Source: Beijerinckiaceae bacterium (lineage in GTDB: Bacteria; Pseudomonadota; Alphaproteobacteria; Rhizobiales; Beijerinckiaceae). Taken from it: a stretch of DNA of 64,000 bases. The DNA is taken from assembly GCA_947475995.1 (NCBI GenBank), contig CANJNI010000016.1:1-64000 (forward strand), written 5' to 3'. Below the pieces are notes generated by a model. It saw nothing but the letters and a program-made list of their open reading frames with translations, was not told the origin of the DNA and searched no databases. Positions 1 through 64,000 of this stretch are shown one piece after another. The translations under genes were made by a program, and so were the position numbers. The number at the start of each line of letters is the position of its first letter. Within the stretch, counting starts at the first letter, position 1.

Positions 1-1
1 A

Positions 2-142
2 GTCGGGGGACCGCCGCCGCAACCGACCATGCCGGCCATCAGGCAAGCCATCCTCGGCTTCTTCGCACGGCCTCCTCCCAGGCGATGCCCCCACTGTGAG
101 AAACTCCTCGCCGACGCCGTCAGATCTAATCTGCCAAAGTAG
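2..142 (+). CDS. Possible 3' end of a small hypothetical protein (partial)
   Basis: An open frame enters the window from the left and ends at a TAG at 140-142, just before the convergent LysR gene. It could also start at an ATG at 29, giving 37 residues. The visible C-terminus contains a CPHC pair that looks like half of a zinc ribbon, after a proline/arginine-rich stretch. No family is recognised. The evidence is only an open frame plus the CxxC motif, so it may be non-coding. Confidence 0.25.
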   Translation, partial: VGGPPPQPTMPAIRQAILGFFARPPPRRCPHCEKLLADAVRSNLPK

Positions 143-144
143 TG

Positions 145-1041
145 CTAGCTCGTCCAGCTCGCGGCCAGCATGTCGCGGAATTTCTGCGCCATCGGCGACA
201 GGCGTCCGCGACGGCGCTCGACGATGCCGATGGGCCGCGTGACAACAGGATCAACAAGCTCCTTGGTCACGAGAATTGGATGATCCCCTTGCGGCGTCGC
301 GAGCTTCGGCAGAACCGAAATGCCGAGTCCGGCTTCCACCAGTCCCAGCGATGTGGACAGGTGGTTCGTCTCGTACTGCCATTTCAGATCGATGTTGAGG
401 CGGCCGAGCACCGAGTCGAGCAACGCGCGATTGCCGCTGGCGCGACTGACGCCCGCAAGGGTGCGGCCTTCGAGATCCCTCCAGGTGAGCCTGTCGCGTG
501 ACGCGAACGGATCGTCGCGTCGGCAGGCGAGGACGAAAGGATCTTCGGCAAGGCGCGTGAAGGTCACGTCGGGATCGCTTGCGCCCATCAGGTTCAGGCC
601 GAATTCCGCTTCGCCGCGCGAGACGCTTTGCAGGCACTCGTTGGCGCCGAGATCGAGAATGCGAAAGCGAATGTTCGGGTAAACGGCGTTGAAGGCCTCG
701 ACGACGCGCGGCAGGAAATAGAACGCCGCAGTTGGAATGCAGGCCAGCGTAACCTGCCCGTGCTGGTTTCGGCCGACGTCAGACACGGCCATCAGGCCGG
801 TCTCGAACTCCTCGATCAGACGGCGCATCAGCGGCTCCATCTGGCGTCCCGCCGCTGTCATGGAGACGCGGCGCGTCGAGCGTTCGAGCAACGGAACGCC
901 GATGGCGGCTTCCAGCCCCTGAATGCGCCGCGACAGCGCGGGCTGGGAGATGTGCAGAGCTTCGGCGGCCTGGTGGAATCCCCCCAGGTCGATCACTCCG
1001 AGGAAACAGCGAACGTCGAGCAATTCGAAATTGATCCGCAT
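145..1041 (-). CDS. LysR-family transcriptional regulator
   Basis: A 298-residue protein of typical LysR length. The N-terminal winged helix-turn-helix lies at about residues 5-65, with the hallmark pattern FHQAAEALHISQPALSRRI. A periplasmic-binding-protein-like effector domain follows from about residue 90. The gene is divergent from the PrpF-like/TctC gene pair, the usual arrangement for a LysR activator and its target, so it probably controls that pair in response to a carboxylic or aromatic acid intermediate (inference). An imperfect inverted repeat overlaps its own first codons, compatible with autoregulation. The effector cannot be read from the sequence. Confidence 0.93.
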   Translation of the reverse strand: MRINFELLDVRCFLGVIDLGGFHQAAEALHISQPALSRRIQGLEAAIGVPLLERSTRRVSMTAAGRQMEPLMRRLIEEFETGLMAVSDVGRNQHGQVTLACIPTAAFYFLPRVVEAFNAVYPNIRFRILDLGANECLQSVSRGEAEFGLNLMGASDPDVTFTRLAEDPFVLACRRDDPFASRDRLTWRDLEGRTLAGVSRASGNRALLDSVLGRLNIDLKWQYETNHLSTSLGLVEAGLGISVLPKLATPQGDHPILVTKELVDPVVTRPIGIVERRRGRLSPMAQKFRDMLAASWTS

Positions 1042-1052
1042 TACGCATCAAT
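1030..1052. promoter_or_regulatory. Imperfect inverted repeat over the LysR start codon
   Basis: ATTGATCCG and CGCATCAAT form 9-bp arms with 8 of 9 matches around a 5-bp centre. The ATG of the LysR gene (complement of 1039-1041) lies inside. LysR regulators often bind such dyads to repress themselves and activate the divergent gene. Assignment is inference. Confidence 0.35.
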
Positions 1053-1114
1053 AGCTGGAATCTTTGCATTTCACAACCCGAAGCCACTCGCCTACTGAGC
1101 ATCAACGAGATCTT

Positions 1115-1135
1115 TTCATGCATTTTATGCATGAA
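1115..1135. promoter_or_regulatory. Perfect 9-bp inverted repeat upstream of the PrpF-like gene
   Basis: TTCATGCAT, spacer TTT, ATGCATGAA: a perfect dyad ending 14 bp before the ATG at 1150 and just upstream of its Shine-Dalgarno. It is not followed by a T-run, so an operator is more likely than a terminator. It could bind the divergent LysR protein or another dimeric regulator. Confidence 0.45.
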
Positions 1136-1149
1136 TAGCGGAGGAATTG

Positions 1150-2238
1150 ATGCGCGAAGCGAGAATTCCATGCGTTTTGATGCGCGGCGGCACTTCCCGG
1201 GGCCCGTATTTTCTGGCCGCTGATTTGCCGACGGATCGAACCGCCATGGCCGAGATCCTCGTCGCCGCGATGGGCTCCGGCCATGAATTGCAGGTGACCG
1301 GCATCGGCGGCGGCAATCCGCTGACCAGCAAGATCGCCGTTGTCGGGCCCAGCAAGGTTCCGGGCGCCGATGTGGATTACCTGTTTGGTCAGGTGATGAT
1401 CGGCGAGAGGAGCGTCGATTTCTCTCCGAACTGCGGGAACATGCTGGCCGGCGTCGGCCCCTTCGCGATTGAAGCCGGGCTCGTGCCAACGACGGGCGAC
1501 CTGACGAGGGTTCGAATCCACAACGTCAACACGCGAAAGCTGATCGAGGCGCGCGTCCAGACCCCGAACGGCCGGGTGCGCTATGACGGCGGCGAACGGA
1601 TCGACGGCGTTCCCGGGACGGGCGCGCCGATCCACCTCGCCTTCCTCGACGCTGCCGGTTCCAAGACCGGAAAGCTGCTGCCGACAGGCTATCCTCTCGA
1701 CGTCATCGACGGCGTGGAGGTCTCGTGCGTCGACGCCGCCATGCCGGTGATGCTGGTGCGCGCTTCGGACTTCGGGCTCACCGGTCACGAAAGCGCGGCG
1801 GAACTGAACGCCAATGCGCCGATGCTGGCGAAGCTCGAAGACATGCGCATCAAGGCCGGCGCCCTGATGGGCATCGAGAATGCGCGCGGCAGCGTCATCC
1901 CGAAGCCGGTCCTGCTCTCGGAGCCTGCGGCAGGCGGCCATATCTGCGCCCGCTATTTCATGCCGCACTCGTGTCACACGGCTCTGTCGGTCACAGGGGG
2001 CGTGGCGATTTCCTGCGCAGTCGTCACGGCAGGCACCATCGCCCATGCGCTCGCGCGGCCCGTGGCGCTGCCTGAAAGCATTCGGCTCGAACATCCCTCG
2101 GGCCACATCGACATCCGCGTGGAGCAGCCCGATCCGGCGCGTCCTCCGCTCGCGATGGTGGTCCGCACCGCACAGCGGATCATGGAAGGAACCTTGATCC
2201 TTCAGCTCCCCGAAAGCGCCGCGACCCTTGCGGCCTGA
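1150..2238 (+). CDS. PrpF-family protein, 4-oxalomesaconate tautomerase-like
   Basis: A 362-residue PrpF/AcnD-accessory family protein. The N-terminus carries the family pattern PCVLMRGGTSRG and then GIGGGNPLTSKIAVV; NCGNMLAGVGPFAIE and a later MPHSCH segment also fit. Members interconvert keto/enol or positional isomers of unsaturated tricarboxylates: methylaconitate in propionate degradation, 4-oxalomesaconate in gallate/protocatechuate 4,5-cleavage. The length (GalD is about 361) favours the oxalomesaconate branch, but no other pathway gene is present. ATG 1150 is chosen over TTG 1147 because GGAGG at 1140-1144 is then well spaced. It is followed within 44 bp by a tricarboxylate-receptor gene, likely one transcript. 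Confidence 0.8.
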   Translation: MREARIPCVLMRGGTSRGPYFLAADLPTDRTAMAEILVAAMGSGHELQVTGIGGGNPLTSKIAVVGPSKVPGADVDYLFGQVMIGERSVDFSPNCGNMLAGVGPFAIEAGLVPTTGDLTRVRIHNVNTRKLIEARVQTPNGRVRYDGGERIDGVPGTGAPIHLAFLDAAGSKTGKLLPTGYPLDVIDGVEVSCVDAAMPVMLVRASDFGLTGHESAAELNANAPMLAKLEDMRIKAGALMGIENARGSVIPKPVLLSEPAAGGHICARYFMPHSCHTALSVTGGVAISCAVVTAGTIAHALARPVALPESIRLEHPSGHIDIRVEQPDPARPPLAMVVRTAQRIMEGTLILQLPESAATLAA

Positions 2239-2281
2239 CCTCAAAACGTCTTTTTCATTCCTCAAGCAGATGAGAAAAGTC

Positions 2282-3367
2282 ATGGAACGCAGGGCATTCA
2301 TTACCGGCGCGGTCGCTCTCGGGGCGAGCACGCTTCTTCCGGCAGCTTCTAAAGCGGCGGTGAGTTTCGCCGGACAGACGATCACCATTCTGGTGCCGTT
2401 CGGCGTCGGCGGCGGCAACGATCTGTGGGCGCGGTTCCTCGCGCCGTTATTCACGAAATATCTGCCCGGCAATCCGGTCGTGGTGGTGAAGAACAGCCCC
2501 GGCGGCGGCTCTGTCTCTGGCGCCAATCTCTTCGCCGCGACCGCCAAACCCGATGGGCTGACGGCGCTTGTCAGCTCCGGCTCGACGCAGTTTCCCTATC
2601 TGCTCGGCGAGAAGCGCATTCGCTACGACTACAAGAAGCTGCAGTTCGTCATGGCGGGCCCGACCGGCGGCGTCGCGTATATTTCCTCGAAGCTCGGCGT
2701 CGACGGGCTGAAGTCGCTGGGCAAGCTCAAGGGCCAGCAGCTCTTTTTCGCCAGTCAGGGCGTGTCGTCGCTCGACATGGTGCCGCTGCTGGGCTTCCGG
2801 CTGCTCGACCTCGACGTGAAGCATGTGACGGGTTTCCCGGGCCGGGCAGAAGGCCGGCTGGGCTTCGAGCGCGGCGAGTTCAACATCGACTACCAGACCA
2901 CCACTGCCTATGTGCGCAGCTCGCTGCCGCTGGTGAAGAACGGCGAAGCCGTGCCGCTGTTTGCGTGGGGACTGATCGACAAGTCGGGCAAACTCGTGCG
3001 CGATCCCAACTTCCCTGACCTTCCGCACATCGAGGAAGCCTACGAGATCGTCCACGGCAAGAAGCCATCGGGCATCGAGTGGGACGCCTTCAAGGCGTTC
3101 CTGATTTCCGGCTTCCCCGCCCAGAAACTCCTTCTCTTGCAGAACGGAACTTCGCCGGAAATCGTCGAAGCTTACCGCAATGTGTGCCGACTGATGCAGA
3201 AGGATCCGGACTTCATCAAGAACCGCGATTCGATGATCGGCGAATACGATCAGGTCACGGATGCCGAAGGCGAGACGCTGTTCAGGCAGGCGACCAACAT
3301 TTCGCCCGAAGCCTCCACATGGGTGCGGGAATTCCTGACCAGGAACTATCAGGTCGCGTTCGAATAG
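2282..3367 (+). CDS. TctC/Bug-family tricarboxylate-transporter receptor protein
   Basis: About 361 residues, the periplasmic solute-binding component of a tripartite tricarboxylate transporter. The N-terminus has a twin-arginine-like signal (RRAFITGAVALGAS) with a likely cleavage near the SKAA segment. The mature protein opens with ITILVPFGVGGGNDLWAR, typical of Bug proteins, and includes KNSPGGGSVSGAN. It lies directly downstream of the PrpF-like gene, which suggests import of the acid that gene helps metabolise. No TctA/TctB membrane partners are in the window, so it must use partners encoded elsewhere. An in-frame ATG at 2270 is an alternative start; neither has a strong ribosome site. 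A good terminator follows. Confidence 0.8.
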   Translation: MERRAFITGAVALGASTLLPAASKAAVSFAGQTITILVPFGVGGGNDLWARFLAPLFTKYLPGNPVVVVKNSPGGGSVSGANLFAATAKPDGLTALVSSGSTQFPYLLGEKRIRYDYKKLQFVMAGPTGGVAYISSKLGVDGLKSLGKLKGQQLFFASQGVSSLDMVPLLGFRLLDLDVKHVTGFPGRAEGRLGFERGEFNIDYQTTTAYVRSSLPLVKNGEAVPLFAWGLIDKSGKLVRDPNFPDLPHIEEAYEIVHGKKPSGIEWDAFKAFLISGFPAQKLLLLQNGTSPEIVEAYRNVCRLMQKDPDFIKNRDSMIGEYDQVTDAEGETLFRQATNISPEASTWVREFLTRNYQVAFE

Positions 3368-3386
3368 ACGGGAGCCGGGGGCTGCA

Positions 3387-3424
3387 GGGGCCGGGCGAGT
3401 GATCGCCCGGCCCCTTTCATTTTG
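3387..3424 (+). terminator. Rho-independent terminator after the TctC gene
   Basis: A perfect 12-bp stem, GGGGCCGGGCGA / TCGCCCGGCCCC, with a GTGA tetraloop, followed by TTTCATTTT. It lies 19 bp after the stop codon. Confidence 0.85.
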
Positions 3425-3482
3425 CCGGACCGTTGCGGGAATCTGATGTAGAGACGGACATCGTTCACACTGTCCGGTTCCA

Positions 3483-4067
3483 ATGCCGCAGATTTCCGAT
3501 CCTGCCTCCGAAACGCTTCCTGCGGGCTTTGGCCTTGCGGTCGCAGCAGCGCTCGCGTGTGCGATCATCGCCGCGCAAGGCCTGATCCTTTATGTGATCG
3601 GCCAGCCCGCCATCTGCACCTGCGGAATAGTGCGCCTCTGGACCGGAGACGTCAGCGGCGGGGAAAACTCCCAGCAGATCGCCGACTGGTACTCGCTGAC
3701 CCATGTGATGCACGGGTTCATCTTCTACGTTCTGCTGTGGCGGATGGCGCCGCGCATGCCGTTCGGATTGCGGCTCTGCATTGCGGTCGGAATCGAAGGC
3801 GCGTGGGAACTCGTCGAGAATTCGCCCATGATCATCGAGCGCTACCGGCAAACCGCCATCGCGCAGGGTTATTTCGGCGACACGATCATCAATTCGGTCT
3901 CCGACAATGTCTCGATGATCATCGGCTTCCTGGCCGCGCGCTATCTGCCGGTCTGGGCCAGCGTGCTTTATATCGTGGGCGCCGAAATCTTGCTGGCCTT
4001 CGTGATCCGGGACAATCTGACGCTCAACATCATTAACCTGATCTGGCCCGGGGCTTTGACGTTATGA
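3483..4067 (+). CDS. UPF0314/DUF2585 family membrane protein
   Basis: 194 residues with about five hydrophobic helices. It matches the rhizobial UPF0314 (DUF2585) family through CTCGIVRLWTGDVSGGENSQ, the DWYSLTHVMHGFIFY segment, and WELVENSPMIIERYR. The function of the family is unknown; the conserved Cys-Thr-Cys and His residues in membrane loops hint at metal or heme interaction (speculation). It overlaps the next gene by ATGA, so the two are probably translationally coupled. Confidence 0.85.
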   Translation: MPQISDPASETLPAGFGLAVAAALACAIIAAQGLILYVIGQPAICTCGIVRLWTGDVSGGENSQQIADWYSLTHVMHGFIFYVLLWRMAPRMPFGLRLCIAVGIEGAWELVENSPMIIERYRQTAIAQGYFGDTIINSVSDNVSMIIGFLAARYLPVWASVLYIVGAEILLAFVIRDNLTLNIINLIWPGALTL

Positions 4068-4792
4068 CGCCCTTTCCGGCCCTGCCACCACTTACCGATC
4101 GCAAGCACAAGCTGCCGCTGGTGATCCTGCAGGTGGCGGCGATCTGGATCGCGTCCGACATTGGTTTTTATTTCCTGATGCCCGCCTTGCAGATCCAGCC
4201 GACCTACAACGGCGCATCGACGGAGATTTCGCTCTACTACATCTTCTGGATCGGCATCGCGGTAATCACCTTCTGGCCGGTCTACCGCACCTGGCCGGCC
4301 TATGGGCCGCGCCGGACCTTCGAGAACCGGACGCGCAGCTACCTCCTGTGGATCGCCATTTATGGAATCGCGGTAGTCTTTGCGGGCTTCGTGTTGCCGC
4401 AGCTTCCGGCGGTCGGTTGGAAGGAAACGTGGCAGCCGCCCGAGTTCATCATGGCGACGCCGAACTATTTCCTGCCGAAGTCCATCGACATCCTTTTCCA
4501 GCAATTGCTGGTGCTGGCCTTCGTGCTGGCGCTGGCGGCGGACGGGCTGAAGCTGCGCACGATCACCCTGCTCTGCGCGGCCGCCTTCGGCGGCATGCAC
4601 ATCCTGCTCGCCTTCGGGAACGAGCCCGTCCGTTACGTCGTGCGATTCATGGTCTTCGCATCGCTGTTCGGGCTGGTCTTCCCGTGGCTGATTCTGCGGG
4701 TCCGCAATGGTCTGGCCATCTCCTACATGCTCCACTGGACCTACTATGCGATCTCGGTGGCGCTGCCGCACATTTTCCTGCGGGCGCAATAG
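4064..4792 (+). CDS. Multi-pass membrane protein of unknown function
   Basis: 242 residues with roughly six to seven predicted membrane helices and a loop containing several tryptophans. The start ATG overlaps the stop of the DUF2585 gene (ATGA). A segment FGGMHILLAFGNEP followed by a hydrophobic helix faintly resembles the second motif of CPBP intramembrane proteases, but the EExxxR motif of that family is absent, so a protease call is not made. Coupling to DUF2585 suggests a shared membrane role. Confidence 0.7.
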   Translation: MTPFPALPPLTDRKHKLPLVILQVAAIWIASDIGFYFLMPALQIQPTYNGASTEISLYYIFWIGIAVITFWPVYRTWPAYGPRRTFENRTRSYLLWIAIYGIAVVFAGFVLPQLPAVGWKETWQPPEFIMATPNYFLPKSIDILFQQLLVLAFVLALAADGLKLRTITLLCAAAFGGMHILLAFGNEPVRYVVRFMVFASLFGLVFPWLILRVRNGLAISYMLHWTYYAISVALPHIFLRAQ

Positions 4793-4915
4793 CGGAGTTT
4801 GACCGCAGACCGGCTGCGGTCGGCTAAGATCGGGCAATCGGTGGACGATTCGTGGCCCCAGGGCCGCGACGGCCCGCGTCATCGCCTTGCAACAATCCCG
4901 AGTGACATCCCGCCC

Positions 4916-5476
4916 ATGGACAAGCGCCCCACCTCGCCCGACACACGCCCGCCGCTGCGCTTTCTGCCGACGCTGATCTTCGGCTCGCGCTGGCTGCAAG
5001 TCCCGCTCTATCTCGGTCTGATCATCGCGCAGGGCGTCTATGTGATCCTGTTCGTCAAGGAGTTGTGGCACCTCGTGTCCCATGCGGCGACGGTCAGCGA
5101 GCAGCAGATCATGCTGGTGGTGCTGGGCCTCATCGACGTGGTGATGATCTCCAACCTGCTGGTGATGGTGATTGTCGGCGGCTACGAGACCTTCGTGTCC
5201 CGGCTCGACCTGAAGGGTCATCCCGATCAGCCCGAGTGGCTCGACCACGTGAACGCCAGCGTGCTGAAGATCAAACTGGCGCTGGCCATCGTGGGCATCT
5301 CGTCGATCCACCTGCTGCGGACCTTCATCGAGGCGGGCAACCTGGGCAAGGAAACGTCCAACTATACCGAGGCCGGCATTCTCTGGCAGACGATCATCCA
5401 TGCGATCTTCATCCTGTCGGCGATCGGCATTGCGGCGGTGGACCGGATGCAGGTGCCGCCCCCGAAGGGGCACTAG
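4916..5476 (+). CDS. YqhA-like (UPF0114/TIGR00645) membrane protein
   Basis: About 186 residues with three to four membrane helices. FGSRWLQVPLYLGLIIAQG, then LGLIDVVMISNLLVMVIVGGYETF and SSIHLLRTFI, are diagnostic of the YqhA/TIGR00645 family (about 160-185 aa, function unknown). ATG 4916 is chosen because the family begins close to this point; an in-frame extension to 4799 adds a low-complexity, non-conserved leader. It is preceded by the two membrane-protein genes with a 123-bp gap and followed by an exporter gene 18 bp away. Confidence 0.85.
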   Translation: MDKRPTSPDTRPPLRFLPTLIFGSRWLQVPLYLGLIIAQGVYVILFVKELWHLVSHAATVSEQQIMLVVLGLIDVVMISNLLVMVIVGGYETFVSRLDLKGHPDQPEWLDHVNASVLKIKLALAIVGISSIHLLRTFIEAGNLGKETSNYTEAGILWQTIIHAIFILSAIGIAAVDRMQVPPPKGH

Positions 5477-5494
5477 CGCGGGAGAGGCGGCAGG

Positions 5495-6121
5495 ATGTCC
5501 GTCGAATCCTGGCTCGCCTTCGCCATCGCCTCCTCGGTCATGCTGGCGATTCCCGGACCGACCGTGCTGCTCATCGTCTCCTATGCGCTCGGACAGGGCT
5601 GGCGCGCCGCGGCCCCCATGGCCATCGGGACGACCTTGGGCGATTTCACCGCCATGACCTTGTCGCTGGCGGGAGTCGGGGCGCTGCTGGCGGCTTCGGC
5701 GACGGTCTTCACTTTCCTGAAGATCGCCGGCGCTCTCTATCTGGTCTGGCTGGGCGTCAAGCTCTGGAGAGCCGGCAGCATATTGGAGACGCAGCCGCGG
5801 ACCGACCGGCCGCCTGCCCTGCGGATGCTGTTTCACGCCTGGATCGTCACGGCGCTCAATCCGAAGAGCATCACCTTCTTCGTGGCCTTCGTGCCGCAGT
5901 TCCTTGATCCGGATGCGCCCCTGCTGCCCCAGATCATTCTGGCCGAAACGACTTTCCTGATCCTCGCCTTTGCGAACTCCTTCGCCTATGCGCTTGCTGC
6001 CTCGCGCGCCCGTCGCCTCGTCCGCAGTCAGGCGGCCGTGACGATGTTCCAGCGCGTTGGAGGCGGCCTGCTGATCGGAACCGGACTGTTGATTCTGGGC
6101 CTGCGAGCGACTCGAGACTGA
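5495..6121 (+). CDS. LysE/RhtB-family amino-acid exporter
   Basis: 208 residues with six hydrophobic helices and the family signature near the N-terminus (SVMLAIPGPTVLLIVSYALG), then GALYLVWLGVKLWR and LNPKSITFFVAFVPQF. Members export amino acids or related small molecules through the inner membrane. The substrate cannot be deduced. A purine-rich ribosome site (GGAGAGGCGGCAGG) precedes the ATG. The stop is immediately followed by the palindrome CAATCCCGGGATTG (6124-6137), which lacks a loop and T-run and is not a convincing terminator. Confidence 0.88.
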   Translation: MSVESWLAFAIASSVMLAIPGPTVLLIVSYALGQGWRAAAPMAIGTTLGDFTAMTLSLAGVGALLAASATVFTFLKIAGALYLVWLGVKLWRAGSILETQPRTDRPPALRMLFHAWIVTALNPKSITFFVAFVPQFLDPDAPLLPQIILAETTFLILAFANSFAYALAASRARRLVRSQAAVTMFQRVGGGLLIGTGLLILGLRATRD

Positions 6122-6419
6122 TTCAATCCCGGGATTGGCGGCTCACAGCAACTGCCCATTCCAAAAGCAGACACCGCCTCGCAATTGGGCAATTGCAGGT
6201 TCCAGATTGTGGCGGAAACATGTTTCATTTGAGGCTGCCATCCGGCGGGAAAAGTTCTGAACTCGCCGAAATAACAACAATTTGGCTCAATGGCCGCGTT
6301 TATGTGTCTACCGCGTCACACCTTGGCGGAGACGGTCCTGCGACGAGCCACAAGGCATTTACATTCGTTAACCGGTGGGTATGTTTACGCCATCGGTTTG
6401 GCAAAAAAAGCAACCTCAT
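6122..6419. other. 298-bp intergenic region before the outer-membrane protein gene
   Basis: No gene was found. It holds the palindrome CAATCCCGGGATTG at 6124-6137 and a second dyad, GCAATTG-GG-CAATTGC, at 6181-6196. The last 120 bp are comparatively AT-rich and presumably hold the promoter and leader of the strongly expressed beta-barrel gene starting at 6420; no clear -35/-10 pair was identified. Confidence 0.4.
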
Positions 6420-7154
6420 ATGCGCAAACTTCTCCTCGCGACCGCCGCTGGCGCCGCTCTCCTGTCTGGCTCGGCCTTCGCGGCTGACCTTCCGGTTCGT
6501 TCTTCGGCTCCGGCTTTCGCTGCTCCGGCCCCGCTCGCTTTCTCCTGGTCGGGCTTCTACGTCGGCGCCAACGCCGGTTACGCCTGGAACAGCAGCCGCT
6601 GGACCTCGACGTCGGTTCCGGCCGCCTTCACGCCCTTCAATAACGACGGCCAAGGTTTCATCGGCGGCGTGCACGCCGGCTACAACTGGCAGATGAACCA
6701 GATCGTGTTCGGTCTCGAAGGCACAATTGATTGGCTCGATCAACGCGCCAGCGGCCAGTGCTCAAACGCGGTTGGTTTTGTCTGCCGGACGTCGCAGAGC
6801 TGGCTTGCCGACATCGGCGGCCGTCTCGGCTTCGCGGCTGATCGCGCCCTGATCTACGCCACGGGCGGCGTCGCCTTCACCGAGTACAAGTTCTCGAACC
6901 CGATCCCGGCTCCGGCCACCAGCTGGGGCGCTGGTTCGCGCACCGGCTGGTTCCTCGGCGCAGGCATCGACTTCGCCGTCACCAACGACTGGATCGCTGG
7001 CGTCGAGTACAAGCACTACGACTTCGGCAGCGCTTCGTCGCAGTCGAACCCGGTCGGCACCCCGGTCCGCTTCCGCCAGACCGAGGACGTCATCAAGGCT
7101 CGCCTGAGCTACAAGTTCGGTGGCCCGGCCGGCGCGGTCGTCGCCAAGTACTGA
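6420..7154 (+). CDS. Outer-membrane beta-barrel protein (Omp25/31-like)
   Basis: 244 residues. A cleavable signal peptide (MRKLLLATAAGAALLSGSAFA) ends before ADLPVRS. The mature protein has the rhizobial outer-membrane pattern FSWSGFYVGANAGYAWNSS, the mid-barrel [28 protein letters not shown], and a C-terminal strand ending RLSYKFGGPAGAVVAKY. It is a small porin-like or structural barrel of the outer membrane. ATG 6420 is used because it gives a clean signal peptide. Codon use is strongly biased, suggesting high expression. It is paralogous to the next gene and followed by a strong terminator. Confidence 0.92.
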   Translation: MRKLLLATAAGAALLSGSAFAADLPVRSSAPAFAAPAPLAFSWSGFYVGANAGYAWNSSRWTSTSVPAAFTPFNNDGQGFIGGVHAGYNWQMNQIVFGLEGTIDWLDQRASGQCSNAVGFVCRTSQSWLADIGGRLGFAADRALIYATGGVAFTEYKFSNPIPAPATSWGAGSRTGWFLGAGIDFAVTNDWIAGVEYKHYDFGSASSQSNPVGTPVRFRQTEDVIKARLSYKFGGPAGAVVAKY

Positions 7155-7170
7155 GAGCTTCGCTCTTCGG

Positions 7171-7200
7171 AAAAAGCCCCGCTTCGGCGGGGCTTTTTTT
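7171..7200 (+). terminator. Strong Rho-independent terminator
   Basis: AAAAAGCCCCGC, loop TTCG, GCGGGGCTTTTTTT: a 7-bp GC stem with a UUCG tetraloop and a run of seven T residues, 17 bp after the beta-barrel stop codon. Confidence 0.93.
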
Positions 7201-7355
7201 ATGTCCGGCAGCGCCGCCAGAATGCAAGGCAGGCCTCGCGTTAACCATTTGAAAAGGAGAATCACCCCACCCTCCGGGCGGGTCAGCAGCGTGTCGGCGG
7301 ACCGGGTTGCAGCGTTTGAGTCTCGCGTCGAGTCTCCTCTCATCCGGTTAGCGCC

Positions 7356-8222
7356 ATGTTCAATCGATCAACCCTGCCGGGGCTGGCTTCGGCCATCGTT
7401 CTTTCCGCCAGCGCCGTGGCGGCCGATCTTCCCTCGCGACTCGATCCGCTTCCGCCGCCTCCGATTCTGGAGCCGACGCCGGTCGCATCATGGAGCGGCT
7501 TTTACATAGGCGGCTCCATCGGTTCGCAGGTCTCGACCCACAACTGGACGACGACCTCGCTGCAATCGCCGGCCACCACGGCGCCCGCCCTGTTCAATAC
7601 GGCCTCGGCCCGTGTCTCCCTCGACAGTACGCGGTTCCGGTCAGCGGCCCATGTGGGCTACAATTTCCAAATGACGGATCAATTCGTCGCCGGCATCGAG
7701 GCCGATCTGGGCGGCCCGTTTTTCGACACGCACCGCGTGCAGGGCGTTCCGGGAACCCATGGGGGCGCCACGCTTCTCGGTTTCGCGGGCAATGCCGACG
7801 TAACGCGCGGCCTCTATCGCTGGGACGCGAGCATCCGCAGCCGATTCGGCTTCGTGGCGACGCCCAATACGCTTTTCTACGCCACGGGCGGCGTCGCCTT
7901 TGCGTCGACCCGTTACGGAATCAACTGTCCGGGCGTTTTCCCGGCAGGCTCATGGTGCTCGGCCAATCGGTCGGAATACATCTCGGCCATGCGGACGGGC
8001 TGGACCGCAGGCATCGGCGTAGACGCAATGCTCAGCGACCCATCGTGGATCGTGCGCGCCGAATATCGCTACAGCGACTTCGGAGCGATCAACCGCACCT
8101 TCTTCAGCAGCAGCGCGGCTGATGCGGTGACGAGCCGTCTGGCGCTTCGCACGCACAGTTTCACGCTCGGCCTGTCCTACAAATTTGGCGAGAAGCCTGC
8201 TCCGCTTATCGCCCGATACTAA
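7356..8222 (+). CDS. Outer-membrane beta-barrel protein, paralogue of the preceding gene
   Basis: 288 residues: signal peptide ending near [10 protein letters not shown], a proline-rich linker, then the same [13 protein letters not shown] start of barrel, [26 protein letters not shown] and a C-terminal [18 protein letters not shown]. It has longer loops than its neighbour and two cysteines in one loop region (NCPG...WCSAN) that could form a disulfide. It has its own 200-bp upstream region and its own terminator, so it is a separate transcript. The tandem arrangement suggests duplication and divergence. Confidence 0.9.
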
Positions 8223-8246
8223 AAACACCAGCTCCAATTCATCTCG

Positions 8247-8271
8247 GGCCCGGTTCACGCCGGGCCTTTTT
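8247..8271 (+). terminator. Rho-independent terminator
   Basis: GGCCCGG, loop TTCACG, CCGGGCC and TTTTT, 24 bp after the stop of the second beta-barrel gene. Confidence 0.88.
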
Positions 8272-8308
8272 CGTTGCGGGCGCGCCCTCTCCGTGGCAAT
8301 CGAACCTG

Positions 8309-9643
8309 ATGACGGAAGCTGCTCCCAAAATTTCCTTCGTGTCGCTCGGCTGTCCGAAAGCGCTGGTCGATTCGGAACGCATCATCACGCGCCTGCGCGC
8401 AGAGGGTTACGAACTGACCCGTTCCCATGCGGGGGCGGATGCGGTGATCGTCAACACCTGCGGCTTTCTCGACAGCGCCAAGCAGGAATCGCTCGCCGCA
8501 ATCGGGAGCGCCCTGAAGGAAAACGGCAAGGTCATCGTGACCGGCTGCATGGGAGCCGAGCGCGAGGATATCGACGCAGCTTTCCCGGCTGCGCTGACGC
8601 CCAACCTTCTCGCCATCACCGGGCCGCAGGCCTACGAGAGCGTTCTGGACGCCGTCCACAAGGCGCTGCCCGCCCCGCATGACCCATTCGTGGATCTGGT
8701 GCCCCCCCAGGGCGTCAAGCTGACGCCGCGCCACTATGCGTATCTGAAGATTTCCGAGGGCTGCAACAACCGCTGCTCCTTCTGCATCATCCCGAAGCTG
8801 CGCGGCGATCTTGTCTCCCGCCCGGCCGGGGAGGTTCTGCGCGAGGCCGAAAAGCTCCTGAAGGCCGGAGTGAAGGAACTGCTGGTCATCTCGCAGGACA
8901 CTTCAGCCTACGGGGTGGACGTGAAATACGCCGAAAGCGCCTTCGGCGACCGGCAAGTGCGGACCAAATTCCTCGACCTTGCGCGGGAGCTGGGCGATCT
9001 CGGCGCCTGGGTGCGCCTGCATTACGTCTATCCCTATCCGCATGTGGACGATGTGATCGAGCTGATGAGCGCCGGAAAGGTGCTGCCCTACCTCGACATT
9101 CCGTTCCAGCACGCCAGCCCCTCGGTGCTGAAGGCGATGAAGCGTCCCGGCAATCAGGAAAAGACGCTCGACCGCGTGAAAGCCTGGCGGCAGGCCTGCC
9201 CGGACCTCGCGATCCGCTCCACCTTCATTGTCGGCTTCCCGGGTGAGACCGAGGAAGATTTCGAAATGCTGCTCGACTGGCTGACCGAGGCCAAGCTCGA
9301 CCGCGTCGGGGCCTTCAAGTACGAGCCGGTAAGGGGCGCGGTCGCCAACGATCTCGGCCTGCCGCTCGTGCCGGACGAGGTGAAGGAATCGCGCTACCGG
9401 CGCTTCATGGAGCGGCAGCAAGGAATCAGCGCCAGAATCCTGAAGGGCAAGATCGGCAAGCGCCTGCCGGTCATCATCGACGAGGCCGGCCCGACGGTCG
9501 CGAAAGGCCGCACGAAAGCCGATGCGCCGGAGATCGACGGGGCGGTGCATGTCTTCAGCCGCCGTCCACTGCGGGTCGGAGAGATCGTGACGGTCAAGAT
9601 CGAAAAGGCCGACGCCTACGACATCCACGGCGTGGCTGTATAG
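8309..9643 (+). CDS. rimO: Ribosomal protein S12 methylthiotransferase
   Basis: 444 residues, the normal RimO length. It adds a methylthio group to a conserved aspartate of S12 using radical SAM chemistry and two 4Fe-4S clusters. Visible parts: the UPF0004 domain starting [15 protein letters not shown] with cysteines at NTCGF and TGCMG, the radical-SAM triad in [14 protein letters not shown] (about residue 150), and a C-terminal TRAM domain. The text [12 protein letters not shown] separates RimO from the tRNA enzyme MiaB. Cytoplasmic and monocistronic here. Confidence 0.96.
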
Positions 9644-9710
9644 AATATTTGCCTGATGTCTCATGGGCTTGCGGGCGAAAACTCGCGCCAAGAATCATGA
9701 CCTGAAAAGA

Positions 9711-9743
9711 AAGGAGCCCGGCGGGAACGAGTCCGGGCCGGGC
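9711..9743 (-). terminator. Probable terminator for the quinone-oxidoreductase gene
   Basis: GCCCGGC (9716-9722) and GCCGGGC (9737-9743) form a stem that can extend inward through GGA/TCC. Read on the minus strand it is followed by TCCTTTCTTTTC. It is 139 bp beyond the stop of the minus-strand gene. The remaining 9644-9881 sequence holds no supported gene. Confidence 0.5.
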
Positions 9744-9881
9744 TTACTAAGTCGGTTGCGGTCATGATGCGAGGAGGGAGGAACCTCGGTACCGCAACTG
9801 AAATATGATATATTCGAGACCTAACGATTCCGCCAGCGCCAAGTTTGTTCGGCAACCGCGACAATTGCGCGCAGTCCCATA

Positions 9882-10853
9882 TTATGGGATCAGGATCGAC
9901 GACCCGGTCGTCGCTCGGCTTTCCAGAGCCCGGTGAGCATCCGCGACTTTTTCGAGCGGGAAGCGGGCATGGACCGGCACCTTCACCACGCCGGATGACA
10001 CGACCCGGAACAGGTCGCGCGCCATTTTCGCAAGATTGCCGGGTTGCGCCGTGTAGGTGAACAGCGTCGGCCGCGTGGCGAAAAGCGAGCCCTTCTGGCT
10101 GAGCAGGCCCAGATTGAACGCATCGACAGGGCCCGAGGCATTGCCGTAGGAGACGAACATTCCGAGCGGCTTCAGGCAATCGAGCGAGCCCGGAAAGGTG
10201 ACCTTGCCGACGCCGTCATAGACGACATCGCAAAGTTTGCCCTTGGTGATCTCCTTGACCCGTTCGACGAAATTCTCGCTCCGGTAGAGGATGACGTGTT
10301 TCGCGCCGTTCTTCTTCGCCAGCTTCGCCTTGTCGGCCGAGCCGACCGTGGCGATCACGGTCGCGCCCAGCGCCTTCGCCCATTGGCAGGCGATGAGGCC
10401 CACACCGCCCGCCCCGGCATGGATCAGGATCGTATGGCCCTTCTTCACCCGAAATGTCTGCCGGAGCAGATACTGCGCGGTCAGCCCCTTGAGCATCATG
10501 GCGGCGGCTTGCTCGTAAGAAATTGACTTTGGTAATTTAACCAACAGGTTGGCGTGTATATTTCGCACTTCACTGTAAGCGCCCGGAGTAGCCGCATAGG
10601 CGACCCGGTCCCCGACCTTGAACCCTGACACGCCTTTCCCGAGCGCGATGATCTGGCCCGCGCCCTCGTTTCCGAGCGTGAAGGGCAAGGGGGCCGGATA
10701 GAGGCCCGAGCGGAAGTAGGTGTCGATGTAATTGAGCCCGATGGCGTGGTGGCGAATCTGGACCTCGCCCGCACCCGGCGCCGGAACATCCACATCGTCC
10801 AGTTGCATCGCCTCCGGGCCGCCCGGTTGATGGATGCGAATTGCTTTCGTCAT
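9882..10853 (-). CDS. NADPH:quinone oxidoreductase, zinc-free MDR family
   Basis: 323 residues of the quinone-oxidoreductase branch of the medium-chain dehydrogenase/reductase superfamily. The catalytic-domain entry is HHAIGLNYIDTYFRSGLYP and LPFTLGNEGAG; the Rossmann nucleotide-binding motif is HAGAGGVG at about residue 146. The cysteine ligands of zinc alcohol dehydrogenases are missing, as expected for Qor. It reduces quinones one electron at a time with NADPH in the cytoplasm. It appears monocistronic. Confidence 0.92.
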   Translation of the reverse strand: MTKAIRIHQPGGPEAMQLDDVDVPAPGAGEVQIRHHAIGLNYIDTYFRSGLYPAPLPFTLGNEGAGQIIALGKGVSGFKVGDRVAYAATPGAYSEVRNIHANLLVKLPKSISYEQAAAMMLKGLTAQYLLRQTFRVKKGHTILIHAGAGGVGLIACQWAKALGATVIATVGSADKAKLAKKNGAKHVILYRSENFVERVKEITKGKLCDVVYDGVGKVTFPGSLDCLKPLGMFVSYGNASGPVDAFNLGLLSQKGSLFATRPTLFTYTAQPGNLAKMARDLFRVVSSGVVKVPVHARFPLEKVADAHRALESRATTGSSILIP

Positions 10854-10908
10854 TGCCGCCTCCCAAATGGTACGATCATTCTAGGCTGAGCCATTCAGGC
10901 TGCAAGCC

Positions 10909-11619
10909 TCAGGCGGCAGGGCCGCGAAAGGCTCGCCTGACCGTCAGGAACAGGAACCAGCCAGCCGAGACCAGCAGCAAGCCCCGCGCCCAGTCGTTCG
11001 GCCGGAACCCGCCGAGCACGACAGCTGCGGCTCCGATGAGCCAGGCGGCCGTCGCAATCAGGGTCGGGATCCGCCATTCCGTCACGCGGAGCGGATGCAC
11101 GAAGGCGATGGGGGCGAACAGCAGGATGGCGAACATGGCCAGCACAATGGCATTCACGATTGGCGGCAGGGGGAAGCAGAAGAGGTAGAGAGCCACGACG
11201 TTCCAGAGGGACGGAAAGCCCCGGAACCAATGGTCCTGCGTCTTCATGTGGCCGTCGGCGAAATAAAGCGCCGAGGCAGCGGCGATCACGCCGCACATGG
11301 GGGCCGCGACTCCATCGGGCAGCAAGCTGGCCTGCCAGACCGCCATCAAAGGGACGATCACATAGGTCAGGAAATCCACGACCAGATCGAGCGCCGCTCC
11401 GTTCCAGCGGGGCGCATACCGGCCGACATCCAGGCTGCGGGCGAGCGTGCCGTCGACAGCGTCGATTATCAGCGCCACGCCCAGCCAGCCGAACGCCGGC
11501 GCCAGAAAGCCGTTGATGATCTCCACCAGCGCCATCACGCCGCAAAAGGCCCCGGCGGCGGTGATGAAATGAACCGACAGAGCGGGCAGCCAGCGAGAAA
11601 CGTCGTTGTCGGGATCCAA
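10909..11619 (-). CDS. pcs: Phosphatidylcholine synthase
   Basis: About 236 residues with seven to eight membrane helices. It has the CDP-alcohol phosphotransferase signature DAVDGTLARS...NGAALDLVVD at about residues 50-80. This fits Pcs, which condenses CDP-diacylglycerol with choline in the inner membrane, through SVHFITAAGA, the LDLVVDFLTYVIVP segment, and the length (rhizobial Pcs is about 240). The TTG at 11619 is taken as start because AGGAGG sits 7 bases before it; a GTG at 11652 would add 11 residues without a good ribosome site. It links to the CdsA product made in the same window. Confidence 0.88.
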   Translation of the reverse strand: MDPDNDVSRWLPALSVHFITAAGAFCGVMALVEIINGFLAPAFGWLGVALIIDAVDGTLARSLDVGRYAPRWNGAALDLVVDFLTYVIVPLMAVWQASLLPDGVAAPMCGVIAAASALYFADGHMKTQDHWFRGFPSLWNVVALYLFCFPLPPIVNAIVLAMFAILLFAPIAFVHPLRVTEWRIPTLIATAAWLIGAAAVVLGGFRPNDWARGLLLVSAGWFLFLTVRRAFRGPAA

Positions 11620-11725
11620 GGGTTCGCCTCCTGAGCGCGCGGAATTCAGCACGTCTGGCGAGCAGCGGCAATTGGCTTCACAGGCGCGCCTCGCCTCAGG
11701 CTCCGCCCTGCCCTAAAATGACTGT

Positions 11726-12943
11726 ATGAGCGAAGATAGCGACATCCTGATCGTCGGCGCCGGCGCGGCGGGCCTCAGCGCAGGAATCGCGCTTGCGCAA
11801 GCAGGCCGGCGCGTCACCGTCGCAGGCGAACTCGATCTGCGGCAGACGGCGCGCACGGTCGCGCTGTTCGAGGCCTCGCTCGCCTTCTACGAATCGACCG
11901 GGCTGCTCGACTCCATCGCGGCGGAGAGCGCTCCGCTCGAAGTCATGCGGATCGTGGACGATACCGGCTCGCTCTTCCGGCTGCCGCAGCGCGATTTCCG
12001 GGCGCGCGAAATCGGCCTCGACCAGTTCGGCTACAATATAGAAAACCGCGATCTGGTGCGCCTGCTGGCGGACGCTGCCCGCAGGACCCCGGGCCTGACC
12101 CTGCTCGAAGAGCGGCTGGCGGATTTCTCCTTCGCCGAAAAGGCAGCCACGGCCAGGACCGTTTCGGGCGAAACAGTCAGCGCCGCCCTGATGGTGGCGG
12201 CGGATGGGAAACGCTCGGCAGTCCGGGCGTCGGGGGGGATTCCGGTCGCCGAGACGCCCTATCCGCAGACGGCCCTCACGGCCATTCTGGCCCACAGTCG
12301 TCCGCATCGCGAAGTTTCGACCGAATTCCACACCCGCACCGGGCCCTTCACCCTGGTGCCTCTTCCGCCTCACGATGGCGACGAACATCGCTCCAGCCTC
12401 GTCTGGATGACCACCCATGCCGAGGCGGAACGGCTTGGGGCCTTGCCGCCGCAGGAACTCGCCCGGATTGTCGAGCGGCAGGCGCATTCCATGCTCGGCA
12501 AGATGCGGCTCATCGGTCCTTGCGGGACGTTCCCGATGGTGCTGATGAAGGCGGAACGCCTGACCGGAACCCGTCTGGCGCTGATCGGCGACGCGGCTCA
12601 CGCCTTCCCGCCCATCGGCGCGCAGGGACTCAATCTCGGCCTGCGGGATGTGGGGCATCTGGTGGAGGCCGTGCGAGGGGCGACCGATCCGGGCGCGCCC
12701 GACATTCTTCGCGACTATGAGGCGCGCCGCGCCACCGACATCCGCCTGCGCACCGCCGGAGTCGATCTGCTCAACCGATCGCTGCTTGCGCCATTCCTGC
12801 CGGTGGATTTCCTGCGGGGCGCGGGATTGCTGGCGCTGTCCGGCTTCGGGCCGCTGCGCCGCGCCATCATGCGCGAAGGCGTGTCGCCTGCCGGACGGAC
12901 CCCGGCGATGATGCGGCGCGATCAGCGCCCGAACAGGTCGTAG
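11726..12943 (+). CDS. UbiH/COQ6-family FAD-dependent monooxygenase
   Basis: 405 residues. An N-terminal FAD dinucleotide-binding motif (ILIVGAGAAGLSAGIALAQAG) and the second FAD motif GDAAHAFPPIGAQGLNLGLRD at about residue 290 identify a ubiquinone-biosynthesis hydroxylase of the UbiH/UbiF/UbiL group, membrane-associated. The position hydroxylated cannot be decided from sequence. Its last 22 bp overlap the convergent AEC transporter gene. It is divergent from pcs with about 100 bp between. Confidence 0.87.
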   Translation: MSEDSDILIVGAGAAGLSAGIALAQAGRRVTVAGELDLRQTARTVALFEASLAFYESTGLLDSIAAESAPLEVMRIVDDTGSLFRLPQRDFRAREIGLDQFGYNIENRDLVRLLADAARRTPGLTLLEERLADFSFAEKAATARTVSGETVSAALMVAADGKRSAVRASGGIPVAETPYPQTALTAILAHSRPHREVSTEFHTRTGPFTLVPLPPHDGDEHRSSLVWMTTHAEAERLGALPPQELARIVERQAHSMLGKMRLIGPCGTFPMVLMKAERLTGTRLALIGDAAHAFPPIGAQGLNLGLRDVGHLVEAVRGATDPGAPDILRDYEARRATDIRLRTAGVDLLNRSLLAPFLPVDFLRGAGLLALSGFGPLRRAIMREGVSPAGRTPAMMRRDQRPNRS

Positions 12944-13962
12944 GAGATCGCCCCGGCGGCAATGAAATAGAGCCAGGCGGTCACGGTGACGACCGACGCG
13001 ACCGTTCCGGCCAGCACGAGCTGCGACGAGCGCTCCACATAGGTCTGGTACTGGGTGGCGATGACGAACACGCTGAGCGCAGGCGGCAGCGAAGCCATCA
13101 GGACCGCCGAAAATGTCCAGACGCGGCCGAAATCCCAGAAGGCGGACAAAAGCACCCAGACCATCACCGGATGCGCGACCAGCTTGAGAGCCAGCAGCAA
13201 AGGCATCTCCGACTCGATCTTCCGCAGCGGGCGCTGCGCCACCGTCACGCCCATCACGAAAAGCGCGCAGGGCGCTGCTGCGCCTTGCAGCAGGCCCAGC
13301 AGCTTGGCGATTGGCACGGGAGGCGGCATTTGCAGCGCCGCAGCCACAAAGCCAGCCGCCGTGGCGATGTTGAACGGATGCGTGACGACGCGCCAGACGA
13401 TGAGACGCACCGTGTCGAAGAGGCTGCCCTTCCGGGCGCCCGCCACGCCCATCAGCAAGGGCACGACCGTGAAGAAGAACAGGCTGTCGAAGACGAAGAT
13501 CAGCGCCACCGGCACCGCCGATTCCGGGCCCATGGCCACGAGCGTCAATCCGGGACCCATATAGCCGACATTCGCATAGGCCCCGCCTGTCGCCTGTATG
13601 GCGGAGGTCGCAAGGTCGCGGGTTCGGCGGAGGGATGTGGCGAGCGCGATCAGAAAGATGAGCGCGGTGCTGGAGAGAGTCAGCAGCACGAAGCGTCCGT
13701 TCGCCAGCTGCCCTATGGGGGTGGCGGCGATGATGTTGAAGAAAAGCGCCGGCAAGGCGATGTAAATGACAAACGTCTGCATCCACGCGAGTCCGCTCTC
13801 GGGGATGTCCGTCAGCTTGCCCGCCACATAGCCGAGCAGGATCAGTCCGAAGAACGGCAGCGCGAGGTCCAGCACCTGCCGCAGCGCCGGGAACAGCGCC
13901 CCGACGGCCAGCAATGCAGCGAAAGCCCCGACGGGCGCCGCGAGAGGCGCGAACCTGCGCAT
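12922..13962 (-). CDS. AEC (auxin efflux carrier) family transporter
   Basis: 346 residues with about ten membrane helices in two repeats; LPFFGLILLGYVAGKLTDIP opens the conserved part and GGAYANVGYMGPGL is the unwound-helix region. AEC proteins carry small organic acids, including malonate, malate or auxin-like molecules. The N-terminus has roughly 30 residues more than usual, including an additional hydrophobic stretch; an internal GTG near the conserved VLDLALPFFG start is an alternative. It overlaps the convergent UbiH-like gene by 22 bp. Confidence 0.85.
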   Translation of the reverse strand: MRRFAPLAAPVGAFAALLAVGALFPALRQVLDLALPFFGLILLGYVAGKLTDIPESGLAWMQTFVIYIALPALFFNIIAATPIGQLANGRFVLLTLSSTALIFLIALATSLRRTRDLATSAIQATGGAYANVGYMGPGLTLVAMGPESAVPVALIFVFDSLFFFTVVPLLMGVAGARKGSLFDTVRLIVWRVVTHPFNIATAAGFVAAALQMPPPVPIAKLLGLLQGAAAPCALFVMGVTVAQRPLRKIESEMPLLLALKLVAHPVMVWVLLSAFWDFGRVWTFSAVLMASLPPALSVFVIATQYQTYVERSSQLVLAGTVASVVTVTAWLYFIAAGAISYDLFGR

Positions 13963-14106
13963 GGATCGCCGGCCTCCGGTAAGGTTTGGCTGCGGGGAGC
14001 AGCAATCGCGGCGCGGGACGGTTAGGCGGGGCGTCCGGGCAAGTCAACGGCTGCGGACACATGGCTCGCATTCACCCGATGCCCTTACGTATTTGCCGCA
14101 TGCTGA

Positions 14107-14124
14107 CTGTCGTGCCTCTGTCAC
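14107..14124 (+). promoter_or_regulatory. PHO box (PhoB site) upstream of the CHAD gene
   Basis: CTGTCGT GCCT CTGTCAC: two 7-bp half-sites exactly 11 bp apart, close to the E. coli PHO consensus CTGTCAT-N4-CTGTCAC, in the same orientation as the gene and 44 bp before its GTG start. This spacing leaves room for a -10 element and a short leader. Phosphate-starvation control of a polyphosphate-binding-family gene is biologically consistent. Confidence 0.6.
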
Positions 14125-14168
14125 AAAATAGGCGCAAGCACCGAACGTTCTCATGAAGAGTCAGACCC

Positions 14169-15005
14169 GTGAAACGGACAGCGAGCAGTCTCGGTGAAGC
14201 CTGGCAGATGCGCCTGATGGGCGTACTGGAGGAAATTGCGGCGATCGCGGCCAATGACTCTGAGAACGTGGACATCCGTGTTCATGAAATCCGGAAAGCA
14301 GCCAAGCACGGCCGGGCGGTCCTGAAACTTGCGCCGGACGGCCTTCGCGAGCAGGCGCGTCGCCAGCGGGAGACGTTGCGCGAAATGCGTCGTCTCTTCG
14401 GACCCGCCCGGGATGCGCGTGTGGATCTCCAATTGTTCGAACAGTTTTGCGGCAGCCGGAAGTCGGGAAGGCTCGCGGAGGCCGGACAGAAGATCGCGGC
14501 CATCTGCGCCGAACAGGAATCGAAGGTCCCGTCGATGCGGCGGCCCATGCGGGCCGCAGGCAGGATCGCGAAGGACATTCGCGACTGGGACCCCGGGACG
14601 CTTAAATCCGACGACATCATCGAGCGACTGGTCAAGGGCTACAGGAAAGCGCGCGATCTGCTGCCGACCGATGAATCAGCCATCGAGCACCTTCACGACT
14701 TCCGGTCCGCCGTGGTGGACTATCGCTACCAGATGCGGCTGATTGCAGGCCTTCGCGACAAGACAGCCGCACAACGGGAACGGCAGGCGCAGGAGCTTCG
14801 CGAGTCGCTGGGCGAATATCTCGATGTGGAAAGGCTCATCGGGCGTCTGCAAGAGTTCGACATTCCTGCCGACGAGATGAAGCAATTGCGCAAGGGTCAG
14901 CAGAAGCGGCTCAAGACCGCGCTGGCGGATGCAGCCCTGCTGTTCGATCCGAAGCCACGCCTCGTGCGTAAGGATCTGGAGGAAATTTCGGCGGGATGCG
15001 GCTAA
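14169..15005 (+). CDS. CHAD-domain protein (polyphosphate-binding family)
   Basis: 278 residues, nearly all one CHAD domain (conserved histidine alpha-helical domain). The first helix has VHEIRKAAKHGRAVLKL with the family His and basic residues, and the second half repeats it in LHDFRSAVVDYRYQMRL. The domain is very rich in Arg/Lys. CHAD proteins bind inorganic polyphosphate and target polyphosphate granules. There is no attached CYTH triphosphatase domain. The start is a GTG at 14169. A PHO box lies upstream, so induction during phosphate limitation is likely (inference). Confidence 0.85.
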   Translation: MKRTASSLGEAWQMRLMGVLEEIAAIAANDSENVDIRVHEIRKAAKHGRAVLKLAPDGLREQARRQRETLREMRRLFGPARDARVDLQLFEQFCGSRKSGRLAEAGQKIAAICAEQESKVPSMRRPMRAAGRIAKDIRDWDPGTLKSDDIIERLVKGYRKARDLLPTDESAIEHLHDFRSAVVDYRYQMRLIAGLRDKTAAQRERQAQELRESLGEYLDVERLIGRLQEFDIPADEMKQLRKGQQKRLKTALADAALLFDPKPRLVRKDLEEISAGCG

Positions 15006-15078
15006 ACGCCGGTTCTCCGGTGGTTTCCTCGCACCGCCTGTGCGGATACACTCAGGTGCATCGCAATCGGAGCCATTC

Positions 15079-15867
15079 GTGACCCGCTTCCTGACCACTG
15101 CCGCACTCGCCACACTTCTCGTCTCGCCCGCACTGGCGCAGGAACCTGCGGGGGACTGGATCGTCACGCTGCGCGGCAATGCGAAGGTGCAGCCCTCCTA
15201 CCCGGGCGCGAAGAGCTACGGGGTGATGGGCTTCCCGAGTCTTTCCTTCCGTCGCGCAACGACGCCGCAGCGCTTCACTGCGCCGGACGACAACATCAGT
15301 TTTGCGCTTTACGACGGCGGCTGGCTGAAGGCCGGCCCCTCGGCTCGGTTCATGGGCGCGCGGCGCGCCAAGGACCACCGCGAACTGACCGGCATCCATG
15401 ACGTGAACTGGACGCTTGAGCTTGGCGGTTTCGTCGAACTCTGGCCGATGGAAAAAATTCGCGGACGTCTGGACTTGCGGCAGGCTGTCAACGGACACAA
15501 TGGTTTCGTGGCGGACCTCGGCCTCGACTACGTCGAGACTGCCGGAGCGTGGACCTTCTCGATCGGCCCGCGCGTGAGCTACGGAGACCAGCGCTTCATG
15601 CGTTCGTGGTTCGGCGTCACGCCGGCGGAGGCTCTGGCGAACGGGCGCGCGACGGCGTTCAACGCCTCGTCGGGCGTGTCGTCGGTCGGCGGCACGGTGG
15701 GGGCGACCTACACGTTCAACCCGCAATGGCAGCTGACCGCCTATGCCCGCTACGATCATCTCACGGGTTCGGCTGCGCGCAGCCCGGTCGTGCGTATCCT
15801 CGGCTCGGAAAGTCAGGCGACGTTCGGCCTCAAGCTCGCCTACAGCTTCGGGGTGAAGGGCTTCTAG
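15079..15867 (+). CDS. MipA/OmpV-family outer-membrane protein
   Basis: About 262 residues. A signal peptide (TRFLTTAALATLLVSPALA) is followed by a barrel with the MipA pattern GNAKVQPSYPGAKSYGVMGFP and a C-terminal strand FGLKLAYSFGVKGF ending in phenylalanine, as expected for BAM-inserted proteins. MipA/OmpV proteins are outer-membrane barrels; E. coli MipA scaffolds murein synthases. GTG 15079 is chosen because it starts the signal peptide and has CGGAG 7 bp upstream. It overlaps the convergent MFS gene by four bases. Confidence 0.88.
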   Translation: MTRFLTTAALATLLVSPALAQEPAGDWIVTLRGNAKVQPSYPGAKSYGVMGFPSLSFRRATTPQRFTAPDDNISFALYDGGWLKAGPSARFMGARRAKDHRELTGIHDVNWTLELGGFVELWPMEKIRGRLDLRQAVNGHNGFVADLGLDYVETAGAWTFSIGPRVSYGDQRFMRSWFGVTPAEALANGRATAFNASSGVSSVGGTVGATYTFNPQWQLTAYARYDHLTGSAARSPVVRILGSESQATFGLKLAYSFGVKGF

Positions 15868-17072
15868 GCCTTTCGCCGGGGCGTTCCGCCGAGCGCGATC
15901 AGCAAGCCTCCCGAAAGCACCGCACATCCGGCGCCCGCCAGAAACGTCATCTGCGGGCCGCCTGCATCCCACAGGAATCCGGCGGCCGTACTGGCGATCA
16001 GCATGGCGACGCCCGAGACGAAATGATACGCGCCGAACGCCGTTCCGCGCAGATGCGCCGGGGCCGCATCCGCTACCATCGCGGAAAGCAGACCTTGCGT
16101 GAAGGCCATGTGCAGGCCCCATAGAACCACGCCCAACCCGATCATCGCCAGCGTGCCGCTGAAGGCCAGAACGATGTCGGCAGCGACCAGCAGAAGAAGG
16201 CCGAACAGGAGGATGTTTCGTCGGTCGAGACGGTCCGCGAGAATCCCGGCCGGATAGGCGGTGAGCGCGTAAACGATGTTCATGACGACCAGCACCAGCG
16301 GCGTCCATCCGATCGGGAGCCCCGCCTGCTGGGCGCGCAGGATCAGGAACGCCTCGCTGAAGCGCGCCAGCGTGAACACGAATGCGACAAGCACAAGCTT
16401 CCAGTAAGCGCCGCCGAGAAGTTTGGCGGATTCAACGCTCAATGGCCACCGGGGCGCTGCGCGAGGGGGCGCATCGGGTTCGCGCACCACGAAGGCGATC
16501 AACCCGAATGACAGAAAGCCCGGTACAACCGCGAACCAGAACACCAGCGCGAAATCGTCGCTGCTCGCCCACATCAGGGCGATCGCCAGCAAAGGCCCGA
16601 CGAAGGCGCCAATCGTATCGAGCGACTGGCGCAGCCCGAACGCCGTCCCGCGCAGATGCGAGGGAGTCACGTCGGTGATCAGCGCATCGCGCGGCGCCCC
16701 CCGGATGCCCTTGCCGATGCGATCCACGAACCGGGCGGCAACGATCAGTCCCACGGACGTCGCCAGCGGGAAAACGGGCTTCGTGAAGGCCGCAAGTCCA
16801 TAGCCCGCCGCCGCAAGCCATTTGCGCTTTCCGAACCAGTCGGACAGCGCGCCCGAACCGATCTTGACGATGGAGGCGGTCGCTTCCGCCATGCCTTCGA
16901 TGATTCCGACCGTACTCATCGACGCGCCGAGCACAGTGACCAGATAGACCGGCAGCAGCGCATGGATCATCTCGGAGGAGACATCCATAAGCATGGACAC
17001 AAAGCCGAGAATCCAGACCGCGCGGGGCACGTTCCGAACGGATGTTGCTTCGGGGACGGCTTTGGGTTCCAT
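15864..17072 (-). CDS. Major facilitator superfamily transporter
   Basis: 402 residues with twelve predicted helices. The loop between helices 2 and 3 has the MFS signature GALSDWFGKRKW, repeated in the second half as AGILADRLDRRN. A charged MDVSSEMIHALLPVYLV first helix resembles a subfamily of uncharacterised proteobacterial drug/solute exporters. It starts only 4 bp after the lpxB stop, so it is very likely co-transcribed with the lipid A genes. Substrate unknown. Confidence 0.87.
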   Translation of the reverse strand: MEPKAVPEATSVRNVPRAVWILGFVSMLMDVSSEMIHALLPVYLVTVLGASMSTVGIIEGMAEATASIVKIGSGALSDWFGKRKWLAAAGYGLAAFTKPVFPLATSVGLIVAARFVDRIGKGIRGAPRDALITDVTPSHLRGTAFGLRQSLDTIGAFVGPLLAIALMWASSDDFALVFWFAVVPGFLSFGLIAFVVREPDAPPRAAPRWPLSVESAKLLGGAYWKLVLVAFVFTLARFSEAFLILRAQQAGLPIGWTPLVLVVMNIVYALTAYPAGILADRLDRRNILLFGLLLLVAADIVLAFSGTLAMIGLGVVLWGLHMAFTQGLLSAMVADAAPAHLRGTAFGAYHFVSGVAMLIASTAAGFLWDAGGPQMTFLAGAGCAVLSGGLLIALGGTPRRKA

Positions 17073-17076
17073 GGGA

Positions 17077-18279
17077 TTAACGCCCGGCCGCGCGGCGGCT
17101 GTTCATCGCGTCAAGCACGATGCGCGCGGCCTGGCCGCTGGGCGTCTTTCCCTCCGGCAAGGTCATGCGTGCATCGACGTCCGCAAAGGCGTCCAGTTGG
17201 GCGCTGCGCGCCGGGCCATCCTCGAGGACGCTCACAAGCGCCCCGGCAAGATTATGCGCCGTGCAGGTCTGCTGCAGAAACTCCGGAACAGCATTTCGTC
17301 CAATGACGAGATTGGGCAGCACGACAGATGACACTTTGACAAAGGGACGCAGCAAATCCTCGATGGGCGACCACCGATAGGCGACGACCATCGGAACCTG
17401 CGCGAGCGCGAGTTCGAGAGTCACCGTGCCGGATGCGGCAAGCGCCGCACGCGCAGTCCGGAACGCTTCGTATTTTCCGGCTTCCCCCAGGACGATGTCG
17501 GGGGGAATTTTCCACCCGCGCGTGCGCGCCGAAATATCATCCGCAAGATGCGAGACTGCGGGAAGAACCGGCGCGACCGGTCCGATACGCTCGACCACCT
17601 TCTCCAGCGTTTCACCGAACAGATCCAGCAAGCGCTCGATCTCGCTGCGCCGCGAGCCCGGCAAAACAAGCAGGCGCGGCGGCGCAGCCGCGCGGCGCGC
17701 AGCTTCTTCGGCGTTCGGACGAAGTTCCGAGAGACGCTCGATCAGCGGATGGCCCACATAGGTGCATTCCGGACCGCCCAGACGCCGGTGTGCATCAGGC
17801 TCGAACGGAAGCACGGCCAGGAGATGATCCACATAGGCGCGCATCTTCGGCGCGCGGCCCGGCCGCCACGCCCAGACGGTCGGGCTGACGTAATCGATGA
17901 TCGGAATCGCCGGTGCGATCTGCCGGACCTTCGCGGCGACACGATGCGTGAAGTCAGGACTGTCGATGATGACAAGCACATCGGGCCGGCTTGCGATCAC
18001 GGCGTCCGCAGTCTGGCGGATGCGCGCCAGCAGCGATGGCAGCTTCTTGATGACCGGCCAGAGGCCCATCACCGCAATGTCTGCGAGCGGAAACAGGGAG
18101 GACAATCCCGCGCGCTCCATGGCGGGGCCTCCGACGCCTTCAAAAGAGACCTGCGGCGCAAGCTCCTTCAGCGAACGCATGAGTCCCGCGCCAAGCTGGT
18201 CGCCGGAATGTTCGCCGGCGATCACGAAGATGCGCAAGGAACCGGATCTCCCTTGCGGCAGACCCGCGCCGGCGTTCAC
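17077..18279 (-). CDS. lpxB: Lipid-A-disaccharide synthase
   Basis: 400 residues, GT19 family. It joins UDP-2,3-diacylglucosamine to lipid X to form the lipid A disaccharide at the inner-membrane cytoplasmic face. The hallmark entry FVIAGEHSGDQLGAGL is at about residue 18, followed by FEGVGGPAMERAGLSSLFP and DYVSPTVWAWRPGR. The GTG start overlaps the lpxA stop (GTGA), so translation is coupled. In most alphaproteobacteria lpxI lies between lpxA and lpxB; here it does not. Confidence 0.96.
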   Translation of the reverse strand: MNAGAGLPQGRSGSLRIFVIAGEHSGDQLGAGLMRSLKELAPQVSFEGVGGPAMERAGLSSLFPLADIAVMGLWPVIKKLPSLLARIRQTADAVIASRPDVLVIIDSPDFTHRVAAKVRQIAPAIPIIDYVSPTVWAWRPGRAPKMRAYVDHLLAVLPFEPDAHRRLGGPECTYVGHPLIERLSELRPNAEEAARRAAAPPRLLVLPGSRRSEIERLLDLFGETLEKVVERIGPVAPVLPAVSHLADDISARTRGWKIPPDIVLGEAGKYEAFRTARAALAASGTVTLELALAQVPMVVAYRWSPIEDLLRPFVKVSSVVLPNLVIGRNAVPEFLQQTCTAHNLAGALVSVLEDGPARSAQLDAFADVDARMTLPEGKTPSGQAARIVLDAMNSRRAAGR

Positions 18280-19109
18280 GCCGAAGTTTCCTTGGTCTCG
18301 CGCGGGATGCAGAGCGAGCGATCTCCGCCGTCGCGGATGAAATCGAGAATCTCATGCACCTGCGGATGCGCGGCGAATTCGCCCGCAACGTCCTCGACCC
18401 GCTCCTTGAGGGTGCCCTCGGCTGCAAAAAGAAGCCTGTAGGCGCGGCGCAAATCATGAATTGCTTCGCGCGGGAAACCGCGGCGTTTCAGACCGACGAG
18501 ATTAAGCCCCGCAAGGGCGGCGCGGTTGCCGAGCGCCATGCCGTAGGGAATCACATCGTTCTCCACGCCAGCGAGTCCGCCGATGAAAGCGTGATCCCCG
18601 ATGCGGACAAACTGATGCACGGCCGAGCCGCCGCCGAGAATCACGAAGCTCCCGATGCGCGTATGCCCGGCCAGCATCACATTGTTCGACAGAATCACGC
18701 TGTCGCCGACGCGGCAATCGTGCGCGACATGCGAATTGGCGAGGAACGTGCAGTTGTCACCGACGACAGTTTCAAGACCGCCATGTTCGGTGCCCGGATT
18801 CATCGTCACGCCTTCGCGGATCGTGCATCTGGCGCCGATGCGCAGCGTGGATTTTTCGCCGTGGAATTTCAGGTCCTGCGGCTGATGGCCGATGGATGCG
18901 AACGGAAAGATTCGCGTGCCTGCGCCCACATGCGTGTCGCCCCAGATCGCCACATGGGAGAGAAGCTCCACGCCGTCGCCGAGCACGACTTGAGGACCCA
19001 CATGACAGAACGGTCCGATGCGGACGCCCTCGCCGATCTGCGCGCCGCTTTCCACCGCCGCGAGCGGATGGATCGACGCGCCCGCAGGTTCCTTCGGCTG
19101 GACGGGCAT
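18276..19109 (-). CDS. lpxA: UDP-N-acetylglucosamine acyltransferase
   Basis: 277 residues, a left-handed beta-helix trimer of hexapeptide repeats that transfers the first 3-hydroxyacyl chain to UDP-GlcNAc. Motifs: IHPLAAVESGAQIGEGVRIGPFC, the catalytic-His region ANSHVAHDCRVGD, and GLNLVGLKRRGFPREAI at the start of the helical C-terminal domain. ATG 19109 is 2 bp after the fabZ stop; upstream in-frame sequence is fabZ read in another frame. Part of lpxD-fabZ-lpxA-lpxB. Confidence 0.97.
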   Translation of the reverse strand: MPVQPKEPAGASIHPLAAVESGAQIGEGVRIGPFCHVGPQVVLGDGVELLSHVAIWGDTHVGAGTRIFPFASIGHQPQDLKFHGEKSTLRIGARCTIREGVTMNPGTEHGGLETVVGDNCTFLANSHVAHDCRVGDSVILSNNVMLAGHTRIGSFVILGGGSAVHQFVRIGDHAFIGGLAGVENDVIPYGMALGNRAALAGLNLVGLKRRGFPREAIHDLRRAYRLLFAAEGTLKERVEDVAGEFAAHPQVHEILDFIRDGGDRSLCIPRETKETSA

Positions 19110-19111
19110 GT

Positions 19112-19591
19112 TCAAGATTTCTTTCCTTCGTCCATGACCAGCATGGCGCTCAGTTCGGCCTCGCAGACAAGCGCGCCGTCGACCTTCGCTTCGCCCTTGT
19201 ACCACCACATGTTGCGGCGCTGGTTCAGCTTGGTCATGTGGAACTCGACACGATCGCCCGGCACCACCGGCTTGCGGAATTTCACCTTGTCGACCGTCAT
19301 GAAATAAACGAGCTTGGGGGCCGCAGACTTCATCGAGTGAACGCAAATTGCGCCCGCCGTCTGCGCCATGCCTTCGATCAGCAGAACGCCCGGCATGACC
19401 GGAGTGGCCGGAAAATGGCCCTGAAATTGCGGCTCGTTGAACGTGACGTTCTTGATTCCGATAGCGCTGTTGTCACCATCGATTTCCAGAATGCGATCGA
19501 CCAGCAAGAACGGATAACGATGCGGCAAGAGTTTCATCACTTCGAGGATGCCTGCTGAATCGAGTGTCTTTTTCTCCGATGCCTGATCCAT
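19112..19591 (-). CDS. fabZ: 3-hydroxyacyl-ACP dehydratase FabZ
   Basis: 159 residues, hot-dog fold. The catalytic His is in [12 protein letters not shown] and the catalytic Glu in [11 protein letters not shown]; the loop [11 protein letters not shown] is typical. It dehydrates 3-hydroxyacyl-ACP in fatty-acid synthesis and competes with LpxA/LpxD for the same substrate, which explains its conserved place inside the lipid A operon. It lies 30 bp after lpxD. Confidence 0.97.
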
Positions 19592-19621
19592 TGCCTGGTC
19601 CCGTTGCGTGCGCTTGCGCGC

Positions 19622-20668
19622 TCAGTTCTTGTCGCCGCGTGTGGTGGCCAGCTTCTCCAGCAAGGCCGCCATCCGCATATATATACGCATCGGGCGGGCG
19701 GGTGCGCCCCCCCAGCGTTCGCCGGCCGGAATATCGGTCATGACGCCCGACTGGGCGGCGATCTGCGCGCCCATGCCGATCTTGAGATGGCCGGTGAGGC
19801 CGCCCTGCCCGCCGATGGCGACGAAATCGCCGAGCTCGGTCGAACCGGAAATGCCGACCTGCGAGACGATCACGCAATGGCGGCCGACGGTCACGTTATG
19901 GCCGATCTGCACGAGGTTATCGATCTTCGTGCCTTCGCCGATGATCGTGTCGCGGTTTGCGCCACGGTCGATGGTCGTATTCGCGCCGATCTCGACGTCG
20001 TTCTGCACGATGACGCGGCCCACCTGTGGAATCTTGAGGTGGCCGCGCGGACTCATGGCGAAGCCGAAGCCGTCCTGCCCGAGCCTCGCGCCCGAATGAA
20101 TGATGACGCGATCGCCAATCAAAGTGTTCGTGACAACGGCGCCGGGGCCGACCGAGCAGAAACGGCCGATCCGCACGCCGGGCCCGATCACGGCATTTGC
20201 GGCAATGATGGTTCCTTCGCCGATACAGGCGTCCGGGCCGATGACAGCGCCCGGATCAATGGTGACATCCGCTTCCAGCCGCGCCTCGGGATGCACGATG
20301 GCCCCGGGGGCTACGCCGCGCGCGCCGAAGGCCGACTGGGGCCGGTTCGCGTCGGGATACATTTTCTGCAGGACGACGCCGAAAGCTCTGTAGGGCTCGT
20401 TCGTGAAGAGCCCGATGGTTCCGGCAGGCAGACGCTCCGCGTAACGCTTGCTGAGCAGGCACAGGCTGGCCCGCGTCGAACCCAGCGTCTCCGCATATTT
20501 GGCGTTGTCGAGAAAGACCAGATCGCCCGGAACGCCCTGATCGAGGGGGGCCACATTGGCGACAGCAACCGAGAGATCGGTACCCGGCGAAACTTCAGCG
20601 CCGGTCCAGCTCACGATATCGGCGGCGGTGGGCTTGCAGGCAGGGCGGAAAAAGACAGGTTCCGTCAC
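19622..20668 (-). CDS. lpxD: UDP-3-O-(3-hydroxyacyl)glucosamine N-acyltransferase
   Basis: About 348 residues: an N-terminal uridine-binding domain (ending around LGSTRASLCLLSKRY) then a long hexapeptide beta-helix (HPEARLEADVTIDPGAVIG onward) and the catalytic-His area KIDNLVQIGHNVTVG. It adds the second acyl chain in lipid A synthesis. The GTG at 20668 (VTEPVFFRP) is taken as start because LpxD proteins commonly begin this way; an ATG at 20713 would add 15 unconserved residues. A terminator-like hairpin separates it from bamA. Confidence 0.94.
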   Translation of the reverse strand: MTEPVFFRPACKPTAADIVSWTGAEVSPGTDLSVAVANVAPLDQGVPGDLVFLDNAKYAETLGSTRASLCLLSKRYAERLPAGTIGLFTNEPYRAFGVVLQKMYPDANRPQSAFGARGVAPGAIVHPEARLEADVTIDPGAVIGPDACIGEGTIIAANAVIGPGVRIGRFCSVGPGAVVTNTLIGDRVIIHSGARLGQDGFGFAMSPRGHLKIPQVGRVIVQNDVEIGANTTIDRGANRDTIIGEGTKIDNLVQIGHNVTVGRHCVIVSQVGISGSTELGDFVAIGGQGGLTGHLKIGMGAQIAAQSGVMTDIPAGERWGGAPARPMRIYMRMAALLEKLATTRGDKN

Positions 20669-20730
20669 GCCGCAACCGCCCGTTTGGGCCCTGACCGGCG
20701 CAGGCGGCGGCACAGGGCAGAAGTTGACGC

Positions 20731-20759
20731 AAAAACGGGAGCCGCGACCGCGACTCCCG
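20731..20759 (-). terminator. Hairpin with T-run between bamA and lpxD
   Basis: CGGGAG (20736-20741) pairs with CTCCCG (20754-20759) with CGCG repeats inside; on the minus strand it is followed by TTTTTG. It lies 15 bp after the bamA stop, so it probably terminates or attenuates transcription of bamA into lpxD. Confidence 0.65.
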
Positions 20760-20773
20760 CTAGATTTCCAAAC

Positions 20774-23269
20774 TCAGAAGCTCGAACCGCCCGAGAAGCG
20801 GAAGGCCTGAGTGACGTCGTTGGCGCCCTTCGACAGCGCGAAGGCGTAGTCGAAGCGGATCGGACCGAGCGGCGAGGACCAGAGCAAGCTGGCGCCGACG
20901 GACGAGCGGATCGCCTTTGAGTCCACGAGATTGATGCAAGAACCCGGCGTGATCGCATAACCGCCAGCCGGGTTTGAGGCGCTGATCGCGGTGCCATTGC
21001 CGTTGTAGGTCGGGCCGCAGCCCGGGAACGGCACAGCGCCGAAGTTCGTACGTCCCTTGTAGCCGAAGAGCGTGCCGACATCCGCAAAGAGAGCGCCGCG
21101 CAAGCCGAGTTCCTTAGGCAGACCGAAGATGGGGAACTGCACTTCCGCCGAAGCGCCCACATAGGTCGTGCCGCCCAGACCCGCATTGGTGAACAGGTCG
21201 CGCGGACCGATGCCGCCCGGCGCGAAGCCTCGCACCAAGCTCGGGCCAAGGTTGAAATTGTCCGTCAGACGCAGACGATCATTGCCGTAAGCGAAGACGT
21301 TTCCCGCCTGACCGCGCAGGATGCCGACCACATCGTCCATGATCGGATGATAGTAACGGACGTCGGTCGACGAGCGCACAAACCTGGCGTTGCCGCCCGC
21401 TCCGGCCACGTCCTGACGCAGTTCAGCGAAGATGCCCTGCGTCGGGCTCTTGTTGTTGTCGAGAGAGTTGTAGTTGAGGCTGTAGCCGATCGACGACGTG
21501 AAGCGGGACCCGAGGACCTCGCGGATCGCCAGCGAAGCTTCGCCGTTGGTCACGCAGGTAAAGGGCGACTGCGAGGGCGCAGCCGGATTGGGATAAGGCG
21601 ATCCGGCAGTGCCGGGGGTCGTTCCAATGATCGGATTGGCGCAGTCGTCGTAGGGCTGGTCCTTCGTGTTCGGAACCGACACGCGGGACATATAGGCCGA
21701 ATAGCGCGGCGAGATGGTGATCTCGTCCGTCAACGGAACGCCGAGCGCCAGAGTGCCGCCGGTGACCCAGTTCTTGTAGAGCGCATATTTGGAAGCGTCG
21801 GTCTGCTTCGAGAACAGGTTGACGCTGCCGGAGATGCGCGTGTCGTTCAGGTAGGGCTCGGTGAACGACAGGTCGATGCCGCGCGTGTGCTGGCCGATGG
21901 TGGCTGCGGCGCGGGCGTACTGGCCACGACCGAGGAAGTTGGATTCGGTCACCGACACTTCGGCGATGAAACCGTCCATCGTCGAATAGCCGCCCGAAAT
22001 GCCGAACGAACCGGTGGGCTGGTCTTCCACGTCGACGACGACCACGACGCGGTCGGGCGAACTGCCCGGGGCGTTGCTGATCTTCACCTTCTTGAAGAAG
22101 CCGAGGTTGTTCAGGCGGCGTTCGGCCCGGTCGACGAGCGCGCGATTGTAGGCGTCGCCTTCACCAAGATCGAATTCGCGACGGATGACGTAGTCACGCG
22201 TGCGGGTGTTGCCCGAGACGATGATCCGCTCGATGTAGACGCGCGGACCTTCCTCAACCACGAAGGAGAGATTGATCAGCCCGGTCGACGGATCGCGGTC
22301 GCCGCGCGGGCGGACCTGCGCGAAGGCATAGCCGCGACGGGCCACTTCACGCGAAACGGATTCAACGGACTTTTCGACGAGATCGCCGTTGTAGGTTTCA
22401 CCTGCGCCGAGCTTGACGGCATTCTGGAGAGCCGCAGGGTCGATGTCGCGAAGGCGGGCGTCCACCGCCACCTTGCCGACTTTGTACTGCTGTCCTTCGT
22501 CGACCGTAATGACGATGTAATAGCCCTTCTGGGCCTCGTCGTAGCGCACGTCGCTGCCGACGATGCGGAAGTCGGCATAGCCGTTCTTCAGGTAAAAGCG
22601 GCGGATCGCCTCCTGATCGGCGGCGATCTTGTCCGGATCGTACACGTCCGTGTTCTTGAAGAACGAGAACATGTTCATCTCGGTCGTCTGCATCAGGTTG
22701 CGCAGACGATAGGAGCCGAATGCCTGATTGCCCTGGAAATCAATCGACTTGACGCCGGTCTTGTCACCCTCGTTGATGGTGAAGACGACGTCGACACGGC
22801 CATTCGGCAGGTCGACGAGACGCGACGTCACGCCGGCGGCGGCGCGGCCGCCACGGCGGTAGATTTCCTTAATTCTCTCAATGTCGGCCTGAACCGTCGC
22901 CGGGCTGTAGGCGCCGCGCGACTTGCTCTGCAGTTCCTGCGCGAGCACATCGCTCTTCAGCTTGCTGTTGCCCTCGAAGGCGACACGATTGATGACATTG
23001 TTCTCGACGACGGACACGACGACGCCGCTGCCCTCGCGGCGCGCCTTCACGTCGGAAAACAGGCCGGTGGCGTAAAGATCCTTCACGCCCTGATTGACGC
23101 GCGCCTGATCCGTTCCGGAGAAATAGCCCCGAATGGTTTCGGCATCGACGCGCTGGGCGCCACGCACAACAATATTCTGGGCGAAAGCAGGCGCATTCGC
23201 CAAGGCCATGAGAGCCAAGGCAGAAGTGGCACATGCGACGCGGCTCGAACGAGCTGTCAATAACACCAT
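20774..23269 (-). CDS. bamA: Outer-membrane protein assembly factor BamA
   Basis: About 831 residues. Signal peptide (MVLLTARSSRVACATSALAL... ending NAPAFAQ), five POTRA domains (about residues 30-420) and a C-terminal 16-strand Omp85 barrel with the LVRGFAPGGIGPRD motif of strand 14/loop 6, ending in a terminal Phe (GGSSF). It folds and inserts outer-membrane proteins, such as the beta-barrels seen elsewhere in this window. The start is uncertain: ATG 23269 gives a normal signal peptide, but a TTG at 23329 has a better ribosome site (GAGGCGG) and adds 20 residues. It follows rseP. Confidence 0.96.
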   Translation of the reverse strand: MVLLTARSSRVACATSALALMALANAPAFAQNIVVRGAQRVDAETIRGYFSGTDQARVNQGVKDLYATGLFSDVKARREGSGVVVSVVENNVINRVAFEGNSKLKSDVLAQELQSKSRGAYSPATVQADIERIKEIYRRGGRAAAGVTSRLVDLPNGRVDVVFTINEGDKTGVKSIDFQGNQAFGSYRLRNLMQTTEMNMFSFFKNTDVYDPDKIAADQEAIRRFYLKNGYADFRIVGSDVRYDEAQKGYYIVITVDEGQQYKVGKVAVDARLRDIDPAALQNAVKLGAGETYNGDLVEKSVESVSREVARRGYAFAQVRPRGDRDPSTGLINLSFVVEEGPRVYIERIIVSGNTRTRDYVIRREFDLGEGDAYNRALVDRAERRLNNLGFFKKVKISNAPGSSPDRVVVVVDVEDQPTGSFGISGGYSTMDGFIAEVSVTESNFLGRGQYARAAATIGQHTRGIDLSFTEPYLNDTRISGSVNLFSKQTDASKYALYKNWVTGGTLALGVPLTDEITISPRYSAYMSRVSVPNTKDQPYDDCANPIIGTTPGTAGSPYPNPAAPSQSPFTCVTNGEASLAIREVLGSRFTSSIGYSLNYNSLDNNKSPTQGIFAELRQDVAGAGGNARFVRSSTDVRYYHPIMDDVVGILRGQAGNVFAYGNDRLRLTDNFNLGPSLVRGFAPGGIGPRDLFTNAGLGGTTYVGASAEVQFPIFGLPKELGLRGALFADVGTLFGYKGRTNFGAVPFPGCGPTYNGNGTAISASNPAGGYAITPGSCINLVDSKAIRSSVGASLLWSSPLGPIRFDYAFALSKGANDVTQAFRFSGGSSF

Positions 23270-23434
23270 AAGACGACCGGTCCCCGTCAATACAACCGCA
23301 GCGCTGCGGGAGCGCCGCCCGAAAGGCAATTGTTCCGCCTCGATCTAGAGCACCAAAACAACACGCGTTTCAGACGCCGCCCTTCAAACAGGACTTCTAC
23401 AAGGTTTACGAGAAGGTGCAAATCCCGAATTTCT

Positions 23435-23463
23435 GCCACGGGGGGTTTTTCACCTCCCGTGGC
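23435..23463 (-). other. Hairpin between rseP and bamA
   Basis: GCCACGGG and CCCGTGGC form a perfect 8-bp stem, extended by GGT/ACC across one mismatch, with a GAAAA-type loop on the minus strand. It has no T-run, so it is more likely an RNA-processing or attenuation element than a simple terminator. It lies 31 bp past the rseP stop. Confidence 0.45.
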
Positions 23464-23494
23464 CCAACTGACACGCCGCAGATTCGCAGCATGG

Positions 23495-24625
23495 TTAGCC
23501 CTTGGTTAAGTTCAGGATATCGTTGAAGGTGGCGAAGATCATCAGGGCCCCGACGAGCGCCATGCCGACCTTGAAGCCGAACTCCTGCGCCCGCTCGCTG
23601 AGCGGCTTTCCGCGAACCGCCTCGAAAGCGTAGTACAGAAGGTGGCCGCCATCGAGCAGCGGAACCGGGACCAGATTGATCAGGCCGATCGAAATCGAGA
23701 GAATCGCGGCCAGATTCAGCAGCGCCCAGATCCCGATCTTCGCGACCTGGCCGGAAATCTCGGCAATTCGAATCGGACCCGAAATCTGGTCGGTCGATTC
23801 CTTGCCGACAAACAGGCCGCCTATATAGGCGCCGGTCCGCTCGATCACGAACCAGGTCTCGTTGACCGAGGCCTTGATGGCTTCCACCGGGCCAAGATCC
23901 TCGACCTTCCAGTCAGCCGGATCGTTCGAGGCCGTGACGCCCAGAAGGCCGACCTTGTTCTTGCCGAATGGCGTCTCGATCTCGCGCTTGCGGGGGGTGG
24001 CCACAAGGGTGACATCCTTGCTGCCGCGCTGCACGATAATGTTCAGCGGCACGTCGGCGGAGGACTGAACGATCCTCTGCATGTCGGCCCAGCTCGAAAT
24101 CGCCTTCCCGTCGATGGAGACGATCAGGTCGCCCGGCTGCATGCCGGCCTGCGACGCCGCTTCGCCCGCCGCCACGGTGTTGACGCGGGGGCTGAGGACG
24201 CCCCTGCCCTGCGTCCAGAAGATCCCGGCGAAGATCACGATCGCCAGCAGGAAATTGGCGATCGGTCCGGCGGCCACGATGGCGGCGCGGTTGCGCACCG
24301 GCTGGCCGAAGAAGCTGATCCGGCGCTCCGATTCAGGCATGGCCGCAATGGCCTCGCTATCGGGAACGCTGGCGCCGTTGGCGTCGCCGTGGAACTTCAC
24401 ATAGCCGCCCAGCGGCAGGAGCGCGATGCGCCAGCGAGTGCCGTGGCGATCCACGAAGCCGGCGATCTCGGGGCCGAAGCCGATCGAGAAGGCGTCTACC
24501 TTAACGCCGCACCAGCGCCCGACCAAGAAATGGCCAAGCTCATGGAAAAACACCACAATGCTCAAAACGAAGATGAATGGGACGACGTATCCCAATAGTG
24601 AACCAACGTGTCCCAAAATCGCCAT
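23495..24625 (-). CDS. rseP: RIP metalloprotease RseP (site-2 protease)
   Basis: 376 residues. The zinc motif HELGH is in the first helix (VVFFHELGHFLVGRW), a PDZ domain lies at about residues 125-200 (AGMQPGDLIVSIDGKAI), and the third metal ligand region is NLVPVPLLDGGHLLYYAFE. It cleaves transmembrane segments, classically anti-sigma factors, in the inner membrane. ATG 24625 is chosen because AAGGAGG stands just upstream. It belongs to the dxr-rseP-bamA arrangement standard in proteobacteria. Confidence 0.96.
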   Translation of the reverse strand: MAILGHVGSLLGYVVPFIFVLSIVVFFHELGHFLVGRWCGVKVDAFSIGFGPEIAGFVDRHGTRWRIALLPLGGYVKFHGDANGASVPDSEAIAAMPESERRISFFGQPVRNRAAIVAAGPIANFLLAIVIFAGIFWTQGRGVLSPRVNTVAAGEAASQAGMQPGDLIVSIDGKAISSWADMQRIVQSSADVPLNIIVQRGSKDVTLVATPRKREIETPFGKNKVGLLGVTASNDPADWKVEDLGPVEAIKASVNETWFVIERTGAYIGGLFVGKESTDQISGPIRIAEISGQVAKIGIWALLNLAAILSISIGLINLVPVPLLDGGHLLYYAFEAVRGKPLSERAQEFGFKVGMALVGALMIFATFNDILNLTKG

Positions 24626-24767
24626 TAACGCCTCCTTAACCACCAGGTCTGCCAGTGCTGAGCAATTCCTGGTCCGGTCAGGGTTCCCGTGTTTTGTCAG
24701 ATATGAGCCGGGGCCCCGACCGGCAACCGCCGCATGGTTACCAGATCGTTACCCTGCCTGATCCGGT

Positions 24768-26000
24768 TCAGGAGGCCAAGGAGGCCCGGGTTCTTTCTCT
24801 TGCAATATGGTCAACGCCGAGGGCGTCTACTACGGAAGCCGGTTTTCGGGCTGTTCCATCCGCAATAGCGGCATCGCAGGCTGCGCCGACCCGGCGGGGG
24901 ATGTCCCCGAACGGGATGCGTCCGGCCAGAAAGGCCTCGACGACGACTTCATTCGCGGCATTCAGGACGGTCGGCAGGCCCCCGCCCTGATCAAGCGCCG
25001 CACGGGCGATCCGCAGCGCCGGGAATCGCTCCATGTCGGGTTCCTCGAACGTCAACGCGCCGATACGGGCGAGATCCAGTCGGGGAACGCCGGTGGCGAG
25101 GCGGTCCGGATATCCCAGACAATGCGCAATCGGGATGCGCATGTCGGGCGGCGCAAGCCCTGCCGTGACGGCGCCGTCCTGAAAATAGACAAGGCCGTGG
25201 ACGATGGATTGCGGATGAACCAGTACATCAAGTCGGCTTGGCGCAATGTCAAAAATATGATGCGCTTCAATCAGTTCCAGACCTTTGTTCATCAAGGACG
25301 CGGAGTCGATGGTGACCTTGGCGCCCATCGACCAGTTGGGATGGGCCAGAGCTTCCTCGCGGCTGGCGGCGGAAATCCTGTTCGCCCCCCATGTGCGGAA
25401 GGGACCGCCCGAGGCGGTGAGCACCATCCGTTCGATGCTGGAACAGTCGCGCCCCCCGAGGCACTGGAAGATGGCGTTGTGTTCGCTGTCCATCGGCAGC
25501 AGCCTGCCGCCGAGCCTCCCGGCCGTCTCCATGAAGGGGTACCCGGCGCAGACGAGCGATTCCTTGTTGGCGAGGGCGATGGTGCGCCCGGCTTCGAGCG
25601 CCGCATAGGTCGGCAGTACGCCAGCGGTTCCGACGATTGCGGCGACCACCAGATCGGACGGGACGGTCGCGGCTTCGACGACGGCGTCGGGACCGGCCCC
25701 GGTTTCGATCCCGTGTCCGGCGAGCAGCGCGGTCAATTCGCGGTAGCCGGCGGGGTCGGCGACCACGGCGCGGCGCGCCCTGATGCGGATGGCCATCCGG
25801 GCCAGCGCCTTGGCGTCCCGGCCCCCCACCACAGCCTCGACCGTAAATGCGCCGGGGCTCGCCTCGATCACTTCCGCCGTGGATTGTCCGATGGAACCGG
25901 TCGCGCCCAGAATCACCAGACGGCGCGGACCGCCCGGACCGGGCTCGATATGCGGCGTCGCCTCACGGGCGGGAGCGTTCGTCCGGATGGTCTGGTCCAA
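24768..26000 (-). CDS. dxr: 1-deoxy-D-xylulose-5-phosphate reductoisomerase
   Basis: 410 residues, the second MEP-pathway enzyme. NADPH motif LVILGATGSIGQSTAEVIE; metal/substrate motifs ALANKESLVCAG, LPMDSEHNAIFQ and the SGGPFR segment; LMNKGLELIEAHHIF. It converts DXP to MEP, feeding isoprenoid synthesis and hence the substrate of UppS two genes away. The start appears to be TTG (26000) with only a weak ribosome site, so the exact N-terminus is uncertain by a few residues. Confidence 0.96.
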   Translation of the reverse strand: MDQTIRTNAPAREATPHIEPGPGGPRRLVILGATGSIGQSTAEVIEASPGAFTVEAVVGGRDAKALARMAIRIRARRAVVADPAGYRELTALLAGHGIETGAGPDAVVEAATVPSDLVVAAIVGTAGVLPTYAALEAGRTIALANKESLVCAGYPFMETAGRLGGRLLPMDSEHNAIFQCLGGRDCSSIERMVLTASGGPFRTWGANRISAASREEALAHPNWSMGAKVTIDSASLMNKGLELIEAHHIFDIAPSRLDVLVHPQSIVHGLVYFQDGAVTAGLAPPDMRIPIAHCLGYPDRLATGVPRLDLARIGALTFEEPDMERFPALRIARAALDQGGGLPTVLNAANEVVVEAFLAGRIPFGDIPRRVGAACDAAIADGTARKPASVVDALGVDHIARERTRASLAS

Positions 26001-26028
26001 TGTCAGTTCACCAACGAGATGTCTGCGG

Positions 26029-26898
26029 TCACCAGTTCAGGAGTCCGTGAGCGGCCTGGTTGGAGCCGTATCTCACACTTCCGACGATCGCCACAAAGAC
26101 CGCAGCGACAAGAAAACCGTCGAGCCGGTCCATGACGCCGCCATGGCCGGGGATCAGATGACTGGCATCCTTGACGGAAAAACGGCGCTTGAGGCCCGAT
26201 TCCAGAAAATCGCCACCCTGCGACAGAACCGCTGTGAACCAGCCGAGCGCCAGAATCGGCAGGACGGAGACCTCTGCCGGGCCGATCAGGGCCCTCAGCA
26301 CCAGCCAGCCGCATAGGGCGGCGCTGATCGTTCCGACCAGAAAACCCGACCAGGTCTTCTTGGGCGAGACGCGCGGCCAGAGTTTCGGCCCGCCGATCAG
26401 ACGGCCGCCGAAATAGGCCATGATGTCCGTCGTCCAGACAATTGCGAACAGCCAGGCGACGCCTTCGAACCCGCGGATAATCGAGGCGCGCAACAGGATG
26501 ACCGATATCAGCAGGGCGCCGGCATAGATCACGCCTGCCCCGCTCCACAGGCGCTTTCCGGGCTCGGCCACATAGGCGACAGCCGCCGCGCCGGCCAGCA
26601 GCGAAACCAGCGCCATCTCGGGCGCGCGATTCACCTCGAACGTGGCGACAGCCAGCAAGGCCGCAAAGCCGACAAAGAAACGACGACGCTCATGTGCGCC
26701 GCCGATCAGCTTCTGCCATTCCCAGAGGATCGCCAGACTGGCGGCCAGCCAGAAGAGATTGAAGATATGTCCGCCGGCCCAGAGGCTCCCGAGCGCGGCG
26801 GCGATCATCACGATGCCCGACGCAATGCGCGGCCCAAGATCGCTCATGGAGGATTTCGACGCCGCAGCGGCTTCGGCAGGTTCGGAGCCGGTCGTCAT
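26029..26898 (-). CDS. cdsA: Phosphatidate cytidylyltransferase
   Basis: 289 residues with about eight membrane helices. The C-terminal signature is seen as KRRFSVKDASHLIPGHGGVMDRLDG. It makes CDP-diacylglycerol, the precursor of all phospholipids including the phosphatidylcholine made by Pcs. The ATG overlaps the uppS stop by one base (TGATG), so the two are coupled. The first 20 residues are a soluble Ala/Ser-rich leader. Confidence 0.95.
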   Translation of the reverse strand: MTTGSEPAEAAAASKSSMSDLGPRIASGIVMIAAALGSLWAGGHIFNLFWLAASLAILWEWQKLIGGAHERRRFFVGFAALLAVATFEVNRAPEMALVSLLAGAAAVAYVAEPGKRLWSGAGVIYAGALLISVILLRASIIRGFEGVAWLFAIVWTTDIMAYFGGRLIGGPKLWPRVSPKKTWSGFLVGTISAALCGWLVLRALIGPAEVSVLPILALGWFTAVLSQGGDFLESGLKRRFSVKDASHLIPGHGGVMDRLDGFLVAAVFVAIVGSVRYGSNQAAHGLLNW

Positions 26899-27674
26899 CA
26901 CGAGGCCGTCTTGGCGGGCGGAACCGGCTCGGCCAGCCCCCCGTAGCGCCGGTCGCGGCCGGCGAATTCCAGCAAGGCCCCTTCCAGGGTGGCTTGATCG
27001 AAGTCGGGCCAGTGGATGGGAAGGAAGACGAATTCCGCATAGGCCGACTGCCAGAGGAGGAAATTCGACAGGCGCAGCTCCCCTGACGTGCGGATGACGA
27101 GATCGGGATCGGGAATGTCCGCCGTGTCCAGCGCGCCGCTCAAATGGTCCACATCAATCTGGGCCGGATCGAGCTTTCCGGCCGCGACATCCAGCGCCAG
27201 CCGCCGGGCGGCGTCGGCGATCTCCTGCCGGCTGCCGTAGTTGAAGGCGATGACCAGCGTGAGATTGCGGTTGTGGCGGGTCAGTTCCTCGGCTTCTTCC
27301 AGAAGGAGCCGGATGTCCGGGGCGAGGTTTTCGCGCCGTCCGATGATCCTCACCTTGACGCCGTTGCGGTGCAGTTCGGCAAGGTCGTTGCGGATGAAGC
27401 GCTTCAGCAGCCCCATCAGATCGGACACTTCCTGCTCGGGGCGGGACCAGTTTTCCGTCGAGAAGCTGTAGAGCGTCAGATACTGGATGCCGAGGTTGCC
27501 GGCCGCGCGGACCGTGCGCCGGACGGCCTCCACGCCGCGCCGGTGGCCTTCCAGACGCGGCAGACCGCGCGCCTTCGCCCAGCGCCCGTTGCCGTCCATG
27601 ATGATGGCGACGTGCCGAGGGGCGCCAGGCCTGCGGGCGCCGCGCGTCTCGTCGCCGGGCTGTTGTTGCTGCAT
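26898..27674 (-). CDS. uppS: Undecaprenyl diphosphate synthase
   Basis: 258 residues, cis-prenyltransferase. Catalytic Asp in [56 protein letters not shown]. It makes the C55 lipid carrier for peptidoglycan and O-antigen. ATG 27674 is chosen because the family starts shortly before [10 protein letters not shown]; an in-frame upstream extension to 27758 is not conserved. It is followed by cdsA with one base of overlap. Confidence 0.96.
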
Positions 27675-27776
27675 CCGTTCCCGCGCTCCGGGCGAAATCT
27701 CAACCACACTTGAGGTTAAAACGCCACCCGTCCTTTTGTTTCCGGGGCGGTCTTCCACCGCGCTGCATCGGGGGCG

Positions 27777-28586
27777 TCAGGGCTCAAGCGGCGGATCGCC
27801 GACGCCGACGACATTCTGGTCGAAGTCGATGTTCGCGCCCGTCATCAATCCGGATTCGGCGGAAGCCAGCCAGGCGCAGGCGCGGGCGACTTCCATCGGG
27901 TCGATCAGGCGGCCGAACGGACGGGTTCGGGCTGCTTCTTCCAGCCAGCCATCCTGCGCGCCGTGGTACTCGCGCATGACGCGCTCCTCGCCGGGCGTAT
28001 TCATCCAGCCGATGTTGAGGCCATTGACCCTGATGCGGTGACGCACCAGCGAATGCGCCACATTGCGGGTGAGCGTTGCGAGCGCGCCCTTGGTGGTCGA
28101 ATAGGCGGTCAGGAAGGCCTGTCCGCCATGGGCCGACATGGACTGGATGTTGATGATCGAGCCTTCGATCTTTTCCCGCACCATGATGCGGGCGGCGCCC
28201 TGTATCAAGAAGAAGGGAGCCTTCACGTTGACGGCGAAAAGCTCGTCGTAGCGCTGCTCGGTCGTGTCGAGGATGTTGCCGCGATCCGTCAGGCCTGCGG
28301 CATTGACCAGAATGTCCACGCGCCCAAACGCCTTGTCGGCGGCGGCCACGACGGCCTGAACGTCGGCCATCACGGCCAGATCGGCCTTCACGAAAAGAGC
28401 TTTCGCGCCGAGCTTTGTAAGCCTTTCGGCGACCGCGGCTCCATTCGCCGCGTTGCGTCCGCAGATGACAATGCCTGAAGCGCCGCGCTCGGCGAAGAGG
28501 GTCGCGATGGCCTCGCCCAGACCCTGCGTCCCGCCGGTGACGATGGCGACCTTGCCGGTCAGACGCGCCAGATCGTTTCGACTCAT
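27777..28586 (-). CDS. SDR-family oxidoreductase
   Basis: 269 residues of the classical short-chain dehydrogenase type. Cofactor motif TGGTQGLGEA at about residue 15, NAAGL, catalytic Ser in NIQSMSAHGG and catalytic YSTTK. It probably uses NAD(P)(H) on an unidentified alcohol/ketone. GGAGG is 8 bp before ATG 28586. It lies 102 bp upstream of uppS on the same strand and is divergent from the phosphatase gene, so it may or may not be transcribed with the envelope block. Confidence 0.92.
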   Translation of the reverse strand: MSRNDLARLTGKVAIVTGGTQGLGEAIATLFAERGASGIVICGRNAANGAAVAERLTKLGAKALFVKADLAVMADVQAVVAAADKAFGRVDILVNAAGLTDRGNILDTTEQRYDELFAVNVKAPFFLIQGAARIMVREKIEGSIINIQSMSAHGGQAFLTAYSTTKGALATLTRNVAHSLVRHRIRVNGLNIGWMNTPGEERVMREYHGAQDGWLEEAARTRPFGRLIDPMEVARACAWLASAESGLMTGANIDFDQNVVGVGDPPLEP

Positions 28587-28678
28587 GTGCAAAATCCTCC
28601 GTGGAGGCGAACAAACCAGAAGGCGACTGCCTGACAAGCCATTTCTTGTGCTATGCGGGTGGCGACAAGGGGGACCGA

Positions 28679-29476
28679 ATGTCGAAAGCCGCCATCAGCG
28701 AACAGGAACTCGCCGCAAGATATCTGGCGCTTCCCGGTCTGGCGCAGGACCTCGGCCATCTGGCCATGGGTTTCTTCAACAATCGCGAGTCCCTCAACAC
28801 CCGCATGAAGGGGACGCAGGACTTCATCACCGAAGCCGACGGCGCGGTGGAAGCGCGCTTCCGGGCGCTGATCGCGTCAGCCTTCCCAGGCGACAGCGTC
28901 ATGGGCGAGGAAATGGGCGGCGGGAATTCCGATCTCCTGTGGATCATCGACCCCATCGACGGCACCGCCAATTTTGCTCGTGGCGACAGGGTCTGGTGCA
29001 TTTCCATCGGTTTCGTGGTGGGAGGCGTTCCGACGCTTGGACTGATCTACGCGCCGGCGCTTGACGAGACCTTCCTGGCGCGACGGGGCGGCGGGGCGAC
29101 CATGAACGGCAAACCGATCCGGGCGGCGGAGACGGACGCCATCGAACAGGCGACGATCGAATTCGGCTGGTCTTCACGCCTGCCGACAAAGGACTATCTG
29201 GATGTGGTCGCAGGGCTTTTCGACACGGGAGCCCATGTGAAGCGCTGCGCGTCGGGCGCGCTCGGCATGGCGCATGTGGCGATGGGCCGGACCGACGCCT
29301 ATGGCGAATTGCACATCAACGCCTGGGATGTGGCCGCCGGGATCGTGATCGCCTCGGAGGCGGGCGCGCGCATCAATGACTTCTGCACGGGCGACTGGCT
29401 GGGCGACGGCAATCCCATTCTGGCGACCACGCCTGCACTTTGGGGCCCGATTTCCAGGGCTTGCGGCGTCCGCTAG
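28679..29476 (+). CDS. Inositol-monophosphatase-family phosphatase
   Basis: 265 residues with the lithium-sensitive phosphatase fold. Metal ligands are in GEEMGGG, the core WIIDPIDGTANFARG and the C-terminal INAWDVAAG. Members hydrolyse inositol-1-phosphate, histidinol phosphate, sugar phosphates or nucleotide phosphates in the cytoplasm; the exact substrate is not readable. AAGGGGG precedes the ATG. It lies 96 bp upstream of an AfuABC-like transporter with PHO half-sites between, which suggests that it dephosphorylates an imported phosphate ester (inference). Confidence 0.9.
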   Translation: MSKAAISEQELAARYLALPGLAQDLGHLAMGFFNNRESLNTRMKGTQDFITEADGAVEARFRALIASAFPGDSVMGEEMGGGNSDLLWIIDPIDGTANFARGDRVWCISIGFVVGGVPTLGLIYAPALDETFLARRGGGATMNGKPIRAAETDAIEQATIEFGWSSRLPTKDYLDVVAGLFDTGAHVKRCASGALGMAHVAMGRTDAYGELHINAWDVAAGIVIASEAGARINDFCTGDWLGDGNPILATTPALWGPISRACGVR

Positions 29477-29514
29477 GTCGGGAACGCCCGAAAACAATTG
29501 TCCGCCAGTCTCAT

Positions 29515-29541
29515 TGACAGGTTTATGACAGTTCGATGACA
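29515..29541. promoter_or_regulatory. Triple PHO half-site (PhoB site) upstream of the AfuABC-like operon
   Basis: TGACA occurs three times at exactly 11-bp spacing (29515, 29526, 29537). On the minus strand the two best units read CTGTCAT AAAC CTGTCAA, almost identical to the E. coli PHO box. The site ends 31 bp before the receptor ATG, with AGGAGG in between. The units point opposite to the transporter gene, which is unusual and the main reason for caution. Confidence 0.6.
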
Positions 29542-29572
29542 TAGGTTTCAGAAGAGTTTTCAGGAGGAACGC

Positions 29573-30613
29573 ATGTCCACCAAAACCACCATGAAATTCG
29601 TCGGCCTCGGCCTTCTCTCGACCCTGCCCTTCATGGCCCCGCAGGCCGCGTCCGGACAGGAACTTGTCGTCTATTGCGGCGTGCAGGAAGAATGGTGCCG
29701 GCCCATGATGCAGGCCTTCGAGCGCAAGACGGGCGTCAAGGTGCTGATGACCCGCAAGTCCGCCGGCGAAATCTACGCGCAGTTGAAGGCTGAAGCCTCG
29801 AACCCGCGCGCCGACGTGTGGTGGGGCGGCACGGGCGACCCCCATCTTCAGGCAGCCGAAGAAGGTCTGACCGAACCCTACAAGCCGGCCATTCTGTCCG
29901 AGCTGCAGCCGTGGGCGTTGAAGCAGGCTGAAACCGCCAAGAACCGCACTGTCGGCATCTATGCGGGCGGCCTCGGCTACTCGTTCAACACCGAGCAGCT
30001 CGCCAAGCGCAAGCTCCCCGAGCCGAAGTGCTGGGCGGACCTCACCAAGGCCGACTACAAGGATGAAGTGCAGGTCGCCGATCCGAATGCGTCGGGCACG
30101 TCCTACAACATGCTCGCCACCATGGTGCAGCTGATGGGCGAACAGCAGGCGTTCGACTACCTGAAAGCCATGCACAAGAACGTCAACCAGTACACCAAGA
30201 CCGGCGCGGCCCCTGCCCGTGCGGTTTCGACCGGCGAGTCCGTAATCGGCATCACCTTCATGCATGATGCGGTGACGGAAGCCGTCAACGGCGCCCCCGT
30301 GAAGGTCGTGTCGCCGTGCGAAGGCACCGGCTACGAGATCGGCTCCATGTCGATCATCAAGGGCGCGAAGAACATGGAAAGCGCCAAGAAGTTCTATGAC
30401 TGGGCGCTGACCCCGGAAGCGCAGGAAATCGGCGCGACCGCCAAGGCCTATCAGGTGCCGTCGAACAAGAACTCCAAGACGCCCCCGCAGGCGCCGAAGC
30501 TCACGGACATCAAGCTGATCGACTACGACTTCGCCAAATACGGCTCGTCGGCTGAACGCACGCGCCTGCTCGCCAAGTGGGATGCGGAAGTCCGCAACGC
30601 ACCGAAGCGGTAA
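29573..30613 (+). CDS. ABC transporter substrate-binding protein, AfuA-like
   Basis: 346 residues: signal peptide ending at AASGQ, then LVVYCGVQEEWCRPMMQAF and the subfamily motif VWWGGTGDPHLQAAEEG. It belongs to the ferric-iron-type (cluster D) receptors, but the GGTGDPHLQAA form and the sizes of all three subunits match AfuABC, shown in Actinobacillus to carry hexose phosphates rather than iron. No conserved pair of iron-binding tyrosines was evident. Two additional cysteines, after YCGV and in EEWC, lie close together near the start. AGGAGG precedes the ATG, and PHO half-sites lie upstream. Confidence 0.85.
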   Translation: MSTKTTMKFVGLGLLSTLPFMAPQAASGQELVVYCGVQEEWCRPMMQAFERKTGVKVLMTRKSAGEIYAQLKAEASNPRADVWWGGTGDPHLQAAEEGLTEPYKPAILSELQPWALKQAETAKNRTVGIYAGGLGYSFNTEQLAKRKLPEPKCWADLTKADYKDEVQVADPNASGTSYNMLATMVQLMGEQQAFDYLKAMHKNVNQYTKTGAAPARAVSTGESVIGITFMHDAVTEAVNGAPVKVVSPCEGTGYEIGSMSIIKGAKNMESAKKFYDWALTPEAQEIGATAKAYQVPSNKNSKTPPQAPKLTDIKLIDYDFAKYGSSAERTRLLAKWDAEVRNAPKR

Positions 30614-30636
30614 GCCTCACCGGCAAGGGGCGTATC

Positions 30637-32763
30637 GTGCGTCGTCGCGTTGCAGACAAAGGCGTAACGGATCTTGCGGCGGCCGCTCTGGCCGCCGTTT
30701 GTTTCGCCGCGACTCCCTGGGCCTTCGTGGGCGATTTTCGCCCCGGCCTGTGGTGGGTGCTGGATGGGCGGTGGCCGATTGCCTTGCCGCTGCTCGCCAC
30801 GGTCGCCATCGGCGTTCTGGCGATGCGAGGCCCCTCGACCGGTCGACTGCGCGCAGCACTCAGCGGCGCGGGCGTATTCTTCCTGCTCGCCTACGGTTTC
30901 TGGCCGGGCCTGTTCGACGGCAAGCCTCCGCTGGCTCTGGGTATCGGCGCGGCGGTTCTTGGCGCGGCCCTGACCTTTCAGGGCGCGCGGGCTCTGGCTG
31001 CCAGCGGGGCCTTCAAGGCCGACCGCTGGGTGGCGACCACGACGGTGACGATCTTCGTCTCGGTGATGCTGTTCGTCTTTTTTCCCGTATGCGCCGCCCT
31101 GGTGAACGCATTCCTCGACCGCACCGGCGCGATCGACCTGCCCCTGGCGGTCTCGCGTTTCACCGCGCGCGACATCTGGTCGGTGGCCTGCCTGACGTCG
31201 GACCAGAATTGCGGCGTCGTCATCAATACGATGTGGCTCGGGATACTGGCCGGCGCCTTCTCGACCTTTCTGGGTCTCGCCTTCGCGCTTCTGGCGCAGC
31301 GCGGCAATCTGAAGAGCACGAAGATTTTCGACGCGCTTTCGGTTCTGCCGATCATTACGCCGCCTTTCGTGATCGCGATGGCGCTGGTGGTTCTGTTCGG
31401 CCGCACGGGCGTGGTGACGACCTTCCTCGACAATTACGCCGGCATTCCCCGTTCGCGCTGGATCTACGGTCTGCCGGGCGTGCTGATCGCGCAGGTCCTG
31501 TCGCAGACGCCCCTGTCCTACATGATCCTGCGCGGCGCACTGCAGGGCATTTCCCCGTCGCTTGAAGAAGCCGCGCAAACGCTGCGCGCCGGGCGCTGGC
31601 ATACGTTCAAGACAGTCACTTGGCCGCTGCTGCGGCCCGCCGTCGCGGCCTCCTGTCTGCTCGGTTTCGTCGAGAGCCTGGCGGATTTCGGCAATCCGGT
31701 GGTGCTCGGCGGATCGTTCGAGGTGCTGTCCACAAAGATCTATTTCGCGGTCGCGGGCGCGCAATACGATCCGGGCCGCTCGGCCATTCTGGCGCTCATC
31801 CTGCTCGCGTTGACGCTGACCGCGTTCTGGTTCCAGACCGTGTGGCTCGGTCGCCGCTCCTACGTCACCGTCACCGGCAAGGGCGACAATGGCGTACCGC
31901 CCAGCCTTCCGGTCGGGCTGCGCCGCGCCGCCATGGGCGTCGTGATCCCCTGGGTGATCCTGACCGTCGCGCTGTACGGCGTGATCATGATCGGCGGCTT
32001 CGTGACCGACATCGGCCGCGGGGCGATGACGCCGACCTTCAAGCATTTCGCGACCGGGTTCGCGATCGAGATGACGCCGCACGGATTGTTCTTCTCGGGG
32101 TCGGCCTGGGACTCGTTCTTCGTCACCGTCGGCGTCGCGGCTGTCGCGGCTCCGATCACCACGCTGGTCGGCATCCTGACCGCCTATGTGCTGAGCCGGC
32201 ACAATTTCATCGGCAAGCGCACCTTCGAATTCGTCACCATGCTGGCCTTTGCGATCCCCGGTACGGTCATCGGCGTCGCCTATGTGTCGGCGTTCAATAC
32301 GCCGCCGGTCGAACTCGCCGGAACGGGCCTGATCCTTGTCATCTGCTTCGTGTTCCGCAACATGCCTGTGGGCGTGCGGGCGGGCATTGCGGCGCTGAGC
32401 CAGATCGACAAGTCGCTCGATGAAGCCTCGACGACTCTCGGGGCCAGCACCGGAACGACCGTGAAGCGCGTGACGATCCCGCTGCTCAAACATGCCATCA
32501 TCGCGACGCTGGTCTTCTCCTTCGTGCACGCAATGACGGCGGTGAGCGCCATCGTGTTCCTCGTGACCGCACGCTACAACATGGCCACGGCCTATATCGT
32601 CGGGCGCGTGGACGCGGGCGAATATCCGCTCGCCATCGCCTATTCGTCGCTGCTCATCGTCTTCATGCTGCTGGTGGTGCTGCTGATCCAGTTGCTCGTC
32701 GGCGAACGCAAGCTCGGACGTCGCGGCGTCGCCGCCAATCCCGTCAATCTCGGAGCCCGCTGA
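30637..32763 (+). CDS. ABC transporter permease, fused double module (AfuB-like)
   Basis: 708 residues with about 14-16 membrane helices. Two BPD_transp_1 modules are fused in one chain; each has an EAA loop for ATPase contact, LEEAAQTLRAGRWHTFKTVT (about residue 310) and LDEASTTLGASTGTTVKRVT (about residue 600). An additional hydrophobic N-terminal region precedes module one. GTG 30637 is chosen because AAGGGG lies 6 bp upstream and 23 bp separate it from the receptor gene. It abuts the ATPase gene with no gap. Confidence 0.88.
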   Translation: MRRRVADKGVTDLAAAALAAVCFAATPWAFVGDFRPGLWWVLDGRWPIALPLLATVAIGVLAMRGPSTGRLRAALSGAGVFFLLAYGFWPGLFDGKPPLALGIGAAVLGAALTFQGARALAASGAFKADRWVATTTVTIFVSVMLFVFFPVCAALVNAFLDRTGAIDLPLAVSRFTARDIWSVACLTSDQNCGVVINTMWLGILAGAFSTFLGLAFALLAQRGNLKSTKIFDALSVLPIITPPFVIAMALVVLFGRTGVVTTFLDNYAGIPRSRWIYGLPGVLIAQVLSQTPLSYMILRGALQGISPSLEEAAQTLRAGRWHTFKTVTWPLLRPAVAASCLLGFVESLADFGNPVVLGGSFEVLSTKIYFAVAGAQYDPGRSAILALILLALTLTAFWFQTVWLGRRSYVTVTGKGDNGVPPSLPVGLRRAAMGVVIPWVILTVALYGVIMIGGFVTDIGRGAMTPTFKHFATGFAIEMTPHGLFFSGSAWDSFFVTVGVAAVAAPITTLVGILTAYVLSRHNFIGKRTFEFVTMLAFAIPGTVIGVAYVSAFNTPPVELAGTGLILVICFVFRNMPVGVRAGIAALSQIDKSLDEASTTLGASTGTTVKRVTIPLLKHAIIATLVFSFVHAMTAVSAIVFLVTARYNMATAYIVGRVDAGEYPLAIAYSSLLIVFMLLVVLLIQLLVGERKLGRRGVAANPVNLGAR

Positions 32764-33813
32764 ATGTCGCGCGCAGCTTCTGTCCGCTTCGAAAAAGTCT
32801 CGCGCCTTTACGGCGACGTTCGCGCCGTGAACGAAGTGTCGTTCGAGGTGCAGGCGGGCACGCTCGTCACCCTGCTTGGACCCTCGGGCTGCGGCAAAAC
32901 CACGACGCTGCGCCTCGTCGCCGGCCTTGAACAGGCATCCAGCGGCAAGATCTTCATCGGCGACGAGGACGTGACGGCGCTCGGCGCCGCAGAGCGCGAC
33001 GTCTCCATGGTGTTCCAGAGCTATGCGCTCTTTCCGCACATGAACGTGATGGACAATGTCATGTATGGCCCGCTCGCGTCCGGCGCGAAAAAGGCCGAAG
33101 CGAAGGAAATGGCGCTCGAGAAGCTCGCGCTGGTCGGCCTCAAGGGCTTCGAGGGACGCCTGCCCTCCGAGCTTTCCGGCGGCCAGCAGCAGCGCGTGGC
33201 GCTTGCCCGCGCCATCGTGCTGGAACCGCGCATGCTGCTCTTCGACGAGCCCCTTTCGAACCTCGACGCGCGCCTGCGCCGCAAGGTGCGGGACGACATT
33301 CGCGATCTCCAGCAGCTGCTGGGGCTGACGGTGCTTTACGTCACGCACGACCAGCAGGAGGCGCTGGCCGTCTCCGACAAGGTGATCGTGATGGACAATG
33401 CGGTGATCGCCCAGCAGGGCGCGCCGCACGATCTCTATGAGCGCCCGCAAAGCCGCTTCCTCGCCGACTTCATCGGCGAATCGAACATCATCGAGGGAAG
33501 CTTCTCGACCTCGGGCGCAGATACGCTGTTCACCGCAGGCGGCGTCACGCTGACGCTCGGTTCCGTCGCCTTCAAGCCCACCGACAAGATGATCGCCATC
33601 CGGCCCGACCGTCTCAAGCTGAGCGCAGGCGGCGACGGCGCCATCAAGGTGCGCCGCCGCGCGTATGTGGGCCATGCGTGGGAATATTCGCTCGACACGC
33701 CCTGGAAGGGCGAGTTGCTGGCCATCGCCCCCGCCCGCCACGAACTGGTTGAAGTCGGAACGAGCGTCGCACTGACGATTGATGCGGGCTCGGCCATTCC
33801 GCTCGGGAGATAG
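32764..33813 (+). CDS. ABC transporter ATP-binding protein (AfuC/FbpC-like)
   Basis: 349 residues. Walker A LLGPSGCGKTT, Q-loop VFQSYALFPHMNV, signature LSGGQQQRVALARAI, Walker B MLLFDEPLSNLDA, switch His in LYVTHDQQEAL, then a C-terminal TOBE-like regulatory domain (about residues 240-349). It energises the fused permease. Its ATG directly follows the permease TGA, so the three genes form one operon. Confidence 0.93.
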   Translation: MSRAASVRFEKVSRLYGDVRAVNEVSFEVQAGTLVTLLGPSGCGKTTTLRLVAGLEQASSGKIFIGDEDVTALGAAERDVSMVFQSYALFPHMNVMDNVMYGPLASGAKKAEAKEMALEKLALVGLKGFEGRLPSELSGGQQQRVALARAIVLEPRMLLFDEPLSNLDARLRRKVRDDIRDLQQLLGLTVLYVTHDQQEALAVSDKVIVMDNAVIAQQGAPHDLYERPQSRFLADFIGESNIIEGSFSTSGADTLFTAGGVTLTLGSVAFKPTDKMIAIRPDRLKLSAGGDGAIKVRRRAYVGHAWEYSLDTPWKGELLAIAPARHELVEVGTSVALTIDAGSAIPLGR

Positions 33814-33859
33814 TTCGGCGGGCTGCGCGAAATCGGGTCTAAAACCTGCGCGCAATGCG

Positions 33860-33888
33860 TTGACAGCCCCCGCCCAACCCCCTAGATA
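33860..33888 (+). promoter_or_regulatory. Sigma-70-type promoter of the tRNA-Gln gene
   Basis: TTGACA (33860-33865), a 17-bp spacer, TAGATA (33883-33888). Transcription would begin about 7 bp later, some 46 bp before the mature tRNA. Confidence 0.75.
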
Positions 33889-33941
33889 ACGCGCCACGGC
33901 AACGCGTCCGCGCGCTGCGCCTGCGGCGGCGAAAGCCCCGT

Positions 33942-34015
33942 TGGGGGATAGTTCAACGGTAGAACTGCGGACTCTGACTCCGTCAATCTTGGTTCGAATC
34001 CAGGTCCCCCAGCCA
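33942..34015 (+). tRNA. tRNA-Gln (anticodon CTG)
   Basis: A 74-nt cloverleaf with encoded CCA. Acceptor TGGGGGA pairs with TCCCCCA; D-arm TAGTTCAACGGTAGAAC; anticodon stem GCGGA/TCCGT around loop CTCTGAC (anticodon CTG, reads CAG); T-arm GGTTCGAATCC; discriminator G. A consensus promoter lies upstream. Confidence 0.97.
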
Positions 34016-34102
34016 AACGCTCTTCAATCACCTGATGCCTGCGCCGCCCGGAACGGGGCGCTCGCGACATCGTTGGGTCTTCTGCACGAGCAGGAGAGCC
34101 AA

Positions 34103-34393
34103 ATGTCCGGCAACGACCAGTTTCCAAATGTCGACCAGTTGCGCGCCGCCATCGACGGCGGGCAGACGCGCGACAAGGTCGCCTTTCCCGATCCGGCGGC
34201 TGCGCCGCTCGGCACCGATGAGGAAGCTGCCGGAACTCCCCTGCCGCCAGCGGCCGTGCGGGCGACATACGAGCGTGAAACCTCCCGCCGCGTTAGCCGC
34301 CACCGATCGCATGGGGATCGCCGCGGCTTGTGGATTCTCATGGGCCTCATGGCGGCGATCGGCATCGCCCTGACGGTGGGTTACCTGGCGTGA
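34103..34393 (+). CDS. Small single-pass membrane protein, hypothetical
   Basis: 96 residues: an acidic, proline-rich cytoplasmic-type N-terminal part and one C-terminal membrane helix (GLWILMGLMAAIGIALTVGYLA) preceded by a basic stretch (RRVSRHRSHGDRR). The topology suggests a tail-anchored protein with its N-terminus inside. CAGGAGAG lies 8 bp upstream of the ATG. Function unknown. It is 87 bp downstream of the tRNA and ends at a bidirectional terminator. Confidence 0.75.
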   Translation: MSGNDQFPNVDQLRAAIDGGQTRDKVAFPDPAAAPLGTDEEAAGTPLPPAAVRATYERETSRRVSRHRSHGDRRGLWILMGLMAAIGIALTVGYLA

Positions 34394-34405
34394 ACCGCAC
34401 ATGCA

Positions 34406-34431
34406 AAAAGCCCCGCCGGAGCGGGGCTTTT
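34406..34431. terminator. Bidirectional terminator
   Basis: AAAAGCCCCGC, loop CGGA, GCGGGGCTTTT. T-runs occur on both strands, so it serves the small membrane protein (plus) and the PRC-barrel gene (minus), which converge here. Confidence 0.9.
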
Positions 34432-34447
34432 CGTCAATCGCTAAACC

Positions 34448-35116
34448 TTAGCGATTGTTCGTTCCAGCCGGATTGTTGTAGCTGGAATAGGTGAACTCCG
34501 GCATGGCCTTCAGCTGGTCCTTGCTGGCGTTCAGGATGCCGTGATCCGGATACCAGTTGCGATCGGCGTTCGTCGACGCAGTGCTGCGCGCCGCGCTGTT
34601 GGCCGTCACATTGGCGTTGCCGGCGTTGCCGGCGTCGGTGCGCGGATTGGCGGCTCCGACCGTGTTGTTGCGCGCGGCATTGTTGGCGGCTGCGTTGTTC
34701 GCCGTATTGGCAGCCGTGCGAGCCTCATCGACGAAACGCAACTGGTCGAACGCGACCATGACGTCATGCTCGCCCATGCCGAGGAAGCCGCCGACGCCAA
34801 TCACGACGCCGGTGATCTTTCCCTGATGGTCGAGAATGATCTCGTTCACGTCGCCGAGCTTTTCGTTCTGCTGATTGTAGATGTTGAGCCCGATCAGCTT
34901 GGACGCGCGCCAGCCCGACCTGGGCATCATGGCGGCGGACGTGTTCAGCGCCGGGTTGTTCATCGGCGCGGGCGCCGCGGCGGGCGCCGCGTTCGGCGAA
35001 GTCATGTTGGAATTGGGAGCAGTGGTCGACGTATTCGGCGACGGCTGCTGGGCGAATGCTCCGGTAACGGCGAGTGACGTCGTCATCAGAGCGGCGGCAG
35101 CGATTGTTTTCAGCAT
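34448..35116 (-). CDS. Secreted PRC-barrel domain protein
   Basis: 222 residues: signal peptide (MLKTIAAAALMTTSLAVTGAFA), an Asn/Pro/Ala-rich linker, a PRC-barrel at about residues 70-130 (ASKLIGLNIYNQQNEKLGDV...HQGKITGVVIGVGGFLGMGEHDV), a second Asn/Ala-rich linker, and a C-terminal segment FTYSSYNNPAGTNNR. PRC-barrels mediate protein or RNA contacts; secreted versions are common in rhizobia and of unknown role. AAGGA precedes ATG 35116. Confidence 0.85.
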   Translation of the reverse strand: MLKTIAAAALMTTSLAVTGAFAQQPSPNTSTTAPNSNMTSPNAAPAAAPAPMNNPALNTSAAMMPRSGWRASKLIGLNIYNQQNEKLGDVNEIILDHQGKITGVVIGVGGFLGMGEHDVMVAFDQLRFVDEARTAANTANNAAANNAARNNTVGAANPRTDAGNAGNANVTANSAARSTASTNADRNWYPDHGILNASKDQLKAMPEFTYSSYNNPAGTNNR

Positions 35117-35236
35117 ATTTGTTTCCTTCATGCGGGTTGAAACCTGCCCCAACAACCCGCCGGATTGCTGCCTTGTTCCGCCGGATGGGTATTCCGAACC
35201 CTGACAATGAAGGCGGAGGACGCACGGAAAGCGAAA

Positions 35237-35256
35237 GGCCCCGCCGAAGCGGGGCC
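35237..35256 (-). terminator. Terminator of the Gln/Gly-rich protein gene
   Basis: GGCCCCGC and GCGGGGCC around a CGAA (TTCG on minus) tetraloop, followed on the minus strand by TTTCGCTTTCC. It lies 6 bp past the stop codon at 35263. Confidence 0.8.
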
Positions 35257-35262
35257 CATCGT

Positions 35263-35475
35263 TCAGCGCTGATTCTGCTGATTGTCCTTCTGGTCGCCCT
35301 GTCGCTGCTGATCCTGCTGGCCCTGCTGGCCCTGCTTCTGCTGCCCGCCGTGGTCGTCGGACTTGCGGTTCCCCTGGTCCTGCTGGTTCTGGCCGGACTT
35401 GTCGCCGCCCATTCCCTGACCCTGCTGGCCCTGGCCCTGGCCTTGACCCTGTCCGCCTTGCTGCTGATTTGCCAT
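35263..35475 (-). CDS. Gln/Gly-rich intrinsically disordered mini-protein
   Basis: 70 residues made almost entirely of Q, G, D, K, N and R with QGQGQG-type repeats and no hydrophobic core. GAGGAG is well placed before ATG 35475 and a strong terminator follows, which supports real expression despite low complexity. No known domain. Such hydrophilic, disordered proteins are often desiccation or stress protectants (inference only). It sits upstream of, and on the same strand as, the PRC-barrel gene. Confidence 0.7.
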   Translation of the reverse strand: MANQQQGGQGQGQGQGQQGQGMGGDKSGQNQQDQGNRKSDDHGGQQKQGQQGQQDQQRQGDQKDNQQNQR

Positions 35476-35836
35476 GTGGTGCTCCTCTAATCCCCGCCCG
35501 CAGGAGAAACCTGCTTCTGTGGGGTGAGGTTCCGGATGCGCGCCAAAACAAAAAAGCCCGCCCCGGCACTGGAGAGCCGAAGGCGGGCCAATCGCTCTAT
35601 CTGGGGGCAAATCAAGCGATATGGCGTAACCCGGCAGTTCCCGAGCGGTTCCGCATCGACAAAGAATTTTTGCGGCGGGAGCTTGGCCGGCAACGCATCA
35701 GGGAGTGTGCCGGTTCCGTCACCGGGCCCCAATTTTTGCAGCCAAGCTATTCATATTACTTGTTTATCTGCCCCGACTCGCTCTACCCAAAGGGGTAGAA
35801 ACACCACCGGTCCGGTGGATTGTTGGGGGCTACGGC
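35476..35836. other. Gene-poor 361-bp region with an orphan minus-strand terminator
   Basis: No convincing coding frame. At 35556-35562 and 35582-35588, GCCCGCC and GGCGGGC form a stem followed on the minus strand by TTTTTTGTTTT, a good terminator with no annotated gene feeding it. A weak promoter-like pair (TTGGGT, 17 bp, ATAAAC on the minus strand, near 35765-35795) could start a transcript of roughly 200 nt. Confidence 0.35.
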
Positions 35837-36058
35837 ATGTTCACTCTGGTGGTGGTCGCCTGTCTGCAGGCGCAGAATTGCGCGCTCGATCCCGGCACGC
35901 TTGTCATCCGCACGATGCGCGACCTGTCGCTGGAGAAATGCCAGAAGATCGCGTGGCCCGTCGTCAACGGACTGCCCGAACTCGACGAGGGACGCGAGTA
36001 CCATCCGGTCTGCGCGAACCAGACGTCCTATGATCGCATCATGCGCGTGCGGGTGTGA
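35837..36058 (+). CDS. Small cysteine-containing, probably secreted protein
   Basis: 73 residues beginning MFTLVVVACLQAQNC, a short hydrophobic start that could be a signal or lipoprotein-like leader (VACL resembles a lipobox core but sits very close to the N-terminus). The rest has scattered cysteines (NC, KC, VC) that could form disulfides, and ends DRIMRVRV. No recognised family. An ATG at 35837 with GGGGG nearby is used; a longer in-frame start at 35705 is less likely. Confidence 0.55.
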   Translation: MFTLVVVACLQAQNCALDPGTLVIRTMRDLSLEKCQKIAWPVVNGLPELDEGREYHPVCANQTSYDRIMRVRV

Positions 36059-36133
36059 GACCGGCGTAGCGAAGGTTGCGGTTTGCGTCTAGATTCCTGT
36101 CCAATGGCGATCAAAAGCCGCTGTGAGGAAATC

Positions 36134-37210
36134 ATGACGCTGATCCTGTCGAACGACGATGTCGAAAAGTTGCTGACGATGCCCGATTGCATCGAGGCGC
36201 TGGAAGCGGCCTATGAAGAACTGGCCGAAGGTCGCGGCGTATCGCGGCAGCGCTCCGATTGCATCACCCCGACCACGTGGAGCGAGGACGCAATCTACGG
36301 CCTCAAGTCGATGGATGGCGTAATCCCGCGACTCGGCGTCGGGGCGATCCGGATCAACTCCGACATCATTCGCAATCCGCTGGTGGGAAACACGCGCCGC
36401 CGCGTGAAAGTGCCTGCGGCGCCGAACGACCGCTATGTCGGACTGGTGCTGCTGTTCTCCACGCACAATGGCGAGCCGCTCGCGATGTTTCCGGACGGCG
36501 TGCTGCAACATATCCGGGTCGGGGCGACCAACGGGCTCGGGGTCAAGTACATGGCCCGCAAGAACGCCGAGACAGTCGGCATACTGGGCTCGGGCTGGCA
36601 GGCTGAAACGCAACTCACCGCAGCCTGCGCGGTGCGCGATATCAAATCCATCCGCTGCTTTTCGCCCAGCCGGGAAAATCGCGAAGCGTTTTCGGCGCGC
36701 ATGAGCGAGGTTCTGGGCATTCCGGTGACGCCGGTGGATCAGCCCGAAGATGCAATCCGGGGCGTGGATATCGCCATGTGCGGCAGTAACTCGACCGACC
36801 CGATTTTCTTCAAGCAATGGATCGAGCCCGGCATGCACCTGTCGTCGATCAAGAAGCCGGAGATCGAACCCGCTGCGATCAAATCAGCCGACAAGGTCGT
36901 CGTGCATACGCATGATCCGGGTCCGATCCTCGTGGTCGCGAAGGGCGCGAAGTTCACCGAGGAATCCAAGGGCGAAGGGTGGAACAAGCGGCACGGAATC
37001 GATTTCGACAAGATGCCGACGCTGCCGGACATGATCGTGGGGCGCTATGCGGGCCGCGACGACGACAAGCAGGTGACCTGCTTCCTCAACAATCTGGGGC
37101 TTGGCTATCAATTCGCCGCCGCGGGCTCTGTCATCTACAAGCGCGCGAAGGAACAGGGCGTCGGCCATGAATTGCCGACCGACTGGTTCACCGAAACCGT
37201 GCACCCCTGA
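36134..37210 (+). CDS. Ornithine cyclodeaminase / mu-crystallin family protein
   Basis: 358 residues. Rossmann NAD(P) motif VGILGSGWQAETQL at about residue 150, a typical N-terminal LSNDDVEKLLTMPDCIEALE, and HIRVGATNGLGVKYMAR. The family includes ornithine cyclodeaminases, alanine dehydrogenases and ketimine reductases; the substrate cannot be fixed. GAGGAA precedes ATG 36134; an upstream in-frame ATG (36104) is possible. A REP-like palindrome follows directly. Confidence 0.87.
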   Translation: MTLILSNDDVEKLLTMPDCIEALEAAYEELAEGRGVSRQRSDCITPTTWSEDAIYGLKSMDGVIPRLGVGAIRINSDIIRNPLVGNTRRRVKVPAAPNDRYVGLVLLFSTHNGEPLAMFPDGVLQHIRVGATNGLGVKYMARKNAETVGILGSGWQAETQLTAACAVRDIKSIRCFSPSRENREAFSARMSEVLGIPVTPVDQPEDAIRGVDIAMCGSNSTDPIFFKQWIEPGMHLSSIKKPEIEPAAIKSADKVVVHTHDPGPILVVAKGAKFTEESKGEGWNKRHGIDFDKMPTLPDMIVGRYAGRDDDKQVTCFLNNLGLGYQFAAAGSVIYKRAKEQGVGHELPTDWFTETVHP

Positions 37211-37217
37211 GACTTCC

Positions 37218-37306
37218 CGTCATTGCGAGCGCGGGCTTTAGCCCGCGCGAAGCAATCCATTGCCGTGAGGCCGGATTGCTTCGTCGCTGCGCTCCTCGCA
37301 ATGACG
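37218..37306. repeat. REP-like palindromic repeat (rhizobial type)
   Basis: An 89-bp palindrome with outer arms CGTCATTGCGAG / CTCGCAATGACG, middle arms AAGCAATCC / GGATTGCTT, and an internal dyad GCGCGGGC-TTTA-GCCCGCGC. Elements with GTCATTGCGAGCG ends are dispersed in many Hyphomicrobiales genomes and fold into long cruciforms. It sits between convergent genes. Confidence 0.85.
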
Positions 37307-37324
37307 GCAGGCTATCGAGCGCTC

Positions 37325-38269
37325 TCAGTACCCGTTGTGGGTGTAGCACATGCGCTCGACGTTCATCGGCAGCATCGCCTGATAGCCGCCCCAGCTCTCA
37401 TACTTCGGCAGCTTGATCTCGCGCATCGCGGTGTCATTGCACTTGCCTTCGGCAGCGGCGGTCTTCACGGCTGCGGTCAGGTCCTGGAAGTAGCCGACGA
37501 GGTCGGTCACGTCCTTCTTGGTGCCCAGACGCCCGCCCGGTCCCGGATGGCCGGGGATCAGGCGATCCCAGTCCATCGCCGCCAGACGCTTGAGGGAGTT
37601 TTCCCAGTCAGCCGGGTTGCGCGTGTCGGGCATGTTGCGGAACGGCAGGCCCTGAATGGGCGCGAAGTCCACTGCGAAGATCACCTTCTCCTTCGGCAGG
37701 CGCATGACGAGAGCGCCATCGGAATGGTTCGCGCCGATGAACGAGAGTTCAAGCGTCGTGCCGCCGAGCGAAATGGTCTTCTTGTCGCCGATGGTTTCGT
37801 CCGGCATCGGAATGTCGGCCAGCGGGAAACGCTTGAGCTGCGCGGCGGCGTCCTTGTGGGCGATGATCTTCGCGCCCGCATCCTTGAAGGGCTTGCCGCC
37901 CGCGATGTGATCGAAATGCGGGTGGCTGTAGATCAGGTACTTGATCGGCTGGGTCGTGACCTTCTTGATTTCCGCGATGTAGGTCGTCACCGCCTGCGGA
38001 CGGCGCAGGCCGATCGGGTCCGTCGCGATGACGCCCGCCTTGGTGACGACGAACATCGACTGATGGCCCTGATAGCGGAAGATGTAGACGTTATCCGTGC
38101 CGTCGACCTTGGTGGTCGAGAAGAGCGGCGCAGCCGGAGCGGCGGGGGCAGCGGCCGGAGCTGCGGGAGCGGCAGCCGGAGGCGCAGCGGGCGCCTGTGC
38201 GAAAACGGTGGAAGCGGAAAGTATTCCGGCCGCAAAAGCCGAGGCGGCCAAGCTTGCAGTCATGCGCAT
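37325..38269 (-). CDS. Exported MBL-fold metallo-hydrolase
   Basis: 314 residues: signal peptide ending near TVFAQ, an Ala/Pro-rich linker of about 25 residues, then a metallo-beta-lactamase fold with the zinc motif SHPHFDHIAGG, later ligands in GANHSDGAL, VDFAP and PGHPGPGG. It is probably periplasmic. Substrate unknown; related exported enzymes act on thioesters, quinoprotein-linked compounds or lactams. The C-terminus ends RMCYTHNGY. Convergent with the cyclodeaminase-like gene. Confidence 0.87.
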   Translation of the reverse strand: MRMTASLAASAFAAGILSASTVFAQAPAAPPAAAPAAPAAAPAAPAAPLFSTTKVDGTDNVYIFRYQGHQSMFVVTKAGVIATDPIGLRRPQAVTTYIAEIKKVTTQPIKYLIYSHPHFDHIAGGKPFKDAGAKIIAHKDAAAQLKRFPLADIPMPDETIGDKKTISLGGTTLELSFIGANHSDGALVMRLPKEKVIFAVDFAPIQGLPFRNMPDTRNPADWENSLKRLAAMDWDRLIPGHPGPGGRLGTKKDVTDLVGYFQDLTAAVKTAAAEGKCNDTAMREIKLPKYESWGGYQAMLPMNVERMCYTHNGY

Positions 38270-38655
38270 ATTTCATTCCCTTCAGGCTGGATCGCTTGTT
38301 GTGGCCATGGGAACGGCCTTGTTATTGAGCGATCATCAGGCCGGGACGTTATCCCGATCCACCAGCAGGCTGCCTGCAAACAGGGCAAGGAGCAAGAAAA
38401 GCGGAGGCGGAACCGGCGCTTTCGGGATCAAAACAAGTTGAGCGCGGCGCGATTCTGGACGAACGAGACAAATAACTGGCGAAACGCGCATCGGGCGGGT
38501 TGCTTTTGCGCCGCACAACTTCCATATGATGAAGACAGCCTCCCCGAACGCCATGCAAGTTTCGCACGACGTCTGCGCGTCGGGCGCGGTTGAAATTCCG
38601 GCGCGATTCTGTCAATACGCTGCCGTTTCCCCACATCCTTCCGAAAAGGACCGCA
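38270..38655. other. 386-bp intergenic region with a promoter and long leader
   Basis: No supported gene. TTGCTT (38499-38504), a 17-bp spacer and CATATG (38522-38527) form a plausible promoter for the DUF6481 gene, which would have a 5' leader of about 120 nt. No clear riboswitch fold was recognised in that leader. Confidence 0.4.
38499..38527 (+). promoter_or_regulatory. Candidate promoter of the DUF6481 gene
   Basis: TTGCTT-17-CATATG. Spacing is ideal; the -10 match is moderate. Confidence 0.4.
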
Positions 38656-39075
38656 ATGCCCCCGGTGAATGGCGCAAACTTCAAGGACAGGCAAGAAGCC
38701 AGCATCAACGCCAAGAAGGCGCTGCTGGAAAAGTTCAAGTCGAGACCGAAGGCCGACGACCCAGTCGTCATCGAGATGGAGGCCAAGCGCCGCGCCATCG
38801 TGGAGGCCCGTCAGGCCCGCGATGCCGAGCGCGAACGCCAGCGTGCCGAACAGGCCGCTCGCGAAAAGGCCGAGCGGGAACAGCGCGAGCGTTTCGACGC
38901 CGAAGCCCGCGAAAAGGCCCGGATCGAAGCTGAAGCTGCGGCCATCAAGGCGGCCGAGGAAGAGGCTGAAATCAAGGCGCTCATGGAGGCCGAGAAGAAG
39001 GCCGAGCGCGATGCTCGCTACGCCGCCCGCAAGGCGCGCAAGAAAGAGCGCAAGTCCGAGCTTCAGCGCTACTGA
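38656..39075 (+). CDS. DUF6481-type highly charged coiled-coil protein
   Basis: 139 residues, almost entirely a long charged helix rich in E, A, K and R (REKAEREQRERFDAEAREKA), with an N-terminal NFKDRQEASINAKKALLEKF segment that recalls DUF6481. Function unknown; probably cytoplasmic and possibly RNA- or ribosome-associated, since the C-terminus is very basic. AAAAGGA precedes the ATG. Followed by a terminator. Confidence 0.75.
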   Translation: MPPVNGANFKDRQEASINAKKALLEKFKSRPKADDPVVIEMEAKRRAIVEARQARDAERERQRAEQAAREKAEREQRERFDAEAREKARIEAEAAAIKAAEEEAEIKALMEAEKKAERDARYAARKARKKERKSELQRY

Positions 39076-39102
39076 GGCTTTCGGCTATTGATGATTTGTC
39101 GA

Positions 39103-39130
39103 GCGCGCCGTATTTTGCGGCGCGCTTTTC
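39103..39130 (+). terminator. Rho-independent terminator
   Basis: GCGCGCCG, loop TATTTTG, CGGCGCGC and TTTTCATTTT, 28 bp after the DUF6481 stop. Confidence 0.85.
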
Positions 39131-39157
39131 ATTTTGGCCGGGCGCGGAGGAATCACA

Positions 39158-39526
39158 ATGAGCCAGTCTGCCCGCCCGCCCCGCAAGGGCCTCGGCCTGC
39201 GCCTCTATGTGCTTCTCAGCCGTCCGCGTCCTGACGCCGGAAGCCGCGAGCATCTGCGCGAGGAGCACTGGAATTACATCCAGGACCTCGAAGCGCGCGG
39301 CGTCTTGTTCGCCGCCGGTCCTGAAGTGGACGACAACGACGTTTCCCAGGGACCCGGAATCATCGTGATCCGCGCGGCTTCGCTGGCCGCCGCAAAAGCC
39401 ATCGCGGATGCCGAGCCGTTTCATCGCGACGGGTTCAGGGACTACGAAATCCGCACCTGGCGCATCACCGAAGGCGGGTTCGGATTGCGGGTCAGGTTCA
39501 CCGACAAGACGATGTCGATAGAATAA
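39158..39526 (+). CDS. YciI-like protein
   Basis: 122 residues with the ferredoxin-like YciI/DGPF pattern: YVLLSRPRPDAGSREHLREEH (active-site-like His), a strand GVLFAAGPEVD, and AKAIADAEPFHRDGF. YciI proteins are small dimeric enzymes of mostly unknown function. GCGGAGGAATC stands just before ATG 39158. It has no close operon partner. Confidence 0.8.
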   Translation: MSQSARPPRKGLGLRLYVLLSRPRPDAGSREHLREEHWNYIQDLEARGVLFAAGPEVDDNDVSQGPGIIVIRAASLAAAKAIADAEPFHRDGFRDYEIRTWRITEGGFGLRVRFTDKTMSIE

Positions 39527-39693
39527 GTATTTGGTATTTCATGGCAAATTGTCCGCTCCGCAATTTTCCGGATGCGGATATACATTTGATTCTTCAATTT
39601 CATGAAAATCGCTTGCCGTTAACGTTTTAGGGCGAGCCCTGACCTTAGGTTAAGCGCGAGGATTTTAGCCAATATTGAATTGCGGGCGGCCCC

Positions 39694-40461
39694 ATGCGGC
39701 AGAAACTTCCGTTGGTTGATCGAGCGGCGTACTGGTCCGACGTCGTGACCCATGTGGCGGGCAAGACGATGACAGCCATCGCGTGTTCAGCGGTGGTGGC
39801 CGGTCTTCTTCTCGAATATCTGGGCGAATCGCGCATCACCACGATCCTCGTGGCACTGATCGGCCCGGCCCTGTTCACACCGGTGCTGGCCTGGGCGGCC
39901 TATGCGTCGTGGCGCGAATCCGCTGAACTGAAGCAACGTCTGCGGGCCATGGCCCAGATCGAGACGCTGCCGTCCGTGCTGAACACGGCCTCCTTCGTCA
40001 ATTTCGGAGACAGGCTGCGCTCCATCGCGATCCGCCAGCGCCGTCAGCTCAGCATGATGACGGTGGAGATCCGGCATTTTGACACGATCCGCGACACGCT
40101 CGGCCGCCGCCGCGGCGACGCATTGATCCGGCTGTTCGCCGAGCAGATCGTCAAGACGATCCGCGCCGAGGCCGACATTGTCTGCCGCGTGAAGGAAGCG
40201 AAATTCGCAATCCTGCTGATTGACGCCGATTTCGAGGGATCGCGCCGCGTTGCGCAGCGGATGCTCAACAAGATCGAACGGGCGGATTTCGGCGGAACGT
40301 TCATGACGGCAGGCGTCTGCATCGCAACGCTGGAGCCGACAGACAAGTCGATCGAGGATTTCCTCGATCGCACCGAGACGACGCCGTTCACGGGTCTTGA
40401 GTCGCTGGTCGAAAAGACGCCGGAGACGTCCGCAGAGGTTCAGGTGGCGAAAGCCGCCTGA
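39694..40461 (+). CDS. Membrane protein with degenerate GGDEF domain
   Basis: 255 residues: two N-terminal membrane helices (about residues 28-70), a short linker, and a GGDEF-fold domain at about 95-235. The fold is recognisable from HFDTIRDTLGRRRGDALIRLFAEQI and ADIVCRVKEAKFAILLID, but the GGDEF signature itself reads KEAKF, so the catalytic Gly-Gly and acidic residues are lost. It should not make c-di-GMP and could be a structural or GTP/c-di-GMP-sensing remnant. The AT-richer 167 bp upstream presumably hold its promoter. Convergent with frr. Confidence 0.8.
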   Translation: MRQKLPLVDRAAYWSDVVTHVAGKTMTAIACSAVVAGLLLEYLGESRITTILVALIGPALFTPVLAWAAYASWRESAELKQRLRAMAQIETLPSVLNTASFVNFGDRLRSIAIRQRRQLSMMTVEIRHFDTIRDTLGRRRGDALIRLFAEQIVKTIRAEADIVCRVKEAKFAILLIDADFEGSRRVAQRMLNKIERADFGGTFMTAGVCIATLEPTDKSIEDFLDRTETTPFTGLESLVEKTPETSAEVQVAKAA

Positions 40462-40486
40462 TGATTGGAGGACGCGACAGCGCGCC

Positions 40487-41050
40487 CTACACCTGCATGA
40501 TTTCCTTTTCCTTCGCCGCAAGGGCCTGATCGATTTCGGCGATGTGCTGATCGGTCGCCTTCTGAACCTCGGCCTCGTGACGCTTCTCGTCGTCCTCGCT
40601 GATGACCTTGTCCTTCACCAGCTTCTTGAGGATGTCCATGCCGTCGCGGCGCACGTGACGGACGGAGACCTTTGCTTCCTCGGCGTATTTGTGGGCGACC
40701 TTCGCGAGTTCCTTGCGGCGCTGCTCGTTCAGTTCGGGAATGCGCAGGCGGATCACCTGCCCTTCCGTGTTCGGCGTCAGACCGAGATTCGAGTTCTGGA
40801 TGGCCTTTTCGACGGCCTGCACCATGCTGCGGTCCCACACCTGCACGGACAGCATGCGCGACTCGGGGACACTGACGGTGGCGACCTGCGTGAGCGGCAT
40901 CCGGGCCCCGTAGGCCTCGACCGTGATGGGCTCGACGAGGCTCGCGGAGGCGCGGCCCGTGCGCAGGCCCGACAATTCCTGCTTCAGGCTGTTGATAGCG
41001 CCCTGCATGCGGCGCTTGATGTCGGCGAGATCGAACGTGACGACGGCCAT
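40487..41050 (-). CDS. frr: Ribosome recycling factor
   Basis: 187 residues. It splits post-termination ribosomes together with EF-G. Typical text: [44 protein letters not shown], and the RVPIPxL-equivalent [18 protein letters not shown]. It follows pyrH by 19 bp on the same strand, the standard pyrH-frr pair. Confidence 0.97.
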
Positions 41051-41069
41051 GTCTTATCCTTTCAGGCGC

Positions 41070-41783
41070 TCAGGGCGCGACCAGGGTGAAACGTCCCTGC
41101 CCCTGCAGGGCGGCGCTGATGGCGCCCGCCTCCGCGATGGAAAAGACGATTATCGGAATACGGTTCTCGCGGGCAAGCGCGAAGGCGGCAGTGTCCATCA
41201 CGGCGAGGTTCTTCGAGATGGCCTCGTCCTGCGTGAGCGTCTCGTAGCGCGTCGCTTTGGGGTCCTTCTTGGGATCGGCGGTGTAGACGCCGTCGACCTG
41301 CGTGGCCTTCATGACCGCATCCGCAGAAAGTTCGGCAGCGCGCAACGCTGCACCGGTGTCCGTTGTGAAAAAAGGATTGCCGGTGCCGCCGGCCAGGATC
41401 GTCACCCGCTGCTTGGCGAGATGGTTCAGGGCCGCCTGCCGCGAATAGGGCTGGCAAAGGCTCGGCATCGGCACTGCCGAGAGGGCACGGGCGGACTGGC
41501 CCTGCATCTCGATCGCCTGTTCGAGCGCCAGCGCGTTCATGACGGTCGCCAGCATGCCGATGGAATCGGCGCGCGCACGCTCGATGCCCTTGTCGGCGCC
41601 CTGGATGCCGCGAAAGAAGTTTCCGCCGCCGACCACGACGCCGATCTCGGCGCCCAGCGAAGCTGCGGTCGCCAGATCCTTGGCGATGCGCTGCAGCGTG
41701 CCCAGATCAAGCCCATGGGTGAGGTTGCCCATGAGGGCTTCGCCGGAAAGTTTGACGATGACACGTTTCCAGCGAACAGACAT
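41070..41783 (-). CDS. pyrH: Uridylate kinase
   Basis: 237 residues, amino-acid-kinase fold, hexameric UMP kinase. VIVKLSGEALMG at the N-terminus, GVVVGGGNFFRG, the AGGTGNPFFTTDTGAALRA loop and VDGVYTADPKKDP are diagnostic. It makes UDP for nucleotide synthesis. Separated from tsf by a strong terminator, so pyrH-frr form their own transcript. Confidence 0.97.
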   Translation of the reverse strand: MSVRWKRVIVKLSGEALMGNLTHGLDLGTLQRIAKDLATAASLGAEIGVVVGGGNFFRGIQGADKGIERARADSIGMLATVMNALALEQAIEMQGQSARALSAVPMPSLCQPYSRQAALNHLAKQRVTILAGGTGNPFFTTDTGAALRAAELSADAVMKATQVDGVYTADPKKDPKATRYETLTQDEAISKNLAVMDTAAFALARENRIPIIVFSIAEAGAISAALQGQGRFTLVAP

Positions 41784-41896
41784 GGCGGCTCCAGTTCAGA
41801 CAGACCTGCGAAACGGCGATCCGATTCGCTGCGGGACTTTAGCCCAATTGGGCGGCTGCTGCCCCGCCCGAAGGCAAACAGGGTAACGGACTCAAC

Positions 41897-41925
41897 AAAA
41901 AAGGCGGCCCGAAAGCCGCCCTTTT
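41897..41925 (-). terminator. Rho-independent terminator after tsf
   Basis: GGCGGC and GCCGCC around CCGAAA, followed on the minus strand by TTTTTT. It lies 22 bp beyond the tsf stop and isolates rpsB-tsf from pyrH-frr. Confidence 0.9.
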
Positions 41926-41946
41926 AACTATTGCCGAGGAATGCGA

Positions 41947-42876
41947 TCAGGCGCCGCCTGCAGCCGCCGCGACTTCCGCCGCGAAATCCGATTCCTGCTT
42001 CTCGATGCCTTCGCCGAGCGCGTAACGCACGAAACCCTTCAGGGTGACGGGCGCGCCAGCCGCCTTGGCGGCTTCCTGCACGACCTGACCGATGGTCTTG
42101 TTGTTGTGCTCGGCGTGGATCGAGGGCTGATCAATAAGGCAGACCTGCTTGTAATAGGTCTTCAGGCCCGACTCGAGGATCTTCTCCAGCACGTTGGCGG
42201 GCTTGCCGGCGTTCTTGTCGGCCAGCACGGCGCGTTCACGGGCCACGATAGCCTGATCGAGACCAGAAGCCTCCAGAGCCAGCGGAGCCGCAGCCGCGAC
42301 ATGCAGGGCGATCTGCTTGCCGAGCGCAGACAGCGCGTCCGCATTGCCGGTTGATTCAAGACCGACGAGCACGCCGATCTTGCCAAGGCCTTCGCTGATT
42401 GCGTTGTGGACATAATACGACACAACGCCCGCAGAAACTTCGACCGAGGCCGCGCGGCGCAGCGTCATGTTTTCGCCGATGGTCGCGATGGCGTTGGTGA
42501 TCTTGTCGGCGACAGTGCCGCCACCCGCGTAGTCAGAAGCCTTGATGGCTTCGACGTCGGTCAGCCCCTTGGCCAGCGCAACCTGGGCGACGCCGCGCAC
42601 GAGCGCCTGGAAGTCATCGTTCCGGGCGACGAAATCGGTTTCGGAGTTGAGTTCGACCACAACGCCCTTCGCGCCCTGAACGGCGACGCCCACGAGGCCT
42701 TCAGCAGCCACGCGGCCGGACTTCTTGGCGGCCTGCGACAGACCCTTCTTGCGCAGCCAGTCGACAGCGGCTTCGATATCGCCGTCGGTTTCGCCGAGCG
42801 CCTTCTTGCAATCCATCATTCCGGCGCCGGTCTTCTCGCGAAGATCCTTCACCAGTGCGGCAGTAATGGCGGCCAT
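41947..42876 (-). CDS. tsf: Elongation factor Ts
   Basis: 309 residues. The N-terminal UBA-like module [20 protein letters not shown] contacts EF-Tu, followed by [15 protein letters not shown] and the dimerisation core. It recycles EF-Tu-GDP. ATG 42876 is chosen at the conserved [13 protein letters not shown]; upstream sequence in frame is leader. Downstream partner of rpsB. Confidence 0.97.
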
Positions 42877-42953
42877 GGGAGGTTCCTTTCGTTGGGCCCG
42901 CGATTTCTCACGCGCGGCCAAAGATTTTGTGACAGTGCTTTTTCAAGTAAGTC

Positions 42954-42976
42954 GGGCCGAAGCATGGCTCCGGCCC
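42954..42976 (-). other. Hairpin in the rpsB-tsf intergenic region
   Basis: GGGCCG and CGGCCC arms with AGC/GCT inside and a 3-nt loop, without a T-run. Plausibly an attenuator or RNA-processing hairpin controlling the S2 to EF-Ts ratio. Confidence 0.45.
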
Positions 42977-43002
42977 GTCAATTCAGTTCCGATCGGCCAG
43001 GA

Positions 43003-44022
43003 TCAGCCGGCCAGCATGGCGCGGGCCGAGTTGATCCAGCCGTCCCGCTCCATCCGGCCGCTCAGCTTGAGCTTCTGGTCAACGGACTTGGCGTCGTCGG
43101 CGCTCATGGCGGCGATCTGCCAGTAGTGGAAGATGCCACCGTCGTTCAGCTTCTTCACCAGCTGCGGGCCGACGCCGGGCAGCTTGGCGAGATCGTCCGG
43201 AGCGCCGCGCGGAGCGCTGAGCAGCTCGAAGGCTTCTGTCGGAGCGTCGAGTTCCACGACGGCGGCAGTCGCCTCCGGCAGGTTGACCTCGACAGGAGCT
43301 TCCTGCTCGCCCATGTCCATGCCCGAAGAGCCCTGGCTGCGCGAGATGCCGTCAATGGCGGCCCGGGCGATCAGGTCGCAGTAGAGCGCAATCGCGCGGC
43401 CGGCGTCGTCGTTGCCCGGAACCGGGAAGCGGATGCCGTCCGGATCGCAGTTCGTGTCGACGATGGCGGCGACCGGGATGTTGAGGCGGTTCGCCTCCTT
43501 GATGGCGAGCTGTTCCTTGTTCGTGTCGATCACGAAGATCAGGTCCGGCGTGCCGCCCATGTCCTTGATGCCGCCCAGCGCCTTCTCAAGCTTGTCGCGC
43601 TCGCGCGACAGCATGAGGCGCTCCTTCTTGGTCAGGCCGGCCGCGCCGGAGCTGAGCTGCTCGTCGAGCTTGCGCAGACGGGCGATGGAGCCAGAAATGG
43701 TCTTCCAGTTGGTGAGCATGCCGCCCAGCCAGCGGGAGTTGATGTAGTACTGGGCCGAACGCTTCGCGGCGTCGGCGATCTGCTCGGCCGCCTGGCGCTT
43801 GGTGCCGACGAACAGCACGCGGCCGCCCTTGGCGACCGTATCCGACACGGCCTTCAGGGCCTGATGCAGCAGCGGCACCGTCTGGGCGAGGTCGATGATG
43901 TGAATGTTGTTGCGAGCGCCGAAGATAAAGGGCGCCATCTTCGGGTTCCAGCGGTGCGACTGGTGGCCGAAATGGGCTCCGGCTTCGAGGAGCGAACGCA
44001 TGGTGAAATCGGGCAGAGCCAT
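43003..44022 (-). CDS. rpsB: 30S ribosomal protein S2 with C-terminal extension
   Basis: 339 residues against about 240 in E. coli. The S2 core (residues 1-235: [50 protein letters not shown]) is complete. The additional ~90 residues hold an acidic linker and a helix-hairpin-helix-like module, [21 protein letters not shown]. Extended S2 proteins are known in alphaproteobacteria. Start ATG 44022, with GGAGAAG upstream and a good promoter 114 bp away. Confidence 0.96.
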
Positions 44023-44135
44023 AGTCTGTACTTCTCCGGTTAAGCCTCGGCGGAACGTTTGGCGGGCCGTTTGGCCCGTCACCGGAGCGATCCTTGGATC
44101 AGGAGCGCCTGAATTCCGCCTGTGGAATGGGCGCG

Positions 44136-44164
44136 CTTATAGGGGCGAAGGCCTGCGGATGCAA
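44136..44164 (-). promoter_or_regulatory. Promoter of rpsB-tsf
   Basis: On the minus strand TTGCAT (44159-44164), 17-bp spacer, TATAAG (44136-44141). The resulting ~107-nt leader contains the small hairpin GGGCC-AAAC-GGCCC (44064-44077), a possible S2 autoregulation site. Confidence 0.7.
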
Positions 44165-44193
44165 GCCCGACGCCGCCCTGACGCCTGCGAATA

Positions 44194-44763
44194 TTATTGT
44201 AGCCGGAATTTGAGCTGTCCGCCGGCCGGTTTCAAGCCCAGTCGTTCCAGCCACGAAGGCTCCGGACGGGGACATTTGGCCATCTCGCGCACCCAGCGCA
44301 GGTCCGACGACCAGGCGAAGGGCTCAAGCGCATCGCCCTTGTCGCTCAGGACCAGATCCGCATTGCGTCCCGAGACCGCCGGTTCGGTGGCGAGGGATAC
44401 GCGGCGGATGTAAAGGCACAGCATGGCCGTCCAGGTCACGGCCGCAATGCTCCAGTTGGCTGTGCCGCAGGCGACGCCGAAGACCATCGCAATGGTGATC
44501 AGCACAAGGCTGGTGGATTCCTCCTTGCTCCGGTCAGCCCAGAGACAGGCCAGCGCCAGCGCAGACAGTAGAGCCAGCAAGGCGCTGGGCACCGCGCTCG
44601 CACCGTTAAGCCCTGCATTGTACTGGACGAACAGGGCCGTCATCACGGCCGCCGCCGTGTGGGTCACGAGGGCTGATTTCCGTCCGCTGATGAAAGGGTC
44701 CAGCCCCACCGACATGCCCAGCAGCGCAGCCGCCAGCCATGTCATTCCGAAATCCTCGAACAT
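44194..44763 (-). CDS. Membrane protein, weakly MgtC-like N-terminal half
   Basis: 189 residues with four to five membrane helices in the first 120 residues and a soluble C-terminal tail (RWVREMAKCPRPEPSWLERLG). The first part (ALLGMSVGLDPFISGRKSALVTH) recalls the MgtC/SapB pattern of a short Gly-rich helix followed by Arg-x-x-x-Leu-x-Thr-His, but similarity is too weak for a firm call. It is located upstream of, and codirectional with, rpsB. Confidence 0.6.
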   Translation of the reverse strand: MFEDFGMTWLAAALLGMSVGLDPFISGRKSALVTHTAAAVMTALFVQYNAGLNGASAVPSALLALLSALALACLWADRSKEESTSLVLITIAMVFGVACGTANWSIAAVTWTAMLCLYIRRVSLATEPAVSGRNADLVLSDKGDALEPFAWSSDLRWVREMAKCPRPEPSWLERLGLKPAGGQLKFRLQ

Positions 44764-45088
44764 CGAAATCCCCCCTTTTAAAACGGGAGCATTTTAATCG
44801 TATGAGATGCAAGTCTTCGGTAAATGAGCGGCAAATTGTAATGGTCATGACTAGGAATGGGTTACCGGCGCCTCCTGGCGAACCTTAATCGCCGTTAGAC
44901 CCTTCAATATCGGACCTTCGGCCGGAAGACGCATCCAGCATCAGCCGCCCTGCTACACGACCGCTTCCAGCGGCGACGGACGAATCGCGTTTCAGAATGC
45001 GATATGCAGACTCACGAGGGCCTTTTGCCAGTTTACGAGTCTTTATTGACGTTTTAAACGTCATTCCTGACTGAATGGACTGGATCTG
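44764..45088. other. 325-bp intergenic region with a palindromic operator
   Basis: No gene seen. Apart from the palindrome at 45047-45063 it holds no recognised RNA or promoter of clear quality. Confidence 0.35.
45047..45063. promoter_or_regulatory. Perfect palindromic operator upstream of the HTH gene
   Basis: TGACGTTT-T-AAACGTCA, 8-bp arms around one base, 25 bp before the start of the small helix-turn-helix regulator. The left arm overlaps a TTGACG -35-like hexamer, so binding would repress. Autoregulation is the simplest reading. Confidence 0.55.
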
Positions 45089-45352
45089 ATGATCACCGGA
45101 CCGCAGATGCGCGCCGCCAGGGCGCTGCTCGATATCGATCAGAAAACCCTCGCCGAGCTTTCCGGCGTCTCGCTGGCGACCATCCAGCGGATGGAAAGCA
45201 GCCAGGGAAATGTGCGCGGCGTGGTCGACAGCCTGATGAAGGTGGTCGAGGCGCTGGATCGCGCGGGGATCGAACTGATCGGCGAACAGACGCGCAGCGA
45301 GTCCGGCGGCCGCGGAGTACGCCTCAAGGCGCCGCCCGCCCCTTCGAGCTGA
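45089..45352 (+). CDS. Small XRE-type helix-turn-helix regulator
   Basis: 87 residues. HTH at about 6-60: QMRAARALLDIDQKTLAELSG then VSLATIQRMESS, typical of Cro/C1-type DNA binding. The remainder is a short helix (IELIGEQTR) and a basic/proline tail. It has no antitoxin or kinase partner; the next gene downstream is the SulP transporter 83 bp away. A perfect palindrome in its promoter is a likely binding site. Confidence 0.85.
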   Translation: MITGPQMRAARALLDIDQKTLAELSGVSLATIQRMESSQGNVRGVVDSLMKVVEALDRAGIELIGEQTRSESGGRGVRLKAPPAPSS

Positions 45353-45435
45353 CATCGACCGGTTCAGAACAGCCGCGACGGCGACCGCCGAATTCGACGA
45401 CGATCCCGCCGCTCTCAAACGGGAGCAGACGTGAG

Positions 45436-47136
45436 ATGAGCGACACGACCCTTCATCCGGCAGGACAGCGGCGGCCGACATTCGCGGAAATGTTCACGCC
45501 CAAGCTCGTGACTGTCCTGCGGGAAGGCTACGATTTCGCGGCATTCCGGGCAGATGCGATTGCAGGCCTGACGGTGGCCATCGTGGCCTTGCCGCTGTCG
45601 ATGGCGATCGCGATTGCGTCCGGCCTTTCTCCCGACCGCGGCCTCTACACGACGATCGTCGGCGGATTCATCATTTCGGCCTTCGGCGGCAGCCGCTTCC
45701 AGATCGGCGGACCGGCGGGCGCGTTCATCGTCCTGATTGCGGCCATTGTCGAACGCAAGGGCTATGACGGACTGATCATGGCGACCTTGATGGCGGGGGC
45801 GATCATGATGGCGGTCGGCTTCCTGAGGCTCGGGACCTACATCAAGTACATTCCGTTCCCGGTGACGGTCGGCTTCACGACCGGGATCGCGGTCATCATC
45901 TTCGCCAGTCAGGTGAAGGAATTGCTGGGGCTGAACATGCCCCGCGAGCCTGCGGCGCTGTTGCCCAAGCTCGACGCAATCTGGACCTCTCTCGGCACCA
46001 TCCAGCCAGTCACGTTGATGATCTCGGCCGGCGCCATCGGGATCATTCTCGTCTTGCGGAAGCTGCGTCCGACCTGGCCGGGCTTCCTGATCGCCGTCGG
46101 GGCCAGCGCCCTCGCAGTAGCGCTGTTCAATCTCGACGTCGCCACCATCGGGTCGCGTTTCGGCGGGGTGCCGAGTTCCCTGCCCGCGCCCGGTCTTCCG
46201 GCCTTCTCGCTTGAGAAGTTGCGCGCCGTGATCCCCGATGCTCTGGCGATTGCGCTCCTGGGCTCCATCGAGTCGCTCTTGTCCGCTGTTGTCGCCGACG
46301 GCATGACGGGGCGTCGGCACCGGTCGAATTGCGAACTGGTCGCGCAAGGCGGCGCCAACATTGCGGCGGTCATTTTCGGCGGCATGCCGGTCACCGGCAC
46401 CATTGCCCGGACCGCCACCAATGTCCGCACCGGCGCGCGCGGCCCCGTCTCGGGCATCCTGCATGCCTTTTACGTGCTGATGTTCATGGCGGTAGCGGCC
46501 CCGATGGCGGCCTATATTCCGCTGGCCGCGCTCGGTGCAGTGCTGGCCGTCGTGTCCTGGAACATGGCCGAAAAGGAAGAGTTCGTCGCGCTCATCAAAG
46601 CCTCGCCGGGCGATGCGCTCGTGCTTCTGGCGACGTTCCTCCTCACCATCTTCGAAGACCTGATCCTGGGCATCACGGTCGGAGTCGTGCTGGGTTCGAT
46701 CCTGTTCATGCACCGCATGGCCGAGGCGGTCGAAGTCGAGGGCGGCGGTTCCTTGGTTTCAGATGACGTCGCCGATACTGTGGGCAGCGACCGTACGCCC
46801 TACGGGGGCTATGAAACTGACCGGGACTCCGTTGTCTACCGCATCAACGGCGCGTTTTTCTTCGGCGCGACCGCAAATGTCATCGAGACTTTCGAAAGCA
46901 TCGGGCAGTTGCCGCGCGCCTTCATCTTCGATTTCACCAATGTGCCGCTGATCGACACGACCGCCGCCAAGGGCCTTGAAGGCTTTGCCCACAAGCTCCG
47001 CCGGAACGGAACGTCCCTGATTCTCGCGGGCGCGAAGCCCTCCGTGCGGCGGATTCTTCTGCAGGCCGGGCTACATGAGCCGGAGGTCCGCTATGCCGCC
47101 ACGGTTCCGGACGCCCGGATGCTTATCGGGCCGTGA
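45436..47136 (+). CDS. SulP-family anion transporter with STAS domain
   Basis: 566 residues: about 12-14 membrane helices (residues 25-430, with RADAIAGLTVAIVALPLSMA and GGSRFQIGGPAGAFIVLIAA) and a cytoplasmic STAS domain at about 455-560 (VYRINGAFFFGATANVIETF, DFTNVPLIDTTAAKGLEGF with the conserved Asp-Thr). SulP proteins move sulfate, bicarbonate or dicarboxylates; the ion is not determinable. Immediately downstream of the small regulator, which may control it. Confidence 0.9.
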   Translation: MSDTTLHPAGQRRPTFAEMFTPKLVTVLREGYDFAAFRADAIAGLTVAIVALPLSMAIAIASGLSPDRGLYTTIVGGFIISAFGGSRFQIGGPAGAFIVLIAAIVERKGYDGLIMATLMAGAIMMAVGFLRLGTYIKYIPFPVTVGFTTGIAVIIFASQVKELLGLNMPREPAALLPKLDAIWTSLGTIQPVTLMISAGAIGIILVLRKLRPTWPGFLIAVGASALAVALFNLDVATIGSRFGGVPSSLPAPGLPAFSLEKLRAVIPDALAIALLGSIESLLSAVVADGMTGRRHRSNCELVAQGGANIAAVIFGGMPVTGTIARTATNVRTGARGPVSGILHAFYVLMFMAVAAPMAAYIPLAALGAVLAVVSWNMAEKEEFVALIKASPGDALVLLATFLLTIFEDLILGITVGVVLGSILFMHRMAEAVEVEGGGSLVSDDVADTVGSDRTPYGGYETDRDSVVYRINGAFFFGATANVIETFESIGQLPRAFIFDFTNVPLIDTTAAKGLEGFAHKLRRNGTSLILAGAKPSVRRILLQAGLHEPEVRYAATVPDARMLIGP

Positions 47137-47242
47137 GCCGGACAGGGAGATCTTGATCGGATGCAAGGCGGAAGCCTGGGCGTGACCTTATCCGGTCAGC
47201 ATCTTGCGGCTGATCCGCCTGGAAGATGACGCTTAAGGACAG

Positions 47243-47500
47243 CTATAAAAAATAAAAGCAAGGTTCGAGCATAGCCCGACACCTTGCTGGACAGTTTCGT
47301 CACGTTCGATACTGGCCTTCAATCCACACGCAGACGCGGGGCAGTGGTCCAAGGCTTGAAACCATCTGGACCGGCTCAGGATCGACTTCGTCCTCCCGCG
47401 ACTTGGTGCTGCACGCTTTCGGTAGACCCGAAGGCGGCCTCCTTTCGGATTAGCGATTGCAGAATAGTCACAAGTCTTCGGACTTGTCACGGGGTCCAAG
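47243..47500 (-). ncRNA. Candidate structured non-coding RNA with strong terminator
   Basis: On the minus strand the region ends in a canonical terminator: AGCAAGGT ... ACCTTGCT (47257-47288, with inner TCG/CGA pairing) followed by TTTTATTTTTT. Upstream lie further stems: GGTCCA/TGGACC near 47344-47373, AGGA-CGA/TCG-TCCT near 47380-47396, CCGAAAGG/CCTTCGG near 47426-47447, and ACAAGTC-CGAA-GACTTGT at 47470-47487. No plausible coding frame with a ribosome site exists. It matches no common RNA I can recall (not RNase P, tmRNA or SRP). The 5' end is uncertain. Confidence 0.45.
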
Positions 47501-47682
47501 ATCAAATTCCGGTCCTTTTGGCTTTTTTTTGACGTGCTGCACGTTCGGGCGGCAAAGACGTATCCGCCTTTCGTCCCAAGGCCTTGTTTTTCCGGGATTG
47601 CTCCGGTTCTGTAGCGCTCTCCCCCGCGATGCGCCAATGTAAGGCCTCGATTCGCGGTTTCCTTCTCCTTCGGGTCCTTTAC

Positions 47683-49005
47683 ATGCGTCTTTCCCGCTAT
47701 TTCCTGCCCATCCTTCGCGAAAACCCGAAGGAGGCCGAGATCGTCTCGCACCGGCTGATGTTGCGCGCCGGCATGATCCGGCAGGAATCGGCCGGCATCT
47801 ATGCCTGGCTGCCGCTTGGCCTGCGTGTGCTGAACAAGATCAACGCCATCGTTCGCGAAGAGCAGAATCGCGCAGGCGCCATCGAATTGCTGATGCCGAC
47901 CATGCAATCGGCCGACCTGTGGCGCGAATCGGGCCGCTACGACGCCTATGGCAAGGAAATGCTGCGCATCAAGGATCGCCACGAACGCGACATGCTGTTC
48001 GGCCCAACCAATGAAGAGATGGTGACGGAAATCTTCCGCGCATATGTGCGGTCCTACAAGGACCTGCCGCTCAACCTCTACCATATCCAGTGGAAGTTTC
48101 GCGACGAGGTGCGCCCGCGCTTCGGGGTCATGCGCTCCCGCGAATTCCTGATGAAGGACGCCTATTCGTTCGATCTCGATCAGGCAGGCGCGATCCATTC
48201 CTACAACAAGATGTTCGCCGCATACCTGCGCACCTTCGCCCGCATGGGCCTGAAGGCGATTCCCATGCGCGCAGACACCGGCCCGATCGGCGGCAACCTG
48301 AGCCACGAATTCATCATTCTGGCGTCCACGGGCGAGAGCGAAGTCTTCTGCCACAAGAACTTCCTCGAAATGGACACGCCGCCGGCCGATATCGACTTTG
48401 ACGATCGCGCCACCATGCAGGGCGTGTTCGACACGTGGACCAGCCGGTATGCGGCGACCTCCGAAATGCACGATGCGCCTGCCTTCGAGGCGCTGCCGGA
48501 ATCAGAACAGGTTTCTGCGCGCGGGATCGAAGTCGGCCATATTTTCTACTTCGGCACCAAGTATTCCGAAGCCATGAAGGCCGTCGTCAACGGCCCCGAC
48601 GGCAAGGAAGCCACCGTGCAGATGGGCTCTTACGGAATCGGACCATCGCGCCTCGTGGCGGCCCTGATCGAGGCCAACCACGATGATAATGGAATCATCT
48701 GGCCGGAGGCGGTAGCGCCGTTCCGGGTTGGCCTTGCGAACCTGAAGGTCGGAGACGCGGCGACGGACGCGGCCTGCGCGAGCCTTTACGAAAAGCTGGA
48801 AAAAGCCGGCGTCGACGTCCTTTACGACGATCGCGACGACCGTCCCGGCGCGAAATTCGCCACGATGGATCTGATAGGCCTGCCGCATCAGGTGATCGTC
48901 GGCCCCAAGAGCCTTGCGGAAGGCAAGGTCGAGATGAAGAACCGCCGCACCGGCGCGCGCGAAATGCTGTCGGTCGATGAAGTTCTGAACAAGCTGGGGG
49001 CCTGA
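47683..49005 (+). CDS. proS: Prolyl-tRNA synthetase (short alphaproteobacterial type)
   Basis: 440 residues. Class II core motifs: [53 protein letters not shown] read in sequence as motif 2, [16 protein letters not shown] (motif 3), and a C-terminal anticodon domain. The ~180-residue editing insertion of E. coli ProS is absent, as usual in alphaproteobacteria. ATG 47683 starts the conserved [16 protein letters not shown] hexamer at 47529 may be its -35. Its stop overlaps the lolC start by one base. Confidence 0.96.
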
Positions 49006-50321
49006 TGAGCGCGGAGGATCAGGCCGCCGCGGCCGACGCCCCCGGTTCCAGCGGCGTCGACCCGATCGACACCAAACCCTTTGCGCCATTCGAATGGATG
49101 ATCGCGCTGCGCTATCTGCGCGCGCGCCGTTCGCAGGGCTTTGTCTCGGTCATCGCCGGCTTTTCCTTCGCGGGCATCATGCTCGGCGTTGCGACGCTCA
49201 TCGTCGTCATGTCGGTGATGAACGGCTTCCACATCGAGCTGATGAGCAAGATCATCGGCATCAACGGCCATGTGTTCCTGCAGGGCGTCGAACGGCCGCT
49301 GACTGATTACGCCGAAGTCACCGAGCGGGTGAGCAAGGTGAAGGGCGTCACTGTGGCGCTGCCGATGGTGGAGAGCGCGGCCGGCGTTTCCTCGCAATTC
49401 CAGCAGTCGGGCGCACTCGTGCGCGGCATCCGCGAAGCCGACATCAAGAAGCTTCCGGGCATCGCGGCCAATGTTAAACAGGGCACGCTCAACGGCTTCG
49501 ACACTGTGGAAGGCGTCGCCATCGGGGCGAAGCTTGCCGAGCAACTCAGCGTGCGGATCGGCGATACGATTTCGATTCTCACCGCAAAGGGATCGCAGAC
49601 GCCGTTCGGTATCGCGCCGCGCATCAAGTCCTATCCGGTGGTGGCGATCTTCCAGATCGGCGTGTCGGAATTCGACGGCATTTTCGTCTACATGCCGTTC
49701 GAGGAGGCGCAGGCCTTCTTCAACAAGGATGAAGAAGCGACGGTGATCGAGGCCTTCGTGGACGACCCCGACAATATGGACGTCATTCGCGGCCGCATCG
49801 AGGATGTGGTGGGCCGCCCGATGATCATGACCGACTGGCGTCAGCGCAACAAATCCTTCTTCGATGCGCTGAAGGTCGAGCGCACGGTGATGTTCTTCAT
49901 CCTGACGCTGATCGTTCTGGTTGCGGCGCTGAACATCATTTCCGGCCTCACCATGCTGGTGAAGGACAAGGGCCGCGACATCGCCATCCTGCGCACGATG
50001 GGCGCGACGCAGGGCGCGGTCATGCGGGTGTTCCTGATCACCGGAGCGGCGATCGGCATCAGCGGCACGGTCGCGGGTTTTCTTCTCGGCCTGCTGGTGG
50101 CGCACAATCTCGAACCGATCCGCCAGTTCATCAACAAGGCTTTCGGTCTCAACGTGTTCGATCCGAACTTCTATTTCCTGAGCCGGCTTCCCTCCGTGGT
50201 GGTGTTCAGCGATGTGGCGGCGGTGGTGATGCTGTCTCTCGGCCTGTCCCTGTTCGCCACCATCTTCCCGTCGCGGCGCGCCGCGAAACTCGATCCTGTC
50301 GAGGCGCTGCGCTATGAGTGA
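49005..50321 (+). CDS. lolC: Lipoprotein-releasing ABC transporter permease (LolC/E family)
   Basis: 438 residues: four membrane helices flanking a large periplasmic MacB-like domain. Typical LolC/E text is [33 protein letters not shown], and the FtsX region [22 protein letters not shown]. It extracts lipoproteins from the inner membrane for LolA. Alphaproteobacteria usually have one such permease acting as a homodimer, and only one is present here. It overlaps proS by one base and lolD by eight. Confidence 0.94.
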
Positions 50322-51009
50322 GCCCGCCGAGGTCCCTGCCCTCACGCTTCAGCGGGTCGAGCGGTCCTACAAGCAGGGCGAGACGTCGCTCGACATCCTG
50401 CGCGGCGTCGACCTGACGCTCTGGGCAGGCCAGTCGGTCGCCCTGATCGCTCCATCCGGCGCGGGCAAATCGACACTGCTGCATATGGCGGGGCTTCTGG
50501 AAAAGCCCGACGGAGGCGAAGTCTTCATTGGCGATGCGCCGACCTCGCATATGGACGACGGTCAGCGCACCGCGATCCGACGCCTCGAAATCGGCTTCAT
50601 TTATCAGTTCCATCAACTGCTGCCGGAGTTCACGGCGGTCGAGAACGTCATGCTGCCGCAGATGATCCGCGGCCTCTCGCGCAACGAGGCGCGCAAGCGC
50701 GCATCGGAACTGCTGGAATTTCTGGGACTGGGACATCGGCTCAATCACCGCCCTGCGGAGCTTTCCGGCGGCGAACAGCAGCGCGTCGCGACTGCCCGGG
50801 CGGTCGCCAACGGCCCCCGCGTCCTGCTGGCGGACGAACCGACCGGGAACCTAGACCCCAAGACAGCCGACCATGTGTTTGGCGTCCTGACGAAACTCGT
50901 GCGCGCCTCGGGACTCGCGGCGCTAGTGGCGACTCACAACATGGAACTGGCGGCGCGCATGGACCGCCGCGTCTCGCTGCGCGACGGCAAGCTCGTCGAG
51001 CTGGATTGA
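50314..51009 (+). CDS. lolD: Lipoprotein-releasing ABC transporter ATPase
   Basis: 231 residues. Walker [15 protein letters not shown], signature [15 protein letters not shown], Walker [13 protein letters not shown], switch His in VATHNMEL. The order proS-lolC-lolD-dnaE is conserved in many Hyphomicrobiales. Its start lies inside the end of lolC, so the subunits are translationally coupled. Confidence 0.95.
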
Positions 51010-51024
51010 TTCAAACGCCAAGTT

Positions 51025-51117
51025 TCAGCGCTTTCGCATGCGGCGGCGCCGAAACATGACTTCGCTCAGCACATAGCCGAGCACCAGACCGACAACCAGC
51101 ATTGCGAACAGGTCCAT
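51025..51117 (-). CDS. Possible 30-residue single-pass membrane protein
   Basis: ATG at 51117 preceded by an AGAGGTGG ribosome-site-like stretch. The product MDLFAMLVVGLVLGYVLSEV plus a FRRRRMRKR tail is a single hydrophobic helix with a strongly basic end, a common plan for bacterial mini-membrane proteins. It is convergent with lolD, 15 bp away. The frame is short, so the call is tentative. Confidence 0.4.
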   Translation of the reverse strand: MDLFAMLVVGLVLGYVLSEVMFRRRRMRKR

Positions 51118-51289
51118 ACGCCACCTCTTCCGTGGGCTTCTACTACCGCAGCGGTAGACGGCTCGTATAGGCCAAATATGTCAGGGACTTGACCGAAATT
51201 TACCTTATCCACCGGACCCGCTTGTAACGTGAATAAAAATAGAACATAAATGGAATATACAAGAACATTCACAGCGGAGTGTTGATAAG

Positions 51290-51382
51290 TTGCGTAGCGT
51301 TCTCTCCGGTCTGGTCGAACTCGCATCCCTCGGGGCGTTTCTGGGCATGATCGCCTGCGTGGCCAAGGCCGGCGGCGCCTGA
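51290..51382 (+). CDS. Possible 30-residue hydrophobic mini-protein upstream of dnaE
   Basis: TTG start at 51290 with GCGGAG about 10 bp upstream, within an AT-rich promoter-like region. The product (RSVLSGLVELASLGAFLGMI, then ACVAKAGGA) is one hydrophobic helix. It ends 84 bp before dnaE. Short and with a rare start codon, so low confidence; it could instead be leader sequence. Confidence 0.3.
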   Translation: MRSVLSGLVELASLGAFLGMIACVAKAGGA

Positions 51383-51466
51383 GTCGAAGCTGTTGAGCGT
51401 CGGCCCATATCGCTCGACGGGCCAGCGCCGATCCGCGATCATGCGCTTCCTCCCGGGAGCCTGAAT

Positions 51467-54400
51467 GTGAGTCGGATCATCAAGGATGTCGGATTCGTGC
51501 ATTTGCACGTCCACACCGCCTTTTCGTTGCGCGAAGGCGCGCTGACGATCTCGAAGCTGATCAATTTCGCCAAGGCCGACAAAATGCCGGCGCTGGCGAT
51601 TACCGACACGAACAATCTGTTCGGGGCTCTGGAATTTTCCGAAAAGGTCTCGAAGGACGGAATCCAGCCGCTTGTCGGCATGCAACTGACGGTGGATTTC
51701 GGCGACGCCGCTTTGTTCGGCGCCCGCGCCCATGACACCGGACCAGGCCGGGCCTCCATTGTCCTGCTCGGCCAGACGGAAGCCGGTTACGCCAACCTGA
51801 TGAAACTTGCGTCGCGCGCCTGGCTCGATTCCGAAGCCGGAGACACGCCGCACGTTCGCTTCGAACTGCTGAAGGATCATTGCGAAGGGCTGATCGGCCT
51901 CACGGGCGGGCCGGGCGGCCCGGTAGACCATGCTTTTCGCGCCGGACGGCCGGAGACGGCGCTGGTCCGCCTCGGCCATCTGGAGCGCGCCTTCGGCGGC
52001 AAGCTCTACATCGAATTGCAGCGTCACGGACTGGCCGAGGAACAGCGCGTCGAGCGGGAGCTTGTCGAAACCGCCTACAGGCGCGGCCTGCCGCTGGTGG
52101 CGACCAACGAGCCCTTCTTTGCCGCAAAGTCGGACTATGAGGCTCACGACGCCCTGCTCTGCATTGCTGAAGGACAGATCATCAGCAACGGCGACCGGCG
52201 ACAACTGACGCCGGAGCATCGGTTCAAGACGCGCGCGGAAATGCTGGACCTCTTCCGCGACATTCCGGAAGCGACCGATCACAGCGTCGAAATAGCCATG
52301 CGGTGTTCGTACAGGCCGCGCACACGTGGACCGATTCTGCCGCGCTTCACGTCGCTGGACGGCACGCCGCTCGATGAAGTGGCGGAACTTCGCGCGCAGG
52401 CCGAAGCGGGACTGACGAACCGGCTCGAAGCGCATGGCTGCGCGCCCGGCCTCGCGGAGAGCGACTACCGCGAACGTCTGGCCTTCGAACTCGACATCAT
52501 CGTGAAGATGAAGTTCCCCGGCTACTTCCTGATCGTGTCGGACTTCATCAAATGGGCCAAGGCGCAAGACATTCCGGTTGGTCCCGGTCGCGGCTCGGGC
52601 GCGGGCTCGCTCGTCGCATGGTCGCTGACCATCACGGATCTTGATCCGCTGCGGTTCGGCCTTCTGTTCGAGCGCTTTCTCAATCCCGAGCGCGTCTCGA
52701 TGCCGGACTTCGACATCGACTTCTGCCAGTATCGGCGCGACGAGGTGATCCGCTATGTGCGCCAGCGTTACGGCGTCGAGCGCGTCGCGCAGATCATCAC
52801 CTTCGGGTCGTTCCTGGCGCGCGGCGTGTTGCGCAACGTGGGCCGCGTGCTCGAAATGCCGCTGGGCCAGGTGGACAAGCTCGCCAAGCTCGTGCCGCAG
52901 AATCCGGCTGCGCCCGTGTCGCTGAAACAGGCGATCGAGTCCGAGGTGCGTCTGCGGGAGGCGATGGAATCGGACGAGCGCGTCGCCACGCTGGTGAACA
53001 TCGCCGAGAAGCTCGAAGGTCTTTACTCGAACGCCTCCACCCATGCGGCCGGCATCGTGATCGGCGACCGCCCGCTCGACGAGCTGGTGCCGCTTTACCG
53101 CGATCCGAAGTCGGATATGCCCGCCACCCAGTTCAACATGAAATGGGTGGAGCCTGCGGGCCTCGTGAAGTTCGACTTCCTCGGCCTCAAGACGCTCACG
53201 ACGCTTTCCACCACGGTCAATCTGATCCGTCAGCGCGGCATCGAGATCGACCTGTCGAAGATACCGCTCGACGACAAGAAGACCTACGACATGCTCGCCC
53301 GCGCCGAGTCTGTCGGGGTGTTCCAGCTGGAAAGCGCCGGCATGCGCAAGGCGCTGGCCGAAATGAAATCGGACCGGCTGGAGGACATCATCGCTCTCGT
53401 GGCCCTGTATCGTCCGGGTCCGATGGCGAACATCCCGACCTATTGCGCCGTCAAGCACGGCGAGCAGGAGGCGGACTACATCCATCCGCTCATTGAAAGC
53501 ATTCTCAAGGAAACCTGCGGCGTCATCATCTATCAGGAACAGGTGATGCAGATCGCCCAGATCCTGTCGGGTTATTCGCTGGGCGAAGCCGATCTACTGC
53601 GCCGCGCCATGGGCAAGAAGATCAAGGCAGAGATGGATGCGCAGCGCGAGCGCTTCGTGCAGGGCGCGGTCGAGCGCGGCATTCCCAAGCCGAAGGCCGA
53701 TGAAATCTTCGACCTGCTGGCGAAGTTCGCCGACTACGGCTTCAACAAGAGCCACGCCGCCGCCTATGCGCTGATTGCCTACCAGACCGCATGGTTCAAG
53801 GCGAACTATCCGGTCGAGTTCATCGCGGCCTCGATGACGCTCGACAAGGGAAACACCGACAAGCTGTCTGAATTCCGCAACGAAGCGAAGCGGCTCGGCA
53901 TTCGCATCGAGCCGCCTTCGGTCAATCGCTCCGGCGTCGACTTCGATGTGCGCCGCGATCCCAACGGCGAATATGTGATCTACTATGCATTCTCCGCCGT
54001 GAAGGGCGTCGGCGACGGACAGGCGGAAGCGCTGGTCAAGGCGCGCGGCCAGCAGCCGTTCCGCGACATGGGCGATTTCGCCCACCGGATCAATCCGCGC
54101 GAGGTGAACAAGAAGGTGCTCGAAAGCCTCGCGGCGGCGGGCGCCTTTGATGAACTCGAACCCGATCGCGCGCGCGCCTTTGCGGCCATCCAGACAATCC
54201 TGCGGGTGGCGAACCGTGTGCAGGAGGAAACGCAGGCCGGCCAGAGCGCCCTGTTCGGCGGGCCGGGCGGCGGCGAGCCCTTCGTCATGCCAAAGACATT
54301 GTCGTGGCCTCCTGCCGAACGCCTGAAGCGCGAATTCGACGCGGTCGGTTTCTTCCTCTCCGGACACCCGCTCGACGATTATGCAGGCGTGCTGAAAAAG

Positions 54401-54931
54401 CTGCGCGTCGAACGCTGGGTGGATTTCGCCCGCGCCGTAAAGGCGGGCGCATCCGGCGCGCGGCTGGCCGCCACGGTGCTCGACCGTTCCGAACGGCGTA
54501 CCAAATCCGGCTCCAAGATGGGCATCGTGACCCTCTCGGACCAATCCGGCCAGTATGAAGCCATCATGTTCCAGGAGGCGCTGATCCAGTATCGCGACCT
54601 CCTGGAAAAAGGTTCGGCCGTGCTGGTCACCTTGCAGGCCAATCTGGAAGGCGAGGAAGTGCGCGCGCGCATTGTGGGCTGTGACGCGCTGGAAGCAGCA
54701 GCGAGCCGCATCCAGAAGGGCTTGCGCATCTTCCTGCGCGATTCCGCGCCGCTCTCGGCGATCTCGCAACGGTTAACGACGCGAGGCGAAGGCGAGGTCT
54801 CGCTGGTGCTGATGATCGAACGCGACCGCAGCGAAGTCGAAGTCCGCCTGCCGGGAAAATTTCAGGTGTCCCCACAGGTTGCGGGCGCCATCAAATCGAT
54901 TCCCGGGATCGTGGCCGTGGAACATGTGTGA
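51467..54931 (+). CDS. dnaE: DNA polymerase III alpha subunit
   Basis: 1154 residues, the replicative polymerase. N-terminal PHP domain FVHLHVHTAFSLREGALTI; palm with GPGRGSGAGSLVAW and the catalytic pair in MPDFDIDFC; GVFQLESAGMRKALAE; tandem HhH and OB-fold C-terminal region. The position after lolD and the full length with OB-fold mark it as DnaE1, not the mutagenic DnaE2/ImuC. The start is GTG 51467 with GGGAG upstream. Confidence 0.96.
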   Translation: MSRIIKDVGFVHLHVHTAFSLREGALTISKLINFAKADKMPALAITDTNNLFGALEFSEKVSKDGIQPLVGMQLTVDFGDAALFGARAHDTGPGRASIVLLGQTEAGYANLMKLASRAWLDSEAGDTPHVRFELLKDHCEGLIGLTGGPGGPVDHAFRAGRPETALVRLGHLERAFGGKLYIELQRHGLAEEQRVERELVETAYRRGLPLVATNEPFFAAKSDYEAHDALLCIAEGQIISNGDRRQLTPEHRFKTRAEMLDLFRDIPEATDHSVEIAMRCSYRPRTRGPILPRFTSLDGTPLDEVAELRAQAEAGLTNRLEAHGCAPGLAESDYRERLAFELDIIVKMKFPGYFLIVSDFIKWAKAQDIPVGPGRGSGAGSLVAWSLTITDLDPLRFGLLFERFLNPERVSMPDFDIDFCQYRRDEVIRYVRQRYGVERVAQIITFGSFLARGVLRNVGRVLEMPLGQVDKLAKLVPQNPAAPVSLKQAIESEVRLREAMESDERVATLVNIAEKLEGLYSNASTHAAGIVIGDRPLDELVPLYRDPKSDMPATQFNMKWVEPAGLVKFDFLGLKTLTTLSTTVNLIRQRGIEIDLSKIPLDDKKTYDMLARAESVGVFQLESAGMRKALAEMKSDRLEDIIALVALYRPGPMANIPTYCAVKHGEQEADYIHPLIESILKETCGVIIYQEQVMQIAQILSGYSLGEADLLRRAMGKKIKAEMDAQRERFVQGAVERGIPKPKADEIFDLLAKFADYGFNKSHAAAYALIAYQTAWFKANYPVEFIAASMTLDKGNTDKLSEFRNEAKRLGIRIEPPSVNRSGVDFDVRRDPNGEYVIYYAFSAVKGVGDGQAEALVKARGQQPFRDMGDFAHRINPREVNKKVLESLAAAGAFDELEPDRARAFAAIQTILRVANRVQEETQAGQSALFGGPGGGEPFVMPKTLSWPPAERLKREFDAVGFFLSGHPLDDYAGVLKKLRVERWVDFARAVKAGASGARLAATVLDRSERRTKSGSKMGIVTLSDQSGQYEAIMFQEALIQYRDLLEKGSAVLVTLQANLEGEEVRARIVGCDALEAAASRIQKGLRIFLRDSAPLSAISQRLTTRGEGEVSLVLMIERDRSEVEVRLPGKFQVSPQVAGAIKSIPGIVAVEHV

Positions 54932-54962
54932 ACGCATTCGTTCAAATGCGAACGGATGCGTT
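54931..54962. other. Long inverted repeat directly after dnaE
   Basis: AACGCATTCGTTC and GAACGGATGCGTT (12 of 13 pairs) with loop AAATGC start at the last base of the dnaE stop. There is no T-run, so it may stabilise the mRNA 3' end or be a protein-binding dyad. Confidence 0.5.
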
Positions 54963-55019
54963 GGGACTTTCCTGAACAATCCAAACTAGGTTGCGTTTCA
55001 CGTTTGCTGGAGCGCGATC

Positions 55020-55601
55020 ATGAACTGGATCACACTTGGGTTTCTGGCCGTCCTGACGACAGCGGGAATGGGACGCGCACAGGCGGAAGACGTCCGCAAG
55101 CCATTCGTCGAATTGCGCAAGGCGCAAACGTCCGTGGCTGCGCCCAAGCCCGATTTCCACGCTGCCCGCGAGCAGAAGAAATCGGCCTTTCAGGAACTGC
55201 GCGCCGACCGGCAGACGGCCCGTGGGGTCGGCGCCGACGACCGAAAGAAAATCGAGACCGATTGGGCTTCGCTGCGCCAGCAGCGTCTGGCGCTTGCGCC
55301 GCAACGCGAGGCCGTGAAGGCCGACGCGGAAAAGCTGAAGGTCGATCGGGCAGCCGGCAACCGCGATGCGCTAAAAAATGATCGCCAGAAACTGCGCGCC
55401 GACAGGGCTGCGCTGCGTACAGAACGCGAGCAGTTGAAGCCCGCGCGTGAGGCCCTGAAGCAGGAACGGATGGCGGTGGTCGAAAGGCGACAGCAACAGC
55501 GGCAGATCATCCTCGGCGACCGTCAGAAGGCTGAAACCGCTTCGCAAAATCTGCAAGCATTGCGTCAGCAGGCGATGGCCGCGCGTCGGACTGTGCGCTG
55601 A
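55020..55601 (+). CDS. Exported coiled-coil protein, hypothetical
   Basis: 193 residues: signal peptide (MNWITLGFLAVLTTAGMGRAQA) followed by a nearly continuous charged helix rich in R, Q, A, E and K with heptad-like spacing (DRQKLRADRAALRTEREQLK). Probably a periplasmic coiled-coil rod. No named family recognised. GGAG precedes the ATG. Its stop abuts the end of the convergent tgt gene. Confidence 0.7.
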   Translation: MNWITLGFLAVLTTAGMGRAQAEDVRKPFVELRKAQTSVAAPKPDFHAAREQKKSAFQELRADRQTARGVGADDRKKIETDWASLRQQRLALAPQREAVKADAEKLKVDRAAGNRDALKNDRQKLRADRAALRTEREQLKPAREALKQERMAVVERRQQQRQIILGDRQKAETASQNLQALRQQAMAARRTVR

Positions 55602-56720
<1,119 letters not shown>

Positions 56721-56723
56721 CCG

Positions 56724-57059
56724 TCAGGACTCCTTGCTGCCGAGGACAGCGACTTTTTCAATTCTATAGATGCCGCGATCCACATCGTTCCACTGGATCG
56801 CGAACGTTTCACCGACCTTGATGAGGCGCTGGCGCAAATCCGTACGCCAGCGGCGATCAGACTGCGCACCAAAATCCATGTCCCCATTGGGCCGCAACAC
56901 GAATGGCGCACGGGCCGCAGTATCAAGATCAATCGCCCCGAATAACGACCAGGTGCCCACAACCCGACGCGCATCATCGATGCGCAAATCGAGAGTCAGC
57001 AGGCTCTCTGTCGGATCGTCGGTCCATTCGGCGAGGATGCGAACGTTCTGCGGGCTCAT
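56724..57059 (-). CDS. Hypothetical protein in the queA-tgt operon
   Basis: 111 residues, no family recognised. Predicted beta-rich (VRILAEWTDDP, LLTLDLRID, FAIQWNDVDRGIYRIEKVAVL), cytoplasmic, acidic N-terminus, few cysteines. It overlaps the preceding unknown gene by ATGA and ends 3 bp before tgt, so it is translated with the queuosine genes. Whether it functions with them is unknown. Confidence 0.65.
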   Translation of the reverse strand: MSPQNVRILAEWTDDPTESLLTLDLRIDDARRVVGTWSLFGAIDLDTAARAPFVLRPNGDMDFGAQSDRRWRTDLRQRLIKVGETFAIQWNDVDRGIYRIEKVAVLGSKES

Positions 57060-57451
57060 GGCGATGTCCCGTCACCAAATGCTAAACGAATAACAGGAAT
57101 CATCGGATGCTTGGCTTCAAGCCATTCATGAGCAATTCGTCGAACAAATGCCTCGGCATCCTGCGCCCATCCCATTGAGGCCAGCAGGTCGGAGTTTAAA
57201 CGAAGTAGGTCATCTAGTCCGGCTTGGTCGTAAACATAAGCAGCGCCGCTGTGAATGCAGCAATGTTCAGCGTCGAACGAAATCACAGCTCGATTTTGGC
57301 TCTTCGCCTGATCCTCGATTTCGACCATCTCCATCTGCATGAACTCAACAATGGTTTGCATCGGCAGGTAAGAAATCAACTTCTGTGAACCAGGATTGAC
57401 AAGCCCTGCCAACAATTGCCGTTTGTCTTCAACGCTCATTTGCCAACTCAT
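57056..57451 (-). CDS. Hypothetical protein in the queA-tgt operon, lower GC
   Basis: 131 residues, no family recognised. Mixed alpha/beta, with [18 protein letters not shown] in the middle and a helical C-terminal half ([21 protein letters not shown]). ATG 57451 overlaps the queA stop (ATGA). Hand-counted 60-bp lines in this gene are 48-55% G+C, clearly below the roughly 70% of queA lines, suggesting later acquisition. Confidence 0.65.
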
Positions 57452-58545
57452 GGCGCCACGACATCGTCGGCTCGATGCAGCAGGCACGCATCTCCGTAGC
57501 TGTAGAAGCGATAGTCGTTCGCAATCGCATGCGCGTAGGCGCGCTGCATACGTTCCAGTCCGCAGAAGGCAGAGACGAGCATGAACAGCGTCGACTTCGG
57601 CAAATGGAAATTGGTCAACAACACGTCTACGGCGCGAAAACGGTAGCCGGGGGTAATGAAGATCGACGTATCACCCGCAAAGGGCTTCACGATTCCATCT
57701 GCGCCCGTGGCGGATTCCAGAATGCGCAGCGACGTCGTGCCGACGCTCACGATGCGCCCGCCATTCGCGCGCGTTCGGTTGAGGGCTTCCGCCACTTCCG
57801 AAGTCACAACGCCGAATTCGGCGTGCATCTTGTGGTCAGCCGTATCGTCCGCCTTCACGGGCAGGAACGTCCCTGCCCCGACATGCAGCGTAACGCGATG
57901 CGTGGCGACGCCGCGATTGGCGAGCGCATCCACCAGCGCGGGAGTGAAATGGAGGCCGGCGGTCGGCGCCGCGACCGCGCCGGGCTTGTCGGCGAACAGC
58001 GTCTGGTAATCCGTGAGATCCTTGTCGTCCTCGCCGCGCTTGGAGGCAATGTAGGGCGGCAGCGGCATATGGCCGAGGCGCATGATGGCCTCATCCAGCG
58101 CCGGGCCGGTGAAAGCGAATGCCAGCAGCACCTCGCCGCCGTCGCGTTTCTCGATCACTTCGGCGTCGAGCGCTCCCAGCAGGCAGGCCATGCTCTCGGA
58201 GCTTTCGCCGAAGCGAATGCGCTCGCCGACGTTGAGCTTCTTGGCGGGACGCACGAAGGCCCACCAGCGGTCCTCGCCCTCGCGTTTGTGCAGCATTGCC
58301 TGAATGCGCGCGACGGCCTCGCCGCGCACCCGCACGCCGTCGAGCCGCGCCGGGATGACGCGCGTGTCGTTGACCACCAGCGCATCGCCGGGCCGCAGCA
58401 GGTTCGGCAGATCGCGGATGATGCGGTCCTCGAAGAAGGGCGCAGCCGGATCGACCACGAGCAGTTTCGCGCTGTCGCGCGGCTCGGCGGGCCGCAGGGC
58501 GATGCGGTCTTCGGGAAGGTTGAAGTCAAACAGATCGACGCGCAT
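57448..58545 (-). CDS. queA: S-adenosylmethionine:tRNA ribosyltransferase-isomerase
   Basis: 365 residues. It transfers ribose from SAM to preQ1 in tRNA to give epoxyqueuosine. Diagnostic text: [57 protein letters not shown] and [19 protein letters not shown]. It acts after Tgt, encoded two genes downstream. Six bases separate it from the upstream AEC transporter gene. Confidence 0.97.
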
Positions 58546-58551
58546 TTCGTC

Positions 58552-59433
58552 TCACATCACGGTCGTGAGGAAGACCGGCAACAGGAAGATGGACATGAGT
58601 GTGGAAAGCACCACGATGCCCGCCACGTCTGCGCCCTGATTGCCGTAACGCGTGGCGAAAAGATAGTTCAGAACGGCGGATGGCATCGCGCTTTGCGTCA
58701 CCAGCACGCCGCGCTCGACACCTTCAAGGCCGAGCAGCAACGCCACGCCCCAGCCCACCGCAAAACCGCCGAACAGCCGGGCGCAGGAAAACAACAGGCT
58801 TCTGGGCAGGGCCCCCACGTGCAGGTGGGCCAGCGAGTAGCCAAGCGACATCAGCATCAACGGCACCGAGATGCCGGCCAGCAGGTGAGATGTTCGCATG
58901 ATCATTTCGGGGGGCCGCAAGCCCGTGAACATCACGAACAGCACAAAAGCCAGCGCCCAGACAATCGGCAGGCGCACAAGCTCGCGCAGGCTCATGCCGC
59001 CCGCCGCGATCGCCTGCCCGACGGTATAGTTGGTGATCGCCGAAAAGGAGAACCAGCCGATCGCAAGCGCCAGCCCGTGCTCGCCAAAAGCGAAGAGCAT
59101 CAGCGGCAGTCCCATGTTGCCGCCGTTGGACCAGACCAGCGTCGGCAGGAAGGTCGAGACCGGCAGCCCCTGCGCGCGGACGAACAGCCAGCCGAGGAGC
59201 ATCATGCTCCCCATGCTGATCGAAGCGCCGAGCGCCATCGTTCCAAGCGCAGCCGGGTTCAATTTCGCGTTGAGCAGACTGTCGAGGATCAGGGCGGGCG
59301 TGGCGATATTGTTGACCAGCACGGTCACGAAGCCGGACTCGAACTTCGGTCCGCGCAGGGCCCACACATAGCCGATCGCCGCGACGATCAGCACCGGCCC
59401 CACGACGTCGATCAGAATGCCTACCAGACCCAA
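58552..59433 (-). CDS. AEC-family transporter
   Basis: 293 residues with about ten hydrophobic helices (VGPVLIVAAIGYVWALRG, NNIATPALILDSLL, WSNGGNMGLPLMLFAFGE). The same broad family as the gene at 12922-13962 but a distinct branch. The gap to queA is 6 bp, so the two are probably co-transcribed. Substrate unknown; small organic anions are typical for the family. Confidence 0.85.
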   Translation of the reverse strand: MGLVGILIDVVGPVLIVAAIGYVWALRGPKFESGFVTVLVNNIATPALILDSLLNAKLNPAALGTMALGASISMGSMMLLGWLFVRAQGLPVSTFLPTLVWSNGGNMGLPLMLFAFGEHGLALAIGWFSFSAITNYTVGQAIAAGGMSLRELVRLPIVWALAFVLFVMFTGLRPPEMIMRTSHLLAGISVPLMLMSLGYSLAHLHVGALPRSLLFSCARLFGGFAVGWGVALLLGLEGVERGVLVTQSAMPSAVLNYLFATRYGNQGADVAGIVVLSTLMSIFLLPVFLTTVM

Positions 59434-59536
59434 AAAGACCTCCGCCCGGACCGTTCGGGGCCTGCCCTACGCGGCGGATGGCAGGGGCGCAAGCCCGGCC
59501 CTTGCGGGCCAGACCTGCGAATGCGGTTATGCGATG

Positions 59537-61129
59537 CTACTCGGCCGCGTCCGGCACAGGCTTTCCATCGCCGTGGGCGGGCAGCAGCGGGGCGAACTCG
59601 GCATATTTGGCGCAGGCGAACAGAAGGCACGCCACCGCCAGATAGGAGAAGGCCACCGCCGGAGAACTCGCAAAGCCGATGGCCTCCCCGTGCATGAAGC
59701 CGAAGAAGGTCAGCACAGCGCCCGCCGCCGCAAAGGCCGAGGCCTTCACGAACTCCCGGTCGATCATGAACACCGTGATCGCGCCGAGGATGATGCCGGC
59801 CAGCGTCGCCCCGCCGCCCAGCGTCTCCAGCCCCTTGTAGAGCACCCCGACCTGACCGAGCTTGTCCATGCCGACCGCAGCTGCGTTTGTCCCGGCTGCC
59901 CCCAGAGCGCCGTCGATCTGCACCTTGCCCCATGCGGCGATCTGCGGAACCAGCGCCAGCACAATCGCAGGCGCATGGCGATGCGGCGATTCCTGAAAGG
60001 CCTGCGAGCCGATCAGCATCCCGATGTAGAGCAGGATCGGCAGAATCGCGACGACCGGGATCAGGGCCGACATCAGCGCCACGATGCCGAAGCATGTCAG
60101 CACCAGCATCAGGATGCCGGTCCCGGCCGAATAGCCGATGCGCCCGCCCATCGCCTTCCAGCCCGGATGGCCGATGTAAACCGCGTTGATGAACGGATTG
60201 CCGAGCAGGCAGCCGATGAGGCTGACCACGCCGTCCGCCGTCAGCACCCGCGTTGTCGGGAAGCTGTCGCCGGCCGCCGAGGCGCTCTCCACATTGTCGA
60301 GCGCTTCGACGAGATCGTAGATGCCGAACGGGATCGCCGTCACCAGAATGACCCCGATATATTTGAAGCCGCCGAACGTATGGTCGATGGCCGGGATCGG
60401 CAGGTTGAACCCGAAGTTCGAGAACGATCCGCCCAGATTGCCGAGCGTCAGCCCGCCATAGTTGAGGCCGAGCAGGTTCGAGCCCCACGCGATGAGCGTG
60501 CCCGCCGCAATGGCCACGAGGCCGCCCGGCACGCCGCCGAAATATTTCACGCCGCCGAACCAGTTGGCGAGGATCACCGCAAAGCAGATGACGCCAATGA
60601 CGGGCGTCATGAACATCTGCGCGGCGGGGCTCATGGAGATGAAGGTGATGGAAATGCCGGCGAGCGAGCCGAGCAGCGCGGCGCGCGGCGTGATCTTGCG
60701 CACCACGGGTCCGATGAAGCCGCCGAGGATCAGCACGAAGCTCTGGACAAACACCCATGTGAGGCCCGCTTCCCAGGCCTGCACCGGATCGCCTGTCTGG
60801 ATCCCGATCGGCAGCATGATCACGAAGGTCACGACGAACATGTGCGGGACGCTGACGCCCGAGGGCAGCGCGCAAACGTCGGTGCGTCCGGTCTTCTTGG
60901 CCAGGTTGTAGGCGAGCCACGCATAATAGCAGGTGCTCAGGCAGAGCATCACGCCGAGCGCCGGCAGGATGCGGCCGAACACCAGCGAGTCCGGCATTTT
61001 CAGCACGAAGCGCAGGAGGCCTGTCAGAACCAGCAGGTTGACGAGAATGTTCGTCCCGAAGCCGAAGAATGCGTTCCAGTCTCCCGGCACCCAAAGTTTC
61101 GGCGCCGTACCCCCGCTGGCAGTTGACAT
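59537..61129 (-). CDS. NCS2-like nucleobase/xanthine-type permease
   Basis: 530 residues with about 12-14 membrane helices. Overall fold and motifs (DVCALPSGVSVPHMFV, FGIYDLVEALDNVESA, GNPFINAVYIGHPGWKAMGGR) resemble the AzgA-like side of the NCS2/SulP transporter group. The substrate is likely a purine-type or related heterocycle, not proven. GGAGGTCAGC precedes the ATG. It follows the isochorismatase-fold hydrolase by 33 bp, suggesting uptake plus hydrolysis of a nitrogenous compound. Confidence 0.82.
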   Translation of the reverse strand: MSTASGGTAPKLWVPGDWNAFFGFGTNILVNLLVLTGLLRFVLKMPDSLVFGRILPALGVMLCLSTCYYAWLAYNLAKKTGRTDVCALPSGVSVPHMFVVTFVIMLPIGIQTGDPVQAWEAGLTWVFVQSFVLILGGFIGPVVRKITPRAALLGSLAGISITFISMSPAAQMFMTPVIGVICFAVILANWFGGVKYFGGVPGGLVAIAAGTLIAWGSNLLGLNYGGLTLGNLGGSFSNFGFNLPIPAIDHTFGGFKYIGVILVTAIPFGIYDLVEALDNVESASAAGDSFPTTRVLTADGVVSLIGCLLGNPFINAVYIGHPGWKAMGGRIGYSAGTGILMLVLTCFGIVALMSALIPVVAILPILLYIGMLIGSQAFQESPHRHAPAIVLALVPQIAAWGKVQIDGALGAAGTNAAAVGMDKLGQVGVLYKGLETLGGGATLAGIILGAITVFMIDREFVKASAFAAAGAVLTFFGFMHGEAIGFASSPAVAFSYLAVACLLFACAKYAEFAPLLPAHGDGKPVPDAAE

Positions 61130-61162
61130 GCTGACCTCCTCTGCGCCGGTTCTGCCGGCTTC

Positions 61163-61828
61163 TCAGTGTGAAATGGCTGCGATGACGCGCTCGGACGGCG
61201 CGACCCATCCGAAGATGCCGCCCTGCGCCTTGATCATTTTCAGGCCCATGATGTGGAATTCGGGGAAGTAGGAGCCGACGCAGTCTTCCAGCACGAGGCA
61301 GTTGAAGCCGCGGTCGTTGGCTTCGCGAACCGTCGTGTTGACGCAGACTTCCGTGGTGACGCCTGTGACGACGAGTTGCGTGACGCCGCGATGGCGCAGG
61401 ATTTCAGCGAGATCGGTCGCGTAAAACGCGCCCTTGCCGGGCTTGTCGATCACAGGCTCGCCCGGCAGCGGATAAAGCTCCGGAATGATGTCGTGGCCCG
61501 GTTCTCCGCGCACCAGAATGCGGCCCATCGGCCCGGGGTCGCCAATGCTGGTTTTCGAGCGCCCGCGCGCCTTCTTTTCAGGCGGCAGATCGGCCAGATC
61601 GGGACGATGGCCCTCGCGGGTGTGAATGACGAACAGACCCGCTTCGCGCCATGCGGCGAGAAGCCTGCGGTTCGGCTCGATGGTTCGGCGAAGTTGCGAG
61701 ACGTCGTTGCCGAGCATTTCCCCGAAGCCGCCGGGCTCCAGAAAATCCCGCTGCATGTCGATGATCAGAAGCGCCGCGCGCGCGGGCTCGAAATCGAAAG
61801 CATATGGCTCCGCGTTGATTTGCGGCAT
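61163..61828 (-). CDS. Isochorismatase-fold cysteine amidohydrolase (biuret/ureidoacrylate-hydrolase-like)
   Basis: 221 residues. The catalytic triad is visible: Asp in IIDMQRDFLEPGGFG, Lys in IDKPGKGAFYATDL, Cys in TGVTTEVCVNTTVREANDRG. This Asp-Lys-Cys arrangement and the text VNTTVREANDRGFNC are closest to biuret hydrolase and related N-carbamoyl amidohydrolases. It likely releases ammonia from a small amide or carbamoyl compound. Adjacent to an NCS2-like permease that may import the substrate. Confidence 0.85.
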   Translation of the reverse strand: MPQINAEPYAFDFEPARAALLIIDMQRDFLEPGGFGEMLGNDVSQLRRTIEPNRRLLAAWREAGLFVIHTREGHRPDLADLPPEKKARGRSKTSIGDPGPMGRILVRGEPGHDIIPELYPLPGEPVIDKPGKGAFYATDLAEILRHRGVTQLVVTGVTTEVCVNTTVREANDRGFNCLVLEDCVGSYFPEFHIMGLKMIKAQGGIFGWVAPSERVIAAISH

Positions 61829-62020
61829 TTGGGCGCCCCCCGGCGCAACAGGACCGGTTTGGTTAAAGCAAGGGGCATGCCGGGTCGCAGCATGAGAGGG
61901 TGTGGAGTAAACCCACGTAAACTTACGCGCCCGGATTTTTAGCTTACCAAGGGATTCCGCTATGCGTCCCGAGCGTGCGTGCTAACGTTCCATGCAGTCA
62001 ATGGATAGCTCACAACGGGT

Positions 62021-62656
62021 TTGACCTTGCGCCTCGAACAAATTTCACACCCCCAGATCATTGCGGCCCTGAAGACATTCGTGCCGTCGCCCATCCGCTC
62101 CTTTGTGCGGCGGCGCAATGTCGAATCCGAAAAGGTCGCGCTCGCGACGGCGCGCTCCACCGACCGCAAGCTGTTGAACGAAACGCTGCTGCCTGCCCTG
62201 TCGCGTGGCGCGGGGCGCGCCCTCTGGGTCGGCTGCCGCGCCTATACGGCTCGCTATCCGACGATCATCGAGGCCTGCGGGGCGGAATGCTGGACGACCG
62301 ACATTGACCCGGTCGCCGCCCGGCATGGCCGCCCCGGCCGGCATGTGACGGGAGACGCGAAGCAAATTGATGCCCTGTTTGCGGGCATGGAATTCGGAAC
62401 CGTCTTTCTCAACGGCGTTTTCGGCTTCGGCATTGACGATGTCGCCGGCCAGGATGAGTGCATCGAGGGGATTTCGCGCATCCTGAAGCCGGGCGGATTG
62501 CTGCTCGTGGGATGGAACCACGACGCCGTGCAGGACCCCGAACGGCTGCCGGCCATGCAGAAGAGTTTTGTCCGGGCCGCCGTCCCCGGCTGCGAAACGC
62601 GCGTGCGCTACGACGACGTGACCCACGTGTACGATGTTTTCCGCCGCGCAGGCTGA
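62021..62656 (+). CDS. SAM-dependent methyltransferase-like protein
   Basis: 211 residues with a class I Rossmann outline: ALWVGCRAYTARYP as a degenerate glycine-rich loop, CWTTDIDP with an acidic residue after strand 2, DAKQIDALF, and the strand 4 region EFGTVFLNGVFGFGID followed by ISRILKPGGLLLVGW. The usual GxGxG is weak, so catalytic activity is uncertain. No ATG is available near the N-terminus; TTG 62021 is used tentatively. Confidence 0.68.
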   Translation: MTLRLEQISHPQIIAALKTFVPSPIRSFVRRRNVESEKVALATARSTDRKLLNETLLPALSRGAGRALWVGCRAYTARYPTIIEACGAECWTTDIDPVAARHGRPGRHVTGDAKQIDALFAGMEFGTVFLNGVFGFGIDDVAGQDECIEGISRILKPGGLLLVGWNHDAVQDPERLPAMQKSFVRAAVPGCETRVRYDDVTHVYDVFRRAG

Positions 62657-62733
62657 TCGGTCGCACGAAGGCGACTTGCGAAGCTTCGGCCATAGGGCCT
62701 AAACCCGGACGACAGACCAAGTCCGGGGGAAAC

Positions 62734-63798
62734 ATGTCGAAGCCCAAGGTCCTGATATATGCGCCGCGCGAAGAGCCGGCGGAAATTCTGCAGAAGCTCG
62801 AACAGCAGGGTTACGACATCGTCTTCGGCGACAAGGCGTGGACCCTGCCGCGCGGCGACCACACGGGCGCGCTGCGCGATGCGGCGCGCGACACGGTGGC
62901 CCTGATGGGCACGTCGATCCGCCACACGCCCATTACCCGCGAAGTGATGGAAGCCTCCCAGCGCCTGCGCGTCGTGGCGAAATATACGGTGGGGGTCGAC
63001 GACGTTGATACGGATGCGGCGACCGACCTGGGCATTCTGGTCTGTCACGCGCCGACCGAGTCCAACTGCTTCGGCGTGGCGGAATCCACGATGGCCATGA
63101 TCCTTGCCATGCTGAAGAAGGTCGTGGAACGCGATCAGGACGTGCGCGCGGGCAAATGGCGCGAGCCGCATCACGGCACGACCTTTCTGGGCGCGCGGGC
63201 CGATGGCTATCCGGGCATCACGATCGGAATCGTGGGCCTCGGCCGTATCGGCAAGCGCGTGGCGCAACTGCTGGCCCCGTGGCGCATCAGGCTGATCGCC
63301 TACGATCCTTACATTCCGCCCGCCGACTTCCTGCTCGCGGGCGCGAAACAGGTTGATTACGAGACGTTGCTGCGCGAGTCCGATGTGGTCTCCTTCCATG
63401 TCGTGCTGACGAAAGAGACGCGCTACATGCTGCGCGAGGAGCAGATCCGGCTGATGAAGCCGACCGCCACGATTATCAACACGGCGCGCGGCAAGGTGAT
63501 CGAGGAAGCGGCGGTGGCCGCCGCCATTCGTGAAAACCGGCTGCGGGGCGCGGCCATCGACGCTTTCGAGGAAGAGCCTGTGGCGATGGACTCGCCTCTG
63601 CGCCAGCTCGGCCACCGCGTGCTGATGTCGCCGCATTCGGCATCGTTCAACGAGGGCGGCGAATTGCGACCCGGAATTGCCTGGGCGACGCGCTCGGTGA
63701 TCTCGGCGCTGAACGGGATTGTGCCGGACAATGTCTATAATCGCGAGGTCATTCCGCGCTGGAAAGAGCGGTTCGGCAATGCGAGCGTGACCGGCTGA
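62734..63798 (+). CDS. D-2-hydroxyacid dehydrogenase (phosphoglycerate dehydrogenase-like)
   Basis: 354 residues. NAD motif GIVGLGRIGKRVAQL at about residue 165; catalytic Arg in IINTARGKVIEE, Glu in DAFEEEP and His in MSPHSASF. It lacks the C-terminal ACT/ASB regulatory domains of many SerA enzymes. Reduces a 2-keto acid or oxidises a D-2-hydroxyacid; not clearly serine biosynthesis. GGGGGAAAC precedes ATG 62734. Convergent with lexA, with a T-less hairpin (63807-63825) between. Confidence 0.9.
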   Translation: MSKPKVLIYAPREEPAEILQKLEQQGYDIVFGDKAWTLPRGDHTGALRDAARDTVALMGTSIRHTPITREVMEASQRLRVVAKYTVGVDDVDTDAATDLGILVCHAPTESNCFGVAESTMAMILAMLKKVVERDQDVRAGKWREPHHGTTFLGARADGYPGITIGIVGLGRIGKRVAQLLAPWRIRLIAYDPYIPPADFLLAGAKQVDYETLLRESDVVSFHVVLTKETRYMLREEQIRLMKPTATIINTARGKVIEEAAVAAAIRENRLRGAAIDAFEEEPVAMDSPLRQLGHRVLMSPHSASFNEGGELRPGIAWATRSVISALNGIVPDNVYNREVIPRWKERFGNASVTG

Positions 63799-63806
63799 GC
63801 GTGGGT

Positions 63807-63825
63807 GGCCGGGACAGGCCCGGCC
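63807..63825. other. Hairpin between convergent dehydrogenase gene and lexA
   Basis: GGCCGGG, loop ACAGG, CCCGGCC in the 40-bp convergent gap. Possibly a bidirectional terminator, but there is no T-run on either side. Confidence 0.35.
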
Positions 63826-63838
63826 ATGACGGCCCGCT

Positions 63839-64000
63839 TCAGTACTTGCGCACGAGGCTGACGAGCTTCCCCTGAATGCGGATGCGGTCAGGTCCGAAGA
63901 TGCGCGTCTCGTAGGCCGGGTTGGCGGCTTCGAGCGCAAGGGACGCGCCGCGCTTGCGCAGCCGCTTCAGGGTCGCTTCCTCGTCGTCCACCAGCGCCAC
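63839..64000 (-). CDS. lexA: SOS repressor LexA, C-terminal 53 residues (partial)
   Basis: Only the end of the self-cleaving peptidase domain is in the window: [18 protein letters not shown] carries the catalytic Lys (TLK), followed by [21 protein letters not shown] and the end VRKY. The stop is the complement of 63839-63841. The gene continues past position 64000; its DNA-binding domain, cleavage site and promoter are outside. It represses DNA-damage genes until RecA-stimulated cleavage. Confidence 0.93.

Follow-up and report, generated by a model that had tools for sequence, protein, structure and literature searches.

Inositol phosphates make up a large share of the organic phosphorus of soils and sediments; how bacteria exploit them is usually explained by secreted phytases. 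An importer reportedly exists as well: InoEFGK of Thermotoga maritima, described by Rodionova in 2013, is said to be an inositol-phosphate ABC importer. We take InoEFGK to be of the CUT1 type with separate permeases, and we know of no phosphatase or PhoB link to it. In another family, AfuABC of Actinobacillus pleuropneumoniae imports hexose and heptose phosphates (PMC4546632) and P5PA is a pyridoxal-phosphate receptor (PMC8427247); these two papers also provide the residue roles in the binding pocket used below. Our literature search, which covered subscription papers thinly, found no bacterial inositol-phosphate importer of the AfuA type, and the consulted portions of PMC12482443 and PMC11065229 name none.

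Here we compare these systems with a locus in the window (the whole 64,000-nucleotide stretch of DNA that was analysed). Judging from its sequence, it probably encodes an importer of the AfuABC family for a phosphorylated cyclic polyol, with an inositol monophosphate as the likeliest candidate, together with its own inositol monophosphatase (IMPase)-type phosphatase; we put the probability of this reading at roughly 0.64. The genes lie where the original prediction had placed them, with the phosphatase upstream of afuA, afuB and afuC (Table 1). The afuC ATG directly abuts the afuB stop codon, and an SDR gene is divergent from the phosphatase gene. Among solved structures, the closest relative of the SDR protein carries the title versicolorin reductase (355.9 bits), a poor guide to the SDR substrate.

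Table 1. Features of the locus, in window coordinates
Feature	Position	Strand	Basis
SDR-family dehydrogenase, NCBIfam PRK06198 type	27777..28586	-	NF004847 410 bits, cut-off 240, scan started at 28580
IMPase-family phosphatase	28679..29476	+	PF00459 182.8 bits, cut-off 27
PhoB-type box, three 7-bp half-sites, 11-bp spacing	29514..29542	-	pattern match
afuA-type periplasmic receptor	29573..30613	+	308 bits to AfuA (4r72)
afuB-type fused permease, one chain with two permease domains	30637..32763	+	PF00528, two stretches
afuC-type ATPase	32764..33813	+	PF00005 and TOBE_2

Receptor family and binding pocket

Which transporter family do these genes belong to? Compared with solved structures, the receptor scored 308 bits against AfuA, 307.7 bits against 8x1a and 259 bits against P5PA. 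FbpA-type and other iron receptors were the next matches, at 62.3 bits or less, and the score against 4r6y was 38.2 bits. The receptor, 46% identical to AfuA, is closer to it than to FbpA-type or phosphonate receptors and contains the GGTGDPHLQAA motif from which, with the subunit sizes, an AfuABC-type transporter had been predicted, an assignment that the AfuA score and the retained sugar contacts bear out.

Genes of this kind are usually annotated as ferric iron importers (FbpABC). In line with that annotation, the best NCBIfam match of the ATPase is a ferric-type model (NF008513, 360.6 bits, under the cut-off of 496), and 8x1a is an iron(III) receptor, by title only; 4r72 also carries an iron title despite binding G6P (PMC4546632). 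Judged by overall similarity, the distance of the receptor from FbpA-type proteins relative to AfuA makes iron import scarcely credible, as does the retention of the AfuA sugar contacts. An importer of 2-aminoethylphosphonate of the PhnS2/PhnU2/PhnT2 type is suggested by other NCBIfam models, since PhnS2 and PhnU2 are the top matches of the receptor and the permease and PhnT2 is the second match of the ATPase. These scores lie far under the cut-offs, however (235.6 against 392.75 bits, 248.2 against 593.25 and 339.2 against 457.7, respectively); the AfuA structures are closer matches, and next to the transporter stand a phosphatase and, in relatives, iol genes, so that we regard phosphonate import as very improbable.

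The pocket residues were compared with those of AfuA, along the lines of a check that the original prediction had proposed, and the contacts, among them the sugar contacts His205, Asp206 and Glu229, proved to be largely retained: AfuA Tyr103, Thr150, His205, Asp206 and Glu229 correspond to Y130, T176, H231, D232 and E250 of the receptor. Of the phosphate contacts, Thr150 is thereby kept and Ser37 is replaced by alanine (A64), the latter a point against our reading. In AfuA, His205, Asp206 and Glu229 are each essential for G6P binding, and the S37A variant still binds G6P, with a Kd of 0.9 versus 0.023 µM (PMC4546632).

Phosphatase, inositol genes and the likely substrate

The phosphatase displays, by eye, EEMGG, DPIDGT and WDVAAG, presumably the catalytic motifs of the inositol monophosphatase family. 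The four other matches in the genome are 26–34% identical to it. Assignment as the histidinol-phosphatase HisN (TIGR02067) was considered and rejected, at 150.9 bits under a cut-off of 275.15. The predicted pairing of such a phosphatase with the transporter extends to relatives: in the best 80 named relatives, with flanks of up to 5 kb fetched, a homologue of at least 100 bits lies near afuABC in 61 loci. An SDR homologue (at least 150 bits) is found in 22 of the 80, and a Na/Pi transporter relative in 10 (PhoU domain in two scanned).

In 31 of these 80 loci, iolG, iolD, iolE or iolC is found near afuABC in several arrangements (iolG in 27 loci, iolD in 13, iolE in 14 and iolC in 9); matches were called at 140 bits or more with queries that themselves exceed the curated cut-offs, and four of the 31 loci supplied the queries and hence match by construction. 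The other 49 contain no iol gene in the fetched flanks. On a receptor tree with 94 tips, 33 of them iol-linked, the linkage requires 8 state changes, compared with 27.5 when labels are shuffled: it is clustered by lineage, yet across several lineages. Because so many relatives of the transporter stand among iol genes, its substrate is probably a phosphorylated inositol, taken up for both phosphorus and carbon.

Co-occurrence in genomes points the same way with exceptions. Within the genus, IolG exceeds its cut-off in four of 51 genomes, which are precisely those with an orthologous receptor (p 4e-6), and in three of these four iolG directly precedes the phosphatase gene; at the window locus iolG is absent from this spot beside the phosphatase. 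In the window genome, a complete iol operon lies on another contig, C19 (iolC, iolD, iolE, iolB, iolA (mmsA) and iolG). Among 29 genomes without an iol gene in the fetched afuABC flanks, 27 have IolD over cut-off elsewhere. Conversely, G010, of the same genus, has a 52% receptor relative yet no IolG over cut-off, no IolD over cut-off was found in G034, and five of 13 AfuA-positive relatives are without IolD over cut-off. Taken by itself, the order sample shows a weak association (5/8 versus 9/42, p 0.03). With two inositol-importer models we searched the window genome and found neither a Peripla_BP_4 receptor nor a sugar porter that reaches its cut-off (top score 123 bits versus 237.8). A phytase that would make the substrate was sought in the beta-propeller family, and none was present, which counts against our reading. 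Free inositol itself is disfavoured as the ligand because the phosphate-side residues are mostly retained and a phosphatase is present.

Could the operon instead import hexose or heptose phosphates, as in Actinobacillus, with a broad sugar phosphatase and with iol genes as neighbours for some other reason? The level of identity to AfuA favours this, as does the pocket, which keeps the AfuA contacts essential for G6P, and hexose phosphate therefore stays a rival. Against it stand the linkage and co-occurrence with iolG, iolD, iolE and iolC and the divergence from AfuA at positions 11, 36, 186 and 207 shown by almost every member of the iol group, which comprises 35 receptors (34 from iol-linked loci, two of them in the same genome, plus that of the window). 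In this group Thr11 is replaced by Gln in 34/35, Gly36 by Ser in 35/35, Ile186 by Ala in 33/35 and Tyr207 by Ala in 34/35; His205, Asp206 and Glu229 are retained in 34, 35 and 35, and in 58/58 other receptors. The same replacements are common in these 58 non-linked receptors too (Gln11 in 45, Ser36 in 55, Ala186 in 24, Ala207 in 34) and thus mark a larger clade without proving the ligand. On balance, we consider hexose-phosphate import unlikely. The AfuA-type receptor and the frequent IMPase homologues agree with the predicted import of an intact phosphate ester and its dephosphorylation in the cytoplasm; as to which ester, the neighbourhood favours inositol phosphate over hexose phosphate.

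The PhoB-type box

By its sequence, the site at 29514–29542 is a PhoB-type box. The TGACA half-sites start exactly at 29515, 29526 and 29537, as predicted, and the minus strand from 29542 to 29514, with half-site flanks, reads ATGTCAT-CGAA-CTGTCAT-AAAC-CTGTCAA. The pattern TGTCATNNNNNTGTCA (core TGTCAT-N5-TGTCA) has five exact matches in the 4.14-Mb genome, compared with 0 genome-wide for a control pattern read backwards. The afuA-upstream site itself accounts for two of the five; of the remainder, one precedes pstS, one precedes phoU-phoB and one sits between ppk2 and phoR. This company upholds the PHO-box identity first proposed. Within the window, the afuA-upstream site is the only exact match. 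A loose pattern with up to three mismatches is not enriched there (9 found versus 9.64 expected), and our claims therefore rest on exact and near-exact sites.

The afuA box shares its exact core with the boxes of pstS, phoU-phoB and phoR, to which the core is otherwise confined, but differs from them in being reversed and nearer the start codon. Those boxes are directed at their own gene from 88–107 nt away, whereas the afuA box is directed away from afuA and adjoins the ribosome-binding site, with 30 nt between box and ATG. The weak point that the original prediction conceded, half-sites facing away from the transporter, is therefore real.

Is the box conserved? Scoring PhoB motifs upstream of relatives, another proposed check, showed strong boxes to be rare: those with at most 2/14 mismatches occur at SDR, phosphatase or afuA starts in 6 of at most 91 operons. 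A scan of 92 upstream regions returned five rows with two mismatches or fewer (L010 and L095 being the same place) and nine rows with three. Shuffling gave p values of 0.03 or less in 15 of the 92 rows, including two duplicate pairs, and the mean p was 0.52; most relatives are thus without a box, and the same-genus orthologue L008 (L125) has none, with 6 mismatches. A wider search detected 17 sites in 961,553 bases versus 1 in reversed sequence: nine at the start of an SDR, phosphatase or afuA gene (seven such starts), four at pho loci included deliberately and four elsewhere (L040, L049, L055 and window 14107).

Does the box switch the operon on? PhoB bound there might instead repress or road-block afuABC, or start antisense transcription that runs into the phosphatase gene. 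The reversed box close to the afuA ATG would fit such an effect, by contrast with the distant, gene-directed boxes of the pho genes; so would the strong boxes of relatives lying 21–29 nt from the afuA ATG in both orientations (L123 and L095 forward, L039 reversed; start codons in relatives were assigned by us), as would GACAAT 11 nt beyond the last minus-strand repeat. Against this, the phosphatase of L053 is preceded by a forward box, in L110 a reversed box lies 84 nt before afuA, and activation makes better physiological sense. The interval 28560–29620 also yielded no sigma-70-type promoter match on its two strands, and its single terminator-like match, which overlies the box on the minus strand, is no better than chance. 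We consider repression or antisense control less likely than not. Of the predicted phosphate-starvation module, the PhoB-type box stands; a switch-on of the operon may occur, but the reversed box at the ribosome-binding site and the few operons with boxes make it less certain. None of the titles and abstract openings covered by our literature search reports PhoB control of afuABC.

Proposed pathway and comparison with known systems

We propose that the receptor would capture the ester in the periplasm through its AfuA-type pocket and that AfuB and AfuC would carry it into the cell intact. The phosphatase would then release phosphate and inositol in the cytoplasm, and inositol may enter the iol pathway, which C19 encodes here and which many relatives encode next to the transporter. 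The box at the phosphatase/afuA junction would link the operon to phosphate status. We infer the ligand, the phosphatase substrate and a rise, not a fall, of transport under phosphate starvation. By a slight balance, we also favour the broader idea that a whole clade of AfuA-type ('iron(III)') transporters in proteobacteria may be devoted to importing inositol monophosphate, each working with an IMPase in the cytoplasm and feeding iol catabolism, with a connection to PhoB in some lineages.

If true, an importer-phosphatase-catabolism module would form a second route to inositol phosphates, by which bacteria gain phosphorus and carbon through uptake of the intact ester and its splitting inside the cell, and many receptors annotated as iron transporters would acquire a function. 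The reading makes direct predictions about receptor ligand and phosphate response.

With AfuABC of Actinobacillus the locus has in common the receptor family, the sugar contacts that are essential in AfuA and the Ser-Gly-Thr phosphate contact. On its own side it has an IMPase-family gene upstream and a PhoB box, with iol genes adjacent in many relatives; the receptor differs from AfuA by Ala for Ser37, Gln for Thr11, Ser for Gly36, Ala for Ile186 and Ala for Tyr207. P5PA shares the receptor family, the Ser-Gly-Thr phosphate contact and Gln at position 11, but has Ala at the AfuA Asp206 and Glu229 positions, where the window receptor has Asp and Glu. InoEFGK, likened here by description, shares the proposed substrate and the link to inositol catabolism but is a different type of transporter, presumably CUT1 with separate permeases as opposed to the fused AfuB. 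Thus, an inositol-phosphate importer of another type is already known, and an AfuA-type version would be new.

Locus layout and receptor pocket

The original prediction set an inositol-monophosphatase-family phosphatase (IMPase) gene, PhoB-type half-sites and an AfuABC-like importer (receptor, fused permease and ATPase) side by side, and rereading the window sequence confirmed the coordinates of all three.

Coordinates of features in the window and at two further loci
Feature	Position	Strand	Remark
SDR gene	27777-28586		divergent from phosphatase gene
IMPase-family phosphatase gene	28679-29476	+	
Gap between phosphatase gene and afuA			96 nt; TGACA at 29515, 29526 and 29537 (three half-sites)
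PhoB-type box	29514-29542	-	
afuA	29573-30613	+	
afuB	30637-32763	+	
afuC	32764-33813	+	
Second PhoB-like box	14107-14124	+	2/14 mismatches; 44 nt before CHAD-domain ORF
CHAD-domain ORF	14169-15005	+	PF05235, 60.6 bits
ppk2-phoR locus (L120, contig C5 of the same genome)	2135-4159		genes divergent, PhoB box between
ORF at locus L138	4484-5332	-	divergent from iol operon

By sequence, the receptor is nearest to AfuA (4r72, 308 bits); the next match, 8x1a, is an iron(III) receptor by its title only (307.7 bits), P5PA scored 259 bits, and FbpA-type and other iron receptors reached at most 62.3 bits. In the available text of PMC4546632, AfuA binds G6P through His205, Asp206 and Glu229, each essential, together with Ser37 and Thr150. 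Of the contacts named there, the window receptor keeps all but Ser37, here Ala, whereas P5PA has Ala at AfuA's two acid positions (PMC8427247, in part). Because the G6P contacts are kept, AfuABC could possibly carry hexose phosphates. The original idea is supported in its AfuA-type receptor and IMPase-family phosphatase, but the gene neighbourhood shifts the favoured substrate from a hexose phosphate to an inositol monophosphate.

In the 34 receptor loci linked to inositol catabolism (iol) genes plus the window, four pocket positions differ from AfuA: Thr11 is Gln in 34 of 35, Gly36 Ser in 35, Ile186 Ala in 33 and Tyr207 Ala in 34. Since these changes are also common to many of 58 non-linked receptors, they mark a larger clade and are no proof of ligand.

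The receptor set is large: 39 places in the window's genome match the window receptor, strongly or weakly. Five loci (L012, L014, L053, L059 and L061) carry paired afuA-type receptor genes close together, possibly with differing ligands. Receptors on contigs labelled Burkholderiales or its genera (L037, L039, L041, L043, L047, L051 and L055) are 71-76% identical to that of the window, as near as many alphaproteobacterial ones, which suggests from sequence that afuA-type receptors moved between classes.

Linkage to inositol catabolism

Among the best 80 of at least 566 relatives from a scan of genome contigs, the fetched flanks held an IMPase relative at 61 loci (at least 100 bits), an SDR relative at 22 (at least 150 bits) and one or more of iolG, iolD, iolE and iolC at 31 (at least 140 bits; 27, 13, 14 and 9 loci, respectively), four loci matching by construction as the source of the iol queries. 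At the 63 of these loci spanning at least 9 kb, the counts were 52 for IMPase and 27 for iol. The scanned iol representatives exceeded their curated NCBIfam cut-offs (in brackets): IolG 446-449 bits (355), IolC 381 (300), IolD 900 (715) and IolE 410 (290). Arrangements vary: Bosea (L054) has iolC and, across a divider, SDR-iolG-IMP-afuABC-Na/Pi; Roseomonas and Falsiroseomonas have iolE-iolD and, across a divider, iolG-SDR-IMP-afuABC; a Burkholderiales MAG (L047) has iolE, iolG, IMP and afuABC. On a receptor tree of 94 tips, iol linkage required 8 state changes against 27.5 with shuffled labels; it is therefore clustered by lineage, yet present in several lineages.

Ten of the 80 loci (L046, L049, L054, L060, L069, L072, L073, L077, L105 and L106) also carry a Na/Pi transporter relative on either side of afuABC, with a PhoU domain in both that were scanned (L060 and L105); this would fit phosphate release inside the cell.

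Co-occurrence pointed the same way. The orthologous receptor is present in 4 of 51 genus genomes (the window's own, G034, G035 and G042), and exactly those four have an IolG above cut-off (Fisher p 4e-6); IolD passes in three of the four and is below cut-off or absent in the rest of the genus sample. In G034, G035 and G042 the single such IolG lies directly 5' of the phosphatase gene, whereas the window has no iolG between SDR and phosphatase genes. G010 has a 52% receptor relative but no IolG above cut-off. Across 101 relatives, IolD passed in 8 of 13 with the receptor (E < 1e-90) against 9 of 88 without (p 1e-4; the match in G092 is partial and under cut-off, and this genome is scored as lacking IolD). 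Within the order sample alone, the counts were 5 of 8 with the receptor and 9 of 42 without it (p 0.03). Fetched flanks of 49 named loci showed no iol gene; we picked 30 of these loci, mostly isolates, covering 29 genomes. IolD above cut-off is encoded elsewhere in 27 of them, a raw count uncorrected for how common IolD is in such genera and from genomes that are not independent, since nine are Microvirga and four Mesorhizobium. At the same-genus loci L123, L124 and L125 iolG sits between SDR and phosphatase genes; L123 and L125 have an iolC-like stretch beyond SDR as well.

In the window's genome, contig C19 carries iolC, iolD, iolE, iolB, iolA (mmsA) and iolG in one row with no transporter within it. 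Of the two importer families searched for in this genome (96% complete), Peripla_BP_4 receptors gave no match and sugar porters none above cut-off. The ORF at L138 looks by eye like an RpiR-type regulator and has no NCBIfam match at E 1e-20. Four further IMPase-family matches in the window's genome (26-34% identity) group apart from the afuABC-linked phosphatases in a SuhB-rooted tree of 70 sequences without support values.

The PhoB-type box

A loose box search of the window gave 9 sites against 9.64 expected, the place by afuA being the sole exact match. Exact TGTCATNNNNNTGTCA occurs five times in the whole 4.14-Mb genome, and its backward reading not once. Two of the five form an overlapping pair at the afuA box; the remaining three precede pstS by 107 nt, phoU (with phoB behind it) by 96 nt and phoR by 88 nt, phoR and ppk2 being divergent. 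The afuA box is thus of the type present at this organism's phosphate genes. PhoB, PhoU, PstS and PPK2 exceed curated cut-offs, with PhoR slightly under (311.2 against 334.2 bits). The phoR box overlaps the ppk2 start as read here, and this polyphosphate kinase gene may share it. A CHAD-domain ORF follows the window's second PhoB-like box; CHAD proteins are linked to polyphosphate.

The half-sites do face away from the transporter, as the original prediction conceded, and the placement of the box is odd, 30 nt from the afuA ATG and adjoining the ribosome-binding site. Relatives show similar nearness in both orientations: forward boxes at 21 nt (L123) and 26 nt (L095), reversed ones at 29 and, weaker, 18 nt (L039) and at 14 nt (L124, weaker). 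At L110 a reversed box lies 84 nt away. L123 has an additional box where its SDR gene starts, and at L053 a box precedes the phosphatase gene; the fourth genus orthologue (L008/L125) has none. PHO boxes are direct repeats of 11-nt units, and the PHO regulator can activate or repress, according to the accessible portion of a review (PMC4415409). Of the distinct operons compared, at most 91, six carry a strong box (at most 2/14 mismatches) at an SDR, phosphatase or afuA start. The operon is therefore likely tied to PhoB, though patchily across relatives, and PhoB may either activate it, in line with the phosphate-starvation module originally proposed, or repress it.

Substrate and known importers

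The simplest account is that AfuABC would import an inositol monophosphate, which would be dephosphorylated in the cytoplasm so that the cell could use both halves, phosphate and inositol. Rodionova is said to have described in 2013 a preference of InoEFGK for the phosphate form. InoEFGK is the Thermotoga maritima inositol transporter in the section available of PMC3750489, which cites Rodionova 2013, and the transporters to which functions were assigned in bacteroids of Rhizobium etli include one named for 'myo-inositol 1-phosphate' (PMC9611204, in part). Our literature search for bacterial inositol-phosphate importers, covering parts of the sources, found none of AfuA type. Because one kind of inositol-phosphate importer is already known, the window system, if this reading is true, would be a second type that has a phosphatase of its own and a link to PhoB.
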